Shown here: positions 1 through 64,000 of the stretch, piece after piece
Layout: each line of letters opens with the position of its first letter
How positions within the stretch are numbered: the stretch's first letter is position 1
NCBI RefSeq assembly: GCF_014191375.1
Contig: NZ_JACHWN010000005.1
Coordinates: forward strand, 124,001 to 188,000
DNA length: 64,000 nt
Origin: Mesorhizobium sp. RMAD-H1
Lineage (GTDB): Bacteria; Pseudomonadota; Alphaproteobacteria; Rhizobiales; Rhizobiaceae
Reading direction: 5' to 3'
Program-made: the position numbers and the translations under genes
Notes under the pieces: model-generated
Databases searched by the model: none
The model's input: only the letters and a program-made list of their open reading frames with translations
Told to the model about the DNA's origin: nothing

Positions 1-20
1 TTGACGGGAAACAAGAGAAA

Positions 21-48
21 ACCCGCGCAGGCCCAAGCCAGCGCGGGT
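21..48 (-). terminator. Rho-independent terminator of rpmI-rplT
   Basis: An 8-bp GC stem (ACCCGCGC at 21-28, GCGCGGGT at 41-48) lies 45 bases beyond the rplT stop. On the minus strand it is followed by TTTTCTCTTG. Stem, U-rich tail and position fit an intrinsic terminator for the rpmI-rplT transcript. Confidence 0.75.
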
Positions 49-92
49 TTCCCAAACAATAACCGGTCGAAGCTTTGGGAGAGGCGGCTGGC

Positions 93-494
93 TTAGCGGA
101 CAGCGCCTTCAAAAGCGTTCGGGGTCGTCTCTTTCAGATATTCCAGCGCCTTCTTGGCCGAAGCGACCAACGCGTTGAACGCCTCCGGCTCATGGATGGC
201 GATGTCGGAAAGAACCTTGCGGTCCACTTCGATGCCGGCCTTGGAGAGACCGTCGATGAAACGGCCATAGGTCAGCCCCTGCTCGCGGACGGCAGCGTTG
301 ATGCGCTGGATCCACAGGGCGCGGAAGGAGCGCTTGCGGTTCTTGCGGTCGCGATAGGCGTACTGCTTCGAACGATCGACGGCGGCCTTTGCGGCGCGGA
401 TGGTGTTCTTGCGGCGGCCGTAGAAACCCTCGGCCTGCTTGAGAACCTTCTTGTGCTTGGCATGGGCGGTAACGCCCCGTTTTACGCGTGCCAT
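93..494 (-). CDS. rplT: 50S ribosomal protein L20
   Basis: L20 binds 23S rRNA early in large-subunit assembly. The 133-residue product has the usual length and the family's basic N-terminus (MARVKRGV), followed by the conserved [13 protein letters not shown] and [20 protein letters not shown] segments. The start is fixed by an AAGGAG Shine-Dalgarno sequence seven bases upstream of the ATG. It follows rpmI after about 30 bases, so the two are one transcript, which ends at the hairpin at 21-48. In E. coli L20 represses its own operon by binding the mRNA; nothing here shows whether that applies. Identification is secure. Confidence 0.98.
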
Positions 495-524
495 GATATG
501 ATCTCCTTAAAACTCGGGGTCGGC

Positions 525-725
525 TCAGAGGCCGTTCGGCAGGAACTTCTTCACGATCTTGGCATCGGGTTCAGCGAGAACCATGGTGCCGCGAGCATCG
601 CGAATGAACTTGTTCGAGCGCTTGATCATGCCATGGCGCTTGCCGGCGGCAGCGGCTCTGACCTTGCCGGAGGCAGTCAGCTTGAACCGCTTCTTGGCAG
701 CGGATTTGGTCTTCATCTTGGGCAT
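525..725 (-). CDS. rpmI: 50S ribosomal protein L35
   Basis: A small basic ribosomal protein of the large subunit, 66 residues, the normal length. It opens with [21 protein letters not shown] and has the typical [12 protein letters not shown] segment. AGGAG lies a few bases upstream of the ATG. It sits directly upstream of rplT as in most bacteria. Unusually for the classic infC-rpmI-rplT operon, a methyltransferase gene and a terminator separate it from infC, so rpmI-rplT needs its own promoter, somewhere in 726-966, the same gap that holds two copies of a short repeat. Confidence 0.98.
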
Positions 726-750
726 TTTGCTTCTCCTTCTTGAGGTCCCC

Positions 751-779
751 GTCGTTCCTTCGGAACTCCACGCCTCTTG
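751..779. repeat. 29-nt hairpin repeat, copy 1
   Basis: This copy contains a 5-bp hairpin, GTTCC-TTC-GGAAC, followed by the constant tail TCCACGCCTCTTG. The same 29-nt unit recurs at 797-825 and 2972-3000. It lies in the leader region upstream of rpmI. Whether it acts in DNA or RNA is not visible from the sequence. Confidence 0.75.
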
Positions 780-796
780 CTATTTTGGCGTTTCCT

Positions 797-825
797 GTCG
801 TGCCTACGGCACTCCACGCCTCTTG
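797..825. repeat. 29-nt hairpin repeat, copy 2
   Basis: Second copy, 17 bases after the first. Its hairpin is GTGCC-TAC-GGCAC with the same tail TCCACGCCTCTTG. The second and third base pairs of the stem differ from copy 1 on both sides, so pairing is kept: a compensatory change. Similarity to copy 3 extends a few bases leftward (TTTCCTGTCG against ATTCCCTGTCG). Confidence 0.75.
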
Positions 826-966
826 ATCTTGGCTGCTTCAGGCCGACCAAAGCCCGAAAAGCATGAAAAACCGCCACGGCATGCCCTGCCGGGCGGTTCG
901 AACGCGGCCTTATAGGCATGAATGCCTGGAAAATGCAAGGGATGAATCGCGCCCTTGCCGCGCCTC

Positions 967-1608
967 TCAGTACAATCTGAACAGCACCGGCAGGACATGC
1001 GCTCCCTGCAGATATTCGATGAATTCGAAGAAGGGATAGGCGACGAAGAAGACCAGGCCGTCCATCAGCGTCCGATAGACCCTGTCCGGCCTGACGGTCA
1101 GCTCGGCACTGTCGCGGAAGAGCGAAAAGCGCGGGAAGAACCGCGGCACTTCGGCCAGATAAGCGCGATAGGGCTCGCCAAAGACCTTTTTCAGATATTC
1201 CTCTTCCGCGCGGATGACGACCAGAAATGCCAGATAGCAGAGGACGGCGAAGCCGAGCGCGATGATGAGGCTGCCGGTCAGCGCGCCGATGCCCGCCGCG
1301 CCCAGGGTGCTGAAGACATAAAGCGGATTGCGGGTGACGGAATAGGGGCCGTCGCGGACGATTTCCGCGCTCTTTCTGCCCCCGATATAAAGCGTGCACC
1401 ACATGCGCCCGACGATCGCCAGCACGATGAAGCTCAGTCCGACCGCCTCGATATATTCATGGATATCGTATTCCGGGATATCCATCACATCATTGTCGCC
1501 CCAGGCGGAGCCGACGAACAGCAGCGCCAGCAGCAGCAGCGTGATGATCAGCGCGATGACCACGCGCCTGCGCTGCTGGAACCGGCCCATATCACTTAAT
1601 GTACGCAT
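967..1608 (-). CDS. Membrane methyltransferase of the isoprenylcysteine carboxyl / phospholipid methyltransferase family
   Basis: About 213 residues from the ATG at 1608; a TTG at 1668 would add 20. Hydrophobic stretches near residues 17-32, 55-67 and 100-130 point to an integral membrane protein. The C-terminal part has the family signature for S-adenosylmethionine binding: GPYSVTRNPLYV followed by EEEYLKKVFGEPYRAYLAEVPRFFP. Bacterial members methylate small or lipid substrates, and the substrate cannot be told here. It stands alone between the infC terminator and rpmI. The start is uncertain; GGGGA lies about eight bases upstream of the chosen ATG. Confidence 0.75.
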   Translation of the reverse strand: MRTLSDMGRFQQRRRVVIALIITLLLLALLFVGSAWGDNDVMDIPEYDIHEYIEAVGLSFIVLAIVGRMWCTLYIGGRKSAEIVRDGPYSVTRNPLYVFSTLGAAGIGALTGSLIIALGFAVLCYLAFLVVIRAEEEYLKKVFGEPYRAYLAEVPRFFPRFSLFRDSAELTVRPDRVYRTLMDGLVFFVAYPFFEFIEYLQGAHVLPVLFRLY

Positions 1609-1703
1609 TGCCGAAATCCCCGCCGACAGGATGATGATTGCCGTCCTCTCGGCGCACTTCGTGGGCAATTTGTGGCCGAAACCGGCCGATCCCCAGCGGA
1701 CAA

Positions 1704-1731
1704 CAAAAAAAGCCGCCCGAAAGGCGGCTTT
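1704..1731 (-). terminator. Rho-independent terminator of infC
   Basis: Stem AGCCGCC (1711-1717) pairs with GGCGGCT (1723-1729) around a CGAAA loop. On the minus strand it is followed by a run of seven T (complement of 1704-1710). It lies 25 bases past the infC stop codon and separates infC from the downstream genes. Confidence 0.9.
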
Positions 1732-1755
1732 TCAAGAACAGGCATGACGGCCGGA

Positions 1756-2292
1756 TCAGCGCGGCGCGAGGACCATCATCATCTGGCGGCCTTCGAGACG
1801 CGGCTCGGCCTCGACCTTGGCGATCTCGGCGGTGTCTTCCTTGACACGCTCCAGGAGCTTCATTCCCAGCTCCTGGTGGGCCATTTCGCGGCCGCGGAAA
1901 CGCAGCGTGATCTTGACCTTGTCGCCTTCCTCGAAGAAACGCCCGACGGCCTTCATCTTCACCTCGTAATCATGGGTGTCGATGTTCGGCCGCATCTTGA
2001 TTTCCTTGATCTCGACCGTCTTCTGCTTCTTGCGCGCTTCGGCAGCTTTTTTCTGGTTCTGGTATTTCAGCTTGCCGAGATCGACGATCTTGCATACCGG
2101 AGGTTCGGCATTCGGCACGATCTCGACGAGATCGAGCCCCGCCTCCTCGGCGAGCGCCAAGGCTTCCTGGATGGACACGTTGCCGTGGTTCTGGCCTTCG
2201 GCATCGATAAGCTGAACCCGGGGAACCCGGATATCTCGGTTGGAGCGCGGTCCGTCTTTCTGGACCGGCGACGCTCTGAACGGTCGGCGAAT
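1756..2292 (-). CDS. infC: Translation initiation factor IF-3, AUU start
   Basis: IF-3 checks start-codon/initiator-tRNA pairing on the 30S subunit. The conserved reading frame runs back through [17 protein letters not shown] and [15 protein letters not shown] to an ATT codon at 2290-2292. No ATG, GTG or TTG lies between that codon and the in-frame stop at 2326-2328, while AGGAG is placed eight bases upstream of the ATT. The product is then 178 residues, the normal length; starting at the GTG at 2178 would remove the conserved N-terminus. AUU is the known autoregulatory start of E. coli infC, where IF-3 discriminates against it, so the same feedback is inferred. The C-terminal domain ([28 protein letters not shown]) is intact. 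Confidence 0.97.
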
Positions 2293-2597
2293 GGTCGTTA
2301 TCTCCTGAACTGTTTCATCTGGTATTCATTGCCCGCACAACATGCCTTTGGACACGATTGCGCTCTTCGGCGGCAATGTCGCCAAGCTGGCGCCGTTGTC
2401 AATAGCATCTTTCAGGCGAGAAATCACCCCCGCGGGCAAAACCTCTCATCTGCCCGCATTGGGTGAAATATCGGCTACAATCCCTGATATTTCAAGTCCG
2501 TTCCGCGCCGGTGCGGCGGGTTGAGGGGTTTTCAAGCCAACCGGTTGCATGGCACAAGGCGATAGCCGATGCGGGTGAAGGCAAGAGGAGACGATCA
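2293..2597. other. Divergent intergenic region infC / hydrolase
   Basis: About 305 bases without a gene. It must hold promoters for infC (leftward) and the hydrolase (rightward). Visible elements are the infC Shine-Dalgarno sequence at 2303-2308, the hydrolase Shine-Dalgarno AAGAGGAG at 2583-2590, and an inverted repeat TGAAATATC (2464-2472) / GATATTTCA (2486-2494) with a 13-base spacer, which could be an operator. No convincing -35/-10 pair could be assigned. Confidence 0.5.
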
Positions 2598-3416
2598 ATG
2601 GACGCCCAAGTACCGGATTTCATCGAGGTGAACGGGGCGCGGATCGCCGTTCGTCATCGTCCGGGCAGACAAGCGCCTGGGATCGTCTGGCTGGGCGGCT
2701 ACCGGTCCGACATGATGGGCGGCAAGGCGGTGCATCTGGATCAGTGGGCGGCGGAAACCGGCCACGCCTGCCTGCGCCACGATTATTCCGGCCATGGGGA
2801 ATCCGGTGGCGATTTCAACGCGGGCACCATCTCGCGCTGGCTCGATGAGAGTCTCGCCGTCTACCACCGTTTCGCTGAAGGCCCCCAGATACTCATCGGC
2901 TCCTCCATGGGCGCATGGATCGCGCTTCGCATGGCGCAGGAGCTTGGCCGCTCCGGCTCTTCCAATTCCCTGTCGCACCAACGGCGCTCCACGCCTCTTG
3001 CGCCCGCCGGCATCGTGCTGATCGCGCCTGCACCCGATTTCACCGCCGAACTGGTCGAGCCGCAGATGACGGACGAACAGAAGCGCGACCTCATGGAAAA
3101 AGGGTATTTCGAAAAGCCGTCCGAGTACTCCCCCAACCCTTACATTTACACCCGCAAGCTCATCGAGGACGGGGGTAAGAATCTGGTTCTCAGGGGTATC
3201 ATCGAGACCGGCTGCCCCGTGCATATATTGCAGGGCATGCAGGATGCCGACGTGCCCTACCGCCACGCGCTCACCCTCGTCGAGCACCTGCCGATGGATG
3301 ACGTGACGCTGACGCTGGTGCACGACGGCGACCACCGCCTGTCGCGGCCACAGGACCTCGATCTCCTCACCCTCACCGTTTCGGCGCTCGCCGAGCGCAT
3401 CGCCTCCGGGGAGTGA
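2598..3416 (+). CDS. Alpha/beta hydrolase with an in-frame repeat insertion
   Basis: A 272-residue serine hydrolase of the alpha/beta fold. The nucleophile elbow is GSSMG (Ser103), the acid probably Asp218 (LQGMQDADVP) and the base His246 (HDGDHRL); HDYSGHGESGG at 61-71 belongs to the oxyanion region. The start is set by AAGAGGAG seven bases upstream of ATG 2598. The oddity is residues about 122-136 (SNSLSHQRRSTPLAP): they are encoded by a 29-nt repeat (2972-3000) also found twice between genes at 751-825, so they look like an insertion between the nucleophile helix and the next strand. Both flanks remain in frame and the triad is intact. Substrate unknown; related rhizobial proteins are annotated as esterases or thioesterases. 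The benE-like gene follows after four bases. Confidence 0.85.
   Translation: MDAQVPDFIEVNGARIAVRHRPGRQAPGIVWLGGYRSDMMGGKAVHLDQWAAETGHACLRHDYSGHGESGGDFNAGTISRWLDESLAVYHRFAEGPQILIGSSMGAWIALRMAQELGRSGSSNSLSHQRRSTPLAPAGIVLIAPAPDFTAELVEPQMTDEQKRDLMEKGYFEKPSEYSPNPYIYTRKLIEDGGKNLVLRGIIETGCPVHILQGMQDADVPYRHALTLVEHLPMDDVTLTLVHDGDHRLSRPQDLDLLTLTVSALAERIASGE
2972..3000. repeat. 29-nt hairpin repeat, copy 3, inside a CDS
   Basis: Third copy of the unit at 751-779 and 797-825, here within the hydrolase gene and read in frame. The tail TCCACGCCTCTTG is identical. The hairpin arms are GCACC/GGCGC around AAC, with one mispair. Similarity to copy 2 starts a few bases earlier at 2966. Confidence 0.75.
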
Positions 3417-3420
3417 CATC

Positions 3421-4593
3421 ATGCGCCTTTCGGTCATCGCCTCGGCAAGCGTGGCCGCCTTGGTCGGCTTCGGCGGCACGCTGGCACTCATCATCGCCGC
3501 CGCGCAGGCGCTGGGGGCGACGCAAGCCGAGACGGCAAGCTGGGTCACGGCGATCTGCCTCGCCATGGCCGTCTCCTCGACCTGGCTGAGCTGGCGCTAC
3601 AGGATGCCCGTCATCACCGCCTGGTCCACGCCCGGGCTGGCGCTCATCGGCGCGAGCGCCGGCTTCACCATGCCGGAGGCGGTCGGCGCCTTCATCGTCA
3701 CCGCCATCGCCATCATCCTGACCGGGCTGATCAAGCCGATCTCGACGCTGGTGTCGCGCATCCCGGCCTCCGTCGCCTCGGGCATGCTGGCGGGCGTCCT
3801 GATGAGCTTCGTCATCGGCGCGGCGAAGACGCTGCCGGTCGATCCCGTCCTCGTCCTGCCGCTGGTGGCGCTGTTCTTCGTCATCCGCCTGTTCAATCCT
3901 GCCATGGCCGTGCTGACCGTGCTTTTTGCCGGCGTCATCTTCGCCTTCGCGGCCGGTCGGGTGCCGGAACTCCCCACGCCTGAGCTCTCGACGCTCACCT
4001 GGATCACCCCGGTGTTTCATGCCAATGCCATGATCGGCCTGGCACTGCCGCTCTATCTCGTGACGATGGCCTCGCAGAACCTGCCGGGCTTCGCGGTTCT
4101 GCGCGCCGCGGGTTATGAGCCGCCGACCGCCGCCTGCCTGCAGGTGACGGGCCTCGTCTCGCTCCTGACCGCGACCTTCGGCGCCCATACCAGCAATATG
4201 GCTGCGATATCGGCGGCGCTCTGCACCGGGCCGGACGCACATCCGGACCCGCAGCAGCGCTGGCTGACGGGGCCGGTCTACGGGCTCTGCTATCTGGTTT
4301 TCGCCATATTCGGCGCATCGCTGGTGGCGCTCTTTGCCGTCCTGCCCGGGGTGCTGATCGTGCTGAGCGCCGGGCTTGCCCTCATCGCTCCATTCATCAA
4401 CGCGCTGGCGCTGGCGCTGAAGGTGGAAGACGAGCGGCTGGCGGCGATCGTCACCTTCGCGGTCACCGCCTCCGGCATCGCGATCGGCGGCATCGGCTCG
4501 GCCTTCTGGGCGCTGGTGGCGGGACTTGCCGTCGCGGCTCTCGACCATGCCAGGAATGGTTTCAAGCCCCTTAAACAGAAGAAATCGGCCTGA
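3421..4593 (+). CDS. Benzoate/H+ symporter family protein (BenE-like)
   Basis: A 390-residue polytopic membrane protein with about 11-12 hydrophobic segments spread over the whole length. The first half has the BenE-family pattern SWRYRMPVITAWSTPGLALI, and the middle has MASQNLPGFAVLRAAGYEPP and FGAHTSNMAAISAALCTGPDAHPDP, which I recognise from BenE/YdcO proteins. The family is annotated as benzoate-proton symport, but no benzoate catabolic genes lie nearby, so the real substrate is open. Only four bases separate it from the hydrolase upstream, so the two are probably co-transcribed. Confidence 0.85.
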   Translation: MRLSVIASASVAALVGFGGTLALIIAAAQALGATQAETASWVTAICLAMAVSSTWLSWRYRMPVITAWSTPGLALIGASAGFTMPEAVGAFIVTAIAIILTGLIKPISTLVSRIPASVASGMLAGVLMSFVIGAAKTLPVDPVLVLPLVALFFVIRLFNPAMAVLTVLFAGVIFAFAAGRVPELPTPELSTLTWITPVFHANAMIGLALPLYLVTMASQNLPGFAVLRAAGYEPPTAACLQVTGLVSLLTATFGAHTSNMAAISAALCTGPDAHPDPQQRWLTGPVYGLCYLVFAIFGASLVALFAVLPGVLIVLSAGLALIAPFINALALALKVEDERLAAIVTFAVTASGIAIGGIGSAFWALVAGLAVAALDHARNGFKPLKQKKSA

Positions 4594-4701
4594 ACTGCGG
4601 CCGAAAATCGTATTTCGGCTCCTTGAAAAGTCATTATTCGTTCACCAACTCGATATTCAGGCCGCCAATAGGGGCCGGCTGTTGATTGAAACGGGGTTGA
4701 T

Positions 4702-5145
4702 ATGACTAGTTCCGCATTGATCCGTCCGGCATGGACGCCGGCCACCATCGCCCTGATGGTCATCGGTTTCGCCATTTTCTGGCCGCTGGGGCTCGCCATG
4801 CTCGCCTACATCATCTGGGGCGACCGCCTTGAGGGCTTCAAGCGCGATGTGAACAACGCCACGGACGGCGTTTTCAAGGGTTTCAGCCGCGGCTGCGGCC
4901 GCGCCGGCGCTGCCTTCTCGACCGGCAATGTCGCCTTCGACGAATGGCGCGAGAAGGAGCTCGAGCGGCTTGCCGAAGAGCGCCGCAAGCTTGATGAAGC
5001 CCGCGCCGAGTTCGAGAGCTATGTGCGCGAGCTGCGCCGCGCCAAGGACAAGGAGGAGTTCGACCGCTTCATGGCCGAACGCCGCGCTGCGGGCAAGAAA
5101 ACGCCTGCCCGCAAATCCGGCTCCGACATCACCGATGTCGAATAA
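4702..5145 (+). CDS. DUF2852 family membrane protein
   Basis: A 147-residue protein with two hydrophobic segments near the N-terminus (roughly 15-38), then a long charged, probably coiled-coil region (EWREKELERLAEERRKLDEARAEFESYVRELRRAKDKEEFDRFMAERR). This is the architecture of DUF2852 proteins common in rhizobia; function unknown. A strong hairpin terminator follows, so it appears to be a single-gene unit. Confidence 0.8.
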   Translation: MTSSALIRPAWTPATIALMVIGFAIFWPLGLAMLAYIIWGDRLEGFKRDVNNATDGVFKGFSRGCGRAGAAFSTGNVAFDEWREKELERLAEERRKLDEARAEFESYVRELRRAKDKEEFDRFMAERRAAGKKTPARKSGSDITDVE

Positions 5146-5174
5146 CCGGATCCTTTTCACAGTTTGATTTCCGG

Positions 5175-5207
5175 GACGGCGCGGATTCTTCCGCGCCGTC
5201 TCTCTTT
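5175..5207 (+). terminator. Rho-independent terminator after the DUF2852 gene
   Basis: A perfect 11-bp stem, GACGGCGCGGA (5175-5185) and TCCGCGCCGTC (5190-5200), with a TTCT loop and a TCTCTTT tail, 30 bases past the stop codon. Confidence 0.85.
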
Positions 5208-5242
5208 GCGCCAATTTTTCACGAATCATCTATTCTCGTCCC

Positions 5243-6001
5243 ATGGTCCTGTCCCTGTTCCGCGCCGCGCCTAAAAAGAGTCCCCAAGTGACTGATGACC
5301 GCGCCTATGAGGTCGCCGGGCGCACCCTGCCGCTGCGGGTGGTGGAAAACCCGCGCGCGACGCGGCTGACCTTGCGCATCGAGGCCGGCGGCAAGGGCCT
5401 GCGCGTCACCATCCCGCCGGGGCTGCCTGCGCGTGAAGTTGAGCGCTTCCTGTCGCGACATCAGGGCTGGATCGAAGCCCGCATCGCGAAGCTGCCGGAC
5501 CGGCCCACGGTGCGCCCCGGCATCAAGATCCCGATCCGCGGCGTGCCTCACCTGATCGTGCATGAACCCGGGCGCGGCACCGTGAAGCAGGCGGCCGGCG
5601 AGGACGGCACCCGGATGCTGATCGTTTATGGCGACCGGCTGCACCTGCCGCGCCGCGTCGCCGATTTTTTAAAGCGCGAGGCCAGGCGCGACATGGAAGC
5701 GCTGGTCGCCCGCCATACGGCGAGCGTCGGCCGGCGCGCCAAAGCGGTCCGCTACAAGGACACCAAAAGCCGCTGGGGATCTTGCACCTCCGACGGCGTC
5801 CTCTCCTTCTCCTGGCGCATCGCCATGGCCCCTTCCCCCGTCATCAACTATCTGGTGGCGCATGAGGTGGCGCATCTGATCGAAATGAACCACGGGCCGA
5901 AATTCTGGAAGCTGTGCAACGAGCTCTGCCCCGATACGGACCGCTGCAAGGCCTGGCTGAAGCGCAATGGCAGCGCCCTGCAGGCGATCGATTTCTCATG
6001 A
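5243..6001 (+). CDS. Zinc metallopeptidase of the YgjP/WLM type (DUF45)
   Basis: 252 residues. The C-terminal half has the signature of this M48-like family: SRWGSCTSDGVLSFSWRI followed by the zinc-binding HEVAHLIEMNHGPKFWKL, with HExxH as HEVAH and a downstream His in NHGPKFW. The N-terminal half is the usual substrate-less beta region. No signal peptide is evident, so it is probably cytoplasmic. Its stop codon overlaps the start of the next gene (ATGA), implying coupled translation. E. coli YgjP has no firmly established physiological substrate. Confidence 0.85.
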   Translation: MVLSLFRAAPKKSPQVTDDRAYEVAGRTLPLRVVENPRATRLTLRIEAGGKGLRVTIPPGLPAREVERFLSRHQGWIEARIAKLPDRPTVRPGIKIPIRGVPHLIVHEPGRGTVKQAAGEDGTRMLIVYGDRLHLPRRVADFLKREARRDMEALVARHTASVGRRAKAVRYKDTKSRWGSCTSDGVLSFSWRIAMAPSPVINYLVAHEVAHLIEMNHGPKFWKLCNELCPDTDRCKAWLKRNGSALQAIDFS

Positions 6002-6630
6002 GCACCGCCATTCACGACGCAGCGCGCACGCTGTGGAACTACCACCTCGTCCATGACGAATTGCGGCCCGCAGACGCGATCATCGGCCTTGGCAGCTATG
6101 ATCTGCGGGTGGCGAGCCGAGCCGCGGCGCTCTATCGGGAGGGACTGGCGCCGATCCTCCTCTTTACCGGCAAGTCCGGCAACTGGACCGAAGGGCTTTA
6201 TGAGAAAAGCGAGGCGGAAGCCTTCGCCGAAGTGGCAATTGCCGAAGGCGTGCCGAGGAATGCAATCAGGATCGAGCCCAATGCGACGAATATCGGCGAG
6301 AACATCCGCTTCTCGCACGATCTCCTTGGAGACGATCTCCGGAGCGTCATCATCGTGACGAAGCCGCAGACGCAGCGCCGGGCGCTCGCCACCATTGCCA
6401 GGCAATGGCCCGAGGTGGAGGCGCTGATCACCGCCCCGCTGACCAGTTTCGAGGAGCAGCCGACATCAGCCTATCCGTTCGAGAAACTGGTCCATGAGAT
6501 GGTCGGCGATCTCAAGCGCATGCTCGACTATCCGGCGAAAGGCTTCCAGATCGCCCAGCCGGTGCCGACTGAAGTGATGAAGGCTTATGATTTTCTCGTC
6601 GAACATGGTTTTGACGAACATCTGCGCTAA
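5998..6630 (+). CDS. DUF218/YdcF family protein
   Basis: About 210 residues from the ATG at 5998, which overlaps the previous stop as ATGA. The family pattern is clear: PADAIIGLGSYDLRVASRAAALYREGLAPILLFTGK, then EAEAFAEVAIAEGVPRNAIRIEPNATNIGENIRFS and SVIIVTKPQTQRRALATIARQWP. DUF218 proteins share a Rossmann-like fold; some bind S-adenosylmethionine or help envelope processes, but no reaction can be assigned here. No membrane segment is seen, unlike the SanA/ElyC branch. Confidence 0.8.
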   Translation: MSTAIHDAARTLWNYHLVHDELRPADAIIGLGSYDLRVASRAAALYREGLAPILLFTGKSGNWTEGLYEKSEAEAFAEVAIAEGVPRNAIRIEPNATNIGENIRFSHDLLGDDLRSVIIVTKPQTQRRALATIARQWPEVEALITAPLTSFEEQPTSAYPFEKLVHEMVGDLKRMLDYPAKGFQIAQPVPTEVMKAYDFLVEHGFDEHLR

Positions 6631-6684
6631 CGGATGTCGCGGAAAAGCTCGACTCGCCGGCTAAATTATGCGACGTGGCAGGCC

Positions 6685-8588
<1,904 letters not shown>

Positions 8589-8605
8589 GGATTCCGGCAC
8601 TGTTC

Positions 8606-9076
8606 ATGAATATCGCCGCAGCCGATACGTCCATCTATGCTCCGCGCACCGCCCGGTTCGCGGAGCTGGTGGCGTGCGGCCCCGCGACGATCAAGCTCTC
8701 GGTCATCGAGGCCCATGCCGCGCAGGCCGTGAAAGGCGCTGCAATCGAGGCGGCCAGGGCGATGATTGCCGGAGCCGGCGACAGGCTTGCCGCAACCCGG
8801 CATCTCAACGCCGGTTTTGCCATCCTCCACCAGGGGGAAGAGGCGCTATGGTTGCTTCTGCACTGGTGGCTGGAAGGCGGGATCGCGACGCATCTTCTCT
8901 GGCGGTCCGATCTCGACGGAGAACCGGCGTTCGTTCCAGCCGAGCCATTGCTCATGGCCTGTGTCTGGGAGCTTGGAATCATCGATTTTGAACGGCGCGC
9001 ATGGATGGAGACGGCGATGTCCGGAAAACCCATTTCCGACTATCTGACGCGCACCTTGCCACGAGGCACAGTATGA
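8606..9076 (+). CDS. Unrecognised protein encoded between trpB and trpA
   Basis: 156 residues; I do not recognise the family with confidence. It begins 17 bases after trpB, and its stop codon overlaps the trpA start (ATGA at 9073-9076), so trpA translation is probably coupled to it. The protein is soluble-looking and rich in Ala and Trp. Notable segments are [27 protein letters not shown], an amphipathic helix with three Trp, and [26 protein letters not shown]. Codon use resembles the neighbours, so a recent foreign origin is not indicated. Most trpBA pairs in rhizobia, as I remember them, are adjacent. A role in tryptophan synthesis is suggested only by position. Confidence 0.75.
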
Positions 9077-9912
9077 CCACACGCATCGACAGGAAATTCG
9101 CCGCATTGAAGGAGGAGGGGCGCCCGGCGCTCGTCACCTATTTCATGGCCGGCGACCCGGATTACGAAACCTCGCTGAAAATCATGAAGGCGCTGCCGGA
9201 AGCCGGCGCGGACATCATCGAACTCGGCGTTCCATTCTCGGACCCCATGGCCGACGGACCGGCCATCCAGGCGGCCGGCCTGCGCGCGCTCAAAGGCGGG
9301 CAGACGCTGGCGAAGACGCTGGCCATGGCGGCGGAATTCCGTGAAAGCGACGACACCACGCCTGTTGTGATGATGGGCTATTACAATCCCATCTATATCC
9401 ATGGCGTCGAGCGTTTCCTGCAAGAGGCCAAGGAAGCCGGCGTGGACGGGCTGATCATCGTCGACCTGCCGCCCGAGATGGACGAGGAGCTCTGCATTCC
9501 GGCGCTGAAAGCCGGCATCAACTTCATCAGGCTGGCGACGCCGACCACCGATGACAAACGCCTGCCCAAGGTGCTCGAGAACACCTCCGGCTTCGTCTAT
9601 TACGTCTCGATGACCGGCATCACCGGATCGGCACTGCCCGATACGTCGAAGGTGGCCAGCGCCGTGGGGCGCATCAAGGCGCATACCAGCCTCCCGGTCT
9701 GCGTCGGCTTCGGGGTCAAGACCGCCGAACAGGCGAAGGTCATCGGCGCCTCTGCCGACGGCGTGGTCGTCGGCACGGCCATCGTCAACGCGGTCGCCAA
9801 CACGATACGACCGGACGGCTCGCTGGTCGCCGATCCGGCGGAGGCGGTCGCCACCATGGTGCGCGGGCTTTCCACCGGGATTCGCGCCGCGCGCCTTGCC
9901 GCTGCTGAATAA
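9073..9912 (+). CDS. trpA: Tryptophan synthase alpha chain
   Basis: Cleaves indole-3-glycerol phosphate to indole and glyceraldehyde-3-phosphate. The 279-residue product carries the catalytic Glu of [18 protein letters not shown] (the PFSDPxADGP signature), the catalytic Asp region [10 protein letters not shown], and the phosphate-binding [10 protein letters not shown] and GVVVGTAIV loops. The start at 9073 overlaps the stop of the preceding gene as ATGA. The accD gene follows after 40 bases. Confidence 0.97.
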
Positions 9913-9952
9913 GCGCTTAGATGTACGGGAAGAAAAGAACGGAAGCGAGATC

Positions 9953-10876
9953 ATGAACTGGATCACCAACTATGTCCGGCCCAAGATCAATTCGATGCTC
10001 GGCCGCCGCGAAATGCCGGAAAACCTCTGGATCAAGGATCCGGAGACCGGCGAGATGGTGTTCCACAAGGATCTCGAGAGCAATCAGTGGGTGATCCCCT
10101 CTTCCGGCTATCACATGCGGATTCCGGCCCGCGAGCGCCTGCGCTTCTTTTTCGACGACGGCCAATATGAAACGCTGGAAAGCGTCAAGGTCCCTGTCGA
10201 TCCGCTGAAATTCCGCGATGAGAAGCGTTATATCGACCGTCTCAAGGACTATCGCGCCCGCACCGGCCTGGACGACACCATCATCAATGCACTCGGCACC
10301 ATCGAGGGGCTGCCCATCGTCGCCACTGTCCATGAATTCGGCTTCATGGGCGGCTCGCTCGGCATGGCGGCCGGCGAGGCGATCGTCAAAGGCTTTGAAA
10401 CGGCGATCGCGCAGAAGCGTCCGCTGGTGCTGTTCTCGGCCTCCGGCGGAGCGCGGATGCAGGAAGGCATCCTGTCGCTGATGCAGCTTCCGCGCACCAC
10501 CGTGGCGGTGGAGATGCTGAAGGAAGCGGGCCTGCCCTATATCGTCGTGCTCACCAACCCGACGACGGGCGGTGTTTCGGCTTCCTATGCCATGCTGGGC
10601 GACGTGCATATCGCCGAGCCCGGCGCGCTGATCGGCTTTGCCGGGGCGCGCGTCATCGAGCAGACGATCCGAGAAAAGCTGCCCGAGCGCTTCCAGACCG
10701 CCGAGTACCTGATGGAACACGGCATGGTCGACATGGTGGTCTCGCGCCTCGAAATGAAGGCGACCGTCGCACGTATTCTCAAGCTGATGATGAAGCAGCC
10801 TGCGACAGCCCCCGCGGCGGCGGCAGAAGAGGCCGAAACCGTGCAGGAGAGCGCGCCCGAAGGCGCCGCCGCCTGA
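9953..10876 (+). CDS. accD: Acetyl-CoA carboxylase carboxyltransferase subunit beta
   Basis: With AccA it transfers carboxyl from biotin to acetyl-CoA, the first step of fatty-acid synthesis. The 307-residue protein starts at ATG 9953 behind GGAAGCGAG. The crotonase-fold core is complete ([58 protein letters not shown]). The N-terminal zinc ribbon of E. coli AccD is degenerate: none of its four cysteines remains ([20 protein letters not shown]). Loss of most of these Cys is usual in rhizobial AccD; here even the one that relatives often keep is Asp. The Ala/Glu-rich tail is low complexity. Four bases separate it from folC, a pairing seen widely. Confidence 0.95.
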
Positions 10877-10880
10877 CATC

Positions 10881-12212
10881 ATGGCTTTGAAAACCGCCGA
10901 GCAGGAAATCGAGCGGCTTCTCGGCCTGCATCCCAAAGGGTTCGACCTGTCGCTCGACCGCATCACGCGGCTCCTCGACGCGCTCGGCAATCCGCATCTG
11001 AAGCTGCCGCCCGTCATCCATATTGCAGGCACCAACGGCAAGGGTTCGGCGAGCGCCTTCGCCCGCGCGCTCCTCGAATGCGCGGGGCTGACCGTGCATG
11101 TCCATACCTCGCCGCACCTCGTCAACTGGCACGAGCGCTACCGGCTGGGCCAGCCCGGCGGGGGCAGGCTGGTGCGCGACGACGTGCTGGCCGAAGCAGT
11201 GTCGCGCGTGGCGGAAGCCAATGCCGGCCAGCCGATCACGGTATTCGAGATCCTCACTGCCGTTACCTTCGTGCTCTTCTCCGAGCATCCCGCCGACGCC
11301 GTGGTGCTCGAAGTGGGGCTCGGCGGCCGGTTCGACGCCACCAATGTCATTCCCGAGCCGGCGGTTTCGCTGATCATGCCGGTCTCGCTCGACCATCAGT
11401 CCTATCTGGGCGACCGGGTCGAGCTCATCGCGGCGGAGAAAGCGGGGATCATCAAGCGCGGCTGTCCCGTCGTCATCGGCTATCAGGAAGACGATGCCGC
11501 GCGCATGGTCATGATGGAGACCGCGGAGCGGCTCGGCTGCCCCCTTTCCGTCTATGGGCAGGATTATTTCGCCTATGAGGAGCATGGCCGGCTGATCTAT
11601 CAGGACGAGACCGGCCTGATGGACCTGCCGCTGCCACGCCTGCCCGGACGCCACCAGCTTGCCAATGCCGCCGCGGCGATCGAGGCGGTGCGGGTCGCCG
11701 GCTTCGACATTCCCGATCGCGCCATCGAGAAGGCGATGACGGTGGTGGACTGGCCGGCGCGGATGCAGCGCCTCACCCATGGGCGGCTGGTCGATGCGGC
11801 GGTGCCCGGCGCCGAAATCTGGCTCGACGGCGGGCATAATCCGGGCGCGGGCATCGTCATCGCCGAAGCCCTGGCGGAGCTCGAGGAAAAATCCTCGCGG
11901 CCCCTGTTCCTGATCACCGGCATGATCAACACCAAGGACCCTATCGGCTATTTCAAGGCCTTCACCGGCATGGCGCGCCACGTCTTCACCGTGCCGATCC
12001 GCTCCAGTGAGGCAGGCATCCCGCATGAGGCCTTGGCCGTCGCGGCGGCAGAGGCGGGTATTTCCGCCGAGCCGGTCCATTCGGTGGAAAATGCGCTGAA
12101 GCTCCTGCGCGATACCTGGGATCCGAACGACATCCCGCCGCGCATCCTCATCGGCGGCTCGCTCTATCTGGCGGGCGAGGTTCTGGCGGACAATGGCACG
12201 CCGCCAAGCTGA
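10881..12212 (+). CDS. folC: Bifunctional folylpolyglutamate synthase / dihydrofolate synthase
   Basis: Adds glutamate to dihydropteroate and to reduced folates. The 443-residue protein shows the Mur-ligase-like P-loop IAGTNGKGSASAF, the HTSPHLVNWHERYR segment, EVGLGGRFDATN, and WLDGGHNPGAG in the C-terminal domain, all in order and at normal spacing. Last gene of the trp-accD-folC run; it ends at a bidirectional terminator shared with trxA. Confidence 0.96.
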   Translation: MALKTAEQEIERLLGLHPKGFDLSLDRITRLLDALGNPHLKLPPVIHIAGTNGKGSASAFARALLECAGLTVHVHTSPHLVNWHERYRLGQPGGGRLVRDDVLAEAVSRVAEANAGQPITVFEILTAVTFVLFSEHPADAVVLEVGLGGRFDATNVIPEPAVSLIMPVSLDHQSYLGDRVELIAAEKAGIIKRGCPVVIGYQEDDAARMVMMETAERLGCPLSVYGQDYFAYEEHGRLIYQDETGLMDLPLPRLPGRHQLANAAAAIEAVRVAGFDIPDRAIEKAMTVVDWPARMQRLTHGRLVDAAVPGAEIWLDGGHNPGAGIVIAEALAELEEKSSRPLFLITGMINTKDPIGYFKAFTGMARHVFTVPIRSSEAGIPHEALAVAAAEAGISAEPVHSVENALKLLRDTWDPNDIPPRILIGGSLYLAGEVLADNGTPPS

Positions 12213-12284
12213 AGATCTTGAGAAGATACTCTCTGTTTTCTGCTATTTTTCAGGAAAATTCGCGGAAAAACCTCTCGAAACACC

Positions 12285-12312
12285 AAAAAGCCCGGTCGGA
12301 ACCGGGCTTTTT
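12285..12312. terminator. Bidirectional terminator between folC and trxA
   Basis: Stem AAAAAGCCCGGT / ACCGGGCTTTTT with a CGGA loop gives a GC hairpin flanked by A5 and T5, so it can stop transcription from both converging operons. Confidence 0.92.
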
Positions 12313-12336
12313 CAATCATTGTAAAGGGATATTCGA

Positions 12337-12660
12337 TTACGCAGCCGAGGCCTTGATCCAGTCGGACAGGCGGCTCTTGGGCGCCGCGCCGACCATGTTG
12401 GCGGCCAGCTCGCCATCCTTGAACAGGAGGAGCGTCGGGATGGAACGCACGCCGAACTGGGCGGCGAGTTCCGGGTTTTCGTCGATATTCACCTTGGCGA
12501 TCTTGACCTGACCGGCCATTTCCGACGCGATTTCCTCAAGCGCGGGCGCGATCATCTTGCAGGGGCCGCACCATTCAGCCCAGAAATCCACCACGACAGG
12601 CTCGCTGGACTGGAGCACGTCGGACTGAAAATTGCTGGCGTCGATCTTTACGGTTGCCAT
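12337..12660 (-). CDS. trxA: Thioredoxin 1
   Basis: A 107-residue cytoplasmic disulfide reductase. The active site WCGPC lies in [23 protein letters not shown]; the cis-proline loop is [21 protein letters not shown] sits ahead of the ATG at 12660. It is the last gene of the leftward divL-tsaE/amgK-murU-addB-addA-trxA series, 73 bases after addA, and may also have its own promoter in that gap. Confidence 0.97.
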
Positions 12661-12733
12661 CTGGCTTTCCTTTTCGATTAACAGGTGGCGCATCATGTGG
12701 TGAGTCTCATGGCGCGCGTCAAGCACCTGTTTC

Positions 12734-15700
12734 TCACGAGTGCGCGAGGCTTTCAAGGTTCGCAATGGCCTTGTCCATAAGCTCGGTGGGGACCGAAACA
12801 ATATGCGGCCCCTCGGTGAAGAGCAGCGCCACCTCGACGGGAAGGCCCGGATAGAGCGGCTGGAGCAGTGCACGATAGAGCGCCAGCTGGGCGATATACT
12901 GGCCTGGAACCTGGGCTATTTCACGGGCGGGCGGCCGGTTCGTCTTGTAATCGATGATCGTCACGCGCCCATCCCCGACGGCAAGACGGTCGATCTTGCC
13001 GGATACCGCATGCTCCCTGCCGCCGAGCCGCAAGGTGCCCATGATCTCCACCTCGGCACGCGAATTTTCACTGAAAACGGACGAAAAAGCCGGATTTTCC
13101 AGCACGGCGAAGACCGATTCGAGCGCTTTTTCGCGCTCGATTTCCGGCCAGTCGCCGGCGGCGTGCGCCAAATAGCGCTCCGCCACCGCCCGCCGCTCCG
13201 CCACGGCCAGATCGGGCAGGCGCTGCAAGAGAGCATGGATGATTGTCCCGCGCCGGATGGCAAAGCCGGGCGCGGCCTCATCCGGCGCCAGCACGGGCGA
13301 GCCCAATATGTCGGGCATTTCATCGCCCGCCTCGATCAGCACCGACGCGCCGGAGGGGGAGAGCGGGCGCGGCAGGCCCGGCTCGCGCGGCATGGTGCGG
13401 CGGTAGCTTTCCGGCAGCGGCTCGGGGCCCGGGCGGGCCGCCCCGTCCTTCTCCGCGATCGTGATCTCGCCCGGCATTGTCTTGCGGTAGCGCCGCGCCG
13501 CCACACCCTCGACCGGATGGTCTATCGTCTCGCACTTATCCGCCAGCGCGTCGGCGATCAGGCGATGCCAGGTCTCGCCGCCGTCGCGCACGCCGCGATA
13601 GCCGCAAATGATCAGCCGGTCTTCCGCCCGCGTCATGCCGACATAGAGCAGGCGGCGATATTCCTCCTCCGAGCGGCGCCTGAGCTCGGCGATCCGGGCC
13701 GCGGTGAAGGCGGTCTCATAACTGCCATTGGGCTGCCAGACGAAGCCCTTGCCCTCCCAGCCATCCGGCTCCCGCATATCGAAGGGAATGAGTTTCGGCG
13801 CGCGGTTCGCAGTCCAGGCGGCACTTCCGGGGTCGATGAGGAAGATCACCGGCGCCTCCAGTCCCTTGGCGGCATGCACCGTCATGATGCGCACCTCGTC
13901 GCGGTTCTGGTCGAGCTCGCGCTTGATCTCGGGCGTTGCCGCATCGAGCGTCTCTAGGAACGCCTGAAGGCCGGGCAGGCCGGTCCGCTCGGCCGCCAGC
14001 GCATAATTCTGGAACTCGTCGATGACGTCGCCGGCCTCCGCCCCCAGCCGGGCCAGAAGCTTGCGCCGCGCACCGTCGGCGCCGAGAACACGGGCATAAA
14101 ACTCGAAGACCGGCATGGTATCCGCCCGGCCGCGCCAACCCTGCAGCGTTTCGTATATCGAGCCAAGCTCCGGATCGTGCTCCGTCTCCTTCCCCATGCG
14201 CTCGAACAGCGTCTGCGACTTTCCACGCGGATGGGCGAGCGCGAAAAGCCTGTCATCGTCCCAGCCGAACAGCGGGCTTTTCAAAAGGGCGGCGAGCGAG
14301 AGATCATCGGCCGGCTGCAGCACGAAGCGACCGAGCGCCATAAGGTCCTTGATGGCGATATGGTCGGTCAGTTTCAGCCGGTCGGCGCCTGCGACCGGCA
14401 CGCCGCGCTGTTTCAATTCCCGCGACAGGGCCGGCATGAACTGATCGCGCTTCCTGACCAGCACCATGATATCGCGCGGCTCGAGCTTGCGCTGCTGCCC
14501 GGGGATGATCTCGCCCTTGTCGAGCCACAGCCTGATTGTTGCGGCGATCTGCTCGGCAAGCCGCACCGCCGGCGCGGCCAGATGATCGACGGGCACGCGC
14601 CAGTCGTCCGGCTCCTCGACCGCCTGCGGCGTAGCCAAGTCCCATATCTCGACCTCGCCGGGCGCGTCGCGGCGGATCGCCTCGTGCTGCGTCGGCCCCG
14701 GCTCCAGGCCAAGACCGCGATAGGCCTCCGGCCGCTCGAAGACGAGATCGACGGCGGAAAGCACATCGGGCGTGGAGCGGAAGGAGAAATTCAGCCTGAC
14801 ATCACCGAATGTGAGCTCCGCCTCTTCCGCTTTTTTCCTCACCATCATGCCCGAGGCGGCGAAATCCTCCGGCACGGCCCCTTGAAAGGAATAGATCGAC
14901 TGCTTCTCGTCGCCCACGGCGAAGAGCGTGCGCCTGATATTGCGCTGACCGCTGCCGGCGAAGAACTCCGCCGAGAGCATGCGGATGACCTGCCACTGCT
15001 CCGGGCTCGTATCCTGCGCCTCGTCGACCAGAATATGATCGATGCCGCGGTCGAGCTTGTACTGTACCCAATGGCCGGCGCCCTCGCGCGCCAGAAGCGA
15101 GACGGTGCGGGTGATGAGGTCGTCGAAATCGAGGAGACCCCGGCTGCGCTTCATCGCCTGATAGCGCGCGAGCAGATCATCGATCAGCACGAAGGCGGAG
15201 AGGTTGAGCCGGATCAGGCGCAACTGCTTCAGCCGGTCGAGCGCCTGATGGACGCGCCCCGCCGTGCGGTCAAACGCCTCCTCGAAATCCGGCATGACGG
15301 CCAGCACCGGTTTCGAGCAAACATAGCTTCCGGCCTTCGGTTCGCCCGTCGATGATTTCAGAAAGGCGGCGCGCAGGATGGCCTCGCGGTCGAGCACGGT
15401 CGAAGCCTTCCGCATCTCGCGCAGTTGCAGGGCGAAATCCTGTGCGCGCGAAGCGCCTTTCGGGATGGCCATGATGCGATCGAGCACCGCATCGGAAAAC
15501 ACCGGCAGCGGCCAGACCTCGCCCAGAATATCCTCCTCCCGCTCGTCGCCGGAAAAGCCGAAGGCGCCATAGAAAAGAGGTTTGCGGCTTTCATTGCCGC
15601 CCACCTCGCGGATGAAGCGCTGCAGGGCATGGCGGCAGTTTATCGCCTCGTCGAGCAAGGTCTGCAGCCCCATCTCGCCGGCGACGCTCAGGACATCGTC

Positions 15701-16249
15701 GAATGCCCTGGCGAGTTCCGGATTGTCGCCGGTGCGAGCGGCTTCCAGCAATTGCCGGCGCGCCTCGCCCACCAGCGCGCCCTGCATCAGATCGTCCATC
15801 AGCTCGAAATGGCCGGCGATATTCGCCTCCAGCGGAAACTGGTGCAGGATCGCCTCGCAGAAGGCATGGATGGTCTGGATCTTGAGGCCGCCGGGCGTCT
15901 CCAGCGCGCGGGCGAAGAGCCGGCGCGCCGTGGCAAGACGGGAAGCACCCGGCCGCTTGCCTTCCAGCTGCGTCAGCTTTTCGGCAAGGGCGTCGTCGGG
16001 CAGGATCGCCCATTCCGATAGGCGGGCGAAGACGCGGTTCTGCATGACCGCCGCCGCCGCCTTGGTGTAGGTGAGACAAAGGATTTTCGAAGGGTCGGTG
16101 CCTTCGAGAAGCAAGCGGATGACGCGCTCGGTCAGGACATGGGTCTTGCCCGAGCCGGCATTGGCCGACACCCAGACGGAATCGTGCGGATTGGCGGCGC
16201 GTGCCTGGGCGGCCAGCGTTTCCGGCGGGATGAAAAGGCGCTTCTTCAT
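12734..16249 (-). CDS. addA: Double-strand break repair helicase AddA
   Basis: The helicase-nuclease subunit of AddAB, which resects double-strand breaks for RecA loading, the alphaproteobacterial equivalent of RecBCD. About 1171 residues from ATG 16249. UvrD/Rep-type motifs in order: Walker A ANAGSGKT (29-36), [15 protein letters not shown] (Walker B), [16 protein letters not shown] (motif III), [17 protein letters not shown] (motif V) and [13 protein letters not shown] (motif VI). The C-terminal RecB-like nuclease has [11 protein letters not shown]. The start overlaps the addB stop (ATGA). The open frame continues far upstream, but that part only mirrors addB in another frame. Confidence 0.95.
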
Positions 16250-19200
16250 TCGCCTCCCTCCCCATTGCCGCCGCCGGCCGACCATTCGAGCACGCGGGCG
16301 AGATGGTCGTAATCGCCGGTCAGATCGGTCTCGCGGAAAGGCAGCGCGCGGGAGAGATAGCCCTTCTCCGGCTTCGCATATTCGGCGAGCAGCTCGCCCA
16401 GCCGCCGCCAGGCTTCCTCGCCGATCTCCGGCGCGGACTTGAAGCTCTTGTCCTTGCCGCCGAGGGTGAGGATCGATTCCGGCTCGACCGCGCCATTGCC
16501 GCGCAGGCGGACATAGAGAAGGTCCGACGCCTGAACGGCGCCGACATCGCCGAAGGCGCCGCGCGCCAGGAGGGCCGCTTCCAATGCAAGCTGCGGGGAA
16601 AGCAGGACATGCGCCTGCCGGCGCGACGGGGTGGAGCCGGTCTTGTAATCGATGATCTCGGCCGTGCCGTCGCGTAATCGATCGATGCGGTCGGCGCGGC
16701 CGGAAAGGGTGACGCCCTGGCCGTCCACCTCCAGCGCCTGCGCGGCGATCTCGGCATGGCGTGCGGCGACGTCGCGCGCGCGCTCCCGCTCCCAGCGCAG
16801 GAACTCCGGCACGAGCGCGGCAAAGCGCGGCCACCACACCGCCTCGATCTCTACCGGCAGGGCGGCAGCCTCAAAGAAACGGCGCCCGAGGTCGAACAAG
16901 GCCGCTTCGGCCCCCTGCCCCGTCGGATCGATGCGACTTTCAGTGAACGCGCCCAGAATATCGTGGAACAGCGTGCCGCGCTCGGCCGCCGCCGGATCGC
17001 GGATGAGCGGCTTCAACGGGCGCAGCCGCAATATCTTTTTGGCGAAAATGGCGTAGGGGTCCCGCCGCAGGGTCTCGATTTCCGTGACGGAGAAATGTTT
17101 CGGCCGGGCTTTGACAGGCGGCGACGGCTCGGGCCGTTTGACAAACGGCACGTCGGGGGCGGCATCGATCTGGCGCGCCCAGTGGAGATAGCGGCCACCC
17201 CTCTCCCGCATCGCCCCGGTTTCGTCCGGTCCCAGCACCGTCTCCAGCCGCTGCAGCCAGCGCGACGGCACCGTCGGCGCGTTAGCGGAGCGCTGGGATC
17301 GGGAAAGGACCACGCGATCGAGCCCGAGCGCCATCTGGAAATCATGGGCAGCGAGGCCTGTGCGCCGCTCCGGCGGCTCCAGCGCGATCGCCGCCTTCAT
17401 CGGACGCGACATGAAGGGATCATTGCGGGTCTTGCCGGGCCAGGTGCCCTCGTTGAGCCCGCCGATGACTGTCGTATCGACCGTCTGCAGGCGGGCCTCC
17501 AGCGCACCCCAGATGAACAGGCGCGGATGGCCGCCCTGGCGCGGCTTCACCGTCTCGCCCGAAATCAGCGCATCGGCGATCGCTGGCCATTCCCTGATAT
17601 CGAAATCGAGGCCTGAATCCGCCGCAACCAGATTGCGCAGGAAGGAGGCGAACTTCTCGCCTGCCTCGCCCTCATAAAGCCTCGCGACGCTGCCCTTCTC
17701 GTCCCGCGCCAGATTTTCCAGCGCCTCGACGCTGGCGCGGATGACCGCCGCCATGTCGACCGGCGCCTCGACGCCCGCCATGCGGGCAAGCGGCGTGACG
17801 GCTTCCGACAATGCCGTGCAGAGCGCGCGGGCCCCTTCGAGCATGGCGGGGCCGACAGTCTCATGCCAGGCGGGAGGCCGGGAGAGGGCCGCACTTTCCG
17901 CGACCCACCGGTCGAAGAAGGAAGGCAGATCAAGGATGGACGCCCTGCCCGTGCCGCCGCGAAAGGCGACTAGCTCCAGCGTTTCTGCGGCGCGGCGGAC
18001 GGCGGCGCGCTGCTGGCCGACGCTGGTGAGCGGATGTTTCGCCAGGGCCAGGAGCGCCACGGGATCGCCGGGATTGAAGACCGTTTCCAAACCCAGGCGG
18101 AACAGCGTCGCCGGTTCGGTGTCGCGCAGCGCACGCCCGCCGGAGTCATCCGCCTCGATGCCGAAACGGGCAAGCTCCACCGAAACGCGCCGGGCGAGAT
18201 CGCGGTCGGCCGTCACCAGCGCCGCCGTGCGCTCCGGCTCATCAATGGCATGGCGCAGCGCCAGCGCGATCGCCAGCGCCTCCTCGCGCTCGTTCGCCGC
18301 CTCGATCAGGGCAACATCGCGCATGGCGGCGGCCCGCGCCGCCGGATCGAGCGTGAGAGAGCCCCAGGCATCCGTCGTCTCGGCAGGACGCAGCGCCTCG
18401 CTGACGATCAGCTCGCGCATTCTCTTTTCCGACGGCAGCGCGCCCAGATGCACCACCTCCTCGCGCAGGCCGCCGACACGGGCGATGAGCTTGCGCAAGC
18501 CGAACTGCGGATGGCCGAAGGTGGAGGGATTGGCCTCCGCCTCATCCAGCATTTTCCAGGAAGCGGGATCGAGATCACGGTCGAGGCCCGGCAGCACCAC
18601 GGCACCGTTGGGCAGGCCGGCGATGACCGAGATCAACTCCGCCGTCGCAGGAATGGAGCCGGTGGAACCGGCGGCGATGACCGGGCCGGCGGGCGGATGG
18701 AGGCGCAACCGCTCGGCTTCCAGCGCGATCAGCCGGTTGCGGTGGGCCGAAGGGTTGGAACGCTGCCGCTCGGCGAGGATATCCGGCCAGAGACGGGTGA
18801 CGATATCGAGGAAACCGAGCGTCACGCGCCACCAGTCGGCAAGCTCGTCCGGCGTGATGGCGGCAAGCTCACTCCAGCTCGCCCCCTCCGTCTCGACCTG
18901 ATCCATGAGATCGGCAAGATCGCGGGCAAGCCAGATGGCATCGGCCGTGGTGGCGGGGACGGCCACGTCCTCATTGCCGAAAAGCGCACGGACATGAGCC
19001 GGCAAACTTTCCCGCCAGGGCCGCACCAGCCGCGCCAGCAACAGGAGCCGCTCCGCTCCCCCGATAGCCGGGGCAAGGTCGAGAAAGCCACGCGGATCTG
19101 CATCGAAAGCCGCCGCATCCTCATCGACATCGCCGAGCGGGCGGATCGTCGGCAGGATGGCCGATTTAGCCGGATTCATTTCCACCAGCAGCGAGCGCAA

Positions 19201-19377
19201 AGTGCGGGCGGCGCGGCGGGTCGGCACATAGATGGTAGCGGATGCAAGCGCCAGCGGATCATCCGCTTTTCCGGGAAATCCCGATATCAGCGTGCCGTCG
19301 AGAAGCGAGCGGACGAGCGTCGGCAGAAACGGCGTTCCCGGCGCGATCGAGAACAGGCGTGGCGGGCGTCTCGCCAT
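16246..19377 (-). CDS. addB: Double-strand break repair protein AddB (alphaproteobacterial type)
   Basis: Partner of AddA; about 1043 residues. The N-terminal half is the inactive helicase-like part of the alphaproteobacterial AddB family (IYVPTRRAARTLRSLLVE, VIAAGSTGSIPATAELI). The C-terminus is a RecB-family nuclease with GTLFHDILGAFTE, the WERERARDVA stretch, LSGRADRIDRL and the catalytic AEIIDYKTG. The ATG at 19377 shares one base with the preceding stop (TGATG); a GTG one codon earlier is also possible. Sits between the murU-like gene and addA with overlaps at both ends, implying stoichiometric coupled expression. Confidence 0.93.
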   Translation of the reverse strand: MARRPPRLFSIAPGTPFLPTLVRSLLDGTLISGFPGKADDPLALASATIYVPTRRAARTLRSLLVEMNPAKSAILPTIRPLGDVDEDAAAFDADPRGFLDLAPAIGGAERLLLLARLVRPWRESLPAHVRALFGNEDVAVPATTADAIWLARDLADLMDQVETEGASWSELAAITPDELADWWRVTLGFLDIVTRLWPDILAERQRSNPSAHRNRLIALEAERLRLHPPAGPVIAAGSTGSIPATAELISVIAGLPNGAVVLPGLDRDLDPASWKMLDEAEANPSTFGHPQFGLRKLIARVGGLREEVVHLGALPSEKRMRELIVSEALRPAETTDAWGSLTLDPAARAAAMRDVALIEAANEREEALAIALALRHAIDEPERTAALVTADRDLARRVSVELARFGIEADDSGGRALRDTEPATLFRLGLETVFNPGDPVALLALAKHPLTSVGQQRAAVRRAAETLELVAFRGGTGRASILDLPSFFDRWVAESAALSRPPAWHETVGPAMLEGARALCTALSEAVTPLARMAGVEAPVDMAAVIRASVEALENLARDEKGSVARLYEGEAGEKFASFLRNLVAADSGLDFDIREWPAIADALISGETVKPRQGGHPRLFIWGALEARLQTVDTTVIGGLNEGTWPGKTRNDPFMSRPMKAAIALEPPERRTGLAAHDFQMALGLDRVVLSRSQRSANAPTVPSRWLQRLETVLGPDETGAMRERGGRYLHWARQIDAAPDVPFVKRPEPSPPVKARPKHFSVTEIETLRRDPYAIFAKKILRLRPLKPLIRDPAAAERGTLFHDILGAFTESRIDPTGQGAEAALFDLGRRFFEAAALPVEIEAVWWPRFAALVPEFLRWERERARDVAARHAEIAAQALEVDGQGVTLSGRADRIDRLRDGTAEIIDYKTGSTPSRRQAHVLLSPQLALEAALLARGAFGDVGAVQASDLLYVRLRGNGAVEPESILTLGGKDKSFKSAPEIGEEAWRRLGELLAEYAKPEKGYLSRALPFRETDLTGDYDHLARVLEWSAGGGNGEGGE

Positions 19378-20105
19378 CACACCTTCGCCGCAAGCACGGC
19401 CTCCGCTTCACCGATGGCATCGGGCGTGCCGACGGTGAGCCACAGGCCATCCATCTGCATGCCATAAAGCCGGCTCTCCGCAATCGCGCGGTCAAAATAG
19501 CGGTTGAGCGATTCCGGCCCACCGGAGGCGTTCGCGAAGATACGGGGATGGATGATGGCCGCACCGGCATAGATGAAGGCGGAACCGGCGCCGTCACTGA
19601 AGCGGACAAGCCGCCCCTCCCCGTCCATGACGAAATCGCCGCGCCCGGTATGGCCCGTGGCCTGGCCGGGCGCCGCCAGCATGAGGAGAATGTCCATGCG
19701 GCCATCATTCCAGCGAGCGGCGAGGCGACGCAGGTTCGAAGTCGCGCCATCGATCCAGAACGTATCGGCATTGAGGATGAAGAACGGTTCGTCTCCCAGA
19801 GAAGGCAAGGCCCTGACGATGCCGCCCGCCGAATCGAGCAGTTCTTCGCGTTCGTCGGAAATGACGACCCGCGGCGCGGTCCGGCGCTTCAGATGCGCCT
19901 CCATCTTGTCGGCGAGGTGATGCACATTGACCACGGCCAGAGGCACGCCGGCCTCCGCCAGCGCATCCAGGCTCCAATCGATGAGCGGCCTGCCGGCCAC
20001 GGAAACGAGCGGCTTGGGGATGGTGTCGGTGATCGGCCGCATGCGCTTGCCCAGCCCCGCCGCCAGTACCATCGCCCTTTGCGGAACGGATGCGCCAGCC
20101 GTCAT
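19377..20105 (-). CDS. murU: Nucleotidyltransferase, MurU-like (N-acetylmuramate-1-phosphate uridylyltransferase)
   Basis: 242 residues. The NTP-transferase signature MVLAAGLGKRMRPITDTIPKPLVSVAGRPLIDWSLD opens the protein, followed by FFILNADTFWIDG (metal-binding Asp) and DGLWLTVGTPDAIGEAE at the end. It follows a gene whose second half is an AmgK-like sugar kinase. AmgK plus MurU form the recycling shunt that makes UDP-N-acetylmuramate from salvaged N-acetylmuramate and bypasses MurA, which is why I favour MurU over glucose-1-phosphate thymidylyltransferases of similar sequence. Substrate is inferred from context. Confidence 0.8.
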   Translation of the reverse strand: MTAGASVPQRAMVLAAGLGKRMRPITDTIPKPLVSVAGRPLIDWSLDALAEAGVPLAVVNVHHLADKMEAHLKRRTAPRVVISDEREELLDSAGGIVRALPSLGDEPFFILNADTFWIDGATSNLRRLAARWNDGRMDILLMLAAPGQATGHTGRGDFVMDGEGRLVRFSDGAGSAFIYAGAAIIHPRIFANASGGPESLNRYFDRAIAESRLYGMQMDGLWLTVGTPDAIGEAEAVLAAKV

Positions 20106-20131
20106 GTCACCCTCGTCAACCAGAATTTATC

Positions 20132-21670
20132 TCAGGCATGTGCCGCAGCCTGATTCGGAACGTCCAGCAGGCCGTTTTCCTCATACCACATCCGCACGGG
20201 CCGGAGCACCGGGTGAGCGAGTGAACGCAGGAGATAGGCGCGGATGCGCGGCAGGTGCTTCAGATAATAGGGCTTGCCGTCGCGCTGGTCCAACCGGACG
20301 AAGATGCCGAGGATCTTGGAATTGCGCTGGGCCGACATGATGGCATAGGCGGCGCGGAAATTCTCCGCATCGAAATCCCCGCCGATCTTCCGCCTCTCGT
20401 CGCAATAGGCCTGGAAAAGGCGCGCCTCCAGCTCCGGCGCGATCGTCACCCGCGCATCCTGCGCAAGCGAGGCCAGATCGTAGGCGGCGGGACCGATCAT
20501 CGCATCCTGAAAGTCGATGATCCCTATGCGATCATTGCCCTTCGCAGCGGCCTGCCAAAGGATGTTTGGGGAATGGAAATCGCGCAAGGTCAGGCTTTTT
20601 TCCGCCTCGTGCAGATGCTCGAAGACCGCGTCCCATGCCGCCTCGAAGGAAGCCTGGCTCCGATCGTCCAGCACCCTGCCCGTCATCCGCGGCACATACC
20701 AGGCGCTCAGGAGCTCCGCCTCGATCATCATCGCGTCACGGTCGAAATCGGGGATGGTGTGGATGATGCCTTCCGCGACCGGCGTCTGGCGCGGCCAGTC
20801 CGTGCGATGGATATGGGCGAGGAACCGCGCGCAGGCCTCATAGCGCTCGGGGATGGGTCGGCCCGCGGTATCGAGCACGCCATCGCTTCCCATATGCTCG
20901 ATGAGGAGAAGGCCGTTTTCGATATCCTCGGCAAGGATCTCGGGCGCATGGAAGCCCTTTGCCCGCAACAGCCTGTCCATGCCGGTGAAGGCATTGATGT
21001 TCTCGGCCAGATGCGCGATCTGGCGATAGGGCCTGCCGTTCTTGACCGGCGGGTCATAGGGCATCGGCGGCGCGTTCATCAGCAATTCGACGCCATCCGG
21101 CCCGGTCACGGTCTCATAGCCGCGCGGGCTGGCATCGCCCAGGAGATAGCGGCGCTCGGCACCCTGGCGTCCGCTCCTGTCGAGAAAGCGCCGGATGGAC
21201 AGCGACCGCTCCAGCCGCCGGCGCGGCTCGCCTTCCGCCTCTATGACGATCCTGCGCCCCTCCCCTTCGTGGAGAAGCGTCACGGCAAAGGCCGGCGCCG
21301 GTAGATAGCCTTCCGCATGTTCCGGCCATTCGACCAGCGCAACGCCCTCCTCCAGCGCCTCGTCGAGACCGAGCTCATCCAGTTCGGCACCGGAAGACAG
21401 GCGGTAGAGATCGGCGTGAGCGACGGGCAGCCGCAGATCGGGATAGGATTGGACCAAGGTGAAGGTGGGGCTAGGCACGTCAAGCGCGGAATCATTAGCC
21501 AGCGTACGAATGATGGCGCGGGCCAGAGTGGACTTGCCGGCGCCCAGATCGCCCGAAAAAGCCGCCAGATCGCCTCTGGCAAGCGCCAGCGCCAGGTCTT
21601 CGCCGAACCGAATGGTCTCGACTTCATTAGCCAGCAAAATTTCCAGGGCGCTCATCAAAGCAACATTCAT
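20132..21670 (-). CDS. tsaE: Fusion of TsaE ATPase and AmgK-like phosphotransferase
   Basis: 512 residues, two domains. Residues about 8-150 are TsaE, the ATPase needed for the t6A modification of tRNA, with P-loop GDLGAGKSTLAR (40-51), VPSPTFTLVQSY, HADLYRL and VALVEWPEHAEGYLP. Residues about 175-500 are an aminoglycoside-phosphotransferase-type kinase with LTLRDFHSPNILW (catalytic Asp and Asn) and IGIIDFQDAMIGPAAYDLASL (metal-binding Asp), closest to AmgK, the N-acetylmuramate/N-acetylglucosamine anomeric kinase. The fusion is known in alphaproteobacteria. The ATG shares a base with the divL stop (TAATG), so translation is probably coupled. Confidence 0.9.
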   Translation of the reverse strand: MNVALMSALEILLANEVETIRFGEDLALALARGDLAAFSGDLGAGKSTLARAIIRTLANDSALDVPSPTFTLVQSYPDLRLPVAHADLYRLSSGAELDELGLDEALEEGVALVEWPEHAEGYLPAPAFAVTLLHEGEGRRIVIEAEGEPRRRLERSLSIRRFLDRSGRQGAERRYLLGDASPRGYETVTGPDGVELLMNAPPMPYDPPVKNGRPYRQIAHLAENINAFTGMDRLLRAKGFHAPEILAEDIENGLLLIEHMGSDGVLDTAGRPIPERYEACARFLAHIHRTDWPRQTPVAEGIIHTIPDFDRDAMMIEAELLSAWYVPRMTGRVLDDRSQASFEAAWDAVFEHLHEAEKSLTLRDFHSPNILWQAAAKGNDRIGIIDFQDAMIGPAAYDLASLAQDARVTIAPELEARLFQAYCDERRKIGGDFDAENFRAAYAIMSAQRNSKILGIFVRLDQRDGKPYYLKHLPRIRAYLLRSLAHPVLRPVRMWYEENGLLDVPNQAAAHA

Positions 21671-24234
21671 TATTCCGCGGCGGCACGGAACGTGCGGGCC
21701 TCGACGGGGAAGCGGCAGACGACAGTGGTTCCCTTGTTTGCCGCCGTGTGAATCGCGACCGAGCCGCCATGCAACTCGACGAAGCTCTTGACGATGGAAA
21801 GGCCGAGGCCGGCGCCACGGCGACGGCCGCCATTGTTGCGCGGCTGGAAACGCTTGAACACGGTGTCGAGCACGTCTTTCGGCATTCCCGGCCCGTCATC
21901 ATGGACTGAAAAGACGATCTCGTCATCTTCACGCCGGCCTGAAAGCACGATGGTGGAGCCTTCCGGCGCGTAATTGGCGGCGTTGCTCAACAGGTTGAAC
22001 AGCACCTGGCGGACACGGTTGGCATCACCCCGGAAGGAACCGATGCCCGGGGCGAGGTCGATCTGCAGGAAAAGATTGTGCTCGCGCAGGCGGTCGCCGA
22101 TGCGATCGGCAGCGGCGGCCACGGTATCAACGATGGACACCTCGTCGATGTCGAGCTCCATGATGCCGGCGTCGACGGTGGCGAGGTCGAGAATATCGTT
22201 GACGATGGTCAGAAGCACCGAGGAAGACGTGCCGATATGATCGAGATATTCGCGCTGACGCTCGTTCAGCTCGCCGAAGGAGGGCGTCTGCAGGAGTTCG
22301 GTGAAGCCGATGATGTTGGTGAGCGGCGAACGCAGCTCATAGGAGACGTGCTGGACGAAATCGTTCTTGATCTGGTCGGCAAGCTCGAGCGCCTCGTTCT
22401 TGTCCTTGAGCGCCCGCTCGACGCGGACGGTGTCGGTCACGTCGACAAAAGTCAGCATGGTCTGCCCTTGCGGGAGCGGCACCAGCGCATAGGACAGGAT
22501 GGCCCCCGCCGCGAGCTCGGTCTGGCCGGCCTCACCCTCGCGCTTGTCGGCGAAGCCGGTGACGGTCGCCACGAAATTCTCCCATAGCGCCGGATCGGAA
22601 ACGGTTTCGCAGAAAGCGCGGATCGCCGAAATATGCGTCCCCTCGACCGCCAGATTGGGAGGAAGAGACCAGAGCGTGGCGAAAGCCGGGTTGGAAAGAC
22701 GGATCCGGCCATCGGACCCGAACACGGCCACACCTTCCGCCAGATGGTCGAGCGTCTCGCCCTGAACCCGGATCAGCGTGTTGTAACGGCTTTCGAGATC
22801 GAATTTTTCGGTCAGGTTCTCGAATACCCAGGTAACGCCGCCATTGGGATGCGGATTGGCGACGACGCGCAGGATGCGCCCGTCGGGCAGATGCCACCAG
22901 TGCTCCTGCGGATCGACGGCGCGATAGGCCGCAAGCACGGAATCCTTCCAGCGGCGCCATTCCGGCTGCTCCGGCAGTTTGCCTTCGCTGCGCAGCCGGT
23001 CGAGCAGCAGGGCATTGCTCGGACGGGTATCGAGAAATGCCGTATCGAACGCCCAGAGCTTGGCGAAAGCCTGGTTGAAGAACTGCAGCTTCATGTCGGT
23101 ATCGAAAATGGCGACTGCCGTATTGAGTTGGTCAAGCGTTTCGGCATGGCTGCGGACGGTGCGCTGCAACTCCTCGCGCACCTGCTCGATCTCGCTGACA
23201 TTGGCGGCGACGCCGGCGGAGCCCGCGGCACAGGCCACATCAGTCACCTCGAACATATGCCTGTCGCCGCCGATGACGGTGGAGAGACGGTCGTGGAAAC
23301 ACGCCTGCGCTGCCCGTTCGCGCTCGATACGCTGGCGCGCCTGCGTGCCGAAAAGCTCATGGCCCTGCGTCACCACCTCGGCGACGTCCGCCGCGCCGAC
23401 AGCCTTCACATAGGTTTTGTTGACCCAGTCGAGCCGGCCCTGCGCATCGCGGGTCCAGACGGTCATGTCGAGCGCGTCAAGAAGGCCGCGCAATGTGGCG
23501 AGCGCCTCCGAAAGCTGGCGGTTTTCCGTCTTCAGGAAAGCCCGCTCCGCCTGAACGCCTTCAAGGCTGACAAAACGGGCGATCGCATAGCTGCCGGACG
23601 TGCGGCCCTGCACTTCGAGCGGCGTTCCGTTCACCGTCTCGACGATGAGATCAAAGGACTGCGCCCGCTCGCGCAAGGCGGTGACCGCACGCTCGAAGGC
23701 GGTGACGGAATCGGCGCGGAGCCAAAGGCCGAAGGCAAGAAAGCCGGCGCGGTCCTGCGGCGCGCCGCTTGTCCCCGGCAAGGCGCCCACCACTTCGGGT
23801 TTTCTGTCGGTGCCGTCCCAGACGACGATCCGCTGATCCTTGAGATTGAGAAGCGCCTCGCTGCGTTGGGCAGTATGGCTCAAATCGGCAAATTTTGCGC
23901 GCAAAGTCGCGTTTTCCTCGGCGATCTTGCCGCGGTCGCGGATGAGCCAGCCGGCCGAAAGCAGGGCCGCGCCCATGGCGCCCAGGAACATGGCGAACTG
24001 GATGATCTCGAACGCGCCAAGCGAGGCGCCGAAGGGCGTGGAAATCTGAGCCAGAGGTCCGGTGACCTGCGCCGACGCGGCGGTGGCGGAGAACAGGGCG
24101 GAAGCCGCCACGCCGGCCCGCAGGGCCTGCCGCCGCAAGCTCTTTCCCTCAATGAGAGCCAGATAGGTTCCGCGTGTCCTCGCATACGCGGAAATATATT
24201 CCCAAACGCCCCGTGACGGGCACCCGTCTGGCAT
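21670..24234 (-). CDS. divL: DivL-type cell-cycle kinase with Tyr at the phosphoacceptor site
   Basis: 854 residues. Hydrophobic segments near 38-55 and 75-98, then PAS-type sensor regions (about 250-330, 365-475, 490-600), a HisKA-like dimerisation helix and a HATPase domain with N box NLLSNAANYAP (748-758), DDGPGMP (779-785) and GAGLGLSIV (807-815). The H box reads FVQHVSYELRSPLTNI: the canonical His is Tyr632 (codon TAT). This substitution is the hallmark of DivL, which in Caulobacter binds phosphorylated DivK and controls CckA and hence CtrA rather than phosphorylating a partner. First gene of a leftward operon with tsaE/amgK, murU, addB, addA and trxA. The exact start is uncertain. Confidence 0.9.
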   Translation of the reverse strand: MPDGCPSRGVWEYISAYARTRGTYLALIEGKSLRRQALRAGVAASALFSATAASAQVTGPLAQISTPFGASLGAFEIIQFAMFLGAMGAALLSAGWLIRDRGKIAEENATLRAKFADLSHTAQRSEALLNLKDQRIVVWDGTDRKPEVVGALPGTSGAPQDRAGFLAFGLWLRADSVTAFERAVTALRERAQSFDLIVETVNGTPLEVQGRTSGSYAIARFVSLEGVQAERAFLKTENRQLSEALATLRGLLDALDMTVWTRDAQGRLDWVNKTYVKAVGAADVAEVVTQGHELFGTQARQRIERERAAQACFHDRLSTVIGGDRHMFEVTDVACAAGSAGVAANVSEIEQVREELQRTVRSHAETLDQLNTAVAIFDTDMKLQFFNQAFAKLWAFDTAFLDTRPSNALLLDRLRSEGKLPEQPEWRRWKDSVLAAYRAVDPQEHWWHLPDGRILRVVANPHPNGGVTWVFENLTEKFDLESRYNTLIRVQGETLDHLAEGVAVFGSDGRIRLSNPAFATLWSLPPNLAVEGTHISAIRAFCETVSDPALWENFVATVTGFADKREGEAGQTELAAGAILSYALVPLPQGQTMLTFVDVTDTVRVERALKDKNEALELADQIKNDFVQHVSYELRSPLTNIIGFTELLQTPSFGELNERQREYLDHIGTSSSVLLTIVNDILDLATVDAGIMELDIDEVSIVDTVAAAADRIGDRLREHNLFLQIDLAPGIGSFRGDANRVRQVLFNLLSNAANYAPEGSTIVLSGRREDDEIVFSVHDDGPGMPKDVLDTVFKRFQPRNNGGRRRGAGLGLSIVKSFVELHGGSVAIHTAANKGTTVVCRFPVEARTFRAAAE

Positions 24235-24385
24235 ATCCTGTCCTCTCCGCCGCTTGTTCAGTCATCATCACCGACTTTGACCTACGTTCGATCCCCGTCC
24301 GCAGACATGTTCGATCAATGCCGCCGATCCACCTCGAATCACTTCAAAATACCCTCATGGCGAATCGCCGTGAAGCAGGCGCGGG

Positions 24386-24425
24386 GCAAAAATAAATGTC
24401 GGGCGGCTTGTCAACCACCCGACAT
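24386..24425 (-). terminator. Rho-independent terminator of ahcY
   Basis: An 11-bp stem with one G-U pair (arms 24396-24406 and 24415-24425, core ATGTCGGG/CCCGACAT) around an 8-nt loop. On the minus strand it is followed by TTTATTTTTG. It starts about 30 bases past the ahcY stop codon. Confidence 0.88.
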
Positions 24426-24442
24426 CAATATGTAGACTATAA

Positions 24443-24457
24443 TTAAAACGTGGTTAA
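24443..24457. promoter_or_regulatory. CtrA-type full site (TTAA-N7-TTAA)
   Basis: TTAAAACGTGGTTAA matches the full CtrA consensus exactly, with seven bases between the TTAA halves. It overlaps the ahcY stop codon and lies about 210 bases upstream of the divL start, with the ahcY terminator in between. DivL controls CtrA activity in relatives, so feedback on divL is conceivable. A chance match in 64 kb is not negligible. Confidence 0.4.
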
Positions 24458-25854
24458 TACCTGTAGTGCTCGGGCTTGTACGGCCCCTGTGGAGTGACGC
24501 CGATATAGGCCGCCTGTTCCTCCGAAAGCGTGGTCAGTTTGGCGCCGAGCTTGCCCAGATGCAGGCGCGCGACCTTCTCATCGAGGTTTTTGGGCAGGAC
24601 ATAGACCTCGTTCTTGTAGTTTTCACCACGCACGTAGAGCTCGATCTGCGCCAACACCTGGTTGGTGAAGGAGGCGGACATGACGAAGCTCGGATGGCCG
24701 GTGGCGTTGCCGAGATTGAGCAGACGGCCCTCGGAAAGCAGGATCAGCCGCTTGCCATCGGGGAACTCGATCATGTCGACCTGCGGCTTGATGTTGGTCC
24801 ATTTCAGATTGCGCAGCGCGGCGACCTGGATCTCATTGTCGAAATGGCCGATATTGCCGACGATGACCATGTCCTTCATCTTGCGCATATGGTCGAGCGT
24901 TACGACGTCCTTATTGCCGGTCGCCGTGATGATGATGTCGGCCGTCGGCGCGGCCTCGTCGAGCGTGACCACCTCAAAGCCGTCCATCGCCGCCTGCAGG
25001 GCGCAGATCGGGTCCGCTTCCGTGACCTTGACGCGCGCGCCGGCGCCGGCCAGCGACTGGGCCGAGCCCTTGCCGACATCGCCATAACCGCAGACGATGG
25101 CGACCTTGCCGGCCATCATCACATCGGTGCCACGGCGGATGCCGTCGACCAGCGATTCCTTGCAGCCGTATTTATTGTCGAATTTCGACTTGGTGACGCT
25201 GTCATTGACGTTGATGGCGGGGAAGGGCAGGAGCCCCTTCTTCTGCAACTGGTAGAGACGGTTGACGCCGGTGGTCGTTTCTTCCGTCACACCCTTGATC
25301 GCCTCGCGCTGCCTGGTGAAGAAGCCCGGCGTCTCGGCCATGCGCTTCCTGATCTGGGCGAAGAGGACTTCCTCCTCCTCGCTGCCCGGGTTTGAAAGCA
25401 CGTCCTCGCCAGCCTCAGCGCGCGCGCCGATCAGGATATACATGGTGGCATCGCCGCCATCGTCGAGGATCATGTTGGAATATCCGCCGTCCGGCCATTG
25501 GAAAATCCGGTCGGTATAGGTCCAGTATTCCTCCAGCGTCTCGCCCTTGACCGCGAAGACCGGGGTGCCGGCGGCGGCGATGGCGGCGGCGGCGTGATCC
25601 TGCGTCGAGAAGATGTTGCAGGAGGCCCAGCGCACTTCGGCGCCCAGCGCCTGCAGCGTCTCGATCAGCACGGCGGTCTGGATCGTCATGTGCAGCGAGC
25701 CTGAGATGCGCGCGCCCTTGAGCGGCTTGGAGGCGCCAAACTCCTCGCGGGCGGCCATGAGGCCCGGCATTTCGGTCTCGGCGATCTCGATTTCCTTGCG
25801 GCCCCAGTCGGCGAGGCTCATATCCTTGACGATAAAATCGTGTTTCGTGGTCAT
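24454..25854 (-). CDS. ahcY: Adenosylhomocysteinase (S-adenosyl-L-homocysteine hydrolase)
   Basis: NAD-dependent cleavage of S-adenosylhomocysteine to homocysteine and adenosine, relieving product inhibition of methyltransferases. 466 residues, the length of the bacterial form with the extra insert ([23 protein letters not shown]). Conserved blocks: [52 protein letters not shown], the NAD loop [11 protein letters not shown] and C-terminal [10 protein letters not shown]. Start at ATG 25854 with GGAG six bases upstream; an upstream in-frame start at 25875 has no better support. A terminator follows at 24386-24425. Confidence 0.97.
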
Positions 25855-25936
25855 CTCGTGCTCCAATCCGGACAATTCAAATGACGATAGGCAGGCGCAG
25901 GCCGAACGGCACGCAGGCGCGGTTGATCGGCCTTAA

Positions 25937-25957
25937 ATCTGCTTTTGCGTAGCAGAT
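25937..25957 (-). promoter_or_regulatory. Small hairpin in the ahcY leader
   Basis: ATCTGCT (25937-25943) and AGCAGAT (25951-25957) can pair around a TTTGCGT loop in the untranslated stretch upstream of ahcY. A second AT-rich inverted repeat ATAAAGA/TCTTTAT lies at 25981-25996. The core of known SAH or SAM riboswitches was not recognised here. Confidence 0.25.
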
Positions 25958-26014
25958 CGGACACAAACGCACAATGGAATATAAAGAAATCTTTATGCGT
26001 GCATATCGTTGAAG

Positions 26015-26830
26015 TTATCCGATTGCCGGATCAACAACAATCAAAGGCAGTTCTATGCCCAGTTTTTCCAGCATGCCGCGGAAGCCCGCGACCGTATGGG
26101 TTTCGCTTTCCGTCACCAGCGCGAGCGTAAATCCCGACCCGGCTTGCGATGGAGCCAGGGTGGCGACGACGTCATCCGCCGGATCGAGAAACCGCCAGCC
26201 GGGGCGCGCTTTTTCGAAGAAGGACCGCAGCCACGGCAAATGCGTACTCGACAGGGTAAGCGTATCGATGGCCGGATAGGCTGCTGCAATGGAGCTGCAG
26301 AAATCAGCGACCTTATCGGCCGTCGCTTCCGACTGAGACAGGAACGCGCCGCTTTCCACAAGCTTGACCATGGGTGATGCGTTGATGAGCGCGACCTTTT
26401 CCGGAGCGGGTGCGTGCGCGCGCACAAACGCCCTCAGTTCCGCGCTTTCGATCATGGACCGAACACCCAGAACCGCGACTTCGCCGCTTCCGCTCGCCGC
26501 CTGCGCCTCGCGGACCGGTGGGGCCACTCCATGGATGGGCACCTCAATATCGCCTTTCAGCTCATCGAGCACCATGATCGACGGCGCATTGGAAGCCAGA
26601 ACGATCGCTTCGGCCCCGAGCGCGAGGAGATAATCAACGGTGTCGCGCATGATGGCCAGCAATTCACCACGCGACTTGGCCCCGTAAGGAAACCGCGCAC
26701 GGTCGGCAAAATAGATGATATCTCGTCGAGGCTGACGGCGCCGTATCAGGTCAACCAGCGCATAGCTGCCGATCCCCGCGTCGAAAACCGCTACCGGTTC
26801 GGCAAGATCCGCAACAGATGCGGGGTGCAT
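26015..26830 (-). CDS. Glutamate-racemase-like protein with both catalytic cysteines replaced by serine
   Basis: 271 residues with the Asp/Glu racemase fold pattern: VAVFDAGIGSYALVDLIRR at the N-terminus, IYFADRARFPYGAKSRGEL, then AIVLASNAPSIMVLDEL and TLTLSSTHLPWL. In MurI the last two motifs read ACNTAS and GCTHYP and supply the two catalytic Cys. Here they are Ser80 (TCC) and Ser195 (AGT). Asp17, Asn81, Thr196 and His197 remain; the Ser of the DSG motif is Ala18. Ordinary two-base racemisation is therefore unlikely; a different reaction, a ligand-binding role or a gyrase-inhibitor-like function are alternatives. It starts one base after the HPr stop, so it belongs to the manX-ptsH transcript. 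Confidence 0.8.
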   Translation of the reverse strand: MHPASVADLAEPVAVFDAGIGSYALVDLIRRRQPRRDIIYFADRARFPYGAKSRGELLAIMRDTVDYLLALGAEAIVLASNAPSIMVLDELKGDIEVPIHGVAPPVREAQAASGSGEVAVLGVRSMIESAELRAFVRAHAPAPEKVALINASPMVKLVESGAFLSQSEATADKVADFCSSIAAAYPAIDTLTLSSTHLPWLRSFFEKARPGWRFLDPADDVVATLAPSQAGSGFTLALVTESETHTVAGFRGMLEKLGIELPLIVVDPAIG

Positions 26831-26831
26831 A

Positions 26832-27146
26832 TCAGCACTCTTCGCCGAACTTGTTGGCGATCAGCTCCTGCAGGGCGTCGAGAACCGCTTCCGCCTGGAC
26901 GCCCGATGCGCTGACCTCGATGCAGCAGCCGGGGGAGGCAGCCAGCATCATCAATCCCATGATGGAGGTGCCGCCGACGATGACGCCGTCCTTTTCCACC
27001 CGGACATGGGCATCGAAACTGTCGACGAGCTGAACGAACTTCGCCGATGCGCGCGCGTGCAGGCCGCGCTTGTTGAGGATCTCGAAGGAGCGCCTGAGGG
27101 CTTTCGCCTCGTCATAGGTTCCGGTTGCAGCATTTGTAATATGCAT
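26832..27146 (-). CDS. ptsH: HPr-family phosphocarrier protein (PTS/Ntr)
   Basis: 104 residues with a short N-terminal extension. The phosphorylated His is His30 in NKRGLHARASAKFVQL, and the HprK target Ser is Ser61 in GGTSIMGLMML; both are intact. In rhizobia this HPr belongs to the regulatory PTS and does not serve sugar import. Six bases follow the EIIA gene upstream, and the MurI-like gene starts one base downstream. Confidence 0.93.
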   Translation of the reverse strand: MHITNAATGTYDEAKALRRSFEILNKRGLHARASAKFVQLVDSFDAHVRVEKDGVIVGGTSIMGLMMLAASPGCCIEVSASGVQAEAVLDALQELIANKFGEEC

Positions 27147-27152
27147 GGCCGG

Positions 27153-27554
27153 CTATTTCCCCGTCAGGACCTGGCTTGCAACATTGATATATTTGCGGCC
27201 GGCCTCCTGCGCCTCGCGGAGAGCCGCCTGCATGTCGCCGGCGATGCGGACGCTGGAAAGCTTGATGAGCATCGGCAGATTGACGCCGGCGATCACCTCG
27301 ACCGTGCCGGGCTTCATCACCGAAATCGCCAGGTTGGACGGAGTGCCCCCGAACATGTCGGTCAGGATGATGACACCCTGGCCTTCATCGGCGCGACCTA
27401 TGGCATCGACGATGTCGCGGCGACGCTGTTCCATATCGTCTTCCGCGCCGATGCAGACGGTCTCGAAATTCTCCTGGGGACCGACAACATGCTCGACTGC
27501 ATGATGAAACTCTTCGGCCAGCCTTCCGTGCGTCACAAGCACGAGTCCGATCAT
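27153..27554 (-). CDS. manX: PTS EIIA component of the mannose family
   Basis: A 133-residue EIIA(Man)-type domain. The phospho-acceptor is His9 in MIGLVLVTHGRLAEEFHHAVEHVVG; DMFGGTPSNLAI is the family's active-site loop. No EIIB/EIIC genes are adjacent, consistent with a regulatory PTS that takes phosphate from HPr. Start at ATG 27554 behind GGGAG; the frame also runs ten codons further upstream. A 249-base gap separates it from hprK, enough for its own promoter. Confidence 0.92.
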   Translation of the reverse strand: MIGLVLVTHGRLAEEFHHAVEHVVGPQENFETVCIGAEDDMEQRRRDIVDAIGRADEGQGVIILTDMFGGTPSNLAISVMKPGTVEVIAGVNLPMLIKLSSVRIAGDMQAALREAQEAGRKYINVASQVLTGK

Positions 27555-27803
27555 TCTCAAACTGCTCCCGTCATGCGCTTGCACCCACCCACATGAAAGA
27601 CATCAACCCGCAAGCGCCTGTGGCCACCGGATATCACCCATCTCCGGCAGGTTGCACATCTTGACAGCCGGAAATGCGATATCAAGTGAAAAATCTCGCA
27701 CTTGCCTTGATTTAGCCGATATGCCGCAGCGCAGCAACACGAGGGTCAATTTACGAGGTTTTAACCTTAATCACCGGAGGCCGGCACCCGTTCTCCGCGG
27801 TTT

Positions 27804-28286
27804 TCAGGGGATTTCGGGCGGCCAGGGCGGCATGAAAAGCGCCGCCTCCACCGCACGGCAGGCATGGAGCGATTCGCCCTGTCCGGGCGCCAGGGAGGGC
27901 AACGTGAGCAACGGGAGGGTAATGCCGCAGAGAATGCGGCGCGCGCCATCGGGATAACGCACCGCCTCCCCGGCGGCGACCAGATCGACCAGAAGATGAA
28001 TGACGGCCGCCTTCTCGAAGGCCGTGCCGAACAGGCCTGCGCCGCGCACCTCGACACCGCCCGCGAGCGTCCCGGGCGCGGATGCCAGAAGCCTGCCATT
28101 TGCCACGCGCAGGATGGTGCGGTCGTCCGAGACCAGCGCGGCGAAGCGGCCTGCGGCGCGCTGCGCGGCGATCAGCGCGAGCGCCAGCGCGGACTTGCCA
28201 GCGCCCGACGCACCGGTGATCAGAACACCGCGGTCGGCGACCAGGAGCGATGTGGCATGGATGGTCTCGCCGGCAGGATCAGGCAT
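27804..28286 (-). CDS. hprK: HPr kinase/phosphorylase, short alphaproteobacterial form
   Basis: 160 residues, kinase domain only; the N-terminal domain of Firmicute HprK is absent, as is usual in alphaproteobacteria. P-loop GVLITGASGAGKSALALALI near residues 21-40, then LVSDDRTIL and VEVRGAGLFGTAF. It phosphorylates the regulatory Ser of HPr. The ATG shares one base with the chvG stop (TGATG), so expression follows chvI-chvG. Confidence 0.9.
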   Translation of the reverse strand: MPDPAGETIHATSLLVADRGVLITGASGAGKSALALALIAAQRAAGRFAALVSDDRTILRVANGRLLASAPGTLAGGVEVRGAGLFGTAFEKAAVIHLLVDLVAAGEAVRYPDGARRILCGITLPLLTLPSLAPGQGESLHACRAVEAALFMPPWPPEIP

Positions 28287-30100
28287 CACGACTCGGCCGG
28301 GAGATCGACGATGAACCGCGCACCCAGATAATGATCGGGGGAGGCGGCACCTGGCGACGCAGGATCGACGATGTTTTCCGCCGTCAGCGTGCCGCCATGC
28401 GCCTCGACGATCTGCCGGCTGATCGAGAGGCCGAGGCCGGAATTCTGGCCGAAAGCTTCAGCCGACGGCCTGTCGGTATAGAAGCGCTCGAAAATGCGCT
28501 CGATATTCTCCGCGCCAATGCCGGGGCCGTTGTCCTCGACAAGGATGCGGATCCGGTTGCCGGAATAATTGAGGGTCACGGTGATCAGCCCCGTATCGTC
28601 AGGCACGAAGGAGCGGGCGTTCTCGATGAGGTTCGAGACGACCTGGCTCAACCGCAGATCATGACCGGAAACGAAGAAGCCCTTGCGCCCGGGCGGCAGC
28701 TTGCCGACCTTCAGCTCGATCTTCGTTCCGGACTTGTTGCGCTGCACCTCCTGCGCCGCGGCGACGAGATTGGTCAGCAGCGCCTTGATATCGACCCTTT
28801 CCGACTGCTCGCGCGCCAGCTCCGCATCCAGACGCGAAGCGTCTGAAATATCGGTGATGAGCCGGTCGAGGCGGCGCACATCGTGCTGGATGATGTCGAG
28901 CAGGCGCTTGCGCGATTCTTCCGTCTTGGCGAGCGGCAGCGTCTCGACGGCGCTTCTGAGCGAGGTCAGCGGGTTCTTCAGCTCGTGGCTGACATCGGCG
29001 GCGAAGCTCTCGATCGCATCGATGCGCGCATAGAGCGCGTTGGTCATGGCACGGATCGAAGCGGAGAGATGGCCGACCTCGTCCTGCCGGTCGGAGAAAT
29101 CCGGTATCTCCACACGGCTCTTGACGCCATAGCGGACGCGGTCCGCGGCGGCCGACAGCCGGCGCAGCGGATTGGCGATGGTGGATGCGAGGAACAGCGA
29201 CAGGATGACCATGACCACGGAAACGACCGCGAAGACGCGGAAGATGGCGTGACGCTCGCCCTGCACGATCTTGTCGATATCACCGCCCTGGGTCGAGAGC
29301 AGCAGCACGCCGAGCACCGCACGGAAGCGCTGGACGGGGACGGCGACGGAGACGACCAGCTCGCCCTGTTCGTTGCGGCGCTGCGCCGTGGCGGGAGAGC
29401 CGGTCAGCGCCTTGACGACCTCCGGCAGGGCCGAGCCGTTGCCGCCAGGCTGCTCCTGATCGAGCGGCAGGCTCCCGGTCTGGTAGAAATGCGAGATCCA
29501 GTCGATGAAACGTTCGACCAGTCCGCGCTCCTCGGTTTCGATCGGCGGCAGCTCGTAGCGCAGCACCTGCCCGTGCGAATAGGAATAGAGGCGGCTTGAA
29601 TCGAGCAGCAGATTGGCATCGCGGTCATAGATGCGGGCGCGCGTGCTGGTCGGCGAGATCAGCCGCCGCAGCAGGGGCGCCACCCGCTCCGGATTGATCG
29701 GGAACTCCCAGTTTTCGGGCGAATCGGGGGAGGGGGTTATGCTCTGGCCGGCCTGCAGCTCGAGCAGCTTTTCCGGATCGATGGCGATAGAGTTGGTATC
29801 GACCGTCGCCGACGCGGCGATGGCGCCGGCAATGATCTCGCCCTGGGTCATCAGGCTCTCGATCTTGGCGCCGACCAGCTCATCGCGGAACTGGTTCAAA
29901 TACATGATGCCGGAGACGAGCACCGCCAGCGCCGCCAGATTGAGGAACAGGATGCGGCGGGTAAGGCTGGAGAAGACATAATGGCCGAGCAGACGGCGCG
30001 CCGGCGAGAACAGGCGGCGCATCAGAAGCGAGCGCTGCCGGCGCGCGCGACGTTCCCTGCTTACGCCTGTGACGGCACTGTTCTCGGCTTCTGCCACCAT
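28286..30100 (-). CDS. chvG: Two-component sensor kinase ChvG/ExoS
   Basis: 604 residues. Membrane segments near 50-68 and 286-306 enclose a periplasmic sensor domain of about 215 residues. A HAMP region follows, then the H box FAADVSHELKNPLTSL (His372), N box SNLIENARSF, G boxes EDNGPGIG and NSGLGLSISRQIVEAHGG. In Agrobacterium, Sinorhizobium and Brucella (BvrS) this kinase responds to acidity and envelope state and controls exopolysaccharide, flagella and host interaction. Its gene follows chvI and overlaps hprK. Confidence 0.95.
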   Translation of the reverse strand: MVAEAENSAVTGVSRERRARRQRSLLMRRLFSPARRLLGHYVFSSLTRRILFLNLAALAVLVSGIMYLNQFRDELVGAKIESLMTQGEIIAGAIAASATVDTNSIAIDPEKLLELQAGQSITPSPDSPENWEFPINPERVAPLLRRLISPTSTRARIYDRDANLLLDSSRLYSYSHGQVLRYELPPIETEERGLVERFIDWISHFYQTGSLPLDQEQPGGNGSALPEVVKALTGSPATAQRRNEQGELVVSVAVPVQRFRAVLGVLLLSTQGGDIDKIVQGERHAIFRVFAVVSVVMVILSLFLASTIANPLRRLSAAADRVRYGVKSRVEIPDFSDRQDEVGHLSASIRAMTNALYARIDAIESFAADVSHELKNPLTSLRSAVETLPLAKTEESRKRLLDIIQHDVRRLDRLITDISDASRLDAELAREQSERVDIKALLTNLVAAAQEVQRNKSGTKIELKVGKLPPGRKGFFVSGHDLRLSQVVSNLIENARSFVPDDTGLITVTLNYSGNRIRILVEDNGPGIGAENIERIFERFYTDRPSAEAFGQNSGLGLSISRQIVEAHGGTLTAENIVDPASPGAASPDHYLGARFIVDLPAES

Positions 30101-30147
30101 AATGCGGATCGTGATTCCTGTTCAGCCCCCGCCCTGAGGCAAGGCGA

Positions 30148-30849
30148 TCACGCCTCGCGGAAGCGGTATCCAACCCCGTAGAGCGTCTCGATCATCTCGA
30201 AGCTGTCGTCAACCGCCTTGAACTTCTTGCGAAGGCGCTTGATGTGGCTATCGATGGTGCGATCGTCAACATATACCTGCTCATCATAAGCCGCATCCAT
30301 CAGCGCGTCACGGCTTTTCACGACGCCGGGGCGCTGTGCCAGGGAATGCAGGATGAGGAATTCGGTAACCGTCAGCGTCACCGGCTCGCCCTTCCAGGTG
30401 CATGTATGACGCTCCTGGTCCATGACCAATTGGCCGCGCTCCAGCGATTTCGATTGCTGGCCGGTCGGCTTCACCGTGCCGTCGCGGGCCGCCACGCGGC
30501 GCAGCACCGCCTTGACGCGCTCCACGAGAAGCCGCTGCGAGAACGGCTTGGTGATGAAATCGTCGGCGCCCATCTTCAACCCGAAGAGCTCATCGATCTC
30601 GTCGTCCTTGGAGGTGAGAAAAATGACGGGCAGATCGGATTTCTGGCGCAGGCGGCGCAAAAGCTCCATCCCGTCCATGCGCGGCATCTTGATATCGAAG
30701 ATGGCGAGATTGGGCGGACGGGCCATCAGGCCGTCAAGCGCCGAAGCACCGTCGGTATATGTCTCAACACGATAGCCTTCCGATTCCAGCGCGATGGAAA
30801 CCGAGGTCAGAATGTTGCGATCGTCATCAACGAGCGCAATCGTCTGCAT
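30148..30849 (-). CDS. chvI: Two-component response regulator ChvI
   Basis: OmpR-family regulator of about 233 residues from [12 protein letters not shown]. The receiver domain has the acidic pair Asp8-Asp10, the phosphorylated Asp52 in [12 protein letters not shown] and the Lys of LTSKDDE; the winged-helix domain ends with [14 protein letters not shown] and GVGYRFREA. Two in-frame ATGs each have a ribosome site (30849 with GGGAG, 30867 with AGGAGAGG); the former matches known ChvI N-termini. It is divergent from pckA, which in Agrobacterium is in the same locus and under ChvI influence. Confidence 0.95.
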
Positions 30850-31192
30850 TGCTGGTATCTCCCTCATGCGGCGCCTCTCCTTAAACGTCAAATCAGTCGG
30901 CAACAGGATTTCAGTCGACGCGCTTTTGCAGGACAAATTAGGTACAAAATGTGGCATAGCACTTTTCCTGCCCGGAAAACAAATGTTCCGGCCATCAACA
31001 CGCCAGAGTTGTCAAACCCGGACATCTTCCCGCTATTGGCATTTTTAAACGATTTAATTTTTTTTGATAATTTTTAAATCGATTAATCGTTTGAAATTAT
31101 TCGGCTTTTCTGTTGTCAAAAATTCGGGCTGTCCTTTCCTGGTTCCTGGAGGGAAGCCTTTATCAAATTTTGACCAGATTGGCGGAGAGACA
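30850..31192. promoter_or_regulatory. Divergent chvI / pckA control region
   Basis: 343 bases without a gene, markedly AT-rich between about 31040 and 31100. Visible symmetry: CCGGAA (30972-30977) / TTCCGG (30986-30991); AAACGATT (31047-31054) / AATCGTTT (31085-31092); and the perfect palindrome CGATTAATCG at 31080-31089. The GGCGGAGAG ribosome site of pckA lies at about 31181-31189. The palindromes are plausible operators, but no known ChvI site could be matched with confidence. Confidence 0.5.
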
Positions 31193-32803
31193 ATGAAAGA
31201 GACCGGCATCCGCAATGCGGCCGCTTCCATCACAGCTTCAGGACTGAAGGATATCTCCGCAGTCTTTTATAATCTCGGACCGGCAGAGCTTTACGAGCAT
31301 TCGATCCGGCGCGGCGAGGCGGAACTGACCGCTCATGGCGCGCTGGCCGCCCGCACCGGCCAGCATACGGGCCGCTCGGCAAAGGACAAGTTCATCGTCC
31401 GCGACGCCGACACCGACCCACATATCTGGTGGTACAACAACAAGGCGATGAGCCGGGAGGCCTTCGACGCGCTGCACGCCGATTTCATCGAGCACGCCCG
31501 GGGCAAGGAGCTCTTCGTGCAGGACCTGATCGGCGGGGCGGATGCAGATTACAGCCTGCGCGCCCGCGTCATCACCGAATATGCTTGGCATTCCCTCTTC
31601 ATCCGCAATCTGCTGATCCGCCCCGATGCGGGCGCTCTCGCCTCCTTCGTGCCTGACATGACGATCATCGACCTGCCGTCCTTCCGCGCCGATCCGGCGC
31701 GCCATGGCTGCCGCAGCGAGACGGTGATCGCGGTCGACCTCACCCGGATGATCGTGCTGATCGGCGGAACCTCCTATGCGGGCGAAATGAAGAAATCCGT
31801 CTTCACCGCGCTCAACTACATCCTGCCGCCCAAGGGCGTGATGCCGATGCACTGCTCCGCGAACCAGGGAGCGGACGGCGACACGGCGGTGTTCTTCGGC
31901 CTGTCGGGCACCGGCAAGACGACGCTTTCCGCCGATCCCAGGCGCACGCTGATCGGCGACGACGAGCATGGCTGGGGCGCGCACGGCGTCTTCAACTTCG
32001 AAGGCGGCTGCTACGCCAAGACCATCCGGCTTTCGGCGGAAGCGGAGCCGGAAATCTTCGCCACGACCAGGCGTTTCGGCACGGTGCTGGAAAATGTCGT
32101 GCTCGATCAGAACCGCGTGCCGGACTTCGATGATGGATCGCTCACGGAGAACACGCGCTGCGCCTATCCGCTCGATTTCATCCCCAATGCCAGCGCTACC
32201 GGCAAGGCGGGGCAGCCCAAGAACATCATCATGCTGACGGCGGATGCCTTCGGCGTTCTGCCGCCGATCGCCCGACTGACGCCGGCGCAGGCGATGTATC
32301 ACTTCCTCTCCGGCTATACCGCCAAGGTGGCGGGCACGGAGAAGGGCGTCACCGAACCGGAAGCGACGTTCTCGACCTGCTTCGGCGCGCCTTTCATGCC
32401 GCGCCATCCCAGCGAATACGGCAATCTCCTGCGCCGGCTCATCGCCGAGCACGGTGTCGATTGCTGGCTGGTCAATACCGGCTGGACGGGCGGCGCCTAT
32501 GGCACGGGCAGCCGGATGCCAATCAAGGCGACGCGCGCGCTGCTGACCGCCGCGCTCGACGGCTCCCTGAAGAACGCGGCGTTCCGCACCGATCCGAATT
32601 TCGGCTTCGCAGTGCCGGTGGCGGTACCCGGCGTCGATGCGGCCATTCTCGATCCACGCTCAACCTGGACCGACAAGACCGCCTATGACGCACAGGCGAC
32701 GAAGCTGGTCCGGATGTTCGTCGCCAATTTCGAGAAGTTCGAAAGCCATGTGGACGGCGAGGTGAGGGGAGCGGCCCCCGGCCTGGCGCTCGCCGCCGAG
32801 TGA
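31193..32803 (+). CDS. pckA: Phosphoenolpyruvate carboxykinase (ATP)
   Basis: Converts oxaloacetate to phosphoenolpyruvate for gluconeogenesis. 536 residues from ATG 31193, behind GGAGAG. Signature blocks: [16 protein letters not shown] (substrate arginine), [20 protein letters not shown]-loop [14 protein letters not shown] (235-248), IGDDEHGWG (metal-binding Asp) and [15 protein letters not shown] near the end. Divergent from chvI and followed by its own terminator, so it is monocistronic. Confidence 0.97.
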
Positions 32804-32829
32804 TATTCTGCTAGAGGGGAGGAGGAAGG

Positions 32830-32860
32830 ACCCGGCGGGAAACCGCCGGGTCTTTGTGTT
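32830..32860 (+). terminator. Rho-independent terminator of pckA
   Basis: A 9-bp stem ACCCGGCGG (32830-32838) / CCGCCGGGT (32843-32851) with a GAAA tetraloop and a TCTTTGTGTTT tail, 27 bases after the stop codon. Confidence 0.9.
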
Positions 32861-32900
32861 TGCGTTAGAATATGAGGCCCGATCTGCTATATCTCCCTTA

Positions 32901-33338
32901 ATGGAACAGAACCGCCGCCAGATTCGCATCAACCAGCGCATATTGGTCCACGAGGATGACCTCGAGGAGACGTTCATCCGCGCGGCGGGGCCGGGTGGGC
33001 AGAACGTCAACAAGGTCTCGACCGCGGTGCAATTGCGGTTCAGGGCAGCGCGGGCCGGATTGCCCGAGGATGTCCTGCAGCGCCTCGTCAAGCTGGCAGG
33101 CCAGCGCGCCACCAAGGAGGGCGACATACTCATCGAGGCGAGCCGCTACCGCACGCAGGAGCGCAACCGCGAGGACGCGCGGGAGCGGCTCATCGCCCTG
33201 ATCACCAGGGCGGCCGAGCCGCCGCCGCCGCCGCGCAAGAAGACCAGGCCTTCGAAAGGCGCCGTCGAAAGGCGGCTCAAGGAAAAAGCCGGCCGTTCCG
33301 GCATCAAGAAGATGCGCGGGCGGGTTACAGGCGATTAA
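32901..33338 (+). CDS. arfB: Alternative ribosome-rescue factor ArfB (YaeJ type)
   Basis: 145 residues. Peptidyl-tRNA hydrolase that frees ribosomes stalled without a stop codon. The catalytic GGQ (32-34) lies in RAAGPGGQNVNKVSTAVQL, and the basic C-terminal tail that enters the mRNA channel is present (PRKKTRPSKGAVERRLKEKAGRSGIKKMRG). The length rules out a full release factor. It lies just after the pckA terminator; no clear ribosome site precedes the ATG. Confidence 0.92.
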   Translation: MEQNRRQIRINQRILVHEDDLEETFIRAAGPGGQNVNKVSTAVQLRFRAARAGLPEDVLQRLVKLAGQRATKEGDILIEASRYRTQERNREDARERLIALITRAAEPPPPPRKKTRPSKGAVERRLKEKAGRSGIKKMRGRVTGD

Positions 33339-33425
33339 TATTGCGGGCAGCCGCGACTTTCCATTTGCGAATTTAAGTGCGAAATTATTTGGCGATTCAT
33401 TTGCAACGACCAAGGAGAGCGGAAG

Positions 33426-33872
33426 ATGAGCATGTTCGACTTTGTCAAATCTGTCGGAACAAAGCTTGGCATCGGCGACGGCGCGCCGCAGGCGGACGAC
33501 CTGAAGAAGGAGCTCGATTCGCATAATCTCGGCACCAGTGGCGTGCAGGTGAGCACGGATGGCGACAAGGCGATCCTGAAGGGCAATGTGAACGATCAGT
33601 CCGCCTTCGAGAAGGCGGTCATCGCGGTCGGCAATACGCTCGGCGTTTCCAAGGTCGAGGCATCGGAACTGAAGGTGGGCAACGGCGCCGCCTCCGCACC
33701 GGTCCTCTATACGGTCAAGAAGGGCGACAATCTCTGGAAGATCGCCGAGGCGCAGTATGGTAAGGGCAATGGTGCGAAATACACCCAGATATTCGAAGCC
33801 AACAAGCCGATGCTGAGCGATCCGGACAAGATCTATCCGGGTCAGGTGCTGCGCATACCGCCGCTGAGCTGA
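33426..33872 (+). CDS. BON and LysM domain protein (Kbp/YgaU-like)
   Basis: 148 residues. N-terminal MSMFDFVKSVGTKLGI, a BON-like fold around 25-90 (LKKELDSHNLGTSGVQVSTDGDKAILKGNV) and a C-terminal LysM domain (YTVKKGDNLWKIAEAQYGKG ... ANKPMLSDPDKIYPGQVLRIP). The order BON then LysM matches E. coli Kbp (YgaU), a cytoplasmic potassium-binding protein. No signal peptide is seen, which fits that model better than a peptidoglycan role. AAGGAGAG precedes the ATG. Confidence 0.85.
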   Translation: MSMFDFVKSVGTKLGIGDGAPQADDLKKELDSHNLGTSGVQVSTDGDKAILKGNVNDQSAFEKAVIAVGNTLGVSKVEASELKVGNGAASAPVLYTVKKGDNLWKIAEAQYGKGNGAKYTQIFEANKPMLSDPDKIYPGQVLRIPPLS

Positions 33873-33935
33873 TCTGCGAGAAACAGGCACGGATTGAGGG
33901 CAATTCGCGCCGCAATATCCGGGCGTAACTCCATC

Positions 33936-34556
33936 ATGACGGATCTGCCGGCAGGCCTGCGCTATCTTCCGGATCACTTCGACCGGGCGGAACAGGAAGC
34001 GCTGGTTGATGCTGTCAGGCAGATCGTTGCCGAGGCGCCGCTCTTCACCCCTGCCATGCCGAAGACCGGCAAGGAAATGAGCGTGCGCATGACCAATTGC
34101 GGCGCACTCGGCTGGGTGACCGACAAGGATCGCGGCTATCGCTACCAGCCCACCCATCCCGTGACCGGCCGCCCCTGGCCGGCGATCCCCGACATGCTCA
34201 TGACGCTCTGGCGCGAGGTCTCGGACTATCCGCACCCGCCGGAAGCCTGTCTTATCAATTTCTACACGGACAAGGCGAAGATGGGCCTGCATCAGGACCG
34301 CGACGAAAGCGCGTTCGACGCGCCGGTGGTCTCCGTCTCGCTCGGCGACGCCTGCCTGTTCCGGGTCGGCGGCACGAAGCGCGGCGATCCGACACGATCC
34401 TTCAAACTCAAAAGCGGTGATGTCGTGGTGCTCGGCGGCGAGGCCCGGCTTGCCTTCCACGGCGTCGACCGCGTCTATCCCGGCACCTCGACATTGTTGA
34501 AGAATGGCGGGCGGATCAACTTAACAATGCGTCGGGTGACGAAGGCGAGCGGATAA
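33936..34556 (+). CDS. alkB: Alpha-ketoglutarate-dependent alkylation repair dioxygenase AlkB
   Basis: 206 residues from ATG 33936. Oxidatively removes methyl groups from 1-methyladenine and 3-methylcytosine. The iron ligands are His119 and Asp121 (GLHQDRDE) and His175 (AFHGVDR); RINLTMRR (193-200) is the RxNxTxR motif that binds 2-oxoglutarate. All are intact. Convergent with coaA, with a large palindrome between them. Confidence 0.95.
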   Translation: MTDLPAGLRYLPDHFDRAEQEALVDAVRQIVAEAPLFTPAMPKTGKEMSVRMTNCGALGWVTDKDRGYRYQPTHPVTGRPWPAIPDMLMTLWREVSDYPHPPEACLINFYTDKAKMGLHQDRDESAFDAPVVSVSLGDACLFRVGGTKRGDPTRSFKLKSGDVVVLGGEARLAFHGVDRVYPGTSTLLKNGGRINLTMRRVTKASG

Positions 34557-34586
34557 TTCTGAGCCGTTGTGACGGGTGGAAAGGTC

Positions 34587-34627
34587 GAGGCATGGATCCC
34601 AGTGCTTGTCACTGGGATCCATGCCTC
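34587..34627. repeat. Large palindrome between alkB and coaA
   Basis: A perfect 18-bp stem, GAGGCATGGATCCCAGTG (34587-34604) and CACTGGGATCCATGCCTC (34610-34627), with a 5-nt loop CTTGT. It has no T-run, so it resembles the palindromic repeats common in alphaproteobacteria more than a classical terminator, though it may stop convergent transcripts. Its right flank TCCATGCCTCT closely matches TCCACGCCTCT of the 29-nt repeat. Confidence 0.8.
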
Positions 34628-34690
34628 TGCGGTGCCGTGGTCGCAATATGGAAAAATTCAGGCACTCATTCGTACCAGAACAGAAGGCGC

Positions 34691-35659
34691 TCAAATCTTC
34701 CTCAGCGCCACTTCCTCGACCAGATGGTTCTTGCCCTTGCGCAGGATCAGGTCGGCGCGCGGGCGGGTCGGCAGGATATTTTCCTTGAGGTTCTTCAGAT
34801 TGATGTTGTTCCAGAGCCCCTCGGCGATGGAGAGGGCGGCTTCCTCCGACAGCTGGGAATAGCGATGGAAGAAGGATTGCGGATCGCGGAAGGCGGTCTC
34901 GCGCAGCCGCATGAAGCGATCGGAATACCATTTGCGGATTTGCGCGATTTCCGCATCGATATAGATCGAGAAATCGAAGAAATCGGAGACGAAGGGCACC
35001 ATCTTGCCGTCTTCCGGCAGATCACGGACCTGCAGGACGTTGATGCCCTCGAAAATCAGGATGTCCGGGCGGTCGATGAGGACATATTCGCCCGGCACCA
35101 CGTCATAGGTGAGGTGCGAATAGACCGGCGCGCGGACATTGCGCATCCCCGCCTTGATCGAGGACAGGAAGCGCAACACGGCGCCGACATCATAGCTCTC
35201 GGGAAAGCCCTTGCGCTCCATCAGGTTTTCGGCGCGCAGCGTCGCGTTCGGATAAAGAAATCCGTCGGTCGTCACCAGATCGACCTTGGGGCTCGAAGGC
35301 CAGCGGGCAAGCAGCTCCTTGAGGATACGCGCCGTCGTCGACTTGCCGACGGCGACCGAGCCGGCGATGCCGATGATGAAGGGCGTCTTCACCGCATCGT
35401 CCATCTTCAGGAATTGCTGGCGCTGGCGGAAGAGAAGCTGGCTCGCCTCGACATGGGCCGACAGGAGCCGCGAAAGCGAGAGATAGATGCGGCGGACTTC
35501 CTCGAGATCGATCGGGTCGCCCAGCGAGCGCAGCCTTTTCACCTCGTCATAGGTCAGCGTCAGGGGGGTATCGGCGCGGAATTCCGCCCATTCTTCCGCC
35601 GAAAACAGGCGATAGGGCGAATATTTGCTGGGGCTCAGCTGATCGATCGATTCCCACAT
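34691..35659 (-). CDS. coaA: Type I pantothenate kinase
   Basis: First step of coenzyme A synthesis. About 322 residues from ATG 35659; a TTG at 35704 would add 15 residues and overlap hisE. Signature: the family N-terminus [25 protein letters not shown]-loop [29 protein letters not shown] and [10 protein letters not shown]. It follows hisE after 13 bases, at the end of the histidine gene run, as in many rhizobia. Confidence 0.95.
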
Positions 35660-35672
35660 CGGCCGCGCGCCT

Positions 35673-35996
35673 TCAGGAGGCTGTTCGTCCGGCCTTTTCC
35701 GCAAGGCCGGATTGCACGGTGCGCCGTTCCAGCTCGGCCAGAACGGCTGAGAGCTCGACGCCTGATATCTTCCAGACGACCAGAAGATGATAGAGAAGGT
35801 CGGCGCTTTCGGTGATGACGCCGTCCTTGTCGCCGGATACGGCAGCGATCACTGTTTCGACTGCTTCCTCGCCGAGCTTCTGGGCAGCCTTGGCGACGCC
35901 TCTCGCGACGAGGCTCGCCGTATAGGAGGAACCGTCCGTCGCGCCAGCCCGCTCGGCCACGATGCGCTCCAGATCATCAAGCGTGAATTCACTCAT
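35673..35996 (-). CDS. hisE: Phosphoribosyl-ATP pyrophosphatase
   Basis: Second step of histidine synthesis, hydrolysis of phosphoribosyl-ATP to phosphoribosyl-AMP. 107 residues, all-alpha MazG-like fold: [27 protein letters not shown] (metal-binding Glu pair) and [13 protein letters not shown]. Start at ATG 35996 with GGGAGG ahead of it. It is separate from HisI, which is not in this window. Confidence 0.95.
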
Positions 35997-36049
35997 CTGT
36001 CCTCCCGCGCGGGCCGCGCCGCGCTCGGATAAGGCTTTGACTTTTTGCC

Positions 36050-36092
36050 GCATGATCTTGTCCGAAAAGTCTGCAACTTTTCGGGATCATGC
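36050..36092. repeat. RIME-type palindromic element overlapping the hisF stop
   Basis: Outer arms GCATGATC (36050-36057) and GATCATGC (36085-36092) enclose an inner stem CCGAAAAGT (36062-36070) / ACTTTTCGG (36076-36084) with loop CTGCA. Elements of this form are widespread between genes of rhizobia and relatives (RIME-like). This one includes the hisF stop codon and lies before hisE, so it may affect hisF mRNA 3' processing. Confidence 0.75.
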
Positions 36093-36875
36093 GAGGGCGG
36101 GATCGAGCCGCATCGGAACCCCGGCTTCCGCCATATAGCGCTTCGCCTCGCCGATCGTATAGGTGCCGAAGTGAAAAATCGATGCGGCGAGAACCGCCGT
36201 GGCATGGCCGTCGCGGATGCCTGTCACCAGATGATCGAGATTGCCGACGCCGCCGGAGGCGATGACCGGCGCGCGCACGCTATCCGCCACGGCGCGCGTC
36301 AGCGCGATGTCGTAGCCGGCCTTGGTGCCGTCGCGGTCCATGGAGGTGAGCAGGATCTCACCCGCGCCGAGATCGACGACCCTTTGGGCGAATTCTACGG
36401 CATCGATGCCCGTCTTCTCGCGCCCGCCATGGGTGAAGATTTCCCAGCGGTCCGTCTCGCCGGGGGCGGACACCTTCTTGGCATCGATGGCGACGACGAT
36501 GCACTGATTGCCGAATTTATCGGCGGCCTCGGCGACGAAATCCGGATTCTTGACCGCCGCCGTGTTGATGGACACCTTGTCGGCCCCGGCGAGCAGCAGC
36601 TTGCGGATATCGGCCACGCTGCGCACCCCGCCGCCCACCGTAAGCGGCATGAAGCACTGTTCCGCCGTGCGTGCCACCACGTCGAAAATCGTCTCGCGGT
36701 TTTCGGAGGAGGCGGTGATGTCGAGGAAGCAGAGTTCGTCCGCACCGGCGGCGTCATAGGCCTTCGCCGCCTCGACGGGGTCGCCGGCATCGACCAGATC
36801 GACGAAGTTGACGCCCTTGACGACGCGGCCGTCTTTCACATCGAGGCAGGGAATGACACGGGCCTTGAGGGTCAT
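36087..36875 (-). CDS. hisF: Imidazole glycerol phosphate synthase cyclase subunit
   Basis: With HisH it converts PRFAR plus glutamine-derived ammonia to imidazole glycerol phosphate and AICAR. 262 residues, (beta-alpha)8 barrel. Catalytic Asp in [18 protein letters not shown] and the second in VVAIDAKKV; phosphate loops GGGVRSV and [10 protein letters not shown]. Its ATG overlaps the stop of the arginase-like gene (ATGA). The last codons lie within a palindromic repeat. Confidence 0.97.
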
Positions 36876-37711
36876 TGGATGGCTTCCTTAGCAGCCAAAA
36901 AGTCCACGAGGAGATGTTCGACGACCATCGGAACCTGGTTGTCAGGATCGAATTCGGGATCATAAGCACTGATGGTCAAACCCGAAATCTCCAAACTCCG
37001 CGCAGTATCGCAGAGCGCCTTGCCGAGCGTTTCAGGGCTGGGACCGCCTTTTGTCGCATAACGGTTCACGCGAATGTTATCGGGGTCGAGAATATCGAGG
37101 TCGAGATGAAGATGGGTTCGAAGCTTTCCGGTTGGAAAGAGATCATCCAGCCGCTTTCCGAGGTCTTCGCACGCAACCTGCGCAACAGGCAGGTCCTCAA
37201 GCAATTCAATTTCATCGGCATCAAGATCGCGCGCATCGACGAGAACGCATCGCGAGGGATCGACAGGCTCGAAACCGGGTATCGAAGCAGCCATCGGGCG
37301 CCAACACAGGCCGAGGGTCGTCGCCAGCGCCATGCCGTCCAGAAACCCGTAGGGAGATGTTTCCGGGGTATTCAGGTCGCCGTGCTGATCGAACCATATG
37401 ATGGCCTTGGACCGCTCGCCGGCCACCGCTCCGGCGGCGGTCAGGCAGTTGCCTGTCAATACGACAGGAAAGCGCTGTTCGCTGCAGGCAATGTCCACCG
37501 CCGCGGCAACCGCGCGGCAGACAGCGAAGCCAGTTGCAATTTCGCGGCCTTGGGATTCACCAACCAGGCCGATATCCTTGATCTCGACGCCATGACCTGA
37601 AGCATTCAGCCTGTCGATGATGCCTGAAGCGAGAATGGCTTCCGGCCCCTTGCCGAGGCCATCGCGATAGTGCCCGCTATCATAGCATGCGGTGATGAGG
37701 GTGAGTTTCAT
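36872..37711 (-). CDS. Arginase-superfamily protein inserted between hisA and hisF
   Basis: 279 residues of the ureohydrolase fold. Metal-binding motifs: [13 protein letters not shown] (Asp108, His110, Asp112) and HLDLDILDP (Asp204, Asp206). The first ligand motif, GGDHS in arginase, reads TGNCLTA, so the His is Cys89. A subfamily with GNC and DxHGDxNTPET is, to my memory, annotated only as arginase family, substrate unknown. The start overlaps the hisA stop and its own stop overlaps the hisF start, both as ATGA, so it is translated within the his operon. ProFAR and PRFAR, handled by HisA and HisF, carry a formimino group, and related formimidoylglutamase hydrolyses such a group; a link is speculative. 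Confidence 0.85.
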
Positions 37712-38457
37712 TGCCGGTCCAGACTTTCGCCCACCGAACCGAGGATCGCCAGCGCTTCTCCAGGGTCGATGCGCCCATCATAGAGCGCACGGCCGGAAAT
37801 GGCGCCTTCGAGCTTCCGCGCGTCCGGCATGGTCATGCGCCTGATGTCCTCGATGGAGGCAAGGCCACCGGAGGCGATGACGGGGATTGAAACGGCATCG
37901 GCCAGCGCCAGGGTCGATTCCCAGTTGATGCCGGCCAGCACGCCGTCGCGGTCGATATCGGTGTAGATGATCGCAGCGACGCCCGCGCCCTCGAACTTCT
38001 TCGCCAGTTCGATGACGCCGAGCTCCGAGGCCTCCGCCCAGCCTTCGACCGCCACCTTGCCGCCCTTGGCATCGATCCCGACGGCGATTTTGCCCGGAAA
38101 TTTCCTGCAGGCCTCGATGACCAGCGCCGGATCACGCACCGCGACCGTGCCGAGGATGACGCGCGTGAGCCCCTTCGCCAACCAGTTCTCGATATGGGCA
38201 AGCGTGCGGATGCCGCCGCCGAGCTGCACCGGGTTTTTCGTGGCCTTGAGGATCGCCTCGACCGCCGCGCCATTGACGCTCTCGCCCGCAAACGCACCGT
38301 TCAAATCGACCACGTGCAGCCACTCGAAGCCCTGCTTTTCGAAGGCTTTCGCCTGGGCGGCGGCATCGGGATTATAGACGGTCGCCTGCGCCATGTCGCC
38401 GAGCTTCAGGCGCACGCACTGACCGTCCTTCAGGTCGATGGCGGGAAAGAGGATCAT
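37708..38457 (-). CDS. hisA: ProFAR isomerase
   Basis: Isomerises ProFAR to PRFAR in histidine synthesis. 249 residues from [17 protein letters not shown], where the Asp of AIDLKDG is catalytic; second Asp in [11 protein letters not shown]; phosphate loops GGGIRTL and [10 protein letters not shown]. The ATG overlaps the hisH stop (ATGA). The frame stays open far upstream, but that part is only hisH in another frame. Confidence 0.97.
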
Positions 38458-39104
38458 GGCTTCCACTTCAGGAAATTGGCGATGAGGGCCAGGCCGAGCG
38501 CCTGGCTCTTTTCGGGATGGAACTGCGTGCCCGCCAGATTGTCGCGGGCGACGGCGGCGGTGATCTCGCCGCCATAATCCGTCGTTGCCAGCACATCCCA
38601 AGGGTTTTCGGCATCCAGCATATAGGAATGGACGAAATAGGCGTGCAACCCGTCCTTACCCGTCCTGATGCCTTCGAAGAGCGGATGGGAATGTTTCACG
38701 TGAATCGTGTTCCAGCCGATCTGCGGGATCTTCAGGGCAGGGTCCGACGGCGTCATCTCCCGCACGTCGCCTTTGATCCAGCCGAAGCCCTCGGTCACCG
38801 TCTTTTCCAGCCCGCGTGAGGACATCAGCTGCATGCCGACGCAGATGCCGAGGAAGGGCCGCGCCTTTTCGATGGCCACCTCATGAACGGCTTCCGTCAT
38901 GCCGGGCACGGCATCGAGGCCCCGGCGGCAATCGGCATAGGCGCCGACACCCGGCAGGACGATGCGGTCGGCGGTGCGCACCCGCCCGGCATCGGCGGTC
39001 AGCTCGACCTCGGCCTCGATGCCGCTCTCGCGCGCGGCGCGTTCGAAAGCCTTGGTGGCAGAGCGAAGATTGCCGGAACCATAGTCGATGATGGCGACAC
39101 GCAT
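38454..39104 (-). CDS. hisH: Imidazole glycerol phosphate synthase glutaminase subunit
   Basis: Class I glutamine amidotransferase that delivers ammonia to HisF. 216 residues: [21 protein letters not shown], the nucleophile Cys88 in [11 protein letters not shown], and the His-Glu pair in [11 protein letters not shown] near the C-terminus. The codons for HVKHS contain a two-mismatch parS-like sequence at 38692-38707. Overlaps hisA by four bases. Confidence 0.97.
38692..38707. other. parS-like sequence within hisH
   Basis: TGTTTCACGTGAATCG differs from the parS consensus TGTTTCACGTGAAACA at two positions in the right half. It lies about 13 kb left of oriC, outside the main array, and inside a coding region, so it may be chance or a weak ParB site. 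Confidence 0.3.
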
Positions 39105-39107
39105 CGC

Positions 39108-39590
39108 TCAGTGCTCCTTGGGGTAGCCGACGAGGCCGAGCGTCCCGCCCGGCCGCGAGGGCGCAAACGGTGCAGGGCGGGGCGCCTGCGTGGCGGGCAC
39201 CGCGACGGGCGCCTCATCCGAAGCGCCGCCCGCGAAATAGCGGATTTCGGCTTCCTCCCGGCTGTCCGCCTCGATCACGCCCTTTTCGGCATAGCCCCGG
39301 CGGCGGAGCGAGGCGATGCGCCAGTTATTGCCTTCGAGCCCCACCAGGGCTGAGACCAGAAGCGACAGGACGGCGGCGGTGCCTGCCAGGTTCCAATAAT
39401 CGCCTGCAAGACCCAGCGCCACGGCCGCAGCCACGACGAGGATCGCCTCGAACCAGAGCCGATGAAACAGAAGCCACAGGAAAGGCATGAAGAATGCGAG
39501 AAGCGAAAAGCCGTCGCGGACGAAAAGGGTGCCTTCCGCCGCATTCCTTCCCGCTTTTGCCGGCGGTTCCATGATGACGAAGCTTGCCAT
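39108..39590 (-). CDS. DUF2628 family membrane protein
   Basis: 160 residues with three or four hydrophobic segments between about 28 and 85 (FSLLAFFMPFLWLLFHRLWF, AILVVAAAVALGLAGDYW, AAVLSLLVSALVGLEGNNWR), then a Pro/Ala-rich cytoplasmic tail. Proteins of this family sit between hisB and hisH in many rhizobia; the function is unknown. It is three bases from both neighbours, so it belongs to the his transcript. Confidence 0.85.
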   Translation of the reverse strand: MASFVIMEPPAKAGRNAAEGTLFVRDGFSLLAFFMPFLWLLFHRLWFEAILVVAAAVALGLAGDYWNLAGTAAVLSLLVSALVGLEGNNWRIASLRRRGYAEKGVIEADSREEAEIRYFAGGASDEAPVAVPATQAPRPAPFAPSRPGGTLGLVGYPKEH

Positions 39591-39593
39591 CGC

Positions 39594-40214
39594 TCAGCCC
39601 TTCAGGGAGCCCTTGGTGGAGGGGATCGCATCCTTCTGGCGCGGATCGACCTCGATCGCGCTCCTCAGCGCGCGGGCCACCGCCTTGAAGCAGGTTTCGG
39701 CGATATGGTGGTTGTTGGCGCCGTAATGATTGGTGACATGGAGCGTGATGCCGGCATTCTGCGCCAGCGCCTGGAAGAATTCGCGCACCAGCTCGGTATC
39801 GAAAGTGCCGATCTTGGGTGCCGTAAATTCCACCTGCCAGACGAGGAAGGGCCGGCCCGAGACGTCGAGCGCGGCACGCGTCAGCGTCTCGTCCATGGCA
39901 AGGTCGATCGAGGCATAGCGCATGATGCCGCGCCGCTCGCCGAGTGCCTTCGCAATGGCCTGGCCGATGGCGATGCCGGTATCTTCCACCGTGTGGTGGT
40001 CGTCGATATGGAGGTCGCCCTTGGCCGCGATCTTCATGTCGATCAGCGAATGGCGCGAGAGCTGCTCCAGCATATGATCGAAGAAGCCGACGCCGGTGGC
40101 GATCTCGGACGCGCCGGTGCCGTCCAGATCGACCGAGACGGCGATGCTGGTTTCCTTGGTCGCGCGTTCGACCATTGCTACGCGGTTGCTGCTCGAGGCC
40201 ATGATCGTTTCCAC
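39594..40214 (-). CDS. hisB: Imidazoleglycerol-phosphate dehydratase
   Basis: Manganese-dependent dehydration of imidazole glycerol phosphate. 206 residues (or 202 from ATG 40202). Signature metal-binding motifs [31 protein letters not shown] and [17 protein letters not shown] are complete. Monofunctional type without the phosphatase domain of E. coli HisB. First gene of the leftward his run; divergent from hslV across about 190 bases that hold promoters for both. Confidence 0.97.
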
Positions 40215-40406
40215 TGCCTGATTATCCGTGCCCGCGTTCTAGAACAGGTCGCGGGTTTTGCCAAACGCTTTGATCGGCCACAATGAACGGGTGGTTTGCA
40301 TTTCCTTCACCCGAACATACATAGACTGGGCACAACATTGGGTGTGTACACAGGGGTTCGCATCGCCGCCGTCAGGGGCATGAGGGCCTGCTATAAGGAG
40401 TTTCAC

Positions 40407-40961
<555 letters not shown>

Positions 40962-41127
40962 GGGGTGCGACCGGCACGCCGCCGCAGGGCTTCATCCCGC
41001 CGCCAGACGACCTATATGCGGCTCATGACCCTTGCCGGCGGTGCCGTCCGCGAGAATCTAACCCAATAGATCATGCTGGCTGCATCCGACGATTTACGGG
41101 CAGCAGCGAACTGGAACCTAAGAAATC

Positions 41128-42435
41128 ATGACGACATTTTCTCCCCGTGAGATCGTTTCCGAACTCGACCGCTTCATCATCGGGCAGAAGGACGCCAAGC
41201 GCGCAGTGGCCATCGCGCTGCGCAACCGCTGGCGCCGGCAGCAGCTCGAAGGGCAGATGCGTGAAGAGGTGATGCCCAAGAATATCCTGATGATCGGCCC
41301 GACCGGCGTCGGCAAGACGGAGATTTCCCGCCGCCTCGCCAGACTGGCGGGCGCGCCTTTCATCAAGGTCGAAGCCACGAAATTCACCGAGGTCGGCTAT
41401 GTCGGCCGCGATGTCGAGCAGATCATCCGCGATCTGGTCGAGGTCGCCATCGGACTGGTGCGCGAGAAGAAGCGCGAGGAAGTGAAGGCCAAGGCCCATC
41501 TCAACGCGGAAGAGCGTGTGCTCGACGCGCTCGTCGGCAAGACGGCAAGTCCGGCAACGCGCGACTCCTTCCGCAAGAAGCTGCGTGACGGGCTGCTCGA
41601 CGACAAAGAAATCGAGGTCGAGGTGGCCGATACCGGCTCCGGCATCCCCAATTTCGAGATACCGGGCATGCCGGGCGCCAATATCGGCGTGCTCAATCTC
41701 GGCGACATGCTGGGCAAGGCGATGGGCGGACGCACCAAGACGCGCAAGACGACGGTGAAGGATTCCTATGCGCTGCTTATCAATGACGAATCCGACAAAT
41801 TGCTCGACCAGGAGCAGATCGTGCAGGAGGCGCTGCGGGCCACGGAAGACGACGGCATCGTCTTCCTCGACGAGATCGACAAGATCGCGGCGCGCGACGG
41901 CGGCCTTGGCGCCGGCGTCTCGCGCGAGGGCGTGCAGCGCGACCTCCTGCCGCTGGTCGAGGGCACCACGGTCGCAACGAAGTATGGGCCGGTGAAGACG
42001 GACCATATCCTGTTCATTGCCTCGGGCGCCTTCCATGTCTCCAAGCCTTCGGATCTTCTGCCCGAGCTGCAGGGCCGCCTGCCGATCCGTGTCGAGCTCA
42101 ACGCGCTGACGCGCGAGGATTTCCGCCGCATCCTCACGGAAACCGAGGCGAGCCTCATCAAGCAGTATATCGCGCTGATGGCGACGGAAGAAGTGACGCT
42201 CGAGATCACCGACGACGCCATCGACGCGCTTGCCGATATCGCCGTCGATCTGAATTCCAGCGTCGAGAATATCGGCGCCCGGCGGCTGCAGACGGTGATG
42301 GAACGGGTGCTCGACGAGATTTCGTTCTCCGCTCCCGACAAGACGGGTACGACCTTCATGGTCGACGCGAATTATGTGCGGAAAACGGTGGGCGACCTCG
42401 CCAAGAATTCGGACCTCTCGCGCTTCATCCTTTAA
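41128..42435 (+). CDS. hslU: HslUV protease ATPase subunit
   Basis: AAA+ unfoldase that feeds HslV. 435 residues: [34 protein letters not shown], Walker [15 protein letters not shown], pore motif EVGYVGRD, an intermediate domain of about 110 residues, Walker [14 protein letters not shown], sensor and arginine finger regions ([13 protein letters not shown]), and the C-terminal DLSRFIL that docks into HslV. Terminator downstream at 42519. Confidence 0.98.
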
Positions 42436-42518
42436 AGAGAAGGAAGCGGGCAAGAGCAAAATATTGCTCCCCTGAGGCAGCCAGCTGTGTCTTTCCGGCA
42501 TCGCTCGCAACTTATTGC

Positions 42519-42552
42519 AAAACCCCCTCGACTTGCGCGAGGGGGTTTTCTA
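42519..42552 (+). terminator. Rho-independent terminator of hslVU
   Basis: Stem AAAACCCCCTCG (42519-42530) and CGAGGGGGTTTT (42538-42549) around ACTTGCG, with a short T-rich tail, about 85 bases after the hslU stop. Confidence 0.88.
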
Positions 42553-42625
42553 TTTTCCGGCGATCTCCTTCATCTGGATTGCGGGCCGCGTTGCGGCCTG
42601 TTGCTTGGGGCTGACAACACTGGAC

Positions 42626-43606
42626 ATGAGAAGCCGACTGAAACTCGTCGCCGGCATGGGCTTTCTTGCCGCGAATATTCTTGCCGTCGCCTTTTGCGGC
42701 ACTGCCAGTGCAGCCGTGCTGGTCCCGCCCGGCAACAGGCATGCGGAGCAGCCGAACATTCCCGGCGCATCGGCCAAGCGCACCCGCGAGCTGAGAACCA
42801 CCTACGAGGCCAAATACCGCAAGATCTATAATCTGCTGGCCGTCGACAAAGGGCTGCGGACGAAGATCAAGAGCACGGCTGCCGCCTATGGCATCGATCC
42901 GATCCACATTGCCGGCGCCATCGTCGGCGAGCATACCTATAATGTCGACGTCTATGACCGGCTGCAGACCTATTACGTCAAGGCGATGTCCTATGTCAGG
43001 CAGGGGGTGAGCTTCGACTACAAGGGCGAATCGATCGGCGATTTTGTGAAAAAATCCGAATTTTCGGTCTGCGCGAGCTTCAAGGACAGCTATTCGCTCT
43101 GGGATTGCCGCGAGCGGGTCTGGGACACCAAATTCCGCGGACGAACGGTGAATGGCCGGTCCTATCCTGACAACCGCTTCAGCGCGGTGTTCTTCCAGCC
43201 CTTCTATGCCGGTCAGACCTTCGGTCTCGGCCAGATCAATCCGCTGACCGCCCTGCAGATGTCCGATGTGGTGAACCGCGTTTCCGGCCTGCCGAAGCTC
43301 GACGCCGAGAACGGAAACGCCGTCTACAAGACCATCATGGATCCGGACCTGACATTGCCCTATATCGCGGCGACGCTGAAGCATGCCATCGACGCCTACC
43401 GGCAGATCGCCGATTTCGACATATCGAAGAACCCCGGCATCACCGCCACGCTCTATAATACCGGCGGAGCCGACGATCGCGCCCGCGTGCTCGCCAGGGA
43501 GAACGCCAAGCGCAAGGCCGCGGGCCAGGAGCCGCTTCTGCCGCAGGAAAACTATTATGGCTGGCTGGTGAACGACAAGCTCGACGAGCTGAGGGAGCTG
43601 TTCTAG
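42626..43606 (+). CDS. Secreted DUF1402 family protein
   Basis: About 326 residues from ATG 42626. An N-terminal signal peptide is clear: basic MRSRLKLV, a hydrophobic core GMGFLAANILAVAFCG and a cleavage-like TASA-AVL. The mature protein contains GIDPIHIAGAIVGEHTYN, FAVFFQPF-type FSAVFFQPFYAGQTFGLGQINPLTALQM and an LPYIAATLKHAIDAY segment, which resemble lytic transglycosylase folds (GQINP), but no function is established for DUF1402. The stop overlaps the stop of the convergent xre gene in CTAG. Confidence 0.8.
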   Translation: MRSRLKLVAGMGFLAANILAVAFCGTASAAVLVPPGNRHAEQPNIPGASAKRTRELRTTYEAKYRKIYNLLAVDKGLRTKIKSTAAAYGIDPIHIAGAIVGEHTYNVDVYDRLQTYYVKAMSYVRQGVSFDYKGESIGDFVKKSEFSVCASFKDSYSLWDCRERVWDTKFRGRTVNGRSYPDNRFSAVFFQPFYAGQTFGLGQINPLTALQMSDVVNRVSGLPKLDAENGNAVYKTIMDPDLTLPYIAATLKHAIDAYRQIADFDISKNPGITATLYNTGGADDRARVLARENAKRKAAGQEPLLPQENYYGWLVNDKLDELRELF

Positions 43607-43983
43607 GAACGGATGCTCCTGCGCCGCTTCTTGGCGGCCTTGACCTGCTCGGTAAGGACAAGGATCGTCTCGCGGTCGATCATCCGGATGCCCGAGGCAA
43701 TGAGATTGGCAAGCTCGGTCGCCTCCGGCGAAAGGCCCGCCGTGTCGATGACCACACGCGGATGGGAAATCTTCGCCAGCTGCTGCAGCTCCTCCGCGTC
43801 GTCCCAGATGATGTTGAAATAGGTGATGATGCGCTGCAGGAGATCCCAGGTCGGCTGGCCGCGGCGACCATGTTCGAGCGCCGAGAGATAGGCGGCGGAA
43901 ACGCCGATCGTCGCGGCCATCTGCTTCTGTGAGACGTTCCGCTCCTCGCGCAGTTCACGCAGGCGTTTGCCGAATGGTGTCAT
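43603..43983 (-). CDS. XRE-family helix-turn-helix regulator
   Basis: 126 residues from MTPFGKRLRELREERNVSQKQMAATIGVSAAYLSALEHGRRGQP, a textbook HTH_3 domain at residues 1-60. The C-terminal half (DAEELQQLAKISHPRVVIDTAGLSPEATELANLIASGI) matches a family conserved in rhizobia beside the smr-mltA genes. Targets are unknown. Four bases follow the smr stop. Confidence 0.88.
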   Translation of the reverse strand: MTPFGKRLRELREERNVSQKQMAATIGVSAAYLSALEHGRRGQPTWDLLQRIITYFNIIWDDAEELQQLAKISHPRVVIDTAGLSPEATELANLIASGIRMIDRETILVLTEQVKAAKKRRRSIRS

Positions 43984-43987
43984 GGTT

Positions 43988-44617
43988 CTATTCCCCCAGA
44001 TCGCCCATGCGGCGCACGCGCACATAAAGCGCGCCATGGCCGCCATGCTTGCGCGCCGCATCTTCATAGGCGCTGACCAGAATGCGGAAAGCGGGTGTGG
44101 AAAACCAGTGCGGCACCGCCTGGCGCAATATGCCTTCGCCGCCGGATGAAGACCCCTTGCCGGTGATCACCAGCACATGGCGAAGCCCGCGGCTGCGCGC
44201 GTCGAGAAGGAATCCGTAGAGAAGGTTATGAGCTTCGTGCTGGGTCAGACCATGCAGATCGATTCGCGCCTCGATGTCGAGGCGGCCCTTGGCGATCTTG
44301 CGATGCGTCGTCCTGTCGAGCGGGTGAAGCGGATAGGGCTCGCGCGGCTTTGCCGGTGGTTTCGGCGGGGCGGGAGGGTCGATTGACGTGCTTTTCTGGG
44401 CTTTCGACGGCGGGACAGGGCGCCGCGCGCCGATTTCCGCCTCCCACAGGTCGAAATCATCCGGCATTTCCGGCCGATTGCGGCGCTGCGGCTTCATCGG
44501 CCTGGCGGTGCGGGCTACGGTTTCCCAGAGGATACGGTCTTCCAGCCGCAACCGATCCCCATCGCGGGGAGGCGATCCGTCCTGCAGTTTTTTCGGCAGT
44601 TTATCTCGGGGCGTCAT
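43988..44617 (-). CDS. Smr domain protein
   Basis: 209 residues. The first 95 are charged and Pro-rich; the C-terminal Smr domain has IDLHGLTQHEAHNLLYGFLLDARSRG and VLVITGKGSSSGGEGILRQAVPHW. Stand-alone Smr proteins of this type act as nucleases in several bacteria, recently linked to collided-ribosome rescue (SmrB in E. coli); the same role here is inferred from family only. Starts three bases after mltA. Confidence 0.88.
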   Translation of the reverse strand: MTPRDKLPKKLQDGSPPRDGDRLRLEDRILWETVARTARPMKPQRRNRPEMPDDFDLWEAEIGARRPVPPSKAQKSTSIDPPAPPKPPAKPREPYPLHPLDRTTHRKIAKGRLDIEARIDLHGLTQHEAHNLLYGFLLDARSRGLRHVLVITGKGSSSGGEGILRQAVPHWFSTPAFRILVSAYEDAARKHGGHGALYVRVRRMGDLGE

Positions 44618-44620
44618 GGC

Positions 44621-45715
44621 TCACCCCTTTATCAATGTATGTGGCACCAGCACATAAAAATCGGCTTCGTTGCGGATCACGCCGGCGATCTCGCCCGCCG
44701 CATCACCCGAACCGGCGAAGAGATCGCCCCGCGCCGGGCCGACGATTGCCGAGCCGGTATCCTGCGCGATCATCAGACGGCGAAAACCGGCAGAATCGAA
44801 AGCGTGGAGATCCGGCGCATCGATGAAAACAGGCGTGCCGAAGGTATGAAGCAGGCGATCGACGGCAATGGATCGCCCGGGCGTCAGCGGAACCTTGGCG
44901 GCGGCGATGGGCCCGAGTTCCGGATCCTCGACCGGTGCCTCACGGAAGAAGATATAGGAACGGTTGCGCCAGAGGATCTCATCCACGCGATGCGGTTTCT
45001 TGTGGAACCAGGCGCGGATCGACTGCATGGTGACGTCCCGCGCGGGCAGTTCGCCCAGTTCGATCAATACCCGGCCCGGCCCGGTGAAGGGATGGCCGGA
45101 TTTGGCGGCATAAGTGACGCGCCGGCTGCTGCCATCAGGCATATTGAGCCGTGCCGCACCCTGCACATGGGCGAAGAAGGCATCGACCCTGTCCCCGACA
45201 TAGGCGATTTCGAGCCCCCGCCCCTCGAGTGCGCCCGTCTCGATGGCGCGGCGATCATGATATTCCGCCAGGCCGGCTCCGCTCCTGCGGGCGAAAGCGA
45301 AGGACGGATCGATATGGGCCGGGCGGTTATGCTCGTCCAGTTCAACGAGATCGTCGGGCTTTCGATGAAAAGGAACATGAAACCGAGCGGTTTTAACAGG
45401 CGATGCGGCTATTTCCGGCTCGTAAAAACCGGTGACAAGGCCTTTTTCACCGCTTTCCGGGCGCAACAGGCATGGAAGAAAATGCGTTTCGAAGAAATCG
45501 CGCGCCGCCTGCGCGCTCGGTGTGCCGGTCTCGCGGGCAATGGCAAAGATCGGCGCCAGCGAATCAAAAGTGATGCCGAGGCTGCCGCTGCGATAGGGCT
45601 TTTCCAGAACCCGGACGGCGGACCGGCGGAAGGCTGCGAAAGCGCCGGCATGGTCATCCTCATGCCAGCCGGGGCAATCCGCATAGGTTACGGGGCTGAG
45701 GAGCCTCGAAAGCAT
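44621..45715 (-). CDS. mltA: Membrane-bound lytic murein transglycosylase A
   Basis: 364 residues. Cleaves glycan strands to 1,6-anhydromuropeptides. The MltA domain (VTGFYEPEIAAS, LQ-like FAHVQGAARLNMPDGSSRRVTYAAKSGHPF) and C-terminal 3D domain with the catalytic Asp (LMIAQDTGSAIVGPARGDLFAGSG) are present. There is no obvious lipoprotein signal or signal peptide from this start, a point shared with rhizobial relatives, so export is unclear. Part of the tim44-mltA-smr-xre series. Confidence 0.9.
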   Translation of the reverse strand: MLSRLLSPVTYADCPGWHEDDHAGAFAAFRRSAVRVLEKPYRSGSLGITFDSLAPIFAIARETGTPSAQAARDFFETHFLPCLLRPESGEKGLVTGFYEPEIAASPVKTARFHVPFHRKPDDLVELDEHNRPAHIDPSFAFARRSGAGLAEYHDRRAIETGALEGRGLEIAYVGDRVDAFFAHVQGAARLNMPDGSSRRVTYAAKSGHPFTGPGRVLIELGELPARDVTMQSIRAWFHKKPHRVDEILWRNRSYIFFREAPVEDPELGPIAAAKVPLTPGRSIAVDRLLHTFGTPVFIDAPDLHAFDSAGFRRLMIAQDTGSAIVGPARGDLFAGSGDAAGEIAGVIRNEADFYVLVPHTLIKG

Positions 45716-45760
45716 CGCCGGTGATCTGTTTCCGTTGAGGGTCGCATCGATCTGCCGGAA

Positions 45761-46462
45761 TCAATCCTCGGCTTCCGTGGCCACCAGCTTCCAGTTGGGG
45801 TCGCGGGAGCGGGTATCGCGCGCGAAAGTCCAGACATCCTTGATCTCGGCCACGGAATCGGGATCGCCCTCGATGACCTTGCCCTCCTTGTCCAACGTGG
45901 CGGAGATCAATTGGCTGACGATGCGCACCGTCACATGCGCGTCACCGCCTTTCATCTCGGCGCCGACGATATCGGCCTTGTCGATCCCGACGAAGGAGGA
46001 ATTGACCTTTTCGCCCCTTGCCTCGCGTTCGCTGATGGCGGAGACAAAACCTTCATAGACCTCCTTGGAAAGCAGCGTCTTCAGCGCCTTGCGGTCGCCA
46101 TCGGCAAAGGACATGACGATCATCTCATAGGCCATCTTGGCGCCGTCGACAAAACGAGCGGGATCGAAGGAGGGGTCGGCGGCGCGAATCGCCCGCAGGC
46201 CCTCGTTGAGCGGTGTTCCCGCCGGCGAGACGGCGTCGATGCTGGTGAAATCCTTTTCCGTTCCGGCCTCCGCGCGCCGCGGCAGCGCGACGACATTGTC
46301 GCCATTGCCGGCCTGCTTCTGCGCATCGCCCGTGCGGGCGGAATAGGGATCGAAAGGCGGACGTTCACTGCCGGTGCGCCGGCCAAGGACATTGCGCAGC
46401 TGCAGGAAGATGATCACCGCTGCCACGAAGAAGAAAATCGTCCCGAAATCGAAGAATTCCAT
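45761..46462 (-). CDS. Tim44/TimA family membrane protein
   Basis: About 233 residues from ATG 46462 (a TTG four codons upstream is less likely). A single membrane anchor FGTIFFFVAAVIIFLQLRNVLG at the N-terminus, a variable linker, and a C-terminal Tim44-like domain (FVDGAKMAYEMIVMSFADGDRKALKTLLSKEVYEGF ... WTFARDTRSRDPNWKLVATEAE). In Caulobacter the homologue TimA is an inner-membrane protein. Upstream of mltA in the same direction. Confidence 0.88.
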   Translation of the reverse strand: MEFFDFGTIFFFVAAVIIFLQLRNVLGRRTGSERPPFDPYSARTGDAQKQAGNGDNVVALPRRAEAGTEKDFTSIDAVSPAGTPLNEGLRAIRAADPSFDPARFVDGAKMAYEMIVMSFADGDRKALKTLLSKEVYEGFVSAISEREARGEKVNSSFVGIDKADIVGAEMKGGDAHVTVRIVSQLISATLDKEGKVIEGDPDSVAEIKDVWTFARDTRSRDPNWKLVATEAED

Positions 46463-46596
46463 ACCGTCTGCCAATCATGGGATGTGAACCAGCATCTGCG
46501 ATCCAACATCGGAATTTTGTCACTGAGCCTGAAAAACATATAGTCCGGCACGTTGAATCATTCAAATGCCGATCTGCAGATCATATGTAGAGAGAA

Positions 46597-47154
46597 ATGA
46601 AGGATTTGCCTTCAAAAATGAATTCGTTCAAACGAAAGGGCGGTTTTCGCGTGCCATCTTCTCTCATTGCGCTTCTCCTTTTCGCGATGCCATTCGTGGA
46701 AATTGCGGGTTTTGTGATCGTCGGCAGCCATATCGGCGTCCTGGCGACCCTCGCTCTGGTGGTGTTCGGCGGCATGCTCGGCTTCTTCCTCCTGCGGGTG
46801 CAGAGCTTCGGCCTCCTGCAGAAGATCAGAGCCGAGGCGGCCGCGGGGCGCGTTCCGGATCGCGAGCTGGTGCATGGCGCCATGCTGGTGCTGGCGGCGA
46901 TCCTCCTGATCATCCCCGGCTTTGTCACCGATATTTGCGGGCTTCTGCTTTTCATCCCGCCGGTGCGCGATCTCGTCTGGCGATATCTCTCGCGCAGCGG
47001 CGTCATCGTCACCGCGGGCAGCATGCGCTACGGGCGCGGCTTTGGCGCGGGTGACAGGCCGCAGCGCGACCAGGTCATCGACCTCGACCCGGAAGATTAT
47101 TCGCGCAAGCCCGATCCCAATTCGCCTTGGCGCGATGATCGCGGGAAGGAATAA
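46597..47154 (+). CDS. fxsA: FxsA family membrane protein
   Basis: 185 residues with three or four membrane segments: LIALLLFAMPFVEIAGFVIVG, VLATLALVVFGGMLGFFLLRVQ and GAMLVLAAILLIIPGFVTDICGLLLFIPP, the FxsA signature, then an Asp-rich cytoplasmic tail. FxsA of E. coli affects phage T7 exclusion; its normal role is unclear. The start is uncertain; a GTG at 46651 preceded by AAAGGGCGG would give a more typical N-terminus. Confidence 0.85.
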   Translation: MKDLPSKMNSFKRKGGFRVPSSLIALLLFAMPFVEIAGFVIVGSHIGVLATLALVVFGGMLGFFLLRVQSFGLLQKIRAEAAAGRVPDRELVHGAMLVLAAILLIIPGFVTDICGLLLFIPPVRDLVWRYLSRSGVIVTAGSMRYGRGFGAGDRPQRDQVIDLDPEDYSRKPDPNSPWRDDRGKE

Positions 47155-47279
47155 ACCTAAAGTTGTGAACCCTTGAAAATGCACCATGTTGCCTTCTTGC
47201 CTCGCCGGGTCACACATGCTAGCCAACCGCATTAACTTCAAGGCCGTGACGGTCATTCCAAAGAGAAGGTCTCCTGACG

Positions 47280-47789
47280 ATGGCAAAAACGCCAAACGAT
47301 ACAACAGCAACGGCTGGCGAAGCAAAGAATGGTAACGGTTCGGGCCTGCAACCCTCGCTGAATATACTGGCGCAATATGTTAAGGACCTGTCTTTCGAGA
47401 GCCCCGGTGCGCCGCTTTCGCTGCGCCCGCGCGAAAAGGCGCCGTCGATCAACATCAATGTCAATGTCAGCGCCAATCCGATCGCCGAAGGCGATTTCGA
47501 CGTCGTGCTGACGCTCAATGCGCAGGCCGGCGAGGGCAAGGACGTGCTGTTCAACGTCGAGCTCGTTTATGGCGGCGTCTTCCGCATCCAGGGCGTGCCG
47601 CAGGAACATATGCTGCCGCTGCTTTTCATCGAATGCCCGCGGCTGCTCTTCCCCTTCGCGCGCCAGATCATCGCCGAAGCAACGCGCAATGGCGGCTTCC
47701 CGCCGCTGATGATCGATCCGATCGATTTCGCGCAGATGTTCCAGCAGCGCATGGCCGAGGAACAGGCCAAGGCGGCGGTCAAGAGCTGA
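47280..47789 (+). CDS. secB: Protein-export chaperone SecB
   Basis: 169 residues. Tetrameric chaperone that keeps preproteins unfolded for SecA. Family core [72 protein letters not shown] and [17 protein letters not shown]. Ends at a bidirectional terminator shared with dnaQ. The fxsA-secB-dnaQ order is the usual one near the rhizobial origin. Confidence 0.97.
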
Positions 47790-47809
47790 CGCTCCGTTCC
47801 ACGAATATT

Positions 47810-47837
47810 AAAAAGCCCGGCATGGCCGGGCTTTTTT
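47810..47837. terminator. Bidirectional terminator between secB and dnaQ
   Basis: AGCCCGGC (47814-47821), loop ATG, GCCGGGCT (47825-47832), flanked by A-rich and T-rich tracts, between the converging secB and dnaQ stops. Confidence 0.92.
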
Positions 47838-47845
47838 GTTGACGA

Positions 47846-48553
47846 TTATTCCGAAACTTCGGCGAATTTCGCCCAGATCGCCTTCGAGCCGATCTTTTCG
47901 ACAAGCGCGGCATGGGCGGCCGCCTGCACAGGCGAGAGGCGGGAGGGCAGGGGCTCCGGACGGGCTGCGATGATGATGACGGTCTCATCGGTCCTGCCCG
48001 CGCCGCTGCTGTCGCTTTCGAAGGTGAGGCCAAGGGCTGTCTGCTTGCCGCCGATCAGCTCGATATAGACTTCCGCCAGGATCTCCGAATCGAGAAGCGC
48101 GCCGTGCAGCGTGCGATGGCTGTTGTCGATACCGTAGCGCCGGCAAAGCGCGTCAAGCGAATTGGGGCCCATCGGATGCCGGCGGCGGGCAAGCGCCAGC
48201 GTGTCGACGATCCGCTCCGTCGGTATCGGCGGCTGGCCGATACGCTCCAGCTCGGCATTGATGAAACCGATATCGAACATGGCATTGTGGGCGATCAGCT
48301 TGGCGCCGTCGAAGAAATCCAGAAAGTCATTGGCGATTTCGGCAAAAATTGGCTTGTCGGCAAGCTGCTCGTTGCTGATGCCATGGACCGCAAGCGCATC
48401 CGGATGGACGGCGCGGCCCTGCGGATTGATGTATACATGGAAGGTGCGGCCCGTCGGGAAACGGTTGACGAGCTCGACGCCGCCGATCTCGATGACACGG
48501 TCCTCGAGCCGGTCGAGACCGGTCGTTTCGGTATCGAATACGATCTCCCGCAT
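47846..48553 (-). CDS. dnaQ: DNA polymerase III epsilon subunit (proofreading exonuclease)
   Basis: About 235 residues from MREIVFDTETTGLD, with the Exo I motif DTETTG; Exo II is HNAMFDIGFINAEL and Exo III LHGALLDSEILAEVY. The C-terminal tail that contacts the polymerase alpha subunit is present. The ATG at 48553 follows AAAGGTGAG. Next gene upstream is coaE, as is typical of the oriC-left flank in rhizobia. Confidence 0.96.
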   Translation of the reverse strand: MREIVFDTETTGLDRLEDRVIEIGGVELVNRFPTGRTFHVYINPQGRAVHPDALAVHGISNEQLADKPIFAEIANDFLDFFDGAKLIAHNAMFDIGFINAELERIGQPPIPTERIVDTLALARRRHPMGPNSLDALCRRYGIDNSHRTLHGALLDSEILAEVYIELIGGKQTALGLTFESDSSGAGRTDETVIIIAARPEPLPSRLSPVQAAAHAALVEKIGSKAIWAKFAEVSE

Positions 48554-48627
48554 GATCTCACCTTTCCAAAGAATCACTATGCACAGATTCGCCGAGCGGG
48601 AAGCCGCTTGCAAGCATGACAGCCACC

Positions 48628-49221
48628 TTATCCCGCGGCCTCTGCCCGCAACCGGCGGATTATGTCCGTGACCTGGTCGCGTGCTGCATCCATGCCTTTG
48701 CTGGTGTCGACGATGAAATCGGCGCGGGCGCGCTTTTCGGCATCCGGCATCTGGCGGGCGAGGATGGCATCGAGCTTCGCCTCGGTCATTCCGGGGCGGG
48801 CGAGGACGCGCTGGCGCTGCACCTCGGCCGGGGCGGAAACGACGACCACCCTGTCGACACGGTTTTCGCCTCCGGTCTCGAAAAGAAGGGGGATATCCAG
48901 CACCGCCAGAGCCGCCCCGCCCCGCCGGGCTTTTTCCAGAAAGACCTGCTCTTCCTCGCGCACAAGCGGGTGGACGATCGCCTCGAGCTTTCTGATCGCT
49001 TCCGGCTTGCCCAGAACGGCAGCGGAGAGCTTTTCCCTGTCGACGCCGTTTTCACTCGTCGTGCCGGGGAAAGCCGCCTCGATCAGCGGGGCGCCGCGGC
49101 CGGAATAAAGCCGGTGCACGGCCTCGTCCGCGTTATAGACGGGAATGCCTGCATCGGCGAACATCCGCGCCGTTGTCGATTTTCCCATGCCGATGGAGCC
49201 GGTCAGGCCGAGGATGATCAC
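48628..49221 (-). CDS. coaE: Dephospho-CoA kinase
   Basis: Last step of coenzyme A synthesis. 197 residues: P-loop [32 protein letters not shown], and [12 protein letters not shown]. The start is GTG, overlapping the aroE stop as GTGA, so translation is coupled. Confidence 0.95.
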
Positions 49222-50081
49222 CGGACGGTCTCTTCCTGTTTCGGCATTTCCATGTCGGCCAGGATATGAGCGCGCAGTTCCGGCGTCACCTCAGGGCGCA
49301 GGCCGAACCAGTGCTCGAAACCGGGAACCGCCTGATGAAGCAGCATGCCGAGACCATCAACGGTTTTCAGGCCGGCCTTCCTGGCGGCCTGAAGAAAAGG
49401 CGTTTCGAGTGGGACATAGACGATATCGGTGATGATCGTCGCCGGATCGGCTTTCGCAAGGTCGAGCGTGAACGCGTCCTTGCCATGGCCCTCCATGCCG
49501 AGCGGAGTCGTGTTGACGATCAGGCCCGCGACGGCGGCCAGCGCCTGCGCCTCATCCCAGCCATGCGCTGAAACAGTCGCGCCGAAATGCACGGTCAGTT
49601 CCTCGGCCCGCGCCGTGGTGCGGTTGACGACATGGATATGGGTGAAGCCGCGGTTTTTAAGCGCGTGCACGATGGCGCGGCTGGCGCCGCCGGCGCCGAG
49701 CACCAGTGCGGTATCCGCATTGTCCCAGCCCCTGGCATATTCATCGAGATTTGCGGCGAAACCATAAGCATCCGTATTGCCACCATGGAGCCGGTCATTC
49801 TCGAACCAGAGCGTATTGACCGCGCCGATGCTTTCCGCTGCGGCATCATGCGCCTCGCAAACAGCGAAAGCGGTTTCCTTGTGCGGGATCGTGACATTGC
49901 CGCCCGCATATCCCTTCTCCCGCAGCGAGGCGATGAAGGCCGTGAAAGCGTCAGGCGCGGTTTCGATCGCCTGATAGGAGCCTTGCAGCCCATGAGTCTT
50001 CAGCCAGAAGCCATGGATCAGGGGCGAACGGGAATGCTTTATCGGAAAGCCGGTGACGAATGCCTTGACGGGTTCAGCCAT
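49218..50081 (-). CDS. aroE: Shikimate dehydrogenase
   Basis: NADPH-dependent reduction of 3-dehydroshikimate. 287 residues from ATG 50081. Substrate site [16 protein letters not shown], catalytic Lys in [11 protein letters not shown], Asp in [13 protein letters not shown] loop [12 protein letters not shown]. Overlaps maf by eight bases and coaE by four. Confidence 0.96.
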
Positions 50082-50673
50082 CGATTGCCCCCAGCCTGCG
50101 CAGCTCATCGAGAAGCGGCAGCATGGGCAGGCCGACAATGGTGAAATAATCACCATCGATCTTCTCGAAAAGCTGCAAGCCTTCGCCTTCGACCTGGTAA
50201 GCGCCGACGCTCGAAAGAGCGATATCGCCGACCCTCGCCAGATGGCGGCCGACAAAGGCCGGATCGAGGCTGCGCATCGTCATATGCGCCACCCCGACAT
50301 GACGCCAGATCGCTTCGCTGCCGCGGGCCAGAACCACCGCGCTGTTGAGGTTGTGGGTCTTTCCGGAAAGCTTCAGGAGATGCCGGCGCGCCGCCTCCAT
50401 ATCGGCCGGTTTATGGAATACCTCATCGCCCAGCGACAAGGTCTGGTCACAGCCGATGACCAGCGCATCGGGATGACGGGCGCTGACTTCGAGCGCCTTC
50501 GCCTCTGCCAGCACCAGCGCTACGTCTTCCGGCGTCGTGCCCGTGTCATCCAGCGCCGCTTCCACGGCGCGTTCATCGATCTCCGCGCTCTCCGTCAGAA
50601 AAGAGATGCCGGCATTTTTCAGAAGTGCGGCGCGGAACGGGCTTTTCGATGCCAGGATGATCGGTGTGGCCAT
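50074..50673 (-). CDS. Maf-family nucleoside triphosphate pyrophosphatase
   Basis: 199 residues from ATG 50673. Maf signature [20 protein letters not shown], with the acidic motifs [12 protein letters not shown] and [10 protein letters not shown], and [18 protein letters not shown]. Maf enzymes hydrolyse non-canonical or modified NTPs; the subclass (dTTP/UTP or 7-methyl-GTP) is not settled from sequence. The ribosome site AGAGGA lies in a small hairpin (CCTCTTTCAAGAGG on the minus strand) at 50681-50694, which could limit initiation. Confidence 0.92.
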
Positions 50674-50702
50674 GGTAATTCCTCTTGAAAGAGGCCCTTT
50701 CG

Positions 50703-51524
50703 TTAGCGATTGCGCGGGCGAAGGGCAAGAATGGCGGCGGCGGTTTCTTCGATCGAACGGCGCGTCACATCGATGATCGGCCAGCCATGGCGGGTGCAAA
50801 TGTTGCGCGCATAGGCAAGCTCCTCCGCGATATTGGCGCGATCGGTATAATGGTCGATATCGTAGCCGGGGGCCGAACTGAGGATCCTGTTCTGCCGGAT
50901 CTGCGAGATGCGTTCCGCCGTGGCAACCAGGCCGACGATGAGGGGCCTCGTCGCGGTGACCAGCGCCTCGGGGATGGGAATGCCCAGAACGATGGGGATG
51001 TTCGCAGTCTTCACGCCGCGATTGGCGAGATAGATGCTCGTGGGCGTCTTCGAGGTACGCGAAATGCCGATGAGGATCACATCGGCCTCGTTCATGTCGA
51101 GCGGCAACTGGCCGTCATCATGCTCCATCGTGAAGTTGAGCGCATCGATGCGCCGGAAATAATCGGCATTGAGCACATGCTGCGCGCTGGCGCGGCGATG
51201 AGCCGGGGCACCGAGATAAGACTGGAACGTCGTCAACACCGGCTCGAGCACGGAAACCGAAGGCACGCCCATAGCGGCGCAGGATTCATCGATCATCGCC
51301 GCAAGTCTCTGGTCGACGATCGTATAGAGGACAATGCCGGGTTCGGCGTCGATATCATCGAGCACCTTGCGCAGCTGCTTTTCCGTCCGGATCAGGGGAT
51401 AGATGTGCTCGATCGCCCGCGCATTAGCATATTGGGCGGCCGCGGCGCGGCCGGCGGCCAGGAGAGTCTCTCCAGTCGCATCTGAAATCAGATGAAGATG
51501 GAAGTAGGAAAGCGGTCTGGTCAC
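50703..51524 (-). CDS. Pyruvate, phosphate dikinase regulatory protein (PPRP family)
   Basis: 273 residues, GTG start. Bifunctional kinase/pyrophosphorylase family (DUF299): [22 protein letters not shown], the P-loop-like [31 protein letters not shown] and C-terminal [26 protein letters not shown]. Regulates pyruvate phosphate dikinase by Thr phosphorylation. It is the last leftward gene before oriC, transcribed away from it. Confidence 0.93.
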
Positions 51525-51945
51525 AGATTTCTACCGTTCCTGTTGATGGCTGTGGGTAAGGCGCAGCTTTATCAACACAGGGATGACAGCGACGGGCGGA
51601 CTTGGCAAGTCATCCACAATGGGCGGACCTGTGGGCAATGCTTCAGGGCCCATGTGGAAGATGCCGCAGATTTGCGATTTGCCATCACTTATCCGCAGCT
51701 TCTCCACAGGCAGGCAAGAAGCCGAGAATTTCCAAGCCGCTGCTTTTTCTCACTGAATCCTGTTATCATTGCTTTTTGCAATTCGATGGGCGATTTATCC
51801 CCGGAACAGGGGAAACCCTATCTCCCTGTGGGGAAAGAGCCATCATGTGTTAATCCCCGGAACAAACAGACTCTAAGAATCAGAAGAATCCAGAAATTCA
51901 AAATTTCTTTTTTGAAAGAGGCTGGGGAAACCAGCACAGGACGGG
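51525..51945. other. oriC: Chromosomal replication origin, oriC (inferred)
   Basis: A 421-bp gene-free gap between divergent PPRP and hemE, the position of the origin in Caulobacter and rhizobia (beside hemE). It holds at least five DnaA-box candidates one mismatch from TTATCCACA, clustered at 51551-51708, weaker ones at 51795-51803 and 51828-51836, a direct repeat ATCCCCGGAACA (51797-51808 and 51853-51864), three GANTC sites for CcrM methylation (51755, 51877, 51886), and an AT-rich tract near 51891-51918 that could be the unwinding element. Flanking genes run away on both sides, and parAB with a parS array lies 7-11 kb to the right. No replication assay data are visible. Confidence 0.82.
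51551..51708. promoter_or_regulatory. Cluster of DnaA-box candidates
   Basis: One-mismatch matches to TTATCCACA: TTACCCACA (minus, 51551-51559), TTATCAACA (51569-51577), TCATCCACA (51610-51618), TTATCCGCA (51689-51697) and TTCTCCACA (51700-51708). None is a perfect consensus box, as is common in alphaproteobacterial origins. Confidence 0.7.
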
Positions 51946-52986
51946 ATGATGGCACGCAAGCTATTGAGAGTGATCCGTGGTGAGACGGTCTATCCGCCAC
52001 CGATCTGGATGATGCGCCAGGCCGGCCGCTACCTGCCCGAGTACAGGGAAACGCGGAACCAGGCGGGAAGTTTCCTGGAGCTCTGCTATTCACCGGATCT
52101 CGCTGTCGAAGTGACCCTGCAGCCGATCCGCCGGTTCGGCTTCGACGCGGCGATCCTGTTCTCCGATATTCTCGTCGTGCCGCATGCGCTCGGCCGCGAT
52201 CTGCGCTTCGAGGAGGGCCGTGGCCCGGTGATGACGCCGATCGACGCGGAGGAGATATTCTGGCTGGAAACCGGCGGGGCGGCAAAACGGCTGGAGCCGG
52301 TCTATGAGACGGTTCGGCTTCTGCGCGCCACACTTCCTGATGAAACGACGCTGCTCGGCTTCTGCGGGGCGCCCTGGACGGTTGCGACCTATATGATCGC
52401 CGGGCACGGCACACCGGATCAGGCGCCGGCACGGCTTTTCGCCTATCGCTACCCCGATGCGTTCCAGAAGCTGCTGGACGACCTTGCCGACGTCTCGGCC
52501 GAATATCTGATCGAGCAACTCGATGCCGGAGCGGATGCGGTGCAGATATTCGACAGCTGGTCGGGCGTGCTCGACGAGATCTGCTTCGAGCGGTTCTGCG
52601 TGAAGCCGGTGGCGCGGATCGTCGAGAAGGTGCGCGCGGTCCACCCGGAAGCACTGATCATCGGCTTTCCAAAGGGGGCCGGGGCGCTCTACGCGCATTA
52701 TCGCGAGAAGACCGGCGTCAACGTGCTGGGGCTCGACTGGTCGGTTCCCCTGTCCTTTGCGGCCAAGCTGCAGGAACACGGCGCCGTGCAGGGCAATCTC
52801 GATCCCTTGCGGGTCGTGGCCGGCGGTGCGGCGCTCGACGAGGGCGTGGATGCAATTCTCGATACGCTGGGAAGCGGGCCACTGATCTTCAATCTCGGCC
52901 ATGGCATCACACCCAACGCGCCGATCGAGCATGTCGAACGGATGGTCGCCCGCGTGCGCGGTCAGGCCGGTGGAGGCGAGGGATGA
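51946..52986 (+). CDS. hemE: Uroporphyrinogen decarboxylase
   Basis: Decarboxylates uroporphyrinogen III to coproporphyrinogen III in heme synthesis. 346 residues; signature [21 protein letters not shown] near the N-terminus, [26 protein letters not shown], and GLDWSVPL. First rightward gene from oriC; its stop overlaps hemJ (ATGA). Confidence 0.97.
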
Positions 52987-53528
52987 GCAGCAGAACGCAG
53001 GAGAACCCGGCCGCATCGGGCAGGAGGGCGGCGATTCGCGCCGTTGTCGGGCTTGCCGTGGTGGCTGCTGGACTGGCGCTGATGTTTCACGTGAATCCGG
53101 ATGTCGCCTATCCCTGGATCAAGGCGATCCACGTCATCGCCGTCATCTCATGGATGGCGGGGATGCTCTATCTGCCCCGGCTTTTCGTCTATCACTGTGA
53201 TGCCGCGCCCGGTTCGGTCCAGTCGGAGACCTTCAAGGTGATGGAGCAGCGGCTCCTTCGCTATATCATCAATCCCGCCATGGCGGTGACCTGGATCATG
53301 GGGCTGTGGCTCGCCTGGACAATATTCGGCTTTTCCGGCGGCTGGCTGCATGTGAAGCTCGCCGCCGTGGTGCTGCTCTCGGCCGTGCATGGCTATTTCT
53401 CGAAAGCGGTGCGGCTTTTCGCGGCAGATGAGAACACGAAATCGGCGCGCCACTGGCGCATGATGAACGAAGTGCCGACCATATTGATGATCATCATCGT
53501 CATCATGGTGATCGTAAAACCGTTCTGA
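52983..53528 (+). CDS. hemJ: Protoporphyrinogen oxidase HemJ
   Basis: 181 residues with four or five membrane segments. Oxygen-independent oxidation of protoporphyrinogen IX. The HemJ core reads [28 protein letters not shown], with the conserved His, then [45 protein letters not shown] and [26 protein letters not shown]. Coupled to hemE. The codons MFHV contain a parS-like sequence. Confidence 0.94.
53083..53098. other. parS-like sequence within hemJ
   Basis: TGTTTCACGTGAATCC has two mismatches to TGTTTCACGTGAAACA, both in the right half. Left half and CACGTG core are exact. 1.3 kb from oriC, inside hemJ; ParB affinity would be reduced if any. Confidence 0.4.
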
Positions 53529-53689
53529 CCTTGATTTTTCCTCTCACCGCCCGAAGTTGGTACTTGTCCTGCGGTCGGTGAGGGGTTATGTGTAAGGTCT
53601 CCTCCCTCAGGAAATGCAGACTTGTCGATGCCGGCCATGACTTCCATGGCCATCCTTCCGAACAACTGCTCTTTTCCCTTCCCAATTGA

Positions 53690-54970
53690 ATGAGTTCCGC
53701 ACACATGCAGGAAATGAAACTACAAGAACTAAAGAATAAAACACCGGTGGATCTGCTGGCCTTCGCGGAAACGCTCGAAGTCGAAAACGCCAGCGTCATG
53801 CGCAAGCAGGAGCTGATGTTCGCGATCCTCAAGAAGCTCGCTTCGCAGGATGTCGAGATCATCGGCGAGGGCGTGGTCGAAGTGCTGCAGGACGGATTCG
53901 GCTTCCTGCGCTCGGCCAACGCCAATTATCTGCCCGGTCCTGACGACATCTATATTTCGCCTTCGCAGATCCGCCGCTTCTCGCTGAAGACTGGCGATAC
54001 GGTCGAAGGACCGATCCGGGGGCCCAAGGAAGGCGAGCGCTATTTCGCGCTTCTCAAGGTCAATACGATCAATTTCGAAGATCCCGAGAAAATTCGCCAC
54101 AAGATCCATTTCGACAATCTGACACCGCTCTATCCGGACGAGCGGTTCAAAATGGAACTCGAAAATCCGACGACGAAGGATCTGTCCGCCCGCGTCATCG
54201 ATCTCGTAGCTCCGCTGGGCAAGGGTCAGCGCGGCCTGATCGTCGCGCCGCCGCGCACCGGCAAGACCGTCCTTCTCCAGAACATCGCCCATTCGATTAC
54301 GGCGAATCATCCGGAATGCTATCTGATCGTTCTCCTGATCGACGAACGCCCGGAAGAAGTAACCGACATGCAGCGCTCGGTGAAAGGCGAGGTGGTGTCC
54401 TCGACATTCGACGAGCCGGCCTCCCGCCACGTCGCGGTGGCGGAAATGGTGATCGAAAAGGCGAAGCGCCTGGTCGAGCATGGCCGCGACGTGGTCATCC
54501 TGCTCGATTCGATCACGCGTCTCGGCCGCGCCTATAACACCGTCGTGCCGTCATCCGGCAAGGTGCTGACCGGTGGTGTCGACGCCAATGCGCTGCAGCG
54601 GCCAAAGCGTTTCTTCGGCGCGGCGCGCAATATCGAGGAAGGTGGTTCGCTCACCATTATCGCCACCGCGCTGATCGATACCGGCAGCCGCATGGACGAA
54701 GTGATCTTCGAAGAGTTCAAGGGCACCGGCAATTCGGAAATCGTGCTCGACCGCAAGGTGGCCGACAAGCGCATCTTCCCGGCGATGGACATCCTCAAAT
54801 CAGGTACCCGCAAGGAGGACCTGCTGGTCCCGCGCCAGGATCTGCAGAAGATCTTCGTGCTGCGCCGCATCCTGGCGCCGATGGGCACGACGGACGCGAT
54901 CGAGTTCCTGATCGACAAGCTCAAGCAGACGAAGAACAATGGCGAGTTCTTCGATTCCATGAACACCTGA
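53690..54970 (+). CDS. rho: Transcription termination factor Rho
   Basis: Hexameric RNA helicase that ends untranslated transcripts. 421 residues from ATG 53705 ([14 protein letters not shown]), or 426 from ATG 53690; the former matches relatives. RNA-binding cold-shock fold around 55-120 ([15 protein letters not shown]), Walker [13 protein letters not shown] (181-192), [17 protein letters not shown]-loop [18 protein letters not shown] and R-loop. The 161-base leader could serve Rho autoregulation, as known in other bacteria. Confidence 0.97.
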
Positions 54971-54990
54971 CAAGAACGCCTGCGAAGCCT

Positions 54991-57006
<2,016 letters not shown>

Positions 57007-57067
57007 CCGGGCAGCCTTTCCTTTGTGGCCATATTGGCATAGGCACAGCGCATAAACTGGAACGATA

Positions 57068-58402
57068 ATGATGATAGCGCAATTGGGGTTCCCCGATACG
57101 ATGTTTGCCTTGTCGAGCGGCCGGCTGCCATCCGGCGTCGCCGTTATCCGGCTGTCCGGAGTAGCCGTTCGATTCGTCATCGAAACAATTGCAGGAGAAT
57201 TGCCGAAGCCACGCATGGCAGCTTATCGTCCATTCCGCTCCCGCACGGGAGAGATACTGGATCAAGGATTGCTGCTGTTCTTTCCGGGTCCTCATAGTTT
57301 CACCGGCGAGGATTGCGCTGAATTCCATCTCCATGGTGGCGTTGCGGTCGTCGATCGTTTCCTGCAGGAACTGTCCGGCTTCGATAATTGCCGGATGGCC
57401 GAGCCGGGCGAATTCACCCGCAGGGCTTTTGCCAATGGCAAGATGGACCTCACCATAGCCGAAGGGCTGGCCGATCTGGTTTCGGCCGAGACGGAGGGGC
57501 AGCGACGACTCGCCCTGCAGGTTGCATCCGGAGCGCAGCGCGATCTTTATACGGGGTGGCGCAAGGAGCTCATCCAGGCGCGTGCCCTGATCGAAGCGGA
57601 GCTGGATTTCGCGGATGAAGCGGATGTTCCCGGTTCGGTTTCGGCGAAGGTCTGGCAGGCGATGGAACTTCTCTCGGGCCAGGTCGCCCGTCATCTGGCG
57701 GAAGGCCAGAGGGCATCGGTGTTCCGCGACGGGCTCCACGTGGCGATCGTCGGCGCTCCGAATGCAGGAAAATCCAGCCTGCTCAATGCGCTCGCCGGGC
57801 GGGATGTGGCGATCATTTCCGAGGAGGCGGGCACGACGCGCGATCTGATCGAGGTGAAGCTCGATCTCAGCGGCATACCTGTGTTCCTGACGGATACGGC
57901 CGGGCTGCGCGAGACGGAGGGGCAGGTGGAGAAGATCGGGATCGAACGGGCCCGCGCCCGCGCTGCGTCGGCCGATCTGGTGCTGCTTCTTGAAGATATG
58001 AGCCGGCCGGAACCTGTTGAACAGCCGCATTCCGGTGGTGAGATCTGGCGTGTCGGCAATAAGAGGGATCTGGCAGTTTCGGTTCCAGGAGAAAAATGGG
58101 ATTTCGTGATATCGGTACGCTCTGGCGAGGGAGTGGATGAGCTCATTGCTGCCATCACGCGATTTGCCGGGGAAAAAGCCGGCGGCATCGGCGACGTGGT
58201 GCCGACGCGGCGCCGGCACATGGATCTGCTTGCTGAAACCCGGCGCGAAATTGACGAAGCCATAAGGCAGGAAAATCTGCCGCTGGAATTGCGGGCGGAG
58301 CACCTTCGCCGGGCTTCGCAGTTTTTGGGGCGCATTACGGGTGACGTGGATGTGGAAGACATCCTTGACGTGATCTTCTCCCAATTCTGCATCGGGAAAT
58401 GA
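57068..58402 (+). CDS. mnmE: tRNA uridine-5-carboxymethylaminomethyl modification GTPase MnmE
   Basis: 444 residues. With MnmG it modifies the wobble uridine of several tRNAs. N-terminal folate-binding domain (FALSSGRLPSGVAVIRLSG, EFTRRAFANGKMDLTIAEGLADL), G domain with GAPNAGKSSLLNAL (G1), GTTRD (G2) and DTAGLRE (G3), NKRDL (G4), and the C-terminal FCIGK with the conserved Cys. The TGA stop is also the first part of a parS site. Confidence 0.97.
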   Translation: MMIAQLGFPDTMFALSSGRLPSGVAVIRLSGVAVRFVIETIAGELPKPRMAAYRPFRSRTGEILDQGLLLFFPGPHSFTGEDCAEFHLHGGVAVVDRFLQELSGFDNCRMAEPGEFTRRAFANGKMDLTIAEGLADLVSAETEGQRRLALQVASGAQRDLYTGWRKELIQARALIEAELDFADEADVPGSVSAKVWQAMELLSGQVARHLAEGQRASVFRDGLHVAIVGAPNAGKSSLLNALAGRDVAIISEEAGTTRDLIEVKLDLSGIPVFLTDTAGLRETEGQVEKIGIERARARAASADLVLLLEDMSRPEPVEQPHSGGEIWRVGNKRDLAVSVPGEKWDFVISVRSGEGVDELIAAITRFAGEKAGGIGDVVPTRRRHMDLLAETRREIDEAIRQENLPLELRAEHLRRASQFLGRITGDVDVEDILDVIFSQFCIGK

Positions 58403-58415
58403 TTCACGTGAAACA
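58400..58415. other. parS: parS site overlapping the mnmE stop
   Basis: TGATTCACGTGAAACA, one mismatch from consensus TGTTTCACGTGAAACA. Its first three bases are the mnmE stop codon TGA. The identical 16-mer occurs at the parB stop (62992-63007). Confidence 0.8.
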
Positions 58416-58518
58416 CTTCAGCCGGGGCCCATGGTTTAATGCGGCCTCCGATTTCAGCTCTGCCCCAAAAGGACGATAGAGTAACCGCCAGCGCCGGACA
58501 GCCACAAGGCGGCCGTTA

Positions 58519-58534
58519 TGTTTCACGTGAAACA
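58519..58534. other. parS: parS site, perfect consensus, mnmE-mnmG gap
   Basis: TGTTTCACGTGAAACA exact; with one more paired base each side it is an 18-bp palindrome. It lies in the 296-base gap between mnmE and mnmG, which otherwise shows no gene. Confidence 0.93.
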
Positions 58535-58698
58535 TCTGTGGAATCTGCAGACTTGACTTGACTCTCGCAAGCGCGCATGACGACTGCCTCGCGGAGAGCG
58601 CTATACCCGATCAGGTCGCGGGATCGCCAAAAATCCTTTACCGATTCATCGAAAATGGATTCCGATTTTCGGGCCGATACGGTAGTGAGTGAGATAAG

Positions 58699-60585
58699 AT
58701 GCAAAGTTTTGATGTCATCATTGTCGGAGGCGGGCATGCCGGCTGCGAGGCAGCGGCGGCTTCTGCGCGCTTCGGCGCACGCACGGCGCTGGTCACGCAT
58801 CGCTTCGATACGATCGGTGTGATGTCTTGCAATCCGGCAATCGGCGGCCTTGGCAAGGGACATCTGGTCCGCGAGATCGATGCGCTCGACGGGTTGATGG
58901 GCCGGGTAGCCGATGCCGCCGGCATTCAGTTCCGACTGCTCAACCGCCGCAAGGGACCGGCAGTGCGAGGCCCGCGCACGCAGGCCGACCGCAAGCTCTA
59001 TCGCCTGGCCATGCAGGAAGCGATCAGCGCCCAGGAAAACCTCACTGTCATCGAAGGCGGTGTCGACGATCTGATCATCGAAGAAGGGTCGGTTTGCGGC
59101 GTCAAGCTGAGCGACGGGCGCGTGTTCCAGACGGGCGCCGTCGTGCTGACATCCGGCACGTTCCTGCGTGGACTCATCCATATCGGGGAAAGGAAGATAC
59201 CGGCCGGTCGCATGGGCGAGCAGCCGGCCCTCGGTCTTTCGGATACGCTGAAGGCGCAGGGTTTTGCGCTCGGCCGCTTGAAAACGGGCACGCCGCCGCG
59301 CCTCAATGGCCGTACGATCGATTGGGTCGGGTTGGACGTGCAGAAGCCGGATGACGTGCCGGTGCCGTTTTCACTGATGACCGACCGGATCACCACACCG
59401 CAGATCGATTGCGGCATTACCCGGACGACGCCGGAAACGCATGCAATCATCCGCGCGAATCTACACCGGTCGGCAATGTATTCGGGATCGATCGAAGGTG
59501 TCGGGCCGCGTTACTGCCCGTCCGTTGAAGACAAGATCGTCAAGTTCGGCGACCGTGACGGGCATCAGATTTTTCTGGAGCCGGAAGGGTTGGACGACGA
59601 TACGGTCTATCCGAACGGCATTTCCACATCCCTGCCGGAAGATGTCCAGCTGGCGCTGCTCAAGACCATTCCTGGGCTCGCGCAGGCGACGATGCTGCAG
59701 CCCGGCTATGCCATCGAATATGATTTCATCGATCCGCGCGAGTTGGAGCGGAGCCTGGAGACGCGAAAGGTGCAGGGCCTGTTCCTCGCCGGGCAGATCA
59801 ATGGCACCACCGGTTATGAGGAAGCGGCAGCGCAAGGGTTGCTGGCTGGGCTGAATGCGGCGCGGCGGGCGGGCGGTGCGGAGCCCGCCATCATCCATCG
59901 GACCGAGGCTTACATTGGCGTGATGGTCGACGATCTGACGTCCCGTGGCGTCAGCGAACCCTATCGCATGTTCACCTCGCGCGCCGAATTCCGGCTTTCG
60001 CTGCGCGCCGACAATGCCGATCAGCGGCTGACGCCGCTGGCGGAGAAGCTGGGTATTATTGGTGAAGCCCGCGGAAAGCGTTTTGCCGAACGTCAGGCAA
60101 GGCTCAATGCAGCGCGCAATCTGGCGCGCCAGCTGTCGCTGACGCCCAATGTGGCGGAAAAGCACGGGCTGCAATTGAACAAGGACGGTGTTCGCCGCTC
60201 CGCCTACGATCTGCTCGCCTATCCCGAGATCGATCTTCAAAGGCTCGCGGAAATCTGGCCGGAACTCCGGTCATTCGATCCGGTGACATGCGAGGCGCTG
60301 GAAATCGAGGCGCAGTATGCGGTCTATCTGGAGCGGCAGCAGTCGGATATCGCTGTGATGGAACGGGAAGAGCGCCTGCTCATTCCGGACGGGGTCGAAT
60401 TCAGTGCCGTAGCGGGCCTCTCGAATGAGCTGAAGCAAAAACTGCTGCAGAGGAAGCCGAAATCCATCGCCGAAGCGCAGCGGATCGATGGAATGACGCC
60501 TGCTGCCCTGGCGCTGATCATCGCGCAGGTTCGTCGCCACGGCGCCACCGCTCAGGATGAGATTGCAGGCGGGCGGGTCGCGTGA
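58699..60585 (+). CDS. mnmG: tRNA uridine-5-carboxymethylaminomethyl modification enzyme MnmG
   Basis: 628 residues, FAD-binding partner of MnmE. N-terminal dinucleotide-binding fold [21 protein letters not shown], then [25 protein letters not shown] (Cys of the active region), [39 protein letters not shown] and C-terminal [19 protein letters not shown]. Stop overlaps the rsmG GTG start. Confidence 0.97.
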
Positions 60586-61238
60586 ACGAAGACCGCTTCC
60601 AGCAATTGCAGCAGATCATTCCGGCTGTTTCACGTGAAACAGCCGAATCGCTTATGGCGTTCGAATCGCTTTTCCGGAAGTGGTCTGCTGCCATCAACCT
60701 CGCATCCCCTTCGACGCTTTCCGAGATTTGGGGGCGGCATATACTCGACAGCGCACAGCTCTTTCCCTTGGCTCCACAGGCACGGAAATGGCTCGATCTG
60801 GGATCGGGCGGCGGGTTTCCGGGTGTGGTTCTGGCGATTCTCCTGAAGGATCGGGCGGGTTCGGCCATCGACCTCGTGGAAAGCAACGGCAAGAAAGCTG
60901 CCTTTCTGCGAACAGCGATCGCCCAGACCGGCGCGCCGGGGAGGGTGCATGCCGAGCGGATCGAAGCCATGCGGGAGCGGATCGGAACGCCGGAAATCAT
61001 TACGGCGCGGGCGCTTGCGCCACTTCACACGCTGTTTGCGCTGGCGGAGCCATGGCTGACCTCGGGGGCGGTCGCCCTTTTTCAAAAAGGACGGGATTAT
61101 CGCAGGGAGATCGACGAAAGCCATGACGGCTGGGCGTTCGATCTGGTAGAACACCCCAGTGCTGTCGGAAAAGAGTCGGTCATCCTCGAGATCAGTAATC
61201 TAAGGAGATCGGGACATAGCGGCCGGATTTCCCGCTGA
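60582..61238 (+). CDS. rsmG: 16S rRNA (guanine527-N7)-methyltransferase
   Basis: 218 residues, GTG start overlapping mnmG (GTGA). SAM-binding motif [20 protein letters not shown], then [12 protein letters not shown] and [13 protein letters not shown]. Codons 15-21 (AVSRETA) encode a perfect parS and its flanks, so that stretch is under two constraints. parA follows after 37 bases. Confidence 0.96.
60626..60641. other. parS: parS site, perfect consensus, inside rsmG
   Basis: TGTTTCACGTGAAACA exact; pairing extends three bases further on each side (60623-60644). Located within codons 15-21 of rsmG. In-gene parS sites near parAB are known in other bacteria. Confidence 0.93.
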
Positions 61239-61275
61239 ATTCCGAAAGCATGAGCAGTAGCCGAGGGCGACAGCA

Positions 61276-62073
61276 ATGATGAACGAGACCCGTATCATAA
61301 CGATAGCAAACCAGAAGGGTGGTGTCGGCAAGACGACGACCGCCATCAATCTGGCGACGGCCCTTGCGGCCATCGGTGAAACGGCGCTGATCGTCGATCT
61401 CGATCCGCAAGGCAATGCCAGCACCGGCCTCGGGATCGATCGGCGCAACCGCGAATATTCCTCCTATGACGTTCTTACTCAGACCGCTTCCGTCCAGGAG
61501 GCGGCCGTCGCCACCGATGTGCCCAATCTTCATATCGTTCCGTCGACGCTGGACCTCCTCGGGATCGAGATGGAGATTGCACAGGCTCCGGACCGAACGC
61601 GCCGGCTACGCAATGCGCTCCGTTTCGATTCACAGGTCACCGAACGCTTCAGCTATGTGCTCGTCGACTGCCCGCCATCGCTCAATCTGCTGACGCTTAA
61701 TGCCATGGCCGCCGCGGATTCCGTCCTCGTCCCGCTGCAATGCGAATTTTTCGCCTTGGAGGGCCTGAGCCAGCTCCTGCAGACGGTGGAGCAGGTGCGT
61801 AATTCCCTCAATCCGGAACTGTCGATCCAGGGCATTGTGCTGACAATGTTTGATAGCCGTAACAATCTGGCTTCGCAGGTGGTCGACGATGTCCGGTCTT
61901 TCATGGGCGAGAAGGTCTATCGGACCGTGATTCCCCGCAATGTGCGCATTTCCGAAGCGCCGTCGCACGGAAAGCCGGCCATTCTCTATGATCTCAAATG
62001 CGCCGGCAGCCAGGCATATCTTCAGCTGGCCTCTGAAGTTATCCAGCGTGAACGGCAGCTGAGAGCTGCCTGA
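61276..62073 (+). CDS. parA: Chromosome partitioning ATPase ParA
   Basis: 265 residues. Deviant Walker ATPase that moves ParB-parS complexes toward the new pole. Walker A NQKGGVGKTTTAIN with the signature first Lys (Lys14), VDLDPQGNAS (A'), LVDCPPSLNLLTLNAM (Walker B) and RNVRISEAPSHGKP. 39 bases upstream of parB. Confidence 0.98.
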   Translation: MMNETRIITIANQKGGVGKTTTAINLATALAAIGETALIVDLDPQGNASTGLGIDRRNREYSSYDVLTQTASVQEAAVATDVPNLHIVPSTLDLLGIEMEIAQAPDRTRRLRNALRFDSQVTERFSYVLVDCPPSLNLLTLNAMAAADSVLVPLQCEFFALEGLSQLLQTVEQVRNSLNPELSIQGIVLTMFDSRNNLASQVVDDVRSFMGEKVYRTVIPRNVRISEAPSHGKPAILYDLKCAGSQAYLQLASEVIQRERQLRAA

Positions 62074-62112
62074 ATTCGATTCGAATACGAAACAATTGGA
62101 AAGTTGCTGCAG

Positions 62113-62994
62113 ATGAACGAGGATCCTTCAAAAAAACGCCTGGGCCGTGGATTGGCGGCTTTGATTGGCGAGATGGACCGTCCGGTGGAAAGCAGGAAAG
62201 CGCCATTCCCGCTTGAGCGGCAGGTCCCGATCGAATTCATCAGCCGCAACCCGCGCAATCCGCGCCGCGTCTTCACCGATGCCGAACTGGAGGATCTGGC
62301 GCAATCGATCCGTGAGCACGGGGTTGTGCAGCCGGTCGTGGTGCGCCCGGCGCCGGGGGCTCCGGACCGTTATGAGCTGATCGCCGGCGAGCGTCGCTGG
62401 CGCGCTGCGCAGCGCGCCGGGCTCGATGCATTGCCGATCATCCTGCGCGACGTTAATGACCGTGTGGCACTTGAACTCGCCATCATCGAGAATGTCCAGC
62501 GCGCCGATCTCAACCCCGTTGAAGAGGCGGCTGGTTATCAGCAGCTCATCGAAGAGCACGGCTATACGCAGGCCGATCTGGCGCAGGTGATCGGCAAGAG
62601 CCGCAGCCACGTGGCAAATACACTGCGGCTGCTCAAGCTGCCCGCAAATGTCCAGGACATGATCACCGACGGATCGCTCTCGGCCGGCCATGCGCGCTGC
62701 CTGATCACGGCGGACAATCCCGTCGGGCTTGCCGAACGCATTGTCCGCGAGGGCCTTTCGGTGCGCCAGGCCGAGGCGCTTGCGCAGGCGGAAGGGAAGG
62801 GTGGAACCGAACCCAAGGCCGAGAAGGCGCCGGCGGTCGAGAAGGATGCGGATACGAAAGCGCTGGAAAAGCTGCTTTCCGATGTGACGGGGATGAAGGT
62901 CGAAATCAATCACCGCGAAAAAGGCGGCGAGGTCCGTATCCGCTATGCGTCGCTGGAGCAGCTCGATGAGATCTGCCGCCGGCTGCAGAGCTGA
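62113..62994 (+). CDS. parB: Chromosome partitioning protein ParB
   Basis: About 293 residues from ATG 62113, with GGAAAG nine bases ahead (the frame runs back to a TTG at 62104). N-terminal ParA-interacting segment KKRLGRGLAALIG, CTP-binding boxes GERRW (92-96) and ENVQR (126-130), helix-turn-helix TQADLAQVIGKSRSHVANTLRLL, C-terminal dimer domain. Binds the parS sites nearby. Its stop TGA begins a parS site. Confidence 0.97.
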   Translation: MNEDPSKKRLGRGLAALIGEMDRPVESRKAPFPLERQVPIEFISRNPRNPRRVFTDAELEDLAQSIREHGVVQPVVVRPAPGAPDRYELIAGERRWRAAQRAGLDALPIILRDVNDRVALELAIIENVQRADLNPVEEAAGYQQLIEEHGYTQADLAQVIGKSRSHVANTLRLLKLPANVQDMITDGSLSAGHARCLITADNPVGLAERIVREGLSVRQAEALAQAEGKGGTEPKAEKAPAVEKDADTKALEKLLSDVTGMKVEINHREKGGEVRIRYASLEQLDEICRRLQS

Positions 62995-63007
62995 TTCACG
63001 TGAAACA
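62992..63007. other. parS: parS site overlapping the parB stop
   Basis: TGATTCACGTGAAACA, identical to the site at the mnmE stop, with one mismatch to consensus. The TGA is the parB stop codon. Binding of ParB here could feed back on readout of the parAB 3' end. Confidence 0.8.
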
Positions 63008-63230
63008 TGCTGCAATGAGCTGGCCTCATTGAGATGAGGCAGCGGTAAATCTTCTCAATTTAGCGGCTTTTGCACCGTTAAGACATGATTCCAGCGACAA
63101 TCGCCGGATTCATGCCTCGGCATTTTCGCTTTGATATCGTTTCGAGAGATCAAAAAAACACGTAATTCCAATAGATAGGGATTAACCCGATCTTCGATTC
63201 GCCTATGGAACGAAATCCCGAAGCCGGTGA
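63008..63230. other. Convergent gap parB / holA
   Basis: 223 bases. A small hairpin GCCTCAT (63023-63029), loop TGAG, ATGAGGC (63034-63040) could act as a weak terminator but lacks a T-run. The rest is moderately AT-rich (near 63140-63185) and shows no gene or recognisable motif. Confidence 0.35.
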
Positions 63231-64000
63231 TCACCTGCTTCTGCCGGCACGAGCGGCCTCGACGGTGAAGGCGAGCAGTGTCTGGCGGATGATCGGGACG
63301 GCAAGCGTCGCGTTCTGGCGGCTTTCGAGCACCGTTTTCTGCAGCCGCTCCAGGACCCGCACCAGGCTTTCGCCGGTCCAGCGGCCGAGCGCATTTTCGA
63401 TCAGTTTCCGGCGATTGAAGAAGATGGGCGGCTTGGCGGCGGCAACCACGGCCGCTACCGTCTTGCGTTCCTGCTCGACAGCATAGCGCAGGACCTGAAG
63501 CTGCTGGAACTGCCGCATGGCGGCATTGAGGATGAGAAAAGGCGGCGAACCCGACTTCACGACGCGCTCGAAGGCGGTACTGAAGCGCGAGATATCGCCT
63601 ATGAGAACGGCATCAACGATCTCGTCATGGGAGAGGGCGCTGACGTCGCCCACCGCCTCGCGGACATCATCGATGGTAATCCGGTCCTTGCCATGGGCAT
63701 AGAGGCAGAGCTTTTCCAACTCTCCGCGTGTTGCCAGGCGGTCGCCGCCGAGGCTGTCGCGCAGCATCTGCCGCGCATCCAGCGTGATCTGCAGGTTGCT
63801 GCGCGAAAGCACATCGTCAATGACGGCGTCTATTCCACGTGAATCATCGCTGTAACAGGGAAGCGCCATGGCGGCGAATGCGCCTTCGACTGCTGTGCGC
63901 AACGCGGCGCCCTTCTTCAGGTCGCCCGCCTCTATGAGGATGCGGGCATCGGTCGGCGGATCGGCCGCCAACAGCTTGACGGCTTCCGCCATGCCCTTCT
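63231..64000 (-). CDS. holA: DNA polymerase III delta subunit, partial at the window edge
   Basis: Clamp-loader subunit that opens the beta clamp. At least 253 residues are present up to the right edge; the N-terminal part (about 90 residues with the AAA+ start) lies outside the window. Visible: ARILIEAGDLKKGAALRTAVE, LGGDRLATRGELEKLCLYA, ISRFSTAFERVVKSGSPPFLILNAAMRQFQQLQVLR and PPIFFNRRKLIENALGRW, all typical of rhizobial HolA. The Met codon near 63992 is internal, not the start. Confidence 0.88.
   Translation of the reverse strand, partial: KGMAEAVKLLAADPPTDARILIEAGDLKKGAALRTAVEGAFAAMALPCYSDDSRGIDAVIDDVLSRSNLQITLDARQMLRDSLGGDRLATRGELEKLCLYAHGKDRITIDDVREAVGDVSALSHDEIVDAVLIGDISRFSTAFERVVKSGSPPFLILNAAMRQFQQLQVLRYAVEQERKTVAAVVAAAKPPIFFNRRKLIENALGRWTGESLVRVLERLQKTVLESRQNATLAVPIIRQTLLAFTVEAARAGRSR
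63831..63846. other. Weak parS-like sequence in holA
   Basis: TATTCCACGTGAATCA has three mismatches to the parS consensus. The core CACGTG is kept. Low confidence as a functional site. Confidence 0.2.

What the first reader, a model, noticed from the sequence alone, without database searches (positions are those of the whole stretch)
26015..26830. MurI-like protein with both catalytic Cys replaced by Ser, encoded one base after HPr
The racemase fold motifs are intact (VFDAGIGS, FADRARFPYG, SNAPS, SSTHLPW), but the two catalytic Cys positions are Ser80 and Ser195. Two independent identical substitutions with the surrounding Asn, Thr and His kept suggest a conserved, repurposed active site rather than decay. 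Its position in the manX-ptsH transcript of the regulatory PTS, where rhizobia as I remember them have ahcY directly after ptsH, suggests a signalling or metabolite-sensing role.
Basis: partly seen in the sequence, partly recalled or inferred. Interest (0 to 1): 0.75.

Follow-up and report, generated by a model that had tools for sequence, protein, structure and literature searches.

The report
Conserved glutamate-racemase lookalike lacking catalytic cysteines
A bacterial gene beside a regulatory phosphate-relay gene encodes a protein shaped like a cell-wall enzyme but without the two sulphur residues that enzyme works with, and the same altered protein is kept in scattered, distantly related bacteria, so it very probably has a different, still unknown job.

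Summary
Confirmed: the minus-strand ORF 26015-26830 (271 aa) starts one base after the ptsH stop and has a MurI fold, with Ser80 and Ser195 in place of both catalytic cysteines. A normal Cys/Cys murI lies elsewhere in the genome.

Orthologues form a clade apart from ordinary murI, scattered over Alphaproteobacteria, another proteobacterial class and one Fusobacterium record. Ser195 is kept in 47 of 47 distinct members, Ser80 in 45 of 47 (two Ala); dN/dS is 0.08-0.15.

New here: four polar residues recalled as holding glutamate (S11, T76, T118, T121, B. subtilis numbering) are also replaced by Ala/Val/Met/Leu throughout the clade, while Asp10, Asn75, Glu153, Thr186 and His187 stay. The ligand is therefore probably not glutamate.

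The PTS-signalling idea is weak: 21 of 55 examined genomes, in three genera, have the gene beside ptsH. Elsewhere the neighbours differ and are sometimes mobile DNA.

Best reading: a horizontally spread, stand-alone, non-racemase member of the MurI fold, acting on an unknown, less polar metabolite. Function unproven; my searches of the held literature listed no description of it.

The parts
26015..26830 (-). Cys-less MurI-fold protein gene, 271 aa (Ser80/Ser195 at the catalytic Cys positions)
   Evidence: ORF; Pfam Asp_Glu_race 36.7 bits over gathering 31; below the TIGR00067 cut-off, 103.1 against 146.65; MurI fold in an AF2 model, pLDDT 90.3
26582..26596 (-). first active-site motif A79-S80-N81-A82-P83 (MurI ACNTA); codon of Ser80 TCC
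   Evidence: alignments; codon; coordinates computed from the ORF start and checked on the sequence
26240..26254 (-). second active-site motif L193-S194-S195-T196-H197 (MurI LGCTH); codon of Ser195 AGT
   Evidence: alignments; codon; coordinates computed from the ORF start
26832..27146 (-). ptsH (HPr/NPr), immediately upstream, one base away
   Evidence: PTS-HPr 88.5 bits
27153..27584 (-). manX/ptsM, EIIA of the mannose family
   Evidence: EIIA-man 105.7 bits
27804..28289 (-). hprK, short HPr kinase
   Evidence: Hpr_kinase_C 44.9 bits
24454..25875 (-). ahcY, S-adenosylhomocysteine hydrolase, downstream

Best explanation
The gene encodes a member of a distinct clade of MurI-fold proteins that gave up amino-acid racemisation. 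Both thiols of the two-base mechanism were replaced, probably in the clade's ancestor, by Ser (two known members have Ala at the first site), and the four polar side chains that I recall as holding glutamate were replaced by Ala/Val/Met/Leu. The helper acids and bases of the old site (Asp17, Asn81, Glu159, Thr196, His197) were kept, and new invariant residues were added (Ser22, Arg44, Lys52, Ser152, Ser194, Glu241; Trp200 in nearly all). The likeliest job is to bind a small metabolite that is less polar than glutamate in the cleft between the two lobes, and to act on it with one-sided chemistry around Ser195-His197-Glu159 (hydrolysis, elimination or tautomerisation). It works as a stand-alone protein whose gene has spread horizontally and lies, in three genera, between ptsH and ahcY, where it is probably read with the regulatory PTS genes. 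Shown: fold (predicted), loss of both Cys, clade-wide conservation, purifying selection, extra murI, patchy distribution, differing neighbourhoods. Inferred: changed ligand, catalysis rather than pure binding, horizontal transfer in most lineages, co-transcription and translation coupled to ptsH.
For: Fold: AF2 model mean pLDDT 90.3; ranks 1-48 of the 50 Foldseek hits listed are glutamate racemases. Residues, 47 distinct clade rows (39 below 95% identity to each other) against 44 ordinary murI rows, one of them truncated (a 45th 'other' row is L072, a piece of the broken clade copy of G315): position 18 Ala 47/47 (murI Ser 43/43 with a letter), 80 Ser 45 and Ala 2 (Cys 44/44), 82 Ala 43 and Val 4 (Thr 44/44), 123 Val 46 and Ala 1 (Thr 44/44), 126 Met 29 and Leu 18 (Thr 44/44), 195 Ser 47/47 (Cys 44/44); Asp17, Asn81, Glu159, Thr196 and His197 unvaried in both groups. 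Ser195 codon AGY in 61 of 61 distinct genes; position 80 TCN in 56 of 58 readable genes, GCC (Ala) in 2, 3 not readable in frame. Clade branch support 100/100. dN/dS 0.104-0.150 for the window gene against four relatives, 0.082-0.135 in six pairs among relatives, HPr 0.118-0.182. A second match in the score range of ordinary murI is present in 4 of 4, 14 of 14 and 13 of 13 genomes with a full-length copy; its two Cys were read in the window's own genome and not in most of the others. Patchy: 21/394, 6/29, 3/20, 13 full-length plus 2 broken or partial of 121. Transfer: G005 and G997 copies, from different families, are 89% identical in DNA although 80 aligned residues of their HPr are 71% identical. 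In OpaE, another member of the superfamily, the engineered double Cys-to-Ser mutant keeps at most 0.3% activity, and a polar-to-hydrophobic pocket change goes with a changed substrate (PMC12661438, passages).
Against: No ligand, product or phenotype is known. The MurI contact residues S11, T76, T118 and T121 are recalled; two literature searches for them listed no MurI paper that I could check them in. Two members have Ala at position 80, so that Ser is not needed in all. Conservation alone cannot separate an enzyme from a binding protein. No neighbour recurs over the independent contexts strongly enough to suggest a pathway. The second structural aligner was unavailable, so the geometry of the cleft was not measured.
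Confidence: 0.55

Rival explanations
1. A non-catalytic sensor of glutamate or another nitrogen metabolite that works with HPr/EIIA of the regulatory PTS.
For: One base from ptsH and in the gene order of the hprK-manX-ptsH cluster; same position in all 16 genomes of genus g17 with a full or broken copy, in two of g87 and in three of the window's genus. In B. [quoted passage not shown] In the unlinked G942 the only HPr match is still about 20 kb from the gene on the same contig.
Against: 34 of 55 genomes with the gene have no ptsH in the fetched flank; in eight of them HPr was located, on another contig or at least about 20 kb away. 18 of 35 genomes of g17 match only at the score of ordinary murI and have ptsH and ahcY close together with no remnant. 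On the tree the ptsH-linked rows need at least two changes, so linkage is not a single-clade mark. The recalled glutamate contacts are lost.
Confidence: 0.13
2. A MurI-fold protein that works by binding another macromolecule, for example DNA gyrase, as some MurI proteins do independently of racemisation.
For: MurI of E. coli, B. subtilis, M. tuberculosis and M. smegmatis inhibits gyrase, and this appears uncoupled from racemisation (PMC10886550, passages). Stand-alone, mobile distribution fits a self-contained effector.
Against: Much of the conservation lies in the old active-site motifs, which a surface-binding role would not require.
Confidence: 0.1
3. An active racemase or epimerase that uses Ser/Ser (or Ala/Ser) on a substrate with an unusually acidic C-H, or in one direction only.
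For: Enzymes with one Cys replaced by Thr exist: EcL-DER and MMP0739 (PMC8142540, passages). Helper acids are kept.
Against: Both thiols are gone; the OpaE double Ser mutant is at or below 0.3% activity; two members have Ala at the first site.
Confidence: 0.09
4. A decaying murI duplicate with no function.
For: Frames are broken in some copies (G315; G1001 and G1006; G1451, and G1353 in part), and the equivalent place in B. abortus is annotated a pseudogene.
Against: dN/dS 0.08-0.15; invariant motifs across two phyla. G1001 and G1006 have the same contig coordinates as the named assemblies L050 and L051, in which chvG and the histidine-kinase gene are broken as well, which suggests sequencing error there.
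Confidence: 0.02

Closest known systems
Glutamate racemase MurI (TIGR00067, PF01177)
   Same: Fold by prediction, Asp10, Asn75, Glu153, Thr186 and His187 equivalents, PYG loop (Tyr in 45 of 47), overall length
   Different: Both catalytic Cys are Ser; S11, T76, T118 and T121 equivalents are non-polar; 103.1 bits against a cut-off of 146.65 for TIGR00067; a second, ordinary-murI-like match in all 31 genomes with a full-length copy that searches list
EcL-DER and MMP0739 aspartate/glutamate racemases
   Same: Natural members of the superfamily in which a catalytic Cys is replaced (PMC8142540, passages)
   Different: They keep one Cys and have Thr at the other site; this clade keeps none
OpaE and the allantoin/hydantoin racemases
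   Same: Substrate change accompanied by a shift from polar to hydrophobic pocket residues (PMC12661438, passages)
   Different: OpaE keeps both Cys; its Ser/Ser form is an engineered, almost inactive mutant
B. abortus BAB1_2098 / BAW_12012, pseudogene in the bvrR operon
   Same: Same place between ptsO (NPr) and ahcY in the gene list (PMC9491525, section 12)
   Different: Annotated as broken and not assigned to a family there; that it is a decayed copy of this gene is inferred from position only, its sequence was not seen

Membership tests
Glutamate racemase (MurI) | Asp/Glu racemase fold | tested here: met
   PF01177 36.7 bits over 31; Foldseek ranks 1-48 all MurI, TM (query) 0.70-0.81 for the first six; predicted model only
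Glutamate racemase (MurI) | Two catalytic Cys, one in each lobe | tested here: not met
   Ser80 and Ser195; clade-wide
Glutamate racemase (MurI) | Curated equivalog score TIGR00067 | tested here: not met
   103.1 bits against 146.65; the other two MurI equivalogs listed are also far below their cut-offs
Glutamate racemase (MurI) | Polar side chains binding the glutamate carboxylates (S11, T76, T118, T121; list recalled) | tested here: not met
   All four replaced in 47 of 47 clade rows, kept in every ordinary murI row with a letter there (43 or 44)
Glutamate racemase (MurI) | Racemisation of glutamate; supplies D-Glu for the cell wall | not testable with these tools
   A normal Cys/Cys murI is present in the genome, so D-Glu supply should not require this gene
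Component of the regulatory PTS (PTS-Ntr) | Conserved linkage with ptsH | tested here: not met
   Adjacent in 21 of 55 genomes; linkage is kept in all copies of g17 and g87 seen, but not outside three genera
Pseudogene | Relaxed selection or disrupted frame | tested here: not met
   dN/dS 0.104-0.150 for the window gene; intact frame
Gyrase-inhibiting MurI | Inhibition of DNA gyrase | not testable with these tools
   Literature only

The most novel reading that the evidence does not exclude
The clade is a new enzyme family in the racemase fold that swapped two-thiol racemisation for Ser/His/Glu chemistry (a hydrolase, lyase or tautomerase) on a non-polar or aromatic metabolite, carried between phyla as a single mobile gene.
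Probability: 0.33. Interest if true: 0.78.

Novelty: new variant of a known kind. Interest (0 to 1): 0.58.

Why it matters
The Asp/Glu racemase superfamily is known for its pair of catalytic cysteines; the natural exceptions met in the passages read here keep one of them. A clade without either, under strong selection and found from Rhizobiales to a Fusobacterium, shows that the fold was very probably given another job. At least one member is annotated 'Asp/Glu racemase', which is probably wrong, and models built on such labels would give the cell a second glutamate racemase that it does not have. The clade gives a natural Ser/Ser experiment for the two-base mechanism and a tractable target of unknown function. 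In the ptsH-linked lineages it also adds an unstudied protein to a regulatory PTS gene cluster.

Tried and rejected
Phage or plasmid gene: a scan of IMG/VR with two peptide patterns found no relative; no PHROGs match at E 0.001. The phage collection gave 22 records, none covering 80% of the query, the best listed at 35% identity; their active-site residues were not read and 12 were not listed. Among records filed as plasmids, a Phyllobacterium zundukense record of 990 kb and a Fusobacterium vincentii record of 2.1 Mb (probably a chromosome) carry clade members; 28 of 58 records were not listed.

Neighbourhood guilt by association: AMP-binding (acyl-CoA-synthetase-type) genes lie next to the gene in three contexts (L076 FadD, L096 acetyl-CoA synthetase, L173 MFS/acyltransferase/AMP-binding fusion), but with different orientations and different members of the superfamily; a weak lead noticed after the fact. 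A LysE exporter, glutathione synthetase, PhnH and a PLP enzyme were each seen near one copy, LysE-like proteins by eye near two more, and were not taken further.

Remnants: 18 g17 genomes without the gene (19 places) have no trace of it between ptsH and ahcY at E up to 1, so clean absence there; whether this is loss or non-acquisition is open.

Literature for a known Cys-less family: searches listed none that I recognised (listings only; held open-licence PMC library). Searches were related searches. Of papers I saw passages of PMC2937029, PMC8142540, PMC11602996, PMC10886550 and PMC12661438, and passages plus section 12 of PMC9491525.

Rfam found nothing in 20000-33000; promoter and terminator pattern scans gave no more than shuffles.

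Gene lists of neighbours are crude ORF picks; the pick missed the gene itself in L175, L178, L179 and L180.

Full report
THE OBSERVATION. The ORF lies on the minus strand at 26015-26830, 271 aa, one base after the ptsH stop. Pfam gives Asp_Glu_race (36.7 bits, gathering 31). The protein matches TIGR00067 glutamate racemase at 103.1 bits, below the curated cut-off of 146.65. Alignment to solved MurI chains puts Ser80 and Ser195 on the two catalytic Cys; an alignment with ten ordinary murI of relatives agrees. At E up to 10 the genome holds one other match, a 282-aa protein with the normal ACNTAS and LACTHYP motifs. Two details differ: the Thr of the first motif is Ala82, and the DSG serine is Ala18.

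FOLD. An AF2 model from 18 sequences has mean pLDDT 90.3 and pTM 0.87. Ranks 1-48 of the 50 PDB hits listed by Foldseek are glutamate racemases. The best query TM-scores are 0.81 (2jfv, with citrate) and 0.80 (2ohg), against 0.53-0.74 for chains whose titles name bound glutamate. The difference may only reflect an open model.

THE CLADE. A profile of orthologues finds the gene in 21 of 394 genomes of the window's family, the window's own included (6 of 109 genera; one copy, G315, in two pieces). Apart from the window itself it finds one clade match in 297 genomes of the order (G624; the other four hits there are ordinary murI), one in 289 of the class (G942) and two in 398 of the phylum (G942 and G1277). 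Within single families it is patchy: 6 of 29, 3 of 20, 13 full-length plus 2 broken or partial of 121. In genus g17, which matching contig coordinates of named loci show to hold Brucella/Ochrobactrum species, 14 of 35 genomes have a full-length and 2 a broken copy, 18 match only at the score of ordinary murI and one incomplete genome has no match. A Fusobacterium vincentii record carries a 41%-identical Ser/Ser orthologue and Phyllobacterium zundukense one at 53%. A maximum-likelihood tree of 51 rows separates the clade from ordinary murI with support 100/100; it was built before the Fusobacterium, P. zundukense, G1277 and copies were found and does not hold them. In it the ptsH-linked rows do not form one group (at least two changes), and the two divergent f44 copies with Ala at the first site lie next to the main ptsH-linked group (support 96/90).

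CONSERVATION. Residue counts on 92 distinct sequences (47 clade rows, 44 ordinary murI, and one piece of the broken G315 copy) show that the change goes beyond the cysteines. The 47 clade rows reduce to 39 at 95% identity, and many are close relatives, so they are not 47 independent tests. The positions of B. subtilis MurI S11, C74, T76, T118, T121 and C185 are Ala; Ser (45) or Ala (2); Ala or Val; Val or Ala; Met or Leu; and Ser in the clade, while every ordinary murI row with a letter there keeps the original residue. D10, N75, E153, T186 and H187 are unvaried in both groups. The clade has its own invariants: Ser22, Arg44, Lys52, Ser152, Ser194 (47 of 47) and Glu241 (17 of 17). That S11, T76, T118 and T121 hold the substrate's carboxylates, and the numbering, are recalled; only Cys74 and Cys185 were seen in a passage. 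Codons at position 195 are AGY in 61 of 61 distinct genes; at position 80, TCN in 56 of 58 readable genes and GCC in 2, with 3 not readable in frame. This fits one ancestral change at each site by different routes. Pairwise dN/dS is 0.104-0.150 between the window gene and four relatives, and 0.082-0.135 in six pairs among relatives, in the range of HPr (0.118-0.182) and above AhcY (0.067-0.078).

NOT A SECOND RACEMASE FOR THE CELL WALL. Genomes with a full-length copy also have a second match in the score range of ordinary murI: 4 of 4, 14 of 14, 13 of 13; its Cys pair was read in the window's own genome, not in most others. In OpaE, a superfamily member, the engineered C90S/C199S protein retains at most 0.3% activity (PMC12661438, passages). 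Natural exceptions described in a review keep one Cys with Thr at the other site (PMC8142540, passages).

LINKAGE. In eight of the 34, HPr was located: on another contig, far away, or, in G942, about 20 kb away. In the linked set the first possible start lies within a few bases of, or overlaps, the ptsH stop in most, so translational coupling is plausible; co-transcription is an inference here. In B. abortus the operon is co-transcribed across this place, where a pseudogene is annotated (PMC9491525, section 12); that it is a relic of this gene is inferred from position. In 18 g17 genomes without the gene, ptsH and ahcY are 137-605 bp apart with no remnant (19 places). Unlinked copies sit between maf and clpB in Bartonella choladocola and, elsewhere, beside an ABC transporter, FadD, acetyl-CoA synthetase, a transposase or an integrase-type domain. 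The G005 and G997 copies, from different families, are 89% identical in DNA while their HPr proteins are 71% identical over 80 residues, which argues for recent transfer.

INTERPRETATION. Shown: a conserved, Cys-less clade with a predicted MurI fold, additional to murI, patchy in distribution and in differing neighbourhoods. Inferred: it does not racemise amino acids by the known mechanism and does not use glutamate; it binds another, less polar metabolite. I favour an enzyme over a pure binder because acid/base residues and several new charged residues are invariant over two phyla, but this step is the weakest. The PTS link is a property of three genera, not of the protein.

NOVELTY. No described family of this kind turned up in the listings, in a library that holds only open-licence papers. 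I call it a new variant of a known kind: known fold and superfamily, unknown and probably different function.

Noticed in passing
25981-25996: Perfect palindrome ATAAAGAAATCTTTAT between this gene and ahcY, 1 match in the window against 0.03 expected, with the same or a similar sequence visible in the ptsH-ahcY gap of three same-genus genomes. From memory it resembles the SahR/SamR operator of methionine-cycle genes, so ahcY may have its own promoter.
   Followed up: partly
L139 5776-6567 and 6900-8339; L078 2366-3157: Near-identical copies in two families (89% DNA identity), one next to a DDE transposase and near GntR and PhnH genes.
   Followed up: partly
L182 5561-5956 and L176 1578-4046: Copies beside an integrase-type arm DNA-binding domain (L182) and near a SIR2/STAND NTPase gene of the kind seen in defence islands.
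   Followed up: no
L050 and L051: Two named assemblies have broken frames in this gene and also in chvG and the histidine-kinase gene, probably sequencing errors rather than pseudogenes.
   Followed up: no
L082 and L094: The most divergent clade members (genus g177, f44) have Ala instead of Ser at the first site and Leu for Tyr in the PYG loop, and lie directly downstream of a gene that looks by eye like ribose-phosphate pyrophosphokinase.
   Followed up: partly
L134 4976-5950 and 8811-9872: In P. zundukense the gene is tail-to-tail with a PALP-type PLP enzyme and about 2 kb from a ribose-phosphate pyrophosphokinase.
   Followed up: no
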